Assembly: GCA_019746155.1 (NCBI GenBank)
Contig: JAIESJ010000049.1
Location: 1 to 35,242 of the forward strand
Direction of reading: 5' to 3'
Source: Burkholderiales bacterium
GTDB taxonomy: Bacteria > Pseudomonadota > Gammaproteobacteria > Burkholderiales > SG8-41
Length of the DNA stretch: 35,242 nt
The notes under the pieces were generated by a model. The model had not been told where the DNA came from. It saw only the letters and a list, made by a program, of their open reading frames with translations, and did no database searches. This document shows, piece by piece, positions 1-35,242 of this stretch. Every line of letters starts with the position of its first letter. Position 1 is the stretch's first letter. The translations under genes were made by a program, and so were the position numbers.

Positions 1-53
1 CCGCGGACAGCCCTGGGACTGCCGACGCTACTCCCCTCTGCGAGGATGCTCAT

Positions 54-89
54 GTTGCGCGCGCTGCCGCTGACGGCGGCGCGCGCAAC
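54..89. repeat. Perfect GC-rich stem-loop
   Basis: Arms at 54-69 and 74-89 pair over 16 bp with a single G-T wobble, closing a CTGA loop. The stem is made mostly of CG alternation. No T-tract follows on either strand, so it is not a clear intrinsic terminator. It could be the end of a gene lying to the left of the window, or a dispersed palindromic repeat. The rest of 1-230 shows no convincing coding sequence. Confidence 0.6.
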
Positions 90-234
90 GCATGTCTCAG
101 TCAGAGACGCCTCAGATTATGGGTCGATGGCATGTCGAAATGAAATGAAACTTTGTAATACGATAGATTGATATCCATGTACGTTTTCCGCGTTCTTAAT
201 GCCGTCCATTAAGTAACATAATGCATGGCCTGGC

Positions 235-263
235 TTGACGCGGGTAAATTGGCTGTGTTAAAA
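235..263 (+). promoter_or_regulatory. Sigma-70-type promoter for the riboswitch leader
   Basis: TTGACG at 235-240 is separated by 17 bp from TTAAAA at 258-263. Both hexamers are near consensus and spacing is optimal. Transcription would begin near 270, about 30 nt before the aptamer, which fits a riboswitch leader. Inferred from sequence match only. Confidence 0.6.
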
Positions 264-297
264 ACTGGCTGCGTTCCGGGATCCGGATACGCCCCTC

Positions 298-415
298 CAA
301 AGGGGAGTAGCTTTAGTGGCGCCATTGAAGCGCCATTCAGCAGGGCCGTCATTACGGGACTTGAGGGTCCCCGGTCCTGTTGGCAACGAAAGCGTTGTAA
401 GCGAGACCTTTGCCC
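298..415 (+). promoter_or_regulatory. yybP-ykoY (manganese) riboswitch aptamer
   Basis: The conserved yybP-ykoY elements appear in order: GGGGAGTAGC at 302-311 (loop L1), a P2 hairpin TGGCGC/GCGCCA at 317-322/330-335, the GTCATTACGG block starting at 348, the CCGG...TGTTGGC segment around 371-384, a small CAACG/CGTTG hairpin at 384-388/393-397, and the closing GCGAGACCTTTG at 401-412. Helix P1 is formed by CAAAGG (298-303) with CCTTTG (407-412). This class binds Mn2+ and normally controls manganese exporters (MntP, TerC-type, GDT1-type, P-type ATPases). The P1 3' strand is also the 5' arm of the terminator at 405-430, so ligand-stabilised P1 should prevent termination: an ON switch. The first gene downstream is a LysR regulator, which is atypical. 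Confidence 0.9.
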
Positions 416-436
416 AGATGGGTAAAGGTCTTTTTT
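405..436 (+). terminator. Intrinsic terminator forming the riboswitch expression platform
   Basis: An 11-bp stem (405-415 with 420-430, one G-T wobble, AGAT loop) is followed directly by six T residues. Its left arm contains the riboswitch P1 3' strand (407-412), so the aptamer and terminator are mutually exclusive structures. Confidence 0.88.
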
Positions 437-440
437 ATTT

Positions 441-480
441 GCGGCCTTCGCCCGTCAGAGGTGAAGGCCGCATTGCTTTT
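441..480 (+). terminator. Second hairpin downstream of the riboswitch
   Basis: GCGGCCTTC (441-449) pairs with GAAGGCCGC (463-471), extendable by three pairs inward, followed by ATTGCTTTT. It could be a back-up terminator or a leader hairpin in front of the LysR gene. No Shine-Dalgarno sequence lies within it. Confidence 0.5.
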
Positions 481-544
481 GGGCATACCATAACGTGCCC
501 CGCATGCGGATTTAATCACCGTTATTGATGACGTGAGGCGATCC

Positions 545-1498
545 ATGCAACCCAGCAAAATTCGACGCTATCTCAAGCACGGCACGCTGCCGCAACTGAG
601 CGTGTTCGAGGCCGTTGCGCGCCACGGCAGCTTCACTCGTGCCGCCGAGGAACTCTACATGGCACAGCCGACCGTTTCGGTGCAGATAAGGAAGCTCGCC
701 GAAACCGTCGGGCTGCCGTTGTTCGAGCAGATTGGCAAGCAGATACATCTCACGGAAGCCGGACGCGAGCTCTACGCCGCATGCCACGAGATATTCAGCA
801 CACTGCACGGCGTCGAGAGCACGCTCTCCGATATCCGCGGCCTTAAATGCGGGCGCCTGCAGCTGGCGGCGAGCACCACGGGAAAATATTTTGCCCCGCG
901 CATGCTCGCAGGGTTCGTGCAACGTCATCCCGGCATCGAGGTGTCACTCCAGATCCATCCCCGCGAAACGCTGATTGAACGCATGGCGCAAAACGCCGAC
1001 GACCTCTATATCTTCGCCAATCCGCCCACCGATTCGGAGGTTGTGACGCAGATGATCCTGCCCAATCCGATGGTGGTGTTCGCACGCGCCGACCATCCGC
1101 TGGCGCGTGAAAGGAACATCCCGTTCGAGCGCTTCGCCCGGGAGCCATTCCTGATGCGCGAGCCCGGTTCCGGCACGCGCATGGTGGCTCAACAAATCTT
1201 TGAACAACGCGGCGTCAGGCCCTCGGTACGCATGGAACTGTCCACCAACGAGGCGATCAAGCAAGCGATCCTCGCCGGTCTCGGCGTCTCCATCATGTCG
1301 CGCTACACGCTGGGTCTCGGCGTGGCGCAGGACCAGCTCGTCACGCTCGATGTCGAAGGCTTTCCCCTGGAGCGTCACTGGTACTTCGTCTACCCCGTAG
1401 GCAAGCAATTGCCGGTAGTGGCGCAGACATTCATGGATTTCGTGCGCAAGGAAGTCAAGAATCTGGTGCTGGATCACCTGCCCCTGACCAAGCAGTGA
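545..1498 (+). CDS. LysR-family transcriptional regulator, CbbR-like
   Basis: A 317-residue LysR regulator. The N-terminal winged helix (about residues 12-75) carries the typical SFTRAAEELYMAQPTVSVQI recognition helix. The effector-binding domain begins near GRLQLAASTTGKYFAP and resembles CbbR/CysB-type members. The ATG at 545 is preferred over the in-frame GTG at 533 because the GTGAGGCG at 533-540 is a well-spaced ribosome-binding site for it. The gene stands downstream of a manganese riboswitch and two hairpins, so its transcription may depend on Mn2+ unless a separate promoter exists in 480-540. Its target is not evident. The Hdr-like remnant directly downstream could once have been a co-transcribed partner. 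Family assignment is firm; the regulon is unknown. Confidence 0.9.
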   Translation: MQPSKIRRYLKHGTLPQLSVFEAVARHGSFTRAAEELYMAQPTVSVQIRKLAETVGLPLFEQIGKQIHLTEAGRELYAACHEIFSTLHGVESTLSDIRGLKCGRLQLAASTTGKYFAPRMLAGFVQRHPGIEVSLQIHPRETLIERMAQNADDLYIFANPPTDSEVVTQMILPNPMVVFARADHPLARERNIPFERFAREPFLMREPGSGTRMVAQQIFEQRGVRPSVRMELSTNEAIKQAILAGLGVSIMSRYTLGLGVAQDQLVTLDVEGFPLERHWYFVYPVGKQLPVVAQTFMDFVRKEVKNLVLDHLPLTKQ

Positions 1499-1529
1499 TG
1501 CCGCGGGGATTCGATAGCCGTACCAGGAC

Positions 1530-2074
1530 CCGGCAGACACCGGCGTGGACCAGATGATCGCTGCGGTCAGCGCCGAGAAACGCATCAAGGTCTATCTGAA
1601 TTCCGTGATCGCCAGGACCAGCGGCGCACCCGGACGCTTTTCTGTCGAAATCGCCGCCGAATCGGGCGGCATCACCACCGAAGAGGTGGGCGCCATCGTG
1701 CAGGCCTCGGGATTCACGACTTACGATGCCGGCAAACTTCCCGAATTCGCCTACGGCAAGACGCCGAACGTCGTCGATCAGGCCGGCCTGGAGAAGCTGG
1801 CAAAAGAAGCCGCCGCCCAGGGCGCGCCGCGCATCCGCGTTCGGGCGATCTGTCGTTTCCGATCGTGCGCCTCGAAGGCTGCACGCAGTGCAAACGCTGC
1901 ACCGTGGAGTGCCCGTTCGGCCCGTACTGGGAGCACTCTCCGCAGAAAATCTTCATGATGATCCGCGCGGGAAAGCGCGAGGAAGTGCTCAGATCCGATT
2001 CGATGTGGATGTGCACCTCGTGCTACAATGGCGTGGTGCGCTGCCCGCGCCAGCTGCCGATCACCCAGAAATAG
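1530..2074 (+). pseudogene. Heterodisulfide-reductase-like remnant (HdrA tail joined to HdrC head)
   Basis: Two adjacent pieces of an Hdr/Qmo-type electron-transfer system are recognisable. Frame one (from about 1545) encodes roughly 90 residues resembling the middle of HdrA/QmoA (KVYLNSVIARTSGAPGRFSV, then YDAGKLPEFAYGKTPNVV). Its FAD-binding N-terminus is missing. Near 1840 the homology shifts to another frame, which encodes a ferredoxin-like CTQCKRCTVECP cluster and a second CTSC motif as in HdrC (from about 1862), ending early at 2074. No ORF joins the pieces, and each half is much shorter than its family. I read this as a decayed, internally deleted hdr locus. A sequencing indel could explain the frame change but not the missing ends. 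Confidence 0.7.
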
Positions 2075-2148
2075 CAAATCTCGAAATAACCGAGATACTG
2101 GCTACGTAACATGCGGGCCGAACTCATCACCATTCTCCGGAGGCTTAA

Positions 2149-2958
2149 GTGACGGCCACCCCAACTGCCACCGAACCCGCCGACCCGCCGGTCCTGCTGC
2201 GCGCCGACGCCGACGGCATCACCACGCTCATTCTCAACCGTCCGCAGCAGTACAACGCGCTGTCCTCGGCGCTGCTGATCGAGCTGCAGGCGGCGATCGA
2301 CGCGATTGCGCGCGACGAGTCGGTGCGGGTCGTCGTCATCGCCGGCACCGGCAAGGCGTTCTGCGCCGGGCACGACCTCAAGGAAATGCGCGCCCATGCC
2401 GACCGCAAATTCATCAAGGACGTGTTCCAGCGCTGCAGCCGCCTGATGCTGAGCCTGACGCGCCTGCCCCAGCCGGTGATCGCGCGCGCCCACGGCATCG
2501 TCGCCGCAGCCGGTTGCCAGCTCGTCGCGCAATGCGACCTGGCAGTGGCGGCCGAGGGGGCGCGCTTTGCGACTTCGGGCATCAACGTCGGACTGTTCTG
2601 CGCCACGCCCGGCGTCGCGCTCACACGCAACATCTCGCGCAAGCGGGCGATGGAAATGCTGATGACGGGGGATTTCATCGACGCCGATACCGCGCTCGCC
2701 TACGGACTCATCAACCGCGTCGTGCCACTGGACGCACTGGACGCCGAAGTGAAGAAGCTCGCGCAATCTATCATCGCCAAGACGCCGGTCGCGGTCGCCG
2801 CCGGCAAGAAAATTTTCTACGAGCAGATCGAGGCCGGACTGGAGCAGGCCTACGAGCTTGCGTCCGAAACCATGGTTTGCAACATGATGACCGAGGATGC
2901 GGCCGAAGGGATAGACGCTTTCATGCAGAAGCGCAAGCCGCAGTGGAAAGGAAAATGA
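2149..2958 (+). CDS. Enoyl-CoA hydratase/isomerase (crotonase)-family protein
   Basis: A 269-residue crotonase-fold protein starting at GTG 2149 behind CCGGAGG. The oxyanion-hole segment AFCAGHDLKEM (about 70-80) and the second turn GIVAAAGCQLVAQCDLAVAA (116-135) are clear. Classical enoyl-CoA hydratases use two glutamates, one in GGGCE and one in the PE of the next loop. Here these positions read GCQ (Gln124) and SGINVGL (Asn146), as in the ECHDC3-like branch. It should bind an acyl-CoA thioester, but simple hydration is doubtful. No beta-oxidation partner gene lies nearby, and it appears monocistronic. Confidence 0.88.
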   Translation: MTATPTATEPADPPVLLRADADGITTLILNRPQQYNALSSALLIELQAAIDAIARDESVRVVVIAGTGKAFCAGHDLKEMRAHADRKFIKDVFQRCSRLMLSLTRLPQPVIARAHGIVAAAGCQLVAQCDLAVAAEGARFATSGINVGLFCATPGVALTRNISRKRAMEMLMTGDFIDADTALAYGLINRVVPLDALDAEVKKLAQSIIAKTPVAVAAGKKIFYEQIEAGLEQAYELASETMVCNMMTEDAAEGIDAFMQKRKPQWKGK

Positions 2959-3042
2959 AACGGTGTGGTCCAAGCGCCTTCCGCGTTCCACCGTCATCAC
3001 GTATCATATTGATTTATTTATATTTTTTTCTGATGCGCCGCT

Positions 3043-3072
3043 CTTGAAACCACGCTATTCCGCCCCCAGTTT
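3043..3072 (+). promoter_or_regulatory. Sigma-32 (RpoH)-like promoter of hsp20
   Basis: CTTGAAA at 3043-3049 and CCCCAGTTT at 3064-3072 match the heat-shock consensus (CTTGAA, 13-17 bp, CCCCATNT) with a 15-bp gap measured from CTTGAA. It lies about 70 bp upstream of the small heat-shock gene, as expected for its function. Confidence 0.65.
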
Positions 3073-3143
3073 TACGGGCAGGAGCGCGAGGTACCATCGT
3101 ATCCGCCGCTCCGTGGTCTTTAAGCAATTGGAGGTGATTTTTT

Positions 3144-3602
3144 ATGGCAAACATCACGACTTACAGTCCGTTTGAAGAAATTGCGCGCTTCAATCCGCTC
3201 GACGATCCGTTCGAAGATCTTTTCCGCGGTTTCTTCGTGCGGCCGTTGGCACTGGAGTCGCGCATGTGGGGACAGTCCGCGCCGTTCAGGATGGACGTCA
3301 CGGAGAACGATAAGGAGTATCGCGTCGTGGCCGAAATACCGGGCGTGCGCAAGGAAGACATCAGCGTCACCATCGACGGTGATCAGGTCTCCATCGCGGC
3401 GGAAGTAAAGCGCGAGAAAGACGTCAAGGACGACGAGAAGGCGCTGTGGTCCGAACGCCACTACGGCAAGCTGTACCGCGCATTCACCCTCGGTCACGAA
3501 ATCGACCAGGCAAATGCGCAAGCCAAGTATACCGATGGCGTGCTCGAACTGACGCTGCCCAAGTCGGAGTCGGCGTCAGGCAAGCGGGTCACAGTACATT
3601 GA
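3144..3602 (+). CDS. Hsp20/alpha-crystallin small heat-shock protein
   Basis: A 152-residue ATP-independent holdase that should bind unfolding proteins in the cytoplasm. The N-terminal arm (1-50) contains FNPLDDPFEDLFRGFF. The alpha-crystallin domain (about 51-142) has the conserved core A-x-x-x-N-G-V-L variant KYTDGVLELTLPK. The C-terminal V-T-V is the I/V-x-I/V tail used for oligomerisation. The ATG is preceded by TTGGAGGTG. It is transcribed alone from a sigma-32-like promoter and ends at a strong terminator shared with convergent htpG. It differs clearly from the three Hsp20 proteins at 25.5-26.9 kb. Confidence 0.95.
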   Translation: MANITTYSPFEEIARFNPLDDPFEDLFRGFFVRPLALESRMWGQSAPFRMDVTENDKEYRVVAEIPGVRKEDISVTIDGDQVSIAAEVKREKDVKDDEKALWSERHYGKLYRAFTLGHEIDQANAQAKYTDGVLELTLPKSESASGKRVTVH

Positions 3603-3621
3603 TCGCCCGTTGACCTCTCGC

Positions 3622-3650
3622 AAAAGCGGCCCGGAGGGGCCGCTTTTTTA
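3622..3650. terminator. Intrinsic terminator between convergent hsp20 and htpG
   Basis: AAAAGCGGCCC (3622-3632) pairs perfectly with GGGCCGCTTTT (3637-3647) around a GGAG loop, ending in seven Ts on the plus strand. On the minus strand the A-run gives a short T tract, so it may also work for htpG. Confidence 0.88.
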
Positions 3651-3719
3651 TTGCCGTCATGCAAGACAGCGGACCGACGGCAAGCGGACGCGCCGCGCCG
3701 CTTAAGGCGGCGTTGACCT

Positions 3720-5630
3720 CTATTTTCCGCCCCACGCCAGCATCAACTGATTGAGCCGCTTGACGAACCCCGCCGGGTCTTCGAGCTGGCCGCCCTCGGC
3801 CAGCAGCGACTGATCGAACAGAATCTGGACGAGGTCGTTGAAGCGCTCGCCCCGCGCTTCTTCCCTGAGCCGCAGCACCAGCGGGTGATGCGGGTTGATT
3901 TCGAGAATGGGCTTCGAGGCCGGCACCTTCTGTCCGGCCGCCTTGAGCAGGCGCTGGAGGTTGGCATTCAAGTCGTGTTCGTCGGCCACCAGGCACGCCG
4001 GCGATTCGGTGAGCCGCAGCGTGACACGCACGTCCTTGACGCGCTCGCCGAGCGTCTTTCTGATTTTCTCGACGAGTTCCCTGAATTCCCCCGCCTCTTT
4101 TTCCTGCTCTTTTTTCTCCGTCTCGTCCTCGAGCCGGCCCAGTTCCAGCCGGCCCTTCGCGACCGACTGCAGCGGCTTGCCCTCGAACTCGGTCAGGTGC
4201 GACGCCACCCACTCATCGACGCGGTCGTAGAGGAGCAGCACTTCCACACCCTTCTTGCGGAAAATCTCGAGATGCGGACTGTTCTTCGCCGCGGCGAAGC
4301 TCTCGGCGGTGATGTAGTAGATTTTCTCTTGGCCCGGTTTCATGCGCGAGACATAGTCGGCAAGCGACACCACCTGTTCCTCGGCGTCCTTGTGCGTGGA
4401 GGCAAAGCGCAGCAGTCTGGCGATGCGCTCGCGGTTGGCGTGGTCTTCGCCCACGCCCTCCTTGAACACCAGCCCGAATTCCTTCCAGAAGGTCGCGAAC
4501 TTCTCCCTGTGGTTCTCGGCCAGGTCCTCGATCATCGACAACACGCGCTTCACCGACCCGGCGCGGATGGCTTCGATGTCCTTGGACTCCTGCAGGATTT
4601 CGCGCGATACGTTGAGCGGCAGATCATTGGAATCGATCACGCCGCGCACGAAGCGCAGATACGCCGGCAGCAGGCGCTCGGCATCGTCCATGATGAATAC
4701 GCGGCGCACGTAGAGCTTGACGCCGCGCCGGTGCTCGCGGTCCCACAGGTCAAACGGCGCGTGCGACGGGATATAGAGCAGCTGGGTGTATTCCTTCCGG
4801 CCTTCGACGCGGTTGTGCGAATAGGCGAGCGGCGCCTCGAAATCGTGCGCCACATGCTTGTAGAACTCGTGGTACTGCTCCTCGGTGATTTCGGACTTGG
4901 GCCGCGCCCACAACGCGCTTGCCTGGTTAACGGTCTCGTCCTCGTCGGTGAGCTTGTTCTTGCCCGAATCCTTGTCCCATTCCTCTTTTTTCATCACGAT
5001 CGGCAGCGTGATGTGGTCGGAATACTTGCGGATGATCGAGCGCAGGCGATAGCCGTTGAGAAGCTCGTCCTCGCCTTCGCGCAGATGCAGCGTGACCTCG
5101 GTGCCGCGCGCCGCCTTTTCCACGGTTTCGATGGTGTACTCGCCGCTGCCGTCGGATTCCCATCTCACGCCATGCTCGGCGGTCAGCCCCGCGCGGCGGG
5201 TGGTGAGCGTCACCTTGTCGGCGACGATGAACGATGAATAGAAGCCCACGCCGAACTGGCCGATGAGATGCGCGTCCTTGGCCTCGTCTCCGGTCAGCCG
5301 CTGGAAGAACTCGCGCGTGCCCGACTTGGCGATGGTGCCGATATGTTCGATCACTTCCTGGCGCGACATGCCGATGCCGTTGTCGGATACCGTGATGGTG
5401 CGCGCCTTCGGGTCGTAGGCGATCCGGATTTTCAGCTCGGCATCGTTCTCGTAGAGCGCCTTGTCGGTGAGCGCCTCGAATCTGAGCTTATCGCAGGCGT
5501 CCGAAGCGTTTGAAACCAGCTCCCTCAGGAAAATCTCCTTGTTGCTGTACAGGGAGTGGATCATCAGGTTGAGCAGCTGTTTGACTTCGGCCTGGAAGCC
5601 TAAAGTCTCCTTGGTCTGGGTTTCTGCCAT
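3720..5630 (-). CDS. htpG: Molecular chaperone HtpG (Hsp90)
   Basis: A 636-residue bacterial Hsp90, close to the usual length. The N-terminal GHKL ATPase domain shows the box motifs [14 protein letters not shown] (about 41-54), DNGIGM (about 99-104) and [11 protein letters not shown] (about 123-133). The middle domain has the conserved [12 protein letters not shown] and [18 protein letters not shown] segments. The C-terminal dimerisation domain is complete. The start is supported by AGGAAAA upstream. A sigma-32-like promoter lies 30-55 bp upstream, matching known heat control of htpG. It is convergent with hsp20 and shares its terminator. Confidence 0.98.
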
Positions 5631-5658
5631 TTTTTCCTCGCTAAAACAAACGGTTATA

Positions 5659-5686
5659 TAATTGGGGCAGATGCCCGGATTTCAAG
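5659..5686 (-). promoter_or_regulatory. Sigma-32 (RpoH)-like promoter of htpG
   Basis: Read on the minus strand, CTTGAAA (5686 down to 5680) is followed by 12 bp and CCCCAATTA (5667 down to 5659), giving 13 bp between CTTGAA and CCCC. This is one of the best heat-shock promoter matches in the window and stands directly upstream of htpG. Confidence 0.72.
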
Positions 5687-5780
5687 CCCCGACTGGTCGA
5701 GGCCGGCGGCAGTCGCTGCGGTCTGTAAGTAAGTGCGATATTATCGCGTCTTAATGAGTCCAAAAACCGAGGAGAAAACC

Positions 5781-7112
5781 TTGAAATCTCTGCTTTCGAT
5801 CAAGTCCTGGCTGGCTGCAGTGGCACTCAGCGTGTTCTGTACAACGGCATATGCGCAACAAGTATTGTCGATCGTTACCTCATTCCCCAAAGACCTGACC
5901 GAGGTTTACAAAAAAGCCTTTGAAACGCGCAATCCCGGCGTCAAGGTCGAAATCCTCAACAAGGGCACCTCGGCCGGCGTGGCCTATGTGCGCGAAGCGC
6001 CCGCCAACAACAAACCGGACATTTTCTGGGCCTCGGCCCCCGACGCCTTCGAGGTGCTGGCGAAAGACGGGCTGCTCGCCAAATACGACGGCAGGAATCC
6101 GGCCGTGCCGGCCAGGATCGGCGCCTATCCGGTCAACGACCCGAAAGGCTATTACTACGGGCAGGCGCTCGCCGGCTACGGCCTGATGTGGAACACGCGC
6201 TACATGAAAGCCAACAAGCTGCCCGAGCCCAGGGAATGGGCGGACCTCACCAAGCCGGTGTACTTCGGACATGTCGCCATCTCCTCGCCGTCGCGCTCCG
6301 GCACCACCCACCTCACCGTGGAAACCATCCTGCAGGGCGAAGGCTGGGAAAAGGGCTGGCGCCAGATGCTGCAGATCGCCGGCAACTGCGCCGCGATCAC
6401 TGAAAGGAGCTTCGGCGTGCCCGACGGCGTCAATAACGGCCAGTTCGGCATCGGCCTGGTCATCGACTTCTTCGGCCTGTCGGCCAAGGCTTCCGGCTTC
6501 CCCGTCGAATTCGTCTATCCCTCGGTCACCGCCATCGTGCCGGCCAACATCGGCCTGATCGCCAACGCCAAAAATGCCGAACTGGGCAAGAAATTCATCG
6601 CCTTCACGCTGTCGGAAGAAGGCCAGCAATTGTTGCTTGAGCCCAAAATCAGCCGCCTGCCGGTACTGCCCGCCATTTACGCCAAGGCACCCAAGGATTA
6701 TCCCAACCCGTACGGCGGCAAGATCAAGGCCAAGGTCAACTTCGATTCGGAACTGTCCGAGTCGCGCTACTACGTGGTGAGTTCGATTTTCGACCAGACC
6801 ATCACCTTCCGCCACAAGGAGCTGGTCGCCGCCACCCGGGCCATCAACGAGGCCGCCGCCAAGCTCGCCGGCAAGTCCAATCCGCAGGCGCAGAAACTGC
6901 TCGCCGAAGCGCGCGAACTGGCCTATACCCCTGTGGTTTCCGAGGAGAAATCCAGGGACAAGGCCTTCCTGGCGCTGTTCCGCGACACCAAGCGCGACGC
7001 GCTGAAGACCAAGCAGCTGACCGGTCTGGAAGAATACTGGAATAGCACTGCGCGCAAGAACTATGCCAGGGCGGTCGAGCTCGCCAACCAGGCGGCAACT
7101 CTCGCCAAATAA
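5781..7112 (+). CDS. Periplasmic substrate-binding protein of an ABC importer (Fe3+/polyamine-type)
   Basis: A 443-residue extracellular solute-binding protein. The start is placed at TTG 5781 because GAGGAG (5769-5774) precedes it at ideal spacing and a clean signal peptide follows (charged MKSLLSIKSW, hydrophobic core, cleavage after AYA); longer in-frame starts at 5733 or 5754 lack these. The mature part opens with LSIVTSFPKDLTEVYKKAF, the periplasmic-binding-protein family 1 pattern seen in AfuA/FbpA- and PotD-like proteins. A C-terminal extension of about 100 residues beyond the usual length is helical. It heads an operon with a fused permease and an ATPase; DUF3422 lies between. The ligand cannot be read from the sequence: ferric iron, polyamine and phosphonate are all possible. 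Confidence 0.9.
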   Translation: MKSLLSIKSWLAAVALSVFCTTAYAQQVLSIVTSFPKDLTEVYKKAFETRNPGVKVEILNKGTSAGVAYVREAPANNKPDIFWASAPDAFEVLAKDGLLAKYDGRNPAVPARIGAYPVNDPKGYYYGQALAGYGLMWNTRYMKANKLPEPREWADLTKPVYFGHVAISSPSRSGTTHLTVETILQGEGWEKGWRQMLQIAGNCAAITERSFGVPDGVNNGQFGIGLVIDFFGLSAKASGFPVEFVYPSVTAIVPANIGLIANAKNAELGKKFIAFTLSEEGQQLLLEPKISRLPVLPAIYAKAPKDYPNPYGGKIKAKVNFDSELSESRYYVVSSIFDQTITFRHKELVAATRAINEAAAKLAGKSNPQAQKLLAEARELAYTPVVSEEKSRDKAFLALFRDTKRDALKTKQLTGLEEYWNSTARKNYARAVELANQAATLAK

Positions 7113-7175
7113 ATCCCAGTCCGAACACAGGGAGAGGTTCTTGAAAGCACTCAGGCCCGCGGCGGCGCGGCTCGA

Positions 7176-8474
7176 ATGCCTCGGCAGCTAGGTATGCTCA
7201 TTCCCGCCGACCACGCGCAACGCCTCGTCCTCAACGATGAAGTCCACGCCCGGCCCTACGCCCAGGTCGAGGCGCCCGAGCGCGTCGCGTTTCTGGCACT
7301 GCTCTCCGGCGACAGTGGCAGTGGCGCAGCCCCCCACGCCCTTGCCCGCCTGTTCGAGCGCATGGGCCGGCCGGTGCCGCGGCTCGACGTCCCTCACGTC
7401 AGCGCCGACCTCGGCGCGTTCCGCCTGATATGGGAGCGCCATACCGAGTTCGCGAGCTACACCTTCTTTTGCCGCGGCGATGCCGGCGCGCCCTTCGCGT
7501 CGAGCGCGCTCGACGCGGTGCCCGCCGATTGGCTGGAGGCGCTCCCCGGTGAGACCATCGTCGCGACCCAGGTCGCGGTCGCGAAAGCGCCCGGGCCGAT
7601 TCCGGCGGCGCGGGAAATCGCACAAAGCTTCGCGGACAACCCCATCGTCGGTGCCGCGGTCGCTTCAGGCGCGGCCTGCGTGTTCACCGATTTCCGCATT
7701 CATCCCGACCGCATGAGCCGCTTCCTGCTGCTCGACCGCGGGCTCGGCCGCTACCAGGCCGGGCGCATCGTGCAGCGGCTGCTCGAGATCGAGACCTACC
7801 GCATGATGGCATTGCTCGCCTTCCCGGTGGCGCGCCGCGTCGGAAGCGAGATCAGCGCCGCCGAGCGCACGCTCTCCGCGCTCACGGAACGCATGGCAGG
7901 CGCCGGCACCGAGGACGAGCCGCAACTGCTCAACGAACTGACGCGGCTCGCCGCGTCGGTGGAGAGATCGGTGTCGGCAAGCAAATACCGCTTCGGCGCC
8001 GCGCGCGCCTACCACGAACTTACCCGTGACCGCATCCGCGGCCTGCGCGAGGAGCGCATCCCCGGCCTCCAGACCATCGGCGAGTTCATGGAACGGCGGC
8101 TCGCGCCGGCGATGAACACCTGCGAGTCGATGGCCAAGCGCCAGGACGAGCTTTCCGCGCGCATCGCGCGCTCGAGCGACCTGCTGCGCACGCGCGTGGA
8201 CGTCGAACGCGAGCAGCAGAACCTGCAGATGCTGGCGCAGATGAATCGCCGCGCCAAACTGCAGCTCCGGCTGCAGGAAACGGTCGAGGGCCTGTCGGTC
8301 GCGGCGATCACCTATTACGCCGTGGGCCTGATCGGCTACCTTGCCAAGGCGGCGAAAAGTTTCGGCATCCACTTCGAGCCTGATCTCGTGACGGGAATTT
8401 CCATCCCGATCGTGGCGGTGCTGGTGATGCTCGGCGTGCGCCACATCCGCAAGACCGTGATGCGGGCGTCATGA
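7176..8474 (+). CDS. DUF3422 membrane-anchored protein
   Basis: A 432-residue member of the DUF3422 family, recognised by LVLNDEVHARPYAQVEAPERV at the N-terminus (short core LNDEVHARP) and its characteristic length. The middle (about 210-370) is strongly helical and charged, probably coiled coil. Two hydrophobic segments close to the C-terminus (about 372-390 and 402-420) suggest membrane anchoring with the bulk in the cytoplasm. The function is unknown. An alternative start is ATG 7194; neither has a good ribosome-binding site. The stop codon overlaps the ATG of the permease (ATGA at 8471-8474), implying translational coupling and a functional link with the ABC importer. A TTG mini-ORF of 16 codons with a good GGGAGAGG site (7141-7191) overlaps its start region. 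Confidence 0.9.
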   Translation: MPRQLGMLIPADHAQRLVLNDEVHARPYAQVEAPERVAFLALLSGDSGSGAAPHALARLFERMGRPVPRLDVPHVSADLGAFRLIWERHTEFASYTFFCRGDAGAPFASSALDAVPADWLEALPGETIVATQVAVAKAPGPIPAAREIAQSFADNPIVGAAVASGAACVFTDFRIHPDRMSRFLLLDRGLGRYQAGRIVQRLLEIETYRMMALLAFPVARRVGSEISAAERTLSALTERMAGAGTEDEPQLLNELTRLAASVERSVSASKYRFGAARAYHELTRDRIRGLREERIPGLQTIGEFMERRLAPAMNTCESMAKRQDELSARIARSSDLLRTRVDVEREQQNLQMLAQMNRRAKLQLRLQETVEGLSVAAITYYAVGLIGYLAKAAKSFGIHFEPDLVTGISIPIVAVLVMLGVRHIRKTVMRAS

Positions 8475-10183
8475 TGACGACCGCACGTTCCGGGTTCACT
8501 TTGGTGCAAGCCGCGCTGGCTCTTCTGATCGCGGCCTTTCTGCTCGCTTTCCTGGTCGTGCCGGTGATCATGGTGATCTACGTCGCTTTCGCCAATCCCG
8601 ACGGCGAATTGACGTTGTCGCATTTTGCCTCGTTTTTTCAGATCTCGCTGATGCGGGAATCGTTCTGGAACAGCCTGATCGTGGCGACCCTGTCGGTGGT
8701 ATTCGCTTCGCTGATCGCGCTGCCGCTCGCCTATTTCACGGCGCGCTTCGAATTCCGCGGCGCGCTGCTGATCCAGACGCTGGGCATACTGCCGCTGATC
8801 ATGCCGCCGTTCGTCGGCGCGGTCGCGATGCAGCTCATTTTCGGGCGCAGCGGCTCGCTCAACCTGCTGCTGGGGGACTGGTTCGACATCAACCTGCCGA
8901 TCATGCAAGGCTTGAACGGCGTGATCTTCGTCGAAGCGCTGCACTACTTCCCGTTCATCCTCATGAACCTCACGGTCGCGCTCAACAATATCGACAGCTC
9001 GATGGAGGAGTCGGCGCAGAATCTCGGCGCCAGCGGCATGCGGCTGTTCCGTCGCATCGTATTCCCGCTGGCGATGCCGGGCTATGTCGCCGGCGCGGCG
9101 CTGGTGTTCATCAAGGTCTTCGACGATCTCGGCACGCCGCTCGTGCTCAACGTCACCAACATGCTGGCGCCGCAGGCGTATTTGCGCATCACCTCGGTCG
9201 GCATCGAAGACCCGATCGGCTACGTGATCAGCGTACTGATGATCGGGTTTTCGCTGCTCGCGCTGTGGGCATCCGCGCTGGTGCTGAAAGGCCGCGACTA
9301 CGCGACCCTGCAGCGCGGCTATTCCGGTCTCGCCAGGCGCCGGCTCAAGCCCTGGCAGTCGGTGATCGCCTATGGCTGGATCATCCTGGTGCTGCTGCTC
9401 GTGCTCTCGCCGCACCTCGGCATCCTGCTGTTGTCTTTCGGCAAGGTATGGAGCTTCAGCGTGCTTCCCGACAGCTTCACCCTGGAACACTACATGACCG
9501 TGGCACAGGACTCCCCGCGCATGGTCTGGAACACCATGCTCTACTGCGGGCTGGCCGCAACGCTCGATGTCATTCTTGGCACTGCGATTGCCTACCTGAT
9601 CCTGCGCACGCGGCTGCCGCTGCGGCAGTCACTGGATTTCATGGCCAGCGCCGCGCTCGCAATTCCCGGTGTCGTGCTCGCCATCGGCTATCTGCGCACC
9701 TTCAAGGGGGTGCAGCTGCCCTTCATGGACGAGATGCTGACTTCGTCATGGATACTCATCATGCTCGCCTACACGGTGCGGCGCCTGCCGTACGCGCTCC
9801 GCTCCTGTGTCGCCGCGCTGCAGCAGATGCATGTCTCTCTGGAAGAGGCGGCTGAAAATCTCGGCGCCAGCAAGCGTCGCACCATTTATCGCATCGTCGT
9901 ACCGTTGATGGCGGGCGGCATCCTCGCCGGCTTCGTCACCAGCTTCATGACCGCTGCGGTCGAGCTGTCGGCGACCATCATGCTGACCACATCGCAGACC
10001 GACGCACCGATGTCATACGGAATTTATCTTTACATGCAAAGCGCCGCGGGACGCGGTCCGGGCGCGGCGCTGGGCGTGCTCGCTGTCGTCATCGTCGCGC
10101 TCGGCACCTATTTCTCCCATCGCCTGATCCGCAGCCGCGCCGCGGGCCAGCAAGCCCGGCCGCTGCAGAAAATCGAGGTATAG
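8471..10183 (+). CDS. Fused two-domain ABC permease (FbpB/iron(III)-type)
   Basis: A 570-residue inner-membrane permease in which two BinDPT domains are fused, typical of ferric-iron and some 2-aminoethylphosphonate importers. About twelve membrane segments are visible. Each half has an EAA loop that contacts the ATPase: EESAQNLGASGMRLFRRIVF near residue 178 and EEAAENLGASKRRTIYRIVV near 458. Its start overlaps the DUF3422 stop by four bases and its stop is two bases before the ATPase ATG, so the three form a tightly coupled operon with the upstream binding protein. Confidence 0.95.
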   Translation: MMTTARSGFTLVQAALALLIAAFLLAFLVVPVIMVIYVAFANPDGELTLSHFASFFQISLMRESFWNSLIVATLSVVFASLIALPLAYFTARFEFRGALLIQTLGILPLIMPPFVGAVAMQLIFGRSGSLNLLLGDWFDINLPIMQGLNGVIFVEALHYFPFILMNLTVALNNIDSSMEESAQNLGASGMRLFRRIVFPLAMPGYVAGAALVFIKVFDDLGTPLVLNVTNMLAPQAYLRITSVGIEDPIGYVISVLMIGFSLLALWASALVLKGRDYATLQRGYSGLARRRLKPWQSVIAYGWIILVLLLVLSPHLGILLLSFGKVWSFSVLPDSFTLEHYMTVAQDSPRMVWNTMLYCGLAATLDVILGTAIAYLILRTRLPLRQSLDFMASAALAIPGVVLAIGYLRTFKGVQLPFMDEMLTSSWILIMLAYTVRRLPYALRSCVAALQQMHVSLEEAAENLGASKRRTIYRIVVPLMAGGILAGFVTSFMTAAVELSATIMLTTSQTDAPMSYGIYLYMQSAAGRGPGAALGVLAVVIVALGTYFSHRLIRSRAAGQQARPLQKIEV

Positions 10184-10185
10184 CC

Positions 10186-11271
10186 ATGGACGCCATGCAA
10201 AAGGTGAAGGTCGAAATCAGGAACGTGTCGCTCGCCTACGGCGCCACGCCCGTGCTGCGCGACATCAGCGTATCCATAGCGCCCGGCGAATTCTTCGCGC
10301 TGCTCGGCCCCTCGGGCTCCGGGAAATCGACGCTGTTGCGGCTGATCGCCGGATTCAACCAGGCGCAGTCAGGAACCATCATCATCGGCGGCGAAGACAT
10401 CACGCGCGTGCCGCCGTGGCAGCGCAATATCGGCATGGTGTTCCAGAACTATGCGCTGTGGCCGCACATGACGGTGAACGGCAACGTTGCCTTCGGATTG
10501 GTGGAGCGCAGGCTGCCGCGCGAAGTCATCCGCGAAAAAGTCGCCGCCGCGCTGGAACTGGTGGGGCTCAGGGATTACGGCGAACGCCGTCCCGGCCAGC
10601 TCTCCGGCGGCCAGCAGCAGCGGGTGGCGCTGGCGCGCACCATCGCCATCGAGCCCAAGGTGCTGCTGCTCGACGAGCCGCTGTCCAACCTCGACGCCAA
10701 GCTGCGTGTTCACATGCGCACCGAGCTGCTGGCGCTGCAAAGAAAGCTCGGCATCACCACGATATTCGTGACCCACGACCAGGAAGAGGCGCTGTCGATC
10801 TCCGACCGCGTCGCGGTGCTCGACGGCGGCGTGATCCAGCAGATCGGCACACCGATGGAACTCTACGACCACCCGGCGAACCGCTTTATCGCTAATTTCG
10901 TCGGCACCATCAACCTGCTGAAGGGCAAAGTCGGGCCGGCGGGCACGGGCGTGGCGTTCGATTCGCATGCGCTGGGCCGCATCACGCTGCCGCAAACGAA
11001 AGCGGCTGCCGGCGACGCCGAGATCGCGATCCGGCCGCATGCGCTGACGCTGCTGGCGTCCGGCGACAATACTGATGCAGGCCAGGTCTGGGTGGAAGGG
11101 ACCGTCGCCGAACGCGAATTTCTGGGTGAATTCGTGCGCTACACGGTGAGGGTCGGCGACACCGACCTCATCGCCGACCAGCCTCATTACAGTGGCCACC
11201 CGATCCACGTGCCCGGCAACCGCGTCAAAGTCGGCATCAATCCGGCGCAAGTCAGGCTGCTCACGGCGTAG
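10186..11271 (+). CDS. ABC importer ATPase (FbpC/PotA-like)
   Basis: A 361-residue ATP-binding subunit. Walker [10 protein letters not shown] is at 41-49, the Q-loop at [12 protein letters not shown], the signature LSGGQQQR at 139-146, Walker B LLLDE at 160-164 with D-loop SNLD, and the H-loop VTHDQEE near 198. Residues from about 240 onward form the TOBE domain usual in iron, polyamine and sugar importers. It energises the fused permease encoded immediately upstream and is the last gene of the operon. Confidence 0.95.
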
Positions 11272-11324
11272 TCACACCGTGTCAGTCGACCCCCGCGCCT
11301 GTCCAGCCACACGAAGGGTCATCA

Positions 11325-11347
11325 CACACGGGTGTTGACCCCGTGTG
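11325..11347. terminator. Inverted repeat after the ABC operon, weak terminator candidate
   Basis: CACACGGG (11325-11332) pairs with CCCGTGTG (11340-11347) across a 7-nt loop, about 55 bp after the ATPase stop. No T-tract follows, so factor-independent termination is uncertain. Confidence 0.35.
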
Positions 11348-11383
11348 CATGGCCCCTGTGCGCGTGACATGGCCGGATCGAAC

Positions 11384-11437
11384 ATGAAAATCAATCCGCA
11401 GGACCTCCAAAAAATCGCCGATCTTACGCTGGCGCAC
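11384..11437 (+). pseudogene. Possible 5' remnant of a SAM-dependent methyltransferase gene
   Basis: An ATG at 11384 opens MKINPQDLQKIADLTLAHP, which resembles from memory the first residues of a family of cytosolic class I methyltransferases (pattern DL-x-x-IADLTL-x-HY). The resemblance stops after about 18 codons. No methyltransferase core follows, and the convergent permease gene begins at 11473. The match is short, so this is a low-confidence call. If correct, the gene was truncated by a rearrangement whose breakpoint is near 11435. Confidence 0.25.
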
Positions 11438-11472
11438 CCGGCCGGCTCGTCAGAAATATTACTTATAAATCA

Positions 11473-12828
11473 TCATGTTATGCGTTTTCTGGCGAGCAGC
11501 GCCAGCGGCACGCCGAGCAGTAGCACGCCGATCCCGAGCTGCGCGCCGACGCTGCCCGGGTCTTTCGACATCGCATAGTTTGCGCTGGACCAGAGCATGA
11601 ACGCGCACATCGCGATGAACAGCATCGGCGTGAGCGGATACAGCGGCACGCGGAACGGGTTCCCGGAGAGCGGCTGCTGGCGCCGCAGCACGAACAGCGA
11701 CACGCCGGTCAGCATGAAGAACAGCCAGAAGGCCGGTGCGGTGTAGGCGACCATGGTCTCGAAGCCGTCCGGCGTGAACGAAGCGAGCAGCACCAGCATC
11801 AACGCCACCGCGCCCTGCAGCAGCAGCGCGTTGACCGGCGCGTTAGATTGCTCCTTCCATATGCCGAGCGCGCGGAACACCGGGAAATCGCGCCCCACCG
11901 CGTAATTGGTGCGGGCGCCGGTGAACACCGTGGCGTTGAGCGTGGACAGCGCGGCGGCAATCACGATCAGGCTCAGCACGATCGCTCCGGCATCGCCGAG
12001 CGTGGCTTTCATCAGATCGGCGGCGACGGCTTTCGACGCTTTCATGCCGTCGAGGCCCAGGACATTGAGATAGGCCAGGTTGAGCAGCACGTAGAGCACC
12101 GTGACGATGAGAATGCCCAGCACCAGGGCGCGCACGATATTGCGCCGCGCATCGCGGATTTCCGACGTGAGATAGGCCGCCTCGTTCCATCCGCCGTAAG
12201 TCAGCAGAATGAAGATCAGCGCGAGCTGCGAAAACATCGGCCCGGACGACGGCGCCGGCGCCGGCGCCGCCGGCGCGGCGCTGCCGCTCAAGCCCGCGAC
12301 GATCACGGATATCACCGCACAGGCCAGCGCGGTGGTCAGGATGGTCTGCAGCAGTTTGCTCTCGCGCGTGCCGGCGATATTGAGCACGGTGATGCCGGCG
12401 ACAGCCAGCATCGCGTAAATCACCGGACTCCTGGGTCCCAGGGCGACAAGCTGGGTCGCATAGTCGCCGAACACGAAAGCGATCGCGGCAATCGCGCCGG
12501 TTTGCACCACGCTCATGCGCGCCCAGGCAAACAGAAACGCAACCCCGCCACCGAAAGCGCGATTCAGAAAATAGTATTCACCGCCGGTATTCGGAAAAGC
12601 ACTGCCGAGTTCTGCGTAACACAGCGCGCCGACCAGCGAAATGACGCCGCCCGCGACCCACAGCGCGATGAACACCTGCTCGCTCGAGACGCTGCCGGCG
12701 ACGATCGAGGGCGCCTTGAAAATGCCAGCGCCGATCACGATGCCGACGATCATCGCCACCGCATCGAGCATGGTCAGCGTCGGCCGCGGTTGCACCGCGG
12801 CCGCGGCACGAGGTTCGCCGCTCACCAC
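11473..12828 (-). CDS. APC-family amino-acid permease
   Basis: A 451-residue membrane transporter with about twelve hydrophobic segments. The first helix carries the APC-superfamily signature GIVIGAGIFKAPS, followed by the conserved helix-3 region YAELGSAFPNTGGEYYFLNRA. It probably exchanges or imports amino acids across the inner membrane; the substrate is unknown. An Ala/Pro-rich loop near residue 185 corresponds to a GC-rich codon run at 12249-12282. Translation starts at GTG 12828, overlapping the stop of the exported methyltransferase-fold gene upstream by seven bases, so the two are translationally coupled. Confidence 0.92.
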   Translation of the reverse strand: MVSGEPRAAAAVQPRPTLTMLDAVAMIVGIVIGAGIFKAPSIVAGSVSSEQVFIALWVAGGVISLVGALCYAELGSAFPNTGGEYYFLNRAFGGGVAFLFAWARMSVVQTGAIAAIAFVFGDYATQLVALGPRSPVIYAMLAVAGITVLNIAGTRESKLLQTILTTALACAVISVIVAGLSGSAAPAAPAPAPSSGPMFSQLALIFILLTYGGWNEAAYLTSEIRDARRNIVRALVLGILIVTVLYVLLNLAYLNVLGLDGMKASKAVAADLMKATLGDAGAIVLSLIVIAAALSTLNATVFTGARTNYAVGRDFPVFRALGIWKEQSNAPVNALLLQGAVALMLVLLASFTPDGFETMVAYTAPAFWLFFMLTGVSLFVLRRQQPLSGNPFRVPLYPLTPMLFIAMCAFMLWSSANYAMSKDPGSVGAQLGIGVLLLGVPLALLARKRIT

Positions 12829-13730
12829 GGCACGCTTCCATCCGTCTCCAGCGCGCTCATGCGCAGTTCACCGCGCGCCTTCAGTTGCGCCTTCCACGGC
12901 AGCGGTTTCTGCCCGCCTATCGTCACCGTGCCCTCGATGACATCATCCCTGACGCGCCCCTGGAAGCGGTGTTTAGCGAGCCCTGCGCCCTGCGGCAGCT
13001 CCGCCTCAAAGCTCACCTGATCGCCGCGCACCTGGAACAGGGGCAGGCGCGCCGGCTTGCCGTCGACCCGCGCGTCCCCGCCCACTTTCTGGAAGCTCTG
13101 ATCGAATTCAAACTCGTAGATCACGCCGCGCCCGCCAGTGTAAATCAGCGATTCCCATTTGCCGGCGATTTTTGCCGGCACGATATAGAAAAAGATGTAG
13201 CTCTTGCCGGGGTCGCCGACCTGTTTTTCCGGCACATCGAGCGTCTTCTGCTCGTCCGGATGCCATTCCCCCATGTCGTAATCGTGGGTCACCACGCGCG
13301 TGCCCGGCTTAAGTGCCAGCAGCTTGGGCCGCAGCTTCTCGTTCATCTCGGGCAGCAGGTAACTCGTAATCACGGTCGCGTGCGAAAGATCGGCCTCGAA
13401 CAGATTTTGCTCGACGAACTGCGCCCGTTCGGCGACCCCCTCCCGGCGCGCGCTTTCACGCGCTTTCTTCAGAAGGTAGGCGTCCAGGTCAACGCCGAAG
13501 CCGCGCGCGCCGAATTTTTTGGCCGCAGTGATCACGATGCGGCCGTCGCCGGAACCCAGATCGATGATGAAATCGGAGGGACCGACTTTCGCCATCTCCA
13601 GCATCTCCTCGACCACGACCTGCGGCGTCGGCACATAGACGACGTCGCCCTTGCCGTCCTGGGCCGTCGCGGACAATGCGGTCAGCGACAGCAGCAGCGT
13701 GCAAAACCGCCAACGTTTGATGAAACTCAT
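12822..13730 (-). CDS. Exported methyltransferase-fold protein, copy A
   Basis: A 302-residue protein, with the start at ATG 13730 behind GAAGGAGCGGTG; longer in-frame starts lack a ribosome-binding site. The N-terminus MSFIKRWRFCTLLLSLTALS followed by ATA-QD is a Sec signal peptide without a twin-arginine motif. The mature protein begins with YVPTPQVVVEEML and a class I methyltransferase domain: motif I DLGSGDG at 57-63 and the acidic GVDLD after beta-2. YLLPEM and the family-specific HDYDMGEW follow. The last 100-110 residues form a beta-rich domain of unknown role. The gene overlaps the amino-acid permease start by seven bases and follows copy B by 90 bp. SAM binding is predicted by fold; how a periplasmic protein would obtain SAM is unclear. 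Confidence 0.85.
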   Translation of the reverse strand: MSFIKRWRFCTLLLSLTALSATAQDGKGDVVYVPTPQVVVEEMLEMAKVGPSDFIIDLGSGDGRIVITAAKKFGARGFGVDLDAYLLKKARESARREGVAERAQFVEQNLFEADLSHATVITSYLLPEMNEKLRPKLLALKPGTRVVTHDYDMGEWHPDEQKTLDVPEKQVGDPGKSYIFFYIVPAKIAGKWESLIYTGGRGVIYEFEFDQSFQKVGGDARVDGKPARLPLFQVRGDQVSFEAELPQGAGLAKHRFQGRVRDDVIEGTVTIGGQKPLPWKAQLKARGELRMSALETDGSVPW

Positions 13731-13820
13731 CACCGCTCCTTCGTTTTCAGAAATATTACATGGCCCGTTGGCGGAGGAAAAACGCCGCCGCACCGATGAA
13801 CCCGGGTCGCCTCATCGCCG

Positions 13821-14774
13821 CTAGTTCGGCATCTGCGGCAGTTGCGGCGGCTTGAGCGAGGCGTGCGCCGGCTCCCAGAGCTCGGTACGCGTTGCGTTCC
13901 ATGCGAGCTGCCGCCCTGCCTGGTCGCGCATGATTTGCGCCTGCCCCTCGATCGCGTTATTGACGATGCGGCCGGAGAACTGGTAGCGCAGGGACGCGCC
14001 ATTGTCATTCACGACGACCGAGAAACCGATTTGAGTGCCGGCAAGCTTCGCATCCTCTATCGCGACTTTGCGGCCATCGACCTCCACCGTGCCTTCGATG
14101 TTCTGGAAATTCTGGTGGAGCGCCAGCTCGAAATTCAGCGGCTTGCCTTCCACCGGGAGCTGCCAGCGCCACTTTCCGGAGACCGTCGCCGGCATGATCC
14201 AGTAAAACACCTTGCTCCTGTGGTCGCGCCCCACCGGTTTATCGGGAGCATCGAGGATGAGCGACAGGTCCGGCGTCCATTCCCCCATGTCGTAATCATG
14301 GGAGACGATGCGCGTGCCGGGCTTGAGCATGGCGAGCAGTCTGGGGCGCACCATCAGATTGACTTCCGGCAGCAGGTAAATGGTGAGCACGGTGGCCCGG
14401 CTCACATCGGTTTCATAGAGGTCGCGCGCATAGAACTTGGCGCGGTCGGCCACACCGGCCCTGGCTGCGAGCCTGTTGCCCATCGCCACCAGCCGCTTGT
14501 CGAGATCGACGCCGAAGCCGCGCGCGCCGTATTTTTTCGCCGCGGTGATGACCATGCGCCCGTCGCCCGAGCCGAGATCGATCACATAGTCCTTCGGCCC
14601 GACCTGGGCGACTTCCAGCATCTTGTCGACGACGTTCTGCGGCGTCGGCACATAGGGCGTATCGCCGTAATCCTGGGTGAAAGCCGGCGCCGAAACGAAG
14701 CCGGTAACCAAAAACACGCCGCAAAACTTCGCGGCGATATGACTTGTCTTGCGTGCTGCCGTGCCAAATATCAT
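13821..14774 (-). CDS. Exported methyltransferase-fold protein, copy B
   Basis: A 317-residue paralogue of copy A, with the start placed at ATG 14774 (AAAGG upstream). The N-terminus to about residue 34 is a signal peptide (hydrophobic core FCGVFLVTGFVSAPAF). It has YVPTPQNVVDKML, motif I DLGSGDG (about 67-73), GVDLD, YLLPEV and HDYDMGEW, and a C-terminal beta-rich region ending in a Pro-rich tail. The reading frame remains open upstream into a truncated copy (14775-15119), so a 5' fusion cannot be excluded, but the signal peptide argues for an internal start. It is probably co-transcribed with copy A and the permease. Confidence 0.85.
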   Translation of the reverse strand: MIFGTAARKTSHIAAKFCGVFLVTGFVSAPAFTQDYGDTPYVPTPQNVVDKMLEVAQVGPKDYVIDLGSGDGRMVITAAKKYGARGFGVDLDKRLVAMGNRLAARAGVADRAKFYARDLYETDVSRATVLTIYLLPEVNLMVRPRLLAMLKPGTRIVSHDYDMGEWTPDLSLILDAPDKPVGRDHRSKVFYWIMPATVSGKWRWQLPVEGKPLNFELALHQNFQNIEGTVEVDGRKVAIEDAKLAGTQIGFSVVVNDNGASLRYQFSGRIVNNAIEGQAQIMRDQAGRQLAWNATRTELWEPAHASLKPPQLPQMPN

Positions 14775-15119
14775 TGCTAAAGCCTTTCGGTTCTGAACTT
14801 GATTCCATCCGCCGGCAATGCGCTTCGCGTTCCAGTCGAGCCTGCCCCGGATGCGCTTGCCGGAAAGCGCGGCACTGCCGGCAATGGCGTCGCCTTCGAT
14901 CCTGCCGTCGAGCTCGTACCTGGCCGGATCGCCATTCACTTCGGCGGTGAAGTTGAAACTGATCTGGTCGCCGCGCAGCCTGGGATTCTGCAAGCTCACG
15001 CTGCGGATGCCGGGCTTGAGCTCGAGCAGCCTGGAGCGCAGCTCCAGGTTGACGCGCGGCAGCAGATACATGGTGATCACAGTCGCCTGGGAAAAATCGG
15101 TGTCGAACAGATCGCACTT
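14775..15119 (-). pseudogene. Internally deleted fourth copy of the exported methyltransferase family
   Basis: In the same frame as copy B, minus-strand codons from about 15113 read DLFDTDFSQATVITMYLLP, matching the late methyltransferase core of copies A and B, then reach LKPGIR. The sequence then jumps to SLQNPRLRGDQISFNF and continues through the C-terminal beta domain to LDWNAKRI. About 90 codons around the HDYDMGEW motif are missing, as are the signal peptide and motif I. The original stop codon is lost, so the frame runs into copy B. This is a decayed tandem duplicate. Confidence 0.75.
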
Positions 15120-15565
15120 CCCGAACCCCGCGATATGAAGTTCGCAGCACGGCCAACCCTCCTTCGTCTGACAGGACCCAGCAACAATGCGGAAGCGCTA
15201 CGCTGATTTTACGGCCTGCACGGCAACCTCGCCCGCTTTGTCCAAAAGCACGACTCGCCCCGGTCGTTCAACTCTGGTAGATTGCGCGTTTACCAGAGGC
15301 GGAAATTATACCCGATAGCCTCGCAGCCTGTCGGACTTCGATCCGTTTGAGGCATTGCGCAGCGACACCGGACGGGTTCCTGATGAAAGCCGCGGCGACA
15401 GGCTGCCAATCAAAGGCTCAATCGAACCGCAGCCGGGAAAAGGCATAGGGTATCGCGGTCAACAGGAATGAACTTCGTCATGGATGCACTACCTCGGAAC
15501 CTGTTCTTCGTGCCTTTCATATCAGGAGCCTGCCGGGATGAGAGCCCGACAGACTCCTAGTTCTT
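15120..15565. other. Divergent intergenic region with an 11-bp inverted repeat and a short leader ORF
   Basis: No gene of normal size is supported here. GCAGCCTGTCG (15323-15333) recurs inverted as CGACAGGCTGC (15396-15406), 62 bp apart. A short ORF begins at ATG 15468 (MNFVMDALPRNLFFVPF...) and stops at 15558-15560, five bases before the next gene, so it could be a leader peptide for the membrane spermidine-synthase-like gene. A CGGG/CCCG-containing imperfect hairpin spans 15524-15558. No clear promoter was identified. Confidence 0.35.
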
Positions 15566-17179
15566 ATGCCACTGCTCTACGCGATCGTTTTCATCTCCGG
15601 CGGCGCGATCCTGGCGCTCGAACTGCTGGCCTCGCGCATCATGACGCCCTACTTCGGCGTCAGCCTGTACATCTGGACCGGCATCCTGTCGATCACGCTG
15701 GTTTCGCTCGCGCTCGGCTACTGGGCGGGCGGCCGCTACGCCAACGGCCGTGACAGCAAGCCGCTGCCGGTCGCCCGGCTGGTACAGGGTTACGCGCTGA
15801 TGCCGGCCGTGGCCGCGCTTGCCATCGTCGCGGCCTGCCTCGTCTACCCCCATCTTTTTTCACCGCTCTCGATGTGGAGCCTGGTGTTCGGCGCTTTCGC
15901 GGCCTGCCTGATCCTGCTGTTCCTGCCGCTGGTCGCGACTTCCGCGATGAATCCGCTGCTGGTGGCCATTTTCCTGCAAAGCACCGGCAGGCAGGCAGGC
16001 GATGCCGGTGCCGGCAAGGTGTTTTTCGTGAGCACCATCGGCTCGGTCGCGGGCGTGCTCGTCACCGCATTCGGGCTGATCCCCTATACCAGCAACTTCG
16101 CCGCAACGCTGGTCGTCGCACTGACGCTGGCGCTGCTCTCGCTGGTGACCGCGGCTGTACCACCCGCACCGCTCGCTGCGCGCAAAACCATCGCTGCCAC
16201 TGCGATGACTGGCGCACTGGCTTCGGGACTGCTGCTATGGCAGGCCGACGCCTACACCGGGCGCATGGGACCGGTGAGTTATGGTGACAGCAGCTGGCGC
16301 GTCGAGGCCGCCCACGGCTCGCTGTTCGGTACGGTGAAAATCCTCAAAAGCGAGCCCGAGCGCGACTCGGGCCGTTTCCGGCGCATCTACTTTCACGACG
16401 GCCTGATCCAGAACACCGTCGATTCGAACGGCAGATCGATGTCGTTCTATACCTATGCGCTGGAAGCGCTCGCCTATGCCTACCGCCCGGAAATGCGCAC
16501 CGCGCTGGTGCTGGGAATGGGTGCCGGCATAGTGCCGATGCAGCTTACAGCGCGCGGCGTGCAAGTCGAGGCAGTGGAAATCGACCCGATCTCGCTGCGC
16601 GTCGCGCAGCGCTTCTTCGGCTTCGACCCCGCCAGGGTCCGCGTCCACCAGGCCGATGCACGCGCCTTCCTGCACCACTGTCCGCAGCGTTTTGACGTCG
16701 TGGTGCTGGATCTGTTTCACGGCGACGGCACGCCGGATTACCTGGTCACGCGGGAATTCTTTCGCGACCTGAAGCAGTGTCTCTCGAAGCGCGGCGTGGC
16801 GGTGTTCAACACTTTCGCCGATCTCGAGCGCCCGGTCAGTTACGCGCACTTTCTTGCAACCCTGCAATCCGAACTGCCGCATATCATGCTCTACCGCCCC
16901 GACTGGCCGGGGGCGACACACATCAACAGCTTCGTCGTCGCCGGTGCGGAACAACCTGCCGCGCCCGTCAAAGTCACGCTCGACTATGTGCCCGAGCGCC
17001 ACAGCGAAGCGCTATGGGCCATGCTCGCCCGCCCGATCCCGCTCAACGCATCCCTGCTGGCAGGCGGCGTGGTCGTCACCGATGCGCGCAACGCCGCCGC
17101 ACTCGACACCGCCCTGACCCAAGTCATCTACCGCCGTGCGGTAGTCGAGGCGCTTCCCAAGGAATTGCTTTTAAATTAA
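15566..17179 (+). CDS. Membrane protein with C-terminal spermidine-synthase-like domain
   Basis: A 537-residue fusion of a membrane domain (about residues 1-225, six to eight hydrophobic segments) and a Rossmann-type aminopropyltransferase-like domain (about 240-510), the architecture often annotated as fused MFS/spermidine synthase. The nucleotide-binding loop is LVLGMGAGIVPMQL rather than the GGGDGG of true spermidine synthases. EAVEIDP is the acidic ribose-binding position, and VVVLDLFHGDG takes the place of the usual catalytic D-x-x-D/P loop. Polyamine synthesis is therefore not assured. The catalytic domain should face the cytoplasm. The ATG has no strong ribosome-binding site. It is divergent from the exported methyltransferase-fold cluster, and its role there is unknown. 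Confidence 0.85.
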   Translation: MPLLYAIVFISGGAILALELLASRIMTPYFGVSLYIWTGILSITLVSLALGYWAGGRYANGRDSKPLPVARLVQGYALMPAVAALAIVAACLVYPHLFSPLSMWSLVFGAFAACLILLFLPLVATSAMNPLLVAIFLQSTGRQAGDAGAGKVFFVSTIGSVAGVLVTAFGLIPYTSNFAATLVVALTLALLSLVTAAVPPAPLAARKTIAATAMTGALASGLLLWQADAYTGRMGPVSYGDSSWRVEAAHGSLFGTVKILKSEPERDSGRFRRIYFHDGLIQNTVDSNGRSMSFYTYALEALAYAYRPEMRTALVLGMGAGIVPMQLTARGVQVEAVEIDPISLRVAQRFFGFDPARVRVHQADARAFLHHCPQRFDVVVLDLFHGDGTPDYLVTREFFRDLKQCLSKRGVAVFNTFADLERPVSYAHFLATLQSELPHIMLYRPDWPGATHINSFVVAGAEQPAAPVKVTLDYVPERHSEALWAMLARPIPLNASLLAGGVVVTDARNAAALDTALTQVIYRRAVVEALPKELLLN

Positions 17180-17195
17180 AAAGTTCGACTGCATG

Positions 17196-17224
17196 TTGAC
17201 AAAACCAGCACTTCATCCCATGAT
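17196..17224 (+). promoter_or_regulatory. Promoter of the toxin-antitoxin pair
   Basis: TTGACA (17196-17201), a 17-bp gap and CATGAT (17219-17224). The -35 is perfect and the -10 matches four of six positions. It overlaps the direct repeats proposed as operator. Confidence 0.5.
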
Positions 17225-17242
17225 GTAGATACGTGTAGATAC
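17224..17242 (+). repeat. Tandem 9-bp direct repeat, candidate antitoxin operator
   Basis: TGTAGATAC occurs at 17224-17232 and again at 17234-17242, a 10-bp period (one helical turn), between the -10 box and the antitoxin start. Placement fits autoregulation by the AbrB-type antitoxin, which is the usual control of such operons. Confidence 0.5.
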
Positions 17243-17254
17243 AAGGGATGATCA

Positions 17255-17524
17255 ATGGCGACCAAGGGCTTGCGGATGGAACTGGTGGTGTCGAAGTGGG
17301 GCAACAGCCTCGCCGTGCGCTTGCCGGCGGAATCGGTCAAGAGAATCGGCGTGGGCGAGGGCGATACGCTCATTGCGGAGATCTCGGCCGACGGGCGGCT
17401 GGTCCTCGCCCCGGAAGGCCGCGCCATCGGCAAGGCCGAGTCACGCCGCCTGCGTCAATTTCTTGACCGCCAGAAGGAAACGGCGCCGGTGGTCGGGGAC
17501 ATGCGCCGCGGCGCGCGCTACTGA
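17255..17524 (+). CDS. AbrB/MazE-fold antitoxin
   Basis: An 89-residue antitoxin with an N-terminal swapped-hairpin DNA-binding domain (LVVSKWGNSLAVRLPAESVK, about residues 10-29, then GVGEGD) and a charged C-terminal tail (RQFLDRQKETAPVVGDMRRG) that would wrap the toxin. It should bind its own operator and neutralise the PIN nuclease encoded next. Its TGA overlaps the toxin ATG by one base. Confidence 0.9.
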   Translation: MATKGLRMELVVSKWGNSLAVRLPAESVKRIGVGEGDTLIAEISADGRLVLAPEGRAIGKAESRRLRQFLDRQKETAPVVGDMRRGARY

Positions 17525-17946
17525 TGATTTACGTCGATACGAGCGCCCTGGTTCCGGTCTTCATCCGGGAGCCGAAAAGCGAGGCCGTCATAGGCTGGCT
17601 CGAGGCCTCGGGCGAGCGTCTGGCGATCAGCGAATGGTCCCTGGTCGAGTTCGCTTCGGCCGCCGCGATCAAGGTGCGCACCGGCCAGGCGGCAGCGAGC
17701 CTGGCGAAACAGGCCACGGCGCGGGTCCACGAATTCGCGCGGAAGCATTGCACGGTGGCCGTTCCCGGAGGGGAGGAATTCCGCCGCGCCGCCGAGCTGG
17801 CGGGTGACGGCACGTTGAAGCTGAGGGCGGGCGACGCGCTTCACCTTGCCATCGCCGCGAGCCTGAGCGCACGAGGCATACTCTGCCTCGACGAGGCGAT
17901 GATTGAGAGCGCCAAGTCGCTCGGGATGAGCATTGTAACGGTTTAA
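17524..17946 (+). CDS. PIN-domain ribonuclease toxin (VapC-like)
   Basis: A 140-residue single PIN domain. Acidic metal-ligand positions are visible: Asp5 in YVDTSALV, Glu42 in SLVEFASA, Asp104 in LRAGDALHLAIA and Asp123 in LCLDEAM. VapC toxins cleave tRNA or rRNA using Mg2+. It is translationally coupled to the AbrB-type antitoxin and looks intact. Confidence 0.92.
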   Translation: MIYVDTSALVPVFIREPKSEAVIGWLEASGERLAISEWSLVEFASAAAIKVRTGQAAASLAKQATARVHEFARKHCTVAVPGGEEFRRAAELAGDGTLKLRAGDALHLAIAASLSARGILCLDEAMIESAKSLGMSIVTV

Positions 17947-17975
17947 CCGTCGATTCTCGTAACCCCCGGACTACA

Positions 17976-18048
17976 CGGGTCGGACCACGCTAAGCTTCCG
18001 TAACTTCGGCACTTTCGTTCGGGGGATATCTGGCGTTGGTCCGACCCG
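17976..18048. repeat. Long imperfect palindrome (REPIN-like or transposon-end-like)
   Basis: CGGGTCGGACCACGC (17976-17990) is the inverse of GCGTTGGTCCGACCCG (18033-18048) except for one extra T, with 42 bp between. The region 17947-18217 otherwise holds no gene. The arm composition resembles REP-type palindromes, and it could also act as a terminator for the toxin operon. No transposase is adjacent. Confidence 0.55.
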
Positions 18049-18217
18049 GTTATGTCTTTTGTAACATATTGTTTTTACTATATTTTTTCGAGTATCAGCT
18101 TTTGATCTTATCGGCGTTTATCCGCGTACCCCTCAAGGCACCCGTCAAGCGGGTATTGAGAAGAAAGGTATTAAAAAGAATTTATCGGCGGCTCAAAAAG
18201 CAGTAAAGCCGTACTCC

Positions 18218-19084
18218 TTACTGCAACGCCGTCTTCGCCGCACGCGTCGCCGTCCAGCGCGCGCTCTTGCCACCGCCCAGATCGACCGTGCCTTCCATTC
18301 TGTCGCCCGCAACGCGGCCCCGGAACATCTGGCGCAAGCCATCCGCAGCGATGGCAAAGCCGATGTCCTCGCCACGCAGCGTCGGCTGCAGGAGCTTGAG
18401 GTTCCTGCCCCCCGAGTTCACCGTGCCCTCGAAATTCTGATAAGTCTGCCGCAGCGCAGCCTGATAATGTGATCCTCCCGCCACCGCGATGCGCCAGTTG
18501 CCGGCGATCTTGGCCGGAACGATCCACAGATAAATCGTCGCCCGCGCCACGCCGTTGACCTTCTCCTTCTCCGGCACGTCGAAAGTAAACTCGTCGTCGT
18601 GCTGCCATTCGCCGAAATGATAGTCGTGCGACACCACGCGCGCGCCGGGCCGGAGTTCGGTATAGATCTTCGCGCTCAGATTTTTCATCATTTCCGGCAG
18701 CAGGTATAGCGTGAGCACCGTGGCGCGACTCAAATCGGCCTTAAACACGTCCCGCACCTCGAACTGCGCGCGGTCGGCGATGCCCAGCCGACTGGCTTCG
18801 TTATTGCTCAGTTTGACCAGAGCGGGATCGATGTCGACGCCGAAGCCGCGCGCCTTGTAGCGCTTTGCCGCGGTCAGCACGATCACGCCGTCGCCGGAAC
18901 CGAGATCGATGACGAAATCGTCCGGCCCGACTTTCGCCATGGCCAGCATCTGATCGACGACGACCTGCGGCGTCGGCACATATGGCCCGCCCGATCTTTC
19001 CACTTCCGCCGCGAATACCTGCGGCGCCAGCAGCGCGACGCATAACATCGCGCCGCGCGCCGCATGCTTCAAGCCTGCAAGCAT
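18218..19084 (-). CDS. Exported methyltransferase-fold protein, copy C
   Basis: A 288-residue paralogue of copies A and B. The start at ATG 19084 follows GGGGGAC; a Sec signal peptide covers about residues 1-26 (core GAMLCVALLAPQVF, cleavage after FAA). YVPTPQVVVDQML leads into motif I DLGSGDG (60-66), GVDID, YLLPEM and HDYHFGEW. The C-terminal 110 residues are beta-rich, with TYQNFEGTV matching the other copies. It is 28 bp downstream of the exported metallo-beta-lactamase-fold gene, so the two are probably co-transcribed. It is more diverged than A is from B. Confidence 0.87.
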   Translation of the reverse strand: MLAGLKHAARGAMLCVALLAPQVFAAEVERSGGPYVPTPQVVVDQMLAMAKVGPDDFVIDLGSGDGVIVLTAAKRYKARGFGVDIDPALVKLSNNEASRLGIADRAQFEVRDVFKADLSRATVLTLYLLPEMMKNLSAKIYTELRPGARVVSHDYHFGEWQHDDEFTFDVPEKEKVNGVARATIYLWIVPAKIAGNWRIAVAGGSHYQAALRQTYQNFEGTVNSGGRNLKLLQPTLRGEDIGFAIAADGLRQMFRGRVAGDRMEGTVDLGGGKSARWTATRAAKTALQ

Positions 19085-19112
19085 ATATGTCCCCCGGTTC
19101 CACGCGCTCAAC

Positions 19113-19940
19113 TTAAAATTCCAGCTTGTCGCCGGGATTGATCGCATGCACCTTGGTCGAGGTGCTGCCCAGCGCCTCGATGTATTCCTTGGGCGTGCCG
19201 CGCAGGAAAGGATTGGTCCCGTAGTGCATGGGGATCGCATGTTTCGGCTTCAGCCACTCGTTGGTGGCATACGCCGCATCCCTGGGGCTCAGCACGAAGC
19301 GCCCGCCGATCGGAATCATCACCAGGTCCGGCTTGTAGTAGTCGGCGATCAGCTTCATGTCGCCGAACAGTCCGGTGTCGCCCATATGATAGATCTTGAA
19401 GCCGTTCTCCAACTCAATGATGTAGCCGACCGGCTCGCCGCCGACCAGGGTTTCGGGCTTGCCCTGGGCGTTCGGCCACAGCAGTTCCGAGCTGTGCTCG
19501 GCATGCGTCTGCGTGATCTTCACGCCGGGGAAGGGATTGATGGTGCCGCTTTTGTTCATGCGCGGCGCCAGTTCGGCCGGCAGCACGCCCATCGTGGTCA
19601 GTGACTGGTTCATGCCCGCCGGCCCCCACATCGGAACCTTGTGCTTTTTGGCGAGATCGGGCGCATCGCCGAGATGGTCGCCGTGCGCGTGGGTGACCAG
19701 AATCAGGTCGATCTTGCCGACCGCATCAAGATTCTTGTATTGCTCGGGAGTCTTGGGATTTCTGGTGATCCACGGGTCGACCAGGATCACTTTGCCGCCG
19801 GGTGTGGTGATGCGCATCGCCGACTGGCCCAGCCACAGTATTTCGATTTTCCCGCTTGGCTGCGCGAACGAAACGCCCGCGGTCAGCAGCAGCGACACAC
19901 CGGCCATCAATACCAACAGATTGCGATACCAGCTTTTCAT
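19113..19940 (-). CDS. Exported UlaG-like metallo-beta-lactamase-fold hydrolase
   Basis: A 275-residue protein with a signal peptide (MKSWYRNLLVLMAGVSLLL, cleavage after SFA). The start at 19940 is chosen for its strong GGAGGGGGGAAG site. The mature protein begins with KIEILWLGQSAMRITTPGG and contains VDPW and the metal site THAHGDHLGD (His84, His86, Asp88, His89), with a later HAEHSSE and MGDTGLF and C-terminal MHYGTNP, as in UPF0173/UlaG-type hydrolases. These enzymes usually hydrolyse phosphoesters or lactones in the cytoplasm, so the signal peptide is notable. It is the first gene of a two-gene unit with methyltransferase-fold copy C. Confidence 0.9.
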   Translation of the reverse strand: MKSWYRNLLVLMAGVSLLLTAGVSFAQPSGKIEILWLGQSAMRITTPGGKVILVDPWITRNPKTPEQYKNLDAVGKIDLILVTHAHGDHLGDAPDLAKKHKVPMWGPAGMNQSLTTMGVLPAELAPRMNKSGTINPFPGVKITQTHAEHSSELLWPNAQGKPETLVGGEPVGYIIELENGFKIYHMGDTGLFGDMKLIADYYKPDLVMIPIGGRFVLSPRDAAYATNEWLKPKHAIPMHYGTNPFLRGTPKEYIEALGSTSTKVHAINPGDKLEF

Positions 19941-20008
19941 GACTTCCCCCCCTCCAGGGTGGTTAAGAGCGCATAACAAAAAGACCAAGTTCAAAACAAA
20001 AAAGCATT

Positions 20009-20125
20009 AGCCACAGAGAGCACAGAGACTACAGAGGAAAAACAAACTACGAAATATGATTCGTATCTGATTGTTTTAAAAAATATTTATGGATTCTCTC
20101 TGTGAACTCTGTGTCCTCTGTGGCT
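20009..20125. repeat. 117-bp palindromic repeat built from CACAGAG units
   Basis: The left arm AGCCACAGAGAGCACAGAG (20009-20027) is the inverse of CTCTGTGTCCTCTGTGGCT (20107-20125) with two mismatches; CACAGAG-like heptamers recur inside both arms and the centre is AT-rich. Similar CACA(G/A)AGGACAC(G/A)(A/G)AG wording appears at 32090-32108. It looks like an ERIC-type intergenic repeat and may terminate transcription from both sides. Confidence 0.55.
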
Positions 20126-20150
20126 GACAGTTTTTTTATTTTTAGCCACT

Positions 20151-20918
20151 CTAAGGCTTAACAAACTTCAGCACGAACTCGTCATTCGGAATCTTCGGCT
20201 TGAATACCGACGCATCGCGCGGATCGTCCGGGTTGCGCAGGAAACCGGCTTCGCCGACCAGTTTGAAGCCCGCGGCTTCCACCTCCCGGCGCAGCACGCT
20301 TTCCTCGATGCGGTGCAGGGTCTTGCCCTCGCTCACGCCCGTGCCGGGACGCCCGGAATGGTCGGCGACAATGTACAGACCGCCCGGCTTCAGCGCCGTG
20401 AACACCGCACGGTTCATTTTATTCCGGTCGACGCCCAGCCAGACGGTGTCATGATAAACAAAATTGAACGTCACGAGGTCGAGGTTGCGCGCTTCCGGCG
20501 GCACCGGGTCGTCGAATTCGCGCACCAGGGGAACCACGTTGCGCATCGCCGGCTTTTCCAGCCGCTCGCCAAAGCGTCCTTTGACGATGTTTTCCAGAAG
20601 ATAACGGCTGTTCTGGGCGTAGACGACGCCGTCCGGCCCCACGACGCGTGCCAAAAGCTCGGTGTTGTAGCCGCCGCCCGCCCCGAGATCGAGAACGCGC
20701 ATGCCCGGCCGCACCCCGTAAAACGCCAGCAGTTTCTCCGGCTGACGACGCTGGTCGATCACCCGGTCCGCGTCGCTGCGGTCCGGGCTGTGCACCTGCC
20801 AGAAATAGAAGTTGTCCGGCAGCGGCCGCTCGGGCAGAAGACCGGCGCAGCCGCTCATGAAAAGCAGCACCGCCAATACAAACCCGTGCAGCCTGCCTTC
20901 CCCGTTTGTTTGCGTCAT
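20151..20918 (-). CDS. Lipoprotein with SAM-methyltransferase domain
   Basis: A 255-residue protein starting at ATG 20918. The N-terminus is a lipoprotein signal (hydrophobic FVLAVLLFMSG, lipidated Cys24). The mature part contains VHSPDRSDADRVIDQRRQPE and motif I VLDLGAGGGYNTELLARVVG. LDLVTFNFVYHDTVWLG and LKPGGLYIVADHSGRPG follow. These match class I methyltransferases of a group distinct from copies A-C. It should be anchored to the inner or outer membrane facing the periplasm. It appears to be a single gene, between a palindromic repeat and a truncated amidohydrolase. Confidence 0.85.
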   Translation of the reverse strand: MTQTNGEGRLHGFVLAVLLFMSGCAGLLPERPLPDNFYFWQVHSPDRSDADRVIDQRRQPEKLLAFYGVRPGMRVLDLGAGGGYNTELLARVVGPDGVVYAQNSRYLLENIVKGRFGERLEKPAMRNVVPLVREFDDPVPPEARNLDLVTFNFVYHDTVWLGVDRNKMNRAVFTALKPGGLYIVADHSGRPGTGVSEGKTLHRIEESVLRREVEAAGFKLVGEAGFLRNPDDPRDASVFKPKIPNDEFVLKFVKP

Positions 20919-20936
20919 CGCCCGCCCTTCCCTTAT

Positions 20937-21158
20937 TTCCCGGTGGACATCGTGCTCGGCCACTTCGGCTACATGCGCACCGACAAAGGTCTCGGTGCGC
21001 CAGGTTTCCAGGCCCTGCTGCGCCTGATGCGCGCCAGGCGCTGCTGGGTCAGGCTCACCGGGCCATACCGGATTTCCGCGACCGATATGCCCTATCCCGA
21101 CGTCACGCCGTTCGCACACGCGCTGGTCGACGCGGCACCGGAACGCGTGATATGTTGA
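20937..21158 (+). pseudogene. Amidohydrolase (2-pyrone-4,6-dicarboxylate lactonase-like) fragment
   Basis: About 73 codons on the plus strand (FPVDIVLGHFGYM..., GFQALLRLM, CWVRLTGPYRIS, FAHALVDAAPERVI) match the middle-to-late part of amidohydrolase family 2 proteins. In the family the segment after APERV continues with WGTDWPHP; here it reads a Cys codon and a stop at 21156-21158. The N-terminal two thirds and the C-terminus are absent. It sits between two minus-strand genes and is a rearrangement relic. Confidence 0.65.
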
Positions 21159-21179
21159 AAGCTGCCGGGTGCGAACTCG

Positions 21180-23027
<1,848 letters not shown>

Positions 23028-23042
23028 CATGCCTCCCCGGGT

Positions 23043-24182
23043 TCAGCTGCCAGGCTGGAGAGTGACGCTGATCTCGATCTTGCGACTTTCTCGCAGGACA
23101 CTCAGCCGCACTGCGTCCCCCACCTGGAAATCGTCGAGCCTGGCGAAGAGTTTCGCCACGCTTTCGACCGGCTTATCGTTCACCGCAGTGATGATGTCTC
23201 CCGGAACGAAGCTGCCGTCAGCCCCGAGCCTTGCGCCCTTCAGGCCGGCGGCCTGCGCCGCGGAGCCAGGAGCGACGCGCAGCACCAGCACGCCTTCCAC
23301 GCCGAGCTGTTGGGTGATAGCGCGGTTGAGCGCTTCATCGACCTCGATGCCCAGGGCGGGACGGATATATTTGCCGCGCGCGATGAGTTGCGGCACCACG
23401 CGATTGACCGTATCCACCGGCACGGCAAAGCCTACCCCGGCCGACGCCCCCGAAGGGCTGTATATGGCCGTATTGATGCCGATCAGGCGACCGGCGGAAT
23501 CCAGCAGCGGCCCGCCGGAGTTGCCGGGGTTGATGGCGGCATCAGTCTGGATCAGATGCTCGATGACGCTGCGCTCGTCCTCGCCGGGCAGAGAGCGGTC
23601 CAGCGCAGAAATGATGCCGGTGGTGAGCGTCCAGTCAAGCCCGAACGGGTTGCCAATGGCAAAAACCTTCTGCCCTACCTTGAGGTCGTGACTCGTGCCG
23701 ACCGGGACCGGCGGCGGGCGCTTAATCCCGACGCCGATCCTGAGCACCGCCAGATCGTGCGCGGGGCTCGCGCCCACCAGCGCCGCGCGGTAGTCGCGGC
23801 CGTCATTCAGCCGCACGCGCGCTTCCGAGGCACCGGCGACGACATGGTAGTTGGTGACCACGTGGCCCTTTTCATCCCAGATAAAGCCCGAGCCGGTGCC
23901 TTTCGGTATGGTGAACACGTTGCGTGTCCAGAAATCCATCACGCGTTCGCTGGTCGTGATGTAGACGACCGAGTCCTTGGACTTCTCGAACAGTTCGATG
24001 GTGCTCTTCTCATCGGCGGCGAGATCGCCGCGCGGCGTGACCACCCGTGGGGCAGCCTCGCCCCCAAAGACAGTGCGCTCGATCCAGGACAGCATGTACC
24101 AGGCCATGAGGACAACCAACACGGCTGTGATGAGCCAGAGCAGGCGACGCAGGAACGGATCGGCGGACGAGCGATAGGTCAT
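23043..24182 (-). CDS. HtrA/DegP-DegS-type serine protease with one PDZ domain
   Basis: A 379-residue protease; ATG 24182 is chosen because GAGGGAGGGAAT precedes it. One N-terminal membrane helix (about 12-32) anchors it to the inner membrane, as in DegS. The trypsin-like domain carries the triad His113 (VVTNYHVV), Asp143 (AHDLAVL) and Ser222 (GNSGGPLLD). A single PDZ domain occupies about 278-370. It would cleave or sense misfolded envelope proteins. It sits between psiE-like and ftsH genes, an association known from transmissible stress-tolerance loci. Confidence 0.94.
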   Translation of the reverse strand: MTYRSSADPFLRRLLWLITAVLVVLMAWYMLSWIERTVFGGEAAPRVVTPRGDLAADEKSTIELFEKSKDSVVYITTSERVMDFWTRNVFTIPKGTGSGFIWDEKGHVVTNYHVVAGASEARVRLNDGRDYRAALVGASPAHDLAVLRIGVGIKRPPPVPVGTSHDLKVGQKVFAIGNPFGLDWTLTTGIISALDRSLPGEDERSVIEHLIQTDAAINPGNSGGPLLDSAGRLIGINTAIYSPSGASAGVGFAVPVDTVNRVVPQLIARGKYIRPALGIEVDEALNRAITQQLGVEGVLVLRVAPGSAAQAAGLKGARLGADGSFVPGDIITAVNDKPVESVAKLFARLDDFQVGDAVRLSVLRESRKIEISVTLQPGS

Positions 24183-24271
24183 ATTCCCTCCCTCAGGCAA
24201 AAAAAGGCTTCAGCACCATTCATGATCATGTTGACCGGCACCAGGGTGAGCAGCGGCCCCTCCTGAGTTTC

Positions 24272-24832
24272 TCAACAGCGTTCATTCCCCGTGGGCCGGG
24301 ATAAGCGCCCGCGTGCCGCCCGCTCGCCATCGCCGCCCGGCGCGCCGGGTTGGTTTACGCCTTGCCGCTCGAGGCAGTCTTCGCGCTCCTGCATGAGCCA
24401 ATAAACGATCCCCAGCACCAGCAGCGCGCCCGCGAGCGCGGCGATCTTGGGGGCCCCAATCTCGAGATCGAGGATGATGAACTTGCGCGCTACCGCGAGC
24501 ATGGCTATCAGGATCACGGTTTTGACCTGAACGATATGGTCCCGCCGCAGCGCCACGCGGATGATCGAGTGCTTGAACTCCATTGCGATGAGCAGCGTCA
24601 TGATCATCCCGAATATCGTCTGAAACACGGCATGGTCGAGCGGGCTTAAAGCCTCGACGGCAAGCAGGAGTACGACCGCGCGGACGAGCTGAAGCAGCGA
24701 AATCATGACGATGACCGAGATCACGCCCGCCAGGATCATCGCGACGACCTGCTCGTAGCGCTCGTAGACCGTCATGATCCGCCATTGCCTGCGGAACTCC
24801 GTGAGCTGCCGATGTGTTCCGGTATCGTTCAT
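24272..24832 (-). CDS. PsiE-like membrane protein
   Basis: A 186-residue protein with four hydrophobic segments (about 28-48, 53-70, 105-121 and 128-145) and the PsiE pattern YERYEQVVAMILAGVISVIV, EFKHSIIRVALRRDHIVQVK and ARKFIILD. PsiE (phosphate-starvation-inducible) is of unknown biochemical role but is a recurrent member of heat-resistance loci. A charged, Pro/Gly-rich tail of about 40 residues follows the last helix. It is the first large gene of the leftward psiE-degP-ftsH unit. Confidence 0.85.
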   Translation of the reverse strand: MNDTGTHRQLTEFRRQWRIMTVYERYEQVVAMILAGVISVIVMISLLQLVRAVVLLLAVEALSPLDHAVFQTIFGMIMTLLIAMEFKHSIIRVALRRDHIVQVKTVILIAMLAVARKFIILDLEIGAPKIAALAGALLVLGIVYWLMQEREDCLERQGVNQPGAPGGDGERAARGRLSRPTGNERC

Positions 24833-24992
24833 CGTTCTTGTTTGTGTCGGATGCGGAAATTTTCGGAATCCGTTTTGCTCGTGACAAGCACATTTCTCTT
24901 GGTACCCGCCTCATGATACCAGCATCAAGCCATTACCTGTATTCGACCCCGGCACGCTTCAAGATTGTTTCGTTTTCCGTCATCGGTCACAC

Positions 24993-25118
24993 TCACAGCG
25001 CGCGGCGCGGGTTAAAGGCAAGCTCGCGCGCCATCGTTTCATCAGGCTCGGAGAGGGCGATCTGAAAGGCGGTAGTCAGCTTATCGAGCACATGTGTCTT
25101 TTCGTGTCGGGGAAACAT
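24993..25118 (-). CDS. Small ORF (41 aa) directly after a heat-shock promoter
   Basis: The minus strand encodes MFPRHEKTHVLDKL, then FQIALSEPDETMARELAF and a final NPRRAL before TGA at 24993-24995. I do not recognise the family. The second half uses codons typical of this genome. The ATG at 25118 lies only about 9 bp past the proposed -10 box, so it would be translated from an almost leaderless transcript; no ribosome-binding site is present. It may be a genuine small stress protein, a leader ORF of the psiE operon, or the C-terminal relic of a lost gene. Confidence 0.35.
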   Translation of the reverse strand: MFPRHEKTHVLDKLTTAFQIALSEPDETMARELAFNPRRAL

Positions 25119-25126
25119 GGTGCCGG

Positions 25127-25155
25127 AAAATGGGGCTGCCTGCACCCTTTTCAAG
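25127..25155 (-). promoter_or_regulatory. Sigma-32-like promoter for the psiE-degP-ftsH unit
   Basis: On the minus strand CTTGAA (25155 down to 25150), a 14-bp gap and CCCCATTTT (25135 down to 25127) match the RpoH consensus nearly perfectly. It drives leftward toward the 41-codon ORF and the psiE-like, degP-like and ftsH genes, and gives a shared heat-shock logic with the divergent hsp20 genes. Confidence 0.72.
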
Positions 25156-25288
25156 GAGGCCGCTTGCTCCATACCCGTATGATAAACGGGGGAAGTGGGG
25201 TGTCATGTTCGGTAACCGGTTCGAGAGCAGGCGGCCGGTCATGCAAGCGCCATGCGGTCGGGACACCGCGTCGGCCTCGCTTCCGGGA

Positions 25289-25318
25289 CTTGATTCCGGA
25301 GATACAGGCCACCATATA
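25289..25318 (+). promoter_or_regulatory. Sigma-32-like promoter for the triple hsp20 operon
   Basis: CTTGAT (25289-25294), a 15-bp gap and CACCATATA (25310-25318). The -10 element differs from CCCCATNTA at one or two positions. It would give a leader of about 155 nt before the first hsp20. Confidence 0.5.
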
Positions 25319-25400
25319 AGGTTTGCGCGAATCCCGGCGGGCCAACGCATCCGCAGGCTGATCTTGATCAACGGGCGCTTGCGTTTGCCGCTCGTGTTTC

Positions 25401-25481
25401 GTTGATCTCGCCGCCGCGTGGCGGCGGAGTGGATCACTCAACCGATTTTTTGATGGATGCCATTTTTAGGAGGCGAATAAC
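25401..25481 (+). promoter_or_regulatory. Structured 5' leader of the hsp20 operon, possible RNA thermometer
   Basis: A 7-bp GC stem CCGCCGC/GCGGCGG (25411-25417/25421-25427) is nested in GTTGA/TCAAC (25401-25405/25438-25442). Downstream, a U6 run (25445-25450) could pair weakly with the AGGAGG Shine-Dalgarno at 25468-25473, as in fourU thermometers, which are common on hsp20 mRNAs. The pairing is speculative. Confidence 0.3.
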
Positions 25482-25934
25482 ATGTATCAATCCATTCTGT
25501 CCGCGCCTGGCGATCTGTTCGCCGAACTGGACCGACTCCGGCGCGAGATGCAGCAGAGTTTCGGAGGGCTGGGCATGCCATCCAGCATCCGCGCGGTGAC
25601 CCGGGGATCGTTCCCCGCGATCAACATCGGCAGCACGCCGAAGTCGGTGGAAGTTTACGCGTTCGCGCCGGGAATCGATCCAGACAAGCTCGATGTGAAC
25701 GTCGATCGTGGCCTGCTCAGCATTTCCGGAGAGCGCAGAAGCGACCTGCCGGAGGAAAGCGGCGAGGTGTCGATATATGCGAGGGAGCGATTCGCCGGAA
25801 GCTTCAAGCGCGTCATCAGTCTGCCTGAGGATGCAGATCCATCGCGCATCGAGGCCAGGTATCGCGATGGCGTTGTCCACATTTCGGTGCAGCGGCACGA
25901 GCCGGCACAGCCCAAGCGTATTGAGATCAGATGA
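25482..25934 (+). CDS. Hsp20/alpha-crystallin small heat-shock protein, first of three
   Basis: A 150-residue holdase with an N-terminal arm (DLFAELDRLRREMQQSF), an alpha-crystallin domain (about 45-138; KSVEVYAFAPGIDPDKLDVN and the signature RYRDGVVHISV) and a C-terminal I-E-I tail. Start ATG 25482 follows TTAGGAGGCG. It opens a rightward operon of three different Hsp20 genes spaced about 30-55 bp apart, divergent from psiE-degP-ftsH. Confidence 0.95.
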   Translation: MYQSILSAPGDLFAELDRLRREMQQSFGGLGMPSSIRAVTRGSFPAINIGSTPKSVEVYAFAPGIDPDKLDVNVDRGLLSISGERRSDLPEESGEVSIYARERFAGSFKRVISLPEDADPSRIEARYRDGVVHISVQRHEPAQPKRIEIR

Positions 25935-25965
25935 GGTTGCCGACAACAGGACCGGAGGAATGAAC

Positions 25966-26343
25966 ATGAGTGACAGGAAAGAGTCTGCGAAGCAGGAACA
26001 ACAGCGCGCCGGCATGACAATCATGCCGGCAGTGGACGTGGTCGAAGATCGCACGGGTATCACCTTGACCGCCGACTTGCCCGGTGTGCCCAAGGACAGG
26101 CTGACCGCACGCGTCGATGGGGAAACCCTGCTCATCGAGGGAGACATTGCGCTGGAAACGGCGGAAGGCATGGAAGCGGTGCATGCCGAGATGCAAGGCA
26201 TGCGCTTCCGGCGGGTCTTCACGTTGAGCCGGGAACTCGACACATCGAAAAGCGAGGCGGCATTCAGGAACGGTGTACTGAGGCTGCGGATCCCCAAAGC
26301 CGAACATGCGCAGCCGCGCAAGATCGAGGTCAAGGTCGGGTGA
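25966..26343 (+). CDS. Hsp20 small heat-shock protein, second of three
   Basis: A 125-residue short form. ATG 25966 is preferred over ATG 25960 because the CCGGAGGA site ends at 25959, too close to the latter. The N-terminal arm is only about 20 residues (SDRKESAKQEQQRAG). The alpha-crystallin domain runs from PAVDVVEDRTGITLTADLPG to AFRNGVLRLRIPK, ending in I-E-V-K-V. The short arm suggests smaller or mixed oligomers with its neighbours; this is inference. Confidence 0.93.
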   Translation: MSDRKESAKQEQQRAGMTIMPAVDVVEDRTGITLTADLPGVPKDRLTARVDGETLLIEGDIALETAEGMEAVHAEMQGMRFRRVFTLSRELDTSKSEAAFRNGVLRLRIPKAEHAQPRKIEVKVG

Positions 26344-26396
26344 TTACGGCGGCCCCGCGGGCCGCTCCACTTCTCGAATTGACGGGAGTTGTCGAT

Positions 26397-26900
26397 ATGA
26401 AAGCGCTTACGGAATTGAGACAGGGTTTGGAAGAAGTGTGGGAATCGGTTTCTGAGGGTTGGCGGCGTTTGCGGGAGTCCGCCGCCGGTGCGTTGACCCG
26501 CTTCAGGCCCGGGCAGAAATCATCGCTTCCGGCTGGCGTCGAAGACGATCTTTACCTGCCGTCTTCGGGATGGGCGCTGCTCGCGGGTGACGTGTTCGAG
26601 GATGCCGGGAAAATAGTGGTTCGCCTCGAAGTGCCGGGCATGGAGAAAAGCGACTTCAACATCGAAGTGCGCGACGATGCTCTCATCGTGCGGGGCGAAA
26701 AGCGGTTTGAGCGGGAGGCGAGCGAAGGGCGGTACCGCATCCTGCAGTGCGCCTATGGCACTTTCCAGCGCGTCGTTCCCCTGCCCGCGCCGGTGATCGC
26801 GAATAAAGCGAAAGCAACGTACCGTAACGGGGTGCTGAAGATCGAATTGCCCAAGGCCGGGCCCGCCAAGGCCAAAGCGATCGAGATAACAATCGGATAA
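26397..26900 (+). CDS. Hsp20 small heat-shock protein, third of three
   Basis: A 167-residue protein; ATG 26397 has GACGGGAG upstream, while the longer frame from 26340 overlaps the preceding gene without a site. The N-terminal arm of about 60 residues is helical (LRQGLEEVWESVSEGWRRLR), which distinguishes this type in stress-tolerance loci. The alpha-crystallin domain has VVRLEVPGMEKSDFNIEVRD and TYRNGVLKIELPK, ending in I-E-I. Last gene of the rightward operon. Confidence 0.93.
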   Translation: MKALTELRQGLEEVWESVSEGWRRLRESAAGALTRFRPGQKSSLPAGVEDDLYLPSSGWALLAGDVFEDAGKIVVRLEVPGMEKSDFNIEVRDDALIVRGEKRFEREASEGRYRILQCAYGTFQRVVPLPAPVIANKAKATYRNGVLKIELPKAGPAKAKAIEITIG

Positions 26901-27009
26901 GGCACGGCTTCCCAGAGCAGTGAAACACGCACATGAACAGCATGCCGCGTGAGCGGCTTCAGCGATTCCGGCAGAGCCCCGGCTGCGCGCCGCGCTCCGA
27001 AGCCGCAAG

Positions 27010-27033
27010 GGCCGGCGTCCATGGTCGCCGGCC
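27010..27033. terminator. GC hairpin between convergent hsp20 and tctA genes
   Basis: GGCCGGCG (27010-27017) pairs perfectly with CGCCGGCC (27026-27033). No T-tract follows. It may help end transcription from both directions. Confidence 0.4.
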
Positions 27034-27050
27034 GGGATGCCGTGTCGGAG

Positions 27051-28574
27051 TCATCCCTCAACTTCATCGAGGCCGACCTTGGAGCGCCAGTCCTTGCTCT
27101 TGAAAATGAGCGGCTTGATGCTGAGCAGGAACAGCAGCACCCCCAGGCCCAGCATCGTGGTCGCGATCGGGCGCTCGAGGAATATCCCGTAGTCGCCGGC
27201 GCTCATCGCCAGTGATTGGCGCAGGCTGAGTTCCAGCATCGGCGAGAGCACCAGCCCCAGCGCCACCGGAGCAAGATCATAATCGAACTTGCGCAGCACA
27301 TAGCCGATACCGCCCATGATCAGCATGATCCAGACGTCGATCATGCTGTTGCTCACCGAATAAGTGCCGAGGATGCAGAAAGCGAGAATGCACGGATAAA
27401 GATAGGCATACGGGATGCGCAGCAGGTTGACGAACAGCCCCACCATCGGCAGATTGAGAACCAGCAGCACGACGTTGCCCACGTACATACTGGCGACGAA
27501 CCCCCAGAACAGCTCCGGCTGCTGCGAGATGAGCAGCGGGCCCGGTGATATGCCATGCACCATGATCGCGGCGATCATCACCGCCGTGACCGGGCTCGTC
27601 GGAATGCCGAGCGCCATCATCGGTACGAAAGCGCCGGAGGCCGCGGCATTGTTGGCCGACTCGGGCCCCGCCACGCCTTCGATCGCGCCTTTGCCGAAAC
27701 GTTCGGGATGCTTCGACATGCGCCGCTCGATGCCGTATGAAACAAACGAGGAGATGATGTGCGCGGAGCCGGGAATGATGCCGATCATGAAGCCGAGCAG
27801 GCTGCCGCGCGCGATCGGGCCGACCGACAGCCGGAATTCCTCGCGCGAGGGTATCAGATCGTGGAGCTTGGGATTCTGCACCTTGGGCGCCGCATCCTGC
27901 CCCGCGGTGAGCAGGATTTCCGAGATGCCGAACAGCCCCACCGCCACCGGCACAATGCCCACGCCGTCACCCAGTTCCACCAGGTCGAAGCTGAAGCGCG
28001 TGTAACCGCTCATCGCGTCGATGCCGATCATGCCAAGCATCAATCCCAGCCCCGCCATCGCCAGGGTCTTCAACATCGACCCGCCGCTCATGTAAGCGAG
28101 AATGAACAACCCCATCATCAGCAGCGCGGTATATTCCGGAGGACCGAACCGCAATGCAAATTCGGCGAGCGTAGGCGCGAGCAGCATGAGACCGACCACA
28201 CCCGCGGTCCCCGCTATGAAAGATCCGATTGCCGCGATCGCCAGCGCCGGGCCGGCGCGCCCGTTCTGCGTCATCGCATAACCATCGACGCAGGTCATCA
28301 CCGACGCCGCCTCTCCGGGAATCCGCATCAGGATGGAGGTGGTGGAACCGCCGTACATCGCGCCGTAATACACGCCGGACAGCAAGACGATGGCGATGAT
28401 GGGATTGAGGCCGAAAGTTGCAGGCAGCAGCAGGCTGATTCCCGCGAGCGGCCCCAGCCCAGGCATCATGCCGACCAGGGTGCCGATGATGCAGCCAACG
28501 AAAGCATAAACCAGCACCGAAGGGCTGAGCGCGACGGAAAAACCGAGCAGCAGATTATTAAAAGTCTCTAACAC
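27051..28574 (-). CDS. tctA: TctA, large membrane subunit of a tripartite tricarboxylate transporter
   Basis: A 507-residue membrane protein with about twelve helices and the two TctA repeats: GMMPGLGPLAGISLLLPATF near residue 37 and GIIPGSAHIISSFVSY near 262. The conserved ESANNAAASGAFVPMMALGI segment follows. It forms the secondary-transport channel for organic anions delivered by periplasmic Bug receptors. The GTG start overlaps the TctB stop by one base (TAGTG). It is the last gene of a six-gene operon. Confidence 0.95.
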   Translation of the reverse strand: MLETFNNLLLGFSVALSPSVLVYAFVGCIIGTLVGMMPGLGPLAGISLLLPATFGLNPIIAIVLLSGVYYGAMYGGSTTSILMRIPGEAASVMTCVDGYAMTQNGRAGPALAIAAIGSFIAGTAGVVGLMLLAPTLAEFALRFGPPEYTALLMMGLFILAYMSGGSMLKTLAMAGLGLMLGMIGIDAMSGYTRFSFDLVELGDGVGIVPVAVGLFGISEILLTAGQDAAPKVQNPKLHDLIPSREEFRLSVGPIARGSLLGFMIGIIPGSAHIISSFVSYGIERRMSKHPERFGKGAIEGVAGPESANNAAASGAFVPMMALGIPTSPVTAVMIAAIMVHGISPGPLLISQQPELFWGFVASMYVGNVVLLVLNLPMVGLFVNLLRIPYAYLYPCILAFCILGTYSVSNSMIDVWIMLIMGGIGYVLRKFDYDLAPVALGLVLSPMLELSLRQSLAMSAGDYGIFLERPIATTMLGLGVLLFLLSIKPLIFKSKDWRSKVGLDEVEG

Positions 28575-29014
28575 TAGAATCCCCAGGGGCTGCGCGGCAG
28601 CGGCACGTGGAGCAGGTCGCCCACCACATAAAAGGAAATCAAACCGAAGCCGAACGAGACCAGCAACACCGGCAGCGGCCGCCTGCGCTCAATTACACCC
28701 AGGAAGAAAATCAGCAGCGCGATCACGGTAATCCGGTAACCGATGTGCTCCAGCGCAAAGGCGCCGACCGCGCTTGCCACCATGATCACCAGCGCGCGCA
28801 TTGCCCCCGACCAGCGGATTGCAGCCAGCGGCTTTGATTTGCCGCCCCACAACGCGATCAACAGCCCCGTCGCGCCCAGGAAAACAGCGAGCAGCAGCGG
28901 CATGTACCCCGGTCCGGGCTCCTGCAGCGAACCGACCGGATAGGCGCGGTTCTGCCACCCCAGGTACAGCGCGAGCAGGAGCAGCATCAATCCGGAAAAC
29001 TGGTCGCTGCGCAT
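28574..29014 (-). CDS. tctB: TctB, small membrane subunit of the tripartite tricarboxylate transporter
   Basis: A 146-residue protein with four hydrophobic segments and the family pattern at the N-terminus (SGLMLLLLALYLGWQNRAYP, then GPGYMPLLLAVFLGATGLLI). The start is supported by GGGGGGAGAAGC. Translationally coupled to tctA. Confidence 0.9.
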   Translation of the reverse strand: MRSDQFSGLMLLLLALYLGWQNRAYPVGSLQEPGPGYMPLLLAVFLGATGLLIALWGGKSKPLAAIRWSGAMRALVIMVASAVGAFALEHIGYRITVIALLIFFLGVIERRRPLPVLLVSFGFGLISFYVVGDLLHVPLPRSPWGF

Positions 29015-29083
29015 GCTTCTCCCCCCTGGTGTCTAAATGTTGTCCTAAGCCATGTTGTCAAATGCCTGTGAACCGTCCGCCTG

Positions 29084-30061
29084 CTACTTGGTCTCGACCT
29101 TGCCGACGATCTTCACCAGCGCCGCGAGACGCTTGGCGTCGGCCTCCCAGTATTTTTGAAACTCGGGCGCATCCATGTACTGGACCGGCGAGTTGACCTT
29201 GGCCATCGCACTCCTGAAATCCGGATCTTCGGCCGCCTTGCGCGCCGCATCGCGCAGCACTTTCATCACGGGCTCGGGCGTGGCCCTGGGCGCGAACATC
29301 CCGGCCCAGATGTAGTATTCGACGTCCTTGTAACCGAGTTCCTTGAAAGTAGGGACCTCAGGATACGCCGGATGCCGCTGGGCGCCCCAGCTCACGATCG
29401 GGCGCAGCTTGCCGGCCTTGACATGGCCGCTGATCGCCGCCGGGCCGCCGGCGGTCATTTCGACGTGTCCGCCGAGCACCGCGGTGATGGCGGGGCCGCC
29501 GCCGGTAGTAGGCACATGCCGCATCTTGAGCTTGGTCGCATGCAGGAACATTTCCATCGGCATATGCAGCGCACCGTAGACGCCGGAAGAGGAGTATGAC
29601 ATCTGACCGGGCTTGGACTTGGCAAGCGCCACCAGTTCCTTCAGCGACTTGACCGGCAGAGAGGGGTGCACCACCAGAATCGTCGGGTCGGCCGAAATCA
29701 GGGCAATGGGGGCAAACTGGTCGAGCGAGTAGGCCGGCTTGCGGTTGAACAGTTCATCGGCAGCCGGAATGACCGAAATGCTGGAGAGCGCCATCAGGAT
29801 GGTGTAGCCATCTGGCTTGGCATTGGCGACGGCGGCATTGCCCACTGCGCCTCCGGCGCCGGGGCGATTGACCACCGCCACCGGCTGCTTGAGCACTTTT
29901 TCCATCGCCGCCGCCGTCGGTCGGCCGGTGATGTCCGCCACCCCGCCCGGCGGGAACGGCACGATCATCGTGATCGAATGATTGGGAAACACTTCCTGCG
30001 CCGCCGCCGGCGCGCCAGCCAGCGCCAACAGCGACGCGGCAAAAATCAGCCTTGCTTTCAT
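29084..30061 (-). CDS. Bug/TctC-family periplasmic receptor, copy 2
   Basis: A 325-residue tripartite tricarboxylate transporter receptor with signal peptide (MKARLIFAASLLALAGAPAA, then AQ). It shows ITMIVPFPPGGVADITGR, RPGAGGAVGNAAVANAKPDGYT and HPSLPVKSLKELV, the ligand-pocket landmarks of Bug proteins, whose main-chain loops hold a carboxylate. GGAGA precedes the start. It is a close paralogue of the receptor encoded 27 bp upstream. Ligand unknown; the linked FAH enzymes suggest a keto-diacid or aromatic-derived acid. Confidence 0.93.
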   Translation of the reverse strand: MKARLIFAASLLALAGAPAAAQEVFPNHSITMIVPFPPGGVADITGRPTAAAMEKVLKQPVAVVNRPGAGGAVGNAAVANAKPDGYTILMALSSISVIPAADELFNRKPAYSLDQFAPIALISADPTILVVHPSLPVKSLKELVALAKSKPGQMSYSSSGVYGALHMPMEMFLHATKLKMRHVPTTGGGPAITAVLGGHVEMTAGGPAAISGHVKAGKLRPIVSWGAQRHPAYPEVPTFKELGYKDVEYYIWAGMFAPRATPEPVMKVLRDAARKAAEDPDFRSAMAKVNSPVQYMDAPEFQKYWEADAKRLAALVKIVGKVETK

Positions 30062-30087
30062 TGTGTTGTCTCCTCAGAAAAATTGGC

Positions 30088-31068
30088 CTATTTTTCGGTG
30101 ACTTTCCCGATGCGCTGGATGACCTGGGCGAGCTTCTGGGCATCTTTGTCCCACCACGCATTGAATTCGTCGGCATCCTGATAGGCGATCGGCGTGCGGA
30201 TTTTTTCCATGCCTTTGACGAATTCGGGGTCGTTCACCGCCTTGCGCACCGCCTCACGCAGCGTGTTGAAGACCTGAGGCGGGACGTTCTTCGGAGCGAA
30301 CAGCCCGCCCCACAGGTAGTACTCGATATCATAGCCCTGCTCCTTGAACGTCGGCACCTCGGGGAAGGCCTCGAGCCGCTTCTCCCCCCACTGCGCAAAC
30401 GCGCGCACTTTGCCGCTCTTCAAGTGCGGCGCGGCGATATTGGGCGGGCTGGCCCAGGTCACCGCATGGCCGCCCAGCACCGCGGTCATTGCCGGCGCGC
30501 CGCCGGTGGTGGGCAAGTGACGCATCTTGAGATTCGCGGCCTGCAGGAACATTTCAAAGGGCACATGGGAAGCGCCGTACAGCCCGGACGAGGAAAAAAT
30601 CATCTCACCCGGTTTTTTCCTGGCGAGCGCCACGAACTCCTTGAGGTTTTTCGCGGGCAGCGAGGGGTGGACCACCAGCATCGGCGGGTCGGCGGTAATG
30701 CGCGCAATGCCGACGAACTGGTCGCGGGTGTAGGCCGGCTTGTGCCCGAACAGCTTGTCCCGCTCCGGCAGCGCCGAGATGCTCACGAGGTGCAGAATCA
30801 GCGTATAACCATCAGGCGCCGAATTGGCAACGACCTGCGAGCCGGTCGCGCCCGCCGCGCCGGGCCGGTTCTGCACCACCACCGGCTGCTTGAAAATGCG
30901 CTCCAGCACGGGCGCGAGCTGGCGTGCCGTCAGGTCCGAGGTGCCTCCCGGGGGAAACGGCGAGACGATGGTGATTGACTTGCTCGGGTAATGATCCTGC
31001 GCACCCGACAACCCCGGCACGAACAGACACAAGCCCAACAGCACAGTTTCTAGATAATGATTCTTCAT
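30088..31068 (-). CDS. Bug/TctC-family periplasmic receptor, copy 1
   Basis: A 326-residue receptor with signal peptide (MKNHYLETVLLGLCLFVPGL, cleavage near SGA-QD). Landmarks ITIVSPFPPGGTSDLTARQL, RPGAAGATGSQVVANSAPDG and HPSLPAKNLKEFVALARKKP match copy 2 position by position, including the SSSG-x-YGA and RH-x-PTTGG segments. The pair arose by duplication. ATG has GGAGGAG upstream. It precedes copy 2 in the operon. Confidence 0.93.
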   Translation of the reverse strand: MKNHYLETVLLGLCLFVPGLSGAQDHYPSKSITIVSPFPPGGTSDLTARQLAPVLERIFKQPVVVQNRPGAAGATGSQVVANSAPDGYTLILHLVSISALPERDKLFGHKPAYTRDQFVGIARITADPPMLVVHPSLPAKNLKEFVALARKKPGEMIFSSSGLYGASHVPFEMFLQAANLKMRHLPTTGGAPAMTAVLGGHAVTWASPPNIAAPHLKSGKVRAFAQWGEKRLEAFPEVPTFKEQGYDIEYYLWGGLFAPKNVPPQVFNTLREAVRKAVNDPEFVKGMEKIRTPIAYQDADEFNAWWDKDAQKLAQVIQRIGKVTEK

Positions 31069-31107
31069 GACTTGCTCCTCCTATGCTTGACTTAAAGCTA
31101 TTAATAA

Positions 31108-32064
31108 TTATGCCGCTGCTACGCGGTTGCTAAGACGTCCTATGCCTTCGATCTCACACGTCACCACATCACCCGGCTGCATATAGCCCCTGGGGGCGAC
31201 GATATCCCGGCGCATCGGTTTCTTTCCGCCGAGTTCGGGATCGGTGCCCCAGGCCGTACCGCCCGGCGTGCCGGTGGCAATCACCACCCCCGGCTTGAGT
31301 GTCACGAAAGTCGAGAAAAAAGCGATCAGTTGCGCGCAGGTCCAGATCATCTTGGCGGTCGAGTTGTTCTGCCGCAATTCGCCGTTGACCCAGGTCTTGA
31401 GTTGCAGGTTCTGCGGATCCGGAACGTCGGCGGCGGTAAGGATCACCGGCCCCATCGGGGCGCAGGTATCGAAATTCTTGCCGGGACCCAGGTTGTAGAC
31501 CGAAGAACCGTCGGGACGCAATGTAACCTGGCGGTCGCGCGCCGTGACGTCGTTGACGATAGTATAGCCGAACACATGTTCCAGAGCCCGCTCGACCGGG
31601 ATGTGGCGTCCAGGCTTGCCGATCACGATCGCGAGCTCGGTCTCGTAATCAAGTTTTTTTGTCACCCGCTCGTCGCGGATAATGTCATCGTCGGGGCCGA
31701 TGACCCCGAGCGCGGTCTTGATGAAAAATTCCGGATCCTTGCGCGTCACTTCGGGTTTTTCATCGCGGTGGTCCCAGTAGTTCTCGCCGCTGCACAGAAT
31801 CAGCGCCGGGTCGAGGGGCGCCTTGAGCCTGACCCTGTCGGCTGCCACGCCGCCGGCACCGCTACGCTTTGAGTTCTCAAGCGCAGCGTGCGCAGCCTGC
31901 ATGCCCTCTTCCCCCGCGGCAATCAGCCGAGTCATGTCGCTCAAGGCGGCGAGCAGCGCGGGCCGGGTGCCGACGGGGCAGGCATCGAGCAGGTCGATGA
32001 CCTGCCCGCCGTCGAGCACCCCGAGCCGTACCGCGCCGTTTCTGTCATACCGAACAAATTTCAT
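31108..32064 (-). CDS. Fumarylacetoacetate hydrolase (FAH)-family protein, copy 2
   Basis: A 318-residue FAH-fold enzyme. The metal-binding glutamates are in KLDYETELAIVIGKPG, and the acidic residue of YTIVNDVTARDRQV is also present, followed by GPGKNFDTCAPMGP and VIATGTPGGTAWG. Members hydrolyse or decarboxylate 2-oxo-diacids and acylpyruvates. It sits between another FAH-family gene and two Bug receptors, implying that the imported acid is metabolised by one or both. The exact substrate is not readable. Confidence 0.92.
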   Translation of the reverse strand: MKFVRYDRNGAVRLGVLDGGQVIDLLDACPVGTRPALLAALSDMTRLIAAGEEGMQAAHAALENSKRSGAGGVAADRVRLKAPLDPALILCSGENYWDHRDEKPEVTRKDPEFFIKTALGVIGPDDDIIRDERVTKKLDYETELAIVIGKPGRHIPVERALEHVFGYTIVNDVTARDRQVTLRPDGSSVYNLGPGKNFDTCAPMGPVILTAADVPDPQNLQLKTWVNGELRQNNSTAKMIWTCAQLIAFFSTFVTLKPGVVIATGTPGGTAWGTDPELGGKKPMRRDIVAPRGYMQPGDVVTCEIEGIGRLSNRVAAA

Positions 32065-32181
32065 GTTTTTTCCGAAAACAAAAGTCTAGACACAAAGGAC
32101 ACGAAGGAAAAACAAGAACAAATAGCAACCGACAATCTCAAAAACCTTAACATACTGCTTCTCGTCGTTGCTTTTGGCTTT

Positions 32182-33066
32182 TTATCCGACCGGATTCTCC
32201 AGCGTGCCGATCGGCTCGATGGTGATCGTCACCACGTCGCCTTTCTTCAGGAATTTCGGCGGGTCGAAACCTATGCCCACCCCGGCGCAGGTACCGGTCG
32301 CGATCAAGTCTCCCGGCTCCAACGTCATCACGCGCGACAGGCACTCGATCAGTGTCGGGATGTCGAAAATGAGCTGGCTCACCATCGCGTCCTGGCGCAC
32401 TTCGCCGTTGACGCGCGTGGTGAGATGCAACTTGCCGACATCCTTGATCTCGTCAGCGGTGACGATGCACGGCCCCATCGGGCAGTAGCCGTCGAGGCTC
32501 TTGCCGAGAAACCACTGGCGATGGCGCTGCTGCAGCGTACGCGCAGTCGCGTCGTTGATGATAGTGTAGCCATAGACGTGATCGAACGCCTTGTCTTTGC
32601 CGATGTTGCGGCCGCCCTCGCCGATGACCACCGTCAGTTCGCCTTCGTAGTCGGTGGAATCGGTATAGTCGTTGTCACTCGGGATCGGCTCACCCGGCCC
32701 GATCACCGAATTCGGCCATTTGGTGAACATGATCGGCACGTCCGGGATCGCCTCCTTGGCGCTCGCGTCAAAGCCGCTCGAATGGAATTCCTTGGCATGA
32801 TCGTGGTAGTTCTTGCCGACGCATAGAATGTTTTTCGCCGGCCGTGGAAACGGCGCAAGCAGCTTCACGCCTGAAACAGGGATGCGGCCTTCCCCGCTTT
32901 TCACCGCGCGGCGCGCGCGCTGCAGGCCTTTCTTGCCGAGCGCGATGAAAGCCGTCATGTCGCGCGGCAGACGCGTCGTCGCAGAAAGATCTACTATTTC
33001 ATTTGAGACAGGATCATGCACTCCGATGCGCCTGCCTTTGGCATCGGAGAAAGTCACTAAACGCAT
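32182..33066 (-). CDS. Fumarylacetoacetate hydrolase (FAH)-family protein, copy 1
   Basis: A 294-residue FAH-fold enzyme; ATG 33066 is chosen because GAGGAG lies seven bases upstream, while the longer TTG start lies on top of it. LCVGKNYHDHAKEFH, the metal-site DYEGELTVVIGEGG, YGYTIINDATAR and LEPGDLIATGTCAGVG are all present. It is only distantly related to copy 2. First gene of the six-gene uptake/catabolism operon, divergent from a FadR-type regulator. A 117-bp gap to copy 2 contains an A-rich CACAAAGGACACGAAGG stretch. Confidence 0.92.
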   Translation of the reverse strand: MRLVTFSDAKGRRIGVHDPVSNEIVDLSATTRLPRDMTAFIALGKKGLQRARRAVKSGEGRIPVSGVKLLAPFPRPAKNILCVGKNYHDHAKEFHSSGFDASAKEAIPDVPIMFTKWPNSVIGPGEPIPSDNDYTDSTDYEGELTVVIGEGGRNIGKDKAFDHVYGYTIINDATARTLQQRHRQWFLGKSLDGYCPMGPCIVTADEIKDVGKLHLTTRVNGEVRQDAMVSQLIFDIPTLIECLSRVMTLEPGDLIATGTCAGVGIGFDPPKFLKKGDVVTITIEPIGTLENPVG

Positions 33067-33130
33067 TAACAATGCTCCTCGGTTGGTTTTCTGTTCAATC
33101 CAAGCAAAACACGCGATGGGTGAAGGGTCG

Positions 33131-33169
33131 ATTTTTGACCATTTGAATCATTGGTGTCAACCGTACGGT
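33131..33169 (-). promoter_or_regulatory. Candidate promoter with adjoining palindrome for the FAH-TTT operon
   Basis: Minus-strand TTGACA (33160 down to 33155), an 18-bp gap and AAAAAT (33136 down to 33131). A 10-bp perfect palindrome ACCGTACGGT (33160-33169) abuts the -35 and could be a regulator site. Confidence 0.4.
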
Positions 33170-33223
33170 CGCACGCACACGGAAAATTGCTCTTGACTTT
33201 CAGTAGGCGGTTTCGGCAAATTA

Positions 33224-33244
33224 CAACCAATATGACATTGGTTG
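33224..33244. promoter_or_regulatory. Perfect palindrome at the GntR gene start, candidate operator
   Basis: CAACCAAT (33224-33231) and ATTGGTTG (33237-33244) form an exact 8-bp inverted repeat around ATGAC. It covers the TTG at 33242 and lies upstream of the alternative TTG at 33257. Position and symmetry fit autoregulation by the FadR-type dimer. Confidence 0.55.
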
Positions 33245-33919
33245 AGAGCCTATAACTTGGACACGCTCCCGCAACTCGTATCCGCCCTCGAAAAGCGCCT
33301 GGCACTGGGACGGCGCCAGACACAAAGCCGGCTGCCTACCGAGCGCAAACTAGCCTCGCAATTGGGAATCACCCGTTCCGCGCTGCGCCGGGCACTCTCC
33401 GTCCTGGAGGCCGACGGCAAGATCTGGCGGCATGTCGGACGCGGCACGTTCACCGGCCCGCGACCGGCGGCGGAGCGGTCGACGCTGACGCTGGTGGCAC
33501 GCCAGACCAGCCCTGCCGAAGTAATGCAGGTGCGGCTAATCATCGAGCCCGAGACGGCGGCGCTGGCGGCGCGTCACGCCACCGCGGCGCAGATCGAGCG
33601 CATGGCCACCTGTGTGCGCAAGAGCCGCGCCACCAGCGACGTTGCAACCTACGAATTATGGGACAGCAATCTGCACCGCACCATCGCCGAAGCCGCGGGC
33701 AACTTGCTGCTGCTGGCGCTGCTCGATGCGGTCAACGCGATTCGGGAAGAGAACATCTGGGGCAATCTCAAGAAGAAGACGCTCACGCGCCAGCGGCAGA
33801 ACCTTTACTCCCGCCAGCATGAATCCATCGTCAAGGCCATCAGCACCCGCGACAGCCAGGGAGCGCAGCGCTGCATGCGTGCCCACCTCGAAACGGTCAG
33901 CCGCGACTTGGCTGGATAA
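33242..33919 (+). CDS. FadR/GntR-family transcriptional regulator (FCD domain)
   Basis: A 225-residue regulator with an N-terminal winged helix (about 8-72; TERKLASQLGITRSALRRAL and HVGRGTFTG) and a C-terminal all-helical FCD ligand domain (about 95-215). Putative metal ligands are in WDSNLHRTIAEA, RQHESIV and RAHLE. The start is uncertain: TTG 33242 or TTG 33257; both lack a strong site, and the first lies inside a palindrome. Divergent from the FAH-Bug-TctBA operon, which it most likely represses until an organic-acid ligand binds. Confidence 0.88.
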   Translation: MRAYNLDTLPQLVSALEKRLALGRRQTQSRLPTERKLASQLGITRSALRRALSVLEADGKIWRHVGRGTFTGPRPAAERSTLTLVARQTSPAEVMQVRLIIEPETAALAARHATAAQIERMATCVRKSRATSDVATYELWDSNLHRTIAEAAGNLLLLALLDAVNAIREENIWGNLKKKTLTRQRQNLYSRQHESIVKAISTRDSQGAQRCMRAHLETVSRDLAG

Positions 33920-33924
33920 TCGTC

Positions 33925-34494
33925 TTAACGGTACGGCTTGGGAAGCCAACGTACCTGCCGTTTGAGCAGATAGTCGATCAACGCGATCTGGTCGCCGAAA
34001 AACTCCCGCGCAAAATCCCCGTAAGTGGCTTCGCTCAGCGCCACGTGCGCGTCCGCTTCGCCGTACTCCGTGACAACCCGCATGCCGGCCTTGCGCGCGA
34101 GATGGAGCATGATCTGGTTTTCGGCCAGGCAGTGCATATAGAGCTTCTTGTAGCCAAAATTCTGCGCGTGGAGCTTGCCGCGGTTCAGGAGTGCATAGCC
34201 GAACCCCCTGCCGCGATGCGCCGAATCGACGCTCAGGCCCAGCTCCGCCGTACCGCTATCGGACTCGAGCGCAAGATGCGCCACGCCCGAGAGCGTAAGG
34301 TCGGGCTCGAAGATGCCGAATACCCTATCGCGCGTAAAATCGATACTCCTCACGTAGCGCTCGACCGCAGCATCGCTCACGTACGTGCCGAAACGCAACC
34401 GCCGGTCCTGCGCCGACAGTCGCGTCAGATGACGCGCAATCTCCCCGCGCTGGAATGCGACAAGTTTTTGCACCACCGCTCCAGTATGCATCAT
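33925..34494 (-). CDS. GNAT-family N-acetyltransferase
   Basis: A 189-residue GNAT protein. The acetyl-CoA binding motif A is visible as AELGLSVDSAHRGRGFGYAL (about 83-102), with R-G-x-G-x-G/A in HRGRGFGYALL. The N-terminal half (HLTRLSAQDRRLRFGTYVSD) is typical of a group found near stress or metabolic genes in betaproteobacteria. Substrate unknown. It ends five bases from the convergent GntR stop. The 217-bp region to the next gene holds no recognised feature. Confidence 0.88.
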   Translation of the reverse strand: MMHTGAVVQKLVAFQRGEIARHLTRLSAQDRRLRFGTYVSDAAVERYVRSIDFTRDRVFGIFEPDLTLSGVAHLALESDSGTAELGLSVDSAHRGRGFGYALLNRGKLHAQNFGYKKLYMHCLAENQIMLHLARKAGMRVVTEYGEADAHVALSEATYGDFAREFFGDQIALIDYLLKRQVRWLPKPYR

Positions 34495-34711
34495 ACGTTC
34501 AGCCTAAGATCAGTCAAGGGTTACTATACTGCGCTGCAACATTTCTTTTGACAAGCCCAATCCGAAGCGGTTCTGCTTCATATTTTGTTGTTTTTAATTG
34601 AGAAATATTTACACTTTTCGAAAAACACGGCCTCGATATTGTGCAATGCAACCAAGTTGATTCCGGCATCACTCCGAGCCATGCTGGTGAGCCTCCATTA
34701 CACTCGCGTTC

Positions 34712-35242
34712 ATGTCAAAGCGCATCATCGACGTGCAGCCGCATGAAATCGCCGCGCTGTTATGGTCGTTCGCCTATTTCTTCTGCCTGCTGTGCGGCTA
34801 CTACATCCTGCGGCCGGTGCGTGACGAGATGGGCATACAGGGCGGCGTGCAAAACCTGCCGTGGCTGTTCACCGCGACTTTCCTTACCATGCTCGCGGTG
34901 GTGCCGCTGTTCGGCTGGCTTGCGGCGCGGTATCCGCGCCGTGTGATGCTGCCGGCGGTTTACTGGTTTTTCATCGCCAATCTGCTACTGTTCCTTGCCG
35001 CGTTCCAGGTCGCCGCGCTCAAGCCGTATGTCGCACGCGTGTTTTTCGTGTGGGTCAGCGTGTTCAACCTGTTCGTGGTATCGGTGTTCTGGAGTTTCAT
35101 GGTCGATCTGTTCAGCGCTGAGCAGGGCAAGCGGCTGTTCGGTTTCATCGCCGCCGGCGGCACCTGTGGCGCCATCGCCGGGCCCGCGCTGACCGCAGGG
35201 CTGGCCGCCCCCCTGGGGCCAATCAACCTGCTGTGCGTGTAG
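34712..35242 (+). CDS. MFS/nucleotide-translocase-like membrane protein, N-terminal part
   Basis: 176 residues matching the first half of a family of about 400-residue membrane transporters related to NTP/NDP exchangers (LLCGYYILRPVRDEMGIQ, RVFFVWVSVFNLFVVSVFWS, EQGKRLFGFIAAGGTCGAIA). Five or six helices are present. The frame ends with TAG as the last three bases of the window, within what should be a continuing helix (GPINLL). Either a nonsense mutation, a sequence-edge artefact, or chance placement of the window boundary explains this. Family call firm; completeness not. Confidence 0.75.
   Translation: MSKRIIDVQPHEIAALLWSFAYFFCLLCGYYILRPVRDEMGIQGGVQNLPWLFTATFLTMLAVVPLFGWLAARYPRRVMLPAVYWFFIANLLLFLAAFQVAALKPYVARVFFVWVSVFNLFVVSVFWSFMVDLFSAEQGKRLFGFIAAGGTCGAIAGPALTAGLAAPLGPINLLCV

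Follow-up and report, generated by a model that had tools for sequence, protein, structure and literature searches.

The gene at positions 20151..20918 (minus strand) of the 35,242-nucleotide stretch of DNA analyzed here (the window) encodes a 255-residue predicted lipoprotein with the class I methyltransferase fold. Judged from its homologs, its pocket is conserved but non-standard when set against the textbook SAM site, rather than decayed. SAM chemistry is taught as cytoplasmic, and an exported lipoprotein of this fold is puzzling, since the usual methyl donor is believed to be confined to the cell interior. A widespread, selectively maintained exported family would mean one of two things: beyond the inner membrane, either SAM (or a related molecule) is accessible, or the commonest methyltransferase fold has been put to another use. 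In the window's bacterial family, the cluster of several exported SAM-fold proteins and a permease offers a concrete candidate system.

Start codon and export signal

On the minus strand, the coding sequence runs from an ATG at 20918 to a last codon at 20154-20156 and a stop at 20151-20153, and a purine-rich, Shine-Dalgarno-like AAGGGAAGG (20926..20934, minus strand) stands seven bases 5′ of the ATG. The protein begins with a classic lipoprotein signal, MTQTNGEGRLHGFVLAVLLFMSGC-AG, which has the sequence features expected of an Lgt/LspA substrate: a positively charged n-region and a hydrophobic stretch lead up to a lipobox ending in Cys24 (GFVLAVLLFMSGC-AG). From the N-termini read and from a rule applied to the homologs, we assign residues 1-23 (20850..20918, minus strand) to the signal peptide and M21-S22-G23-C24 (20847..20858, minus strand) to the lipobox, with Cys24 as the predicted lipidation site and Ala at +2.

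The preliminary description of this gene spoke of a clear lipobox at Cys24, and homologs agree with it. We collected 95 distinct homologs (44-80% identical) from relatives of the window's lineage and from GTDB genomes, 93 of them with a readable N-terminus. A simple mechanical rule classed 76 of these 93 as lipoproteins, 14 as signal peptidase I (SPI) substrates and three as neither; by eye, the last three comprise one lipobox (L088), one SPI signal (L114) and one protein with no readable signal (L070). A lipobox or SPI signal is thus found in 90 of the 93 by rule and in 92 by eye. The lipobox class of the rule is not loose, since control ORFs from the same loci were placed in it in only 34 of 594 cases, and a chance lipobox can be ruled out by comparison with these controls. 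The SPI class is loose, taking in 153 of the 594 controls and also a few lipoproteins (e.g. L005 and L066). Exported homologs span the Beta- and Alphaproteobacteria and the Myxococcota, though their signal sequences diverge; cultured strains with a homolog include Noviherbaspirillum humi (L081) and Minicystis rosea (L091). More distant relatives in other Pseudomonadota (27-46% identity) are mostly exported as well, with a few unclear N-termini. A quickly built tree of the mature domains requires about five changes between lipoprotein and SPI signals and places the SPI forms almost entirely within the Alphaproteobacteria. Export, rather than the type of anchor, is therefore the conserved property. 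One relative (L009; G005:C34:13505-15104) has two tandem copies of the lipoprotein gene, which share 67% and 60% identity with that of the window; both have a lipobox.

Could the protein nevertheless be an ordinary cytosolic methyltransferase, its signal peptide an artifact of annotation or of the chosen start codon? In-frame alternative starts do exist downstream (TTG15, GTG17, ATG21, GTG42, GTG53 and later), and GTG42, the first that removes the lipobox, could give a 214-residue protein; moreover, two relatives (L023 and L151) have no signal and are possibly the only cytosolic members found. We consider this reading highly improbable, however, because a scan upstream of GTG42 found no purine-rich or Shine-Dalgarno sequence, and because signals recur in nearly all of the 93 homologs, at a lipobox rate that the controls do not approach. 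A start-site artifact is ruled out on these two grounds.

The extracytoplasmic location of the lipoprotein is thus well supported at the level of sequence. According to the enterobacterial rule, lipoproteins without Asp at +2 are sorted to the outer membrane. The window protein has Ala25 at this position, and among the 76 lipobox homologs the residue is Ala in 48 and Asp in none; by this rule, the outer membrane is its most likely location.

Fold, cofactor site and pocket

The mature part is predicted to adopt the seven-strand, Rossmann-like fold of class I SAM methyltransferases. An AlphaFold2 model built from 74 homologs has a mean pLDDT of 92.6 (about 98 in the core), and its top Foldseek match is 3dh0, a SAM-dependent methyltransferase (E=5e-13), which is also the top PDB match by sequence. 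The fold assigned earlier from the sequence is upheld by this model. Pfam returns PCMT (PF01135, the highest score) and Methyltransf_31, each barely over threshold, and none of the NCBIfam models comes near its cut-off. We reject an identity as PCMT, for which the Pfam match covers only residues 62-108 and NCBIfam pimt scores 24.6 against 159 bits, as UbiE (29.8 against an equivalog cut-off of 378 bits) and as ArsM (NF041537, 37 against 510 bits; NF008823, 28.6 against 263 bits). The lipoprotein is related to an exported subfamily from the window's bacterial family with the motif EIWPGGGWY (alignment A3), which we take to be COG4798, 'predicted methyltransferase'. The two profiles match with 99.6% probability over 196 columns, and the lipoprotein shares with EIWPGGGWY-type proteins both similarity across the domain and an export signal. 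A BLAST comparison with copy C, one of three exported methyltransferases nearby (copies A-C), gave nothing significant outside the motif I stretch, and the lipoprotein consequently belongs to a different subfamily, as had been proposed. Our search of the open-access literature returned no description or published function of this exported lipoprotein family, a widespread family that has apparently gone unstudied and is a variant of a known fold.

Within the domain, the cofactor site departs from the canonical pattern. Motif I, the glycine loop, reads D77-LGAGGG-Y84 (20667..20690, minus strand), so that GxGxG is GAGGG in the window protein; among 96 homologs G83 and Y84 are invariant, while 40 retain G79 and 76 retain G81. 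In class I methyltransferases, the SAM ribose is bound by an acidic residue, Asp or Glu, where strand β2 ends. The lipoprotein has N103 here (20610..20612, minus strand), aligned with Asp in 3dh0 and with Glu in 1dl5, 4o29 and 1o54. The residue is non-acidic in 84 of the 96 homologs (N, S, T and others occur) and Asp in only 12. The core had been called intact, and this stands for the fold but not for the cofactor site, since the acidic ribose ligand is mostly lost and one motif I glycine, G81, varies. With Asp103 kept in these 12 homologs, part of the family still has a pocket that looks like a SAM site.

Other positions of the pocket, in contrast, are highly conserved. Y155-H156-D157, right after strand β4 (20448..20456, minus strand), has an invariant Tyr and His; D186-H187-S188, at the end of β5 (20355..20363, minus strand), has an invariant Asp and a His kept in 92 of 96; and H202-R203, in the loop that leads to the helix at 206 (20310..20315, minus strand), is invariant at both positions. 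In the predicted secondary structure, Y155, H156, D186, H202 and R203 lie at the ends of β4 and β5 and in the loop after β5; D232 and D246 are likewise invariant among the 96. The class I fold has its substrate sites at the β4 and β5 ends and in the post-β5 loop. In comparison with a relative of the same genus (L002), dN/dS is about 0.16 (0.113/0.725 over the full CDS), and the mature part alone gives dN 0.092 and dS 0.693. These values point clearly to purifying selection, and together with the invariant pocket residues they lead us to reject a pseudogene or decayed domain.

A conserved pocket without the usual ribose ligand might also mean that the exported fold has been repurposed beyond SAM methylation, as a binding protein or as an enzyme that relies on a different cofactor or on a metal bound by the conserved His and Asp residues. 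This is the main rival to an active SAM-type transferase, because the ribose acid has been lost and we know of no periplasmic SAM; the open-access literature that we searched yielded no source of it. The drift of G79 and G81 beside an invariant H156, D186, H202 and R203 fits such a change, and SpnF (4pne), a cyclase of the same fold, is among the structural matches. Against it, G83 and the fold itself are kept, Asp103 survives in 12 of 96 homologs, and the exported neighbors described below retain a canonical motif. We regard repurposing as a real possibility, but on balance a doubtful one.

A cluster of exported methyltransferases

In the window, the lipoprotein gene is followed by an exported MBL-fold hydrolase (19113..19994, minus strand) and by copy C (18218..19240, minus strand), an exported FAM173/archaeal lysine-methyltransferase-like protein that matches NF041081 at 1.8e-29, below the cut-off, and whose signal peptide starts near 19087. 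Beyond these lie a transmembrane spermidine-synthase-like protein (fused MFS/spermidine synthase; 15566..17179, plus strand; NF037959, 172 bits against a cut-off of 40), the exported methyltransferases copy B (13821..14792, minus strand) and copy A (12822..13793, minus strand), and an APC amino-acid permease (PF13520; 11473..12828, minus strand). In four relatives (L040, L046, L054 and L056), the MBL-fold hydrolase is a lipoprotein too.

Mapping the window's genes onto related loci revealed a gene order that recurs in the window's family: FAH, TctC-B-A, the lipoprotein, sometimes the MBL hydrolase, a methyltransferase of copy C type, the spermidine-synthase-like membrane protein (opposite strand), two to six A/B-type methyltransferases and the APC permease. 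The earlier remark that two exported methyltransferase-fold lineages lie close together can now be restated as a conserved gene cluster. A cluster can hold up to eight exported FAM173-like methyltransferases, and wherever the start is readable (loci L031-L067), the A/B/C-type copies carry signal peptides. The motif DLGSGDG is present in 65 of 65 distinct exported FAM173-like neighbors, with an acidic residue after β2 as read from segments. In 14 related loci, the spermidine-synthase-like gene lies within the cluster of exported methyltransferases and is read from the other strand, a position that suggests membrane-associated chemistry of decarboxylated SAM or polyamines.

Two further observations concern the window itself. 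At 21180-26900, the lipoprotein is separated from the Tct genes by ftsH, three hsp20 genes, a PsiE-like gene and a gene for a DegP-like protease, and none of these has a match in the related loci. The gap between the lipoprotein and MBL genes (19993-20141) holds an inverted repeat, imperfect but strong, that contains CACAGAG units and has a folding z-score of −7.2. With at most one mismatch allowed, its core, CACAGAGGACACAGAG, was counted 42 times in the genome, whereas the reversed control gave 0; the element is a dispersed repeat.

The cluster does not account for the lipoprotein family as a whole. The window's bacterial family has a vastly expanded set of exported FAM173/archaeal lysine-methyltransferase-like proteins, with 1-17 matches of A/B/C type per genome in 73 of 74 genomes; the lipoprotein is present in 28 of the 74. 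Outside this family, the flanks searched contained neither A/B/C-type genes nor any consistent neighbor of the lipoprotein. The function of the lipoprotein thus seems independent of copies A-C, and the cluster looks like an add-on rather than the original context. On the mature-domain tree, the cluster-associated lipoproteins group closely.

The same gene contents bear on whether the lipoprotein might be an exported scavenger or sensor, binding periplasmic SAM, SAH, MTA or polyamine-related molecules and passing them to the neighboring permease or spermidine-synthase-like protein. Both partners are there in the cluster, and many binding proteins have a lipid anchor. We find this quite improbable, however, given that homologs outside the window's family have no permease or spermidine-synthase-like neighbor and that the invariant acceptor-side residues are of a catalytic type.

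Proposed function and comparison with known systems

We tentatively favor, with less than even confidence, an envelope-facing enzyme that transfers a group from SAM or a relative, on the strength of the active-site-like conservation of the pocket, the Asp103 retained in part of the family and the canonical SAM motif of the neighbors. Weighing against it are the ribose acid missing from 84 of 96 homologs, the variable G81, the lack of a consistent neighbor in the flanks searched outside the window's family and the failure of the open-access papers searched to yield a source of periplasmic SAM. In addition, a 2020 review of protein modification outside the bacterial cell (PMC10450907) catalogs methylation of secreted and surface proteins, and the part of it that we consulted describes no exported methyltransferase of the lipoprotein's kind. 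In the favored reading, the lipoprotein would be exported by Sec, processed by LspA and most likely anchored in the outer membrane, facing the periplasm. Its mature part, which combines the class I methyltransferase fold with a cofactor pocket that is modified yet conserved, would act as a group-transfer enzyme of the envelope, most likely a methyltransferase using SAM or a close relative such as decarboxylated SAM. The donor would be delivered to the periplasm and held by the glycine loop, from where the group would pass to an acceptor on the side lined by H156, D186/H187 and H202/R203. In the window's family, the enzyme would work alongside the cluster's other exported SAM-fold proteins. Here we infer the outer-membrane location, catalysis, the identity of the donor, an envelope substrate and cooperation with the neighbors. 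Of the extracytoplasmic function suggested in the preliminary description, the location is borne out by the conserved export signal, and SAM-dependent methylation at that location belongs with these inferred steps.

A more specific version seems unlikely as a whole, namely that the exported methyltransferase-fold set, one member being an outer-membrane lipoprotein, carries out periplasmic SAM-type (or decarboxylated-SAM-type) transfer with cofactor supplied through the cluster's permease and membrane protein, and so modifies proteins or lipids of the envelope.

Among known systems, PCMT (protein-L-isoaspartate O-methyltransferase) resembles the lipoprotein only in the glycine loop region, residues 62-108, and the arsenite methyltransferase ArsM shares the general fold and gives weak NCBIfam matches. 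The Aquifex aeolicus SAM-dependent methyltransferase 3dh0 has in common with it the class I fold and a His after β4, but is 19% identical, has Asp at the ribose position and, in a chain of 219 residues whose match starts about 24 residues in, leaves little space for an exported leader. The exported FAM173-like neighbors (NF041081) are of the same fold class and lie in the same cluster, but belong to another subfamily, with the canonical DLGSGDG and an acid after β2, and carry SPI signals instead of a lipobox. The EIWPGGGWY subfamily is only about 30% identical, is mostly of SPI rather than lipoprotein type and lacks Y155, D157 and H202-R203. Like the lipoprotein, however, it has signal peptides in the members read, a His at 156, E/D-H at 186-187, as in D186-H187, and a non-canonical β2 end.
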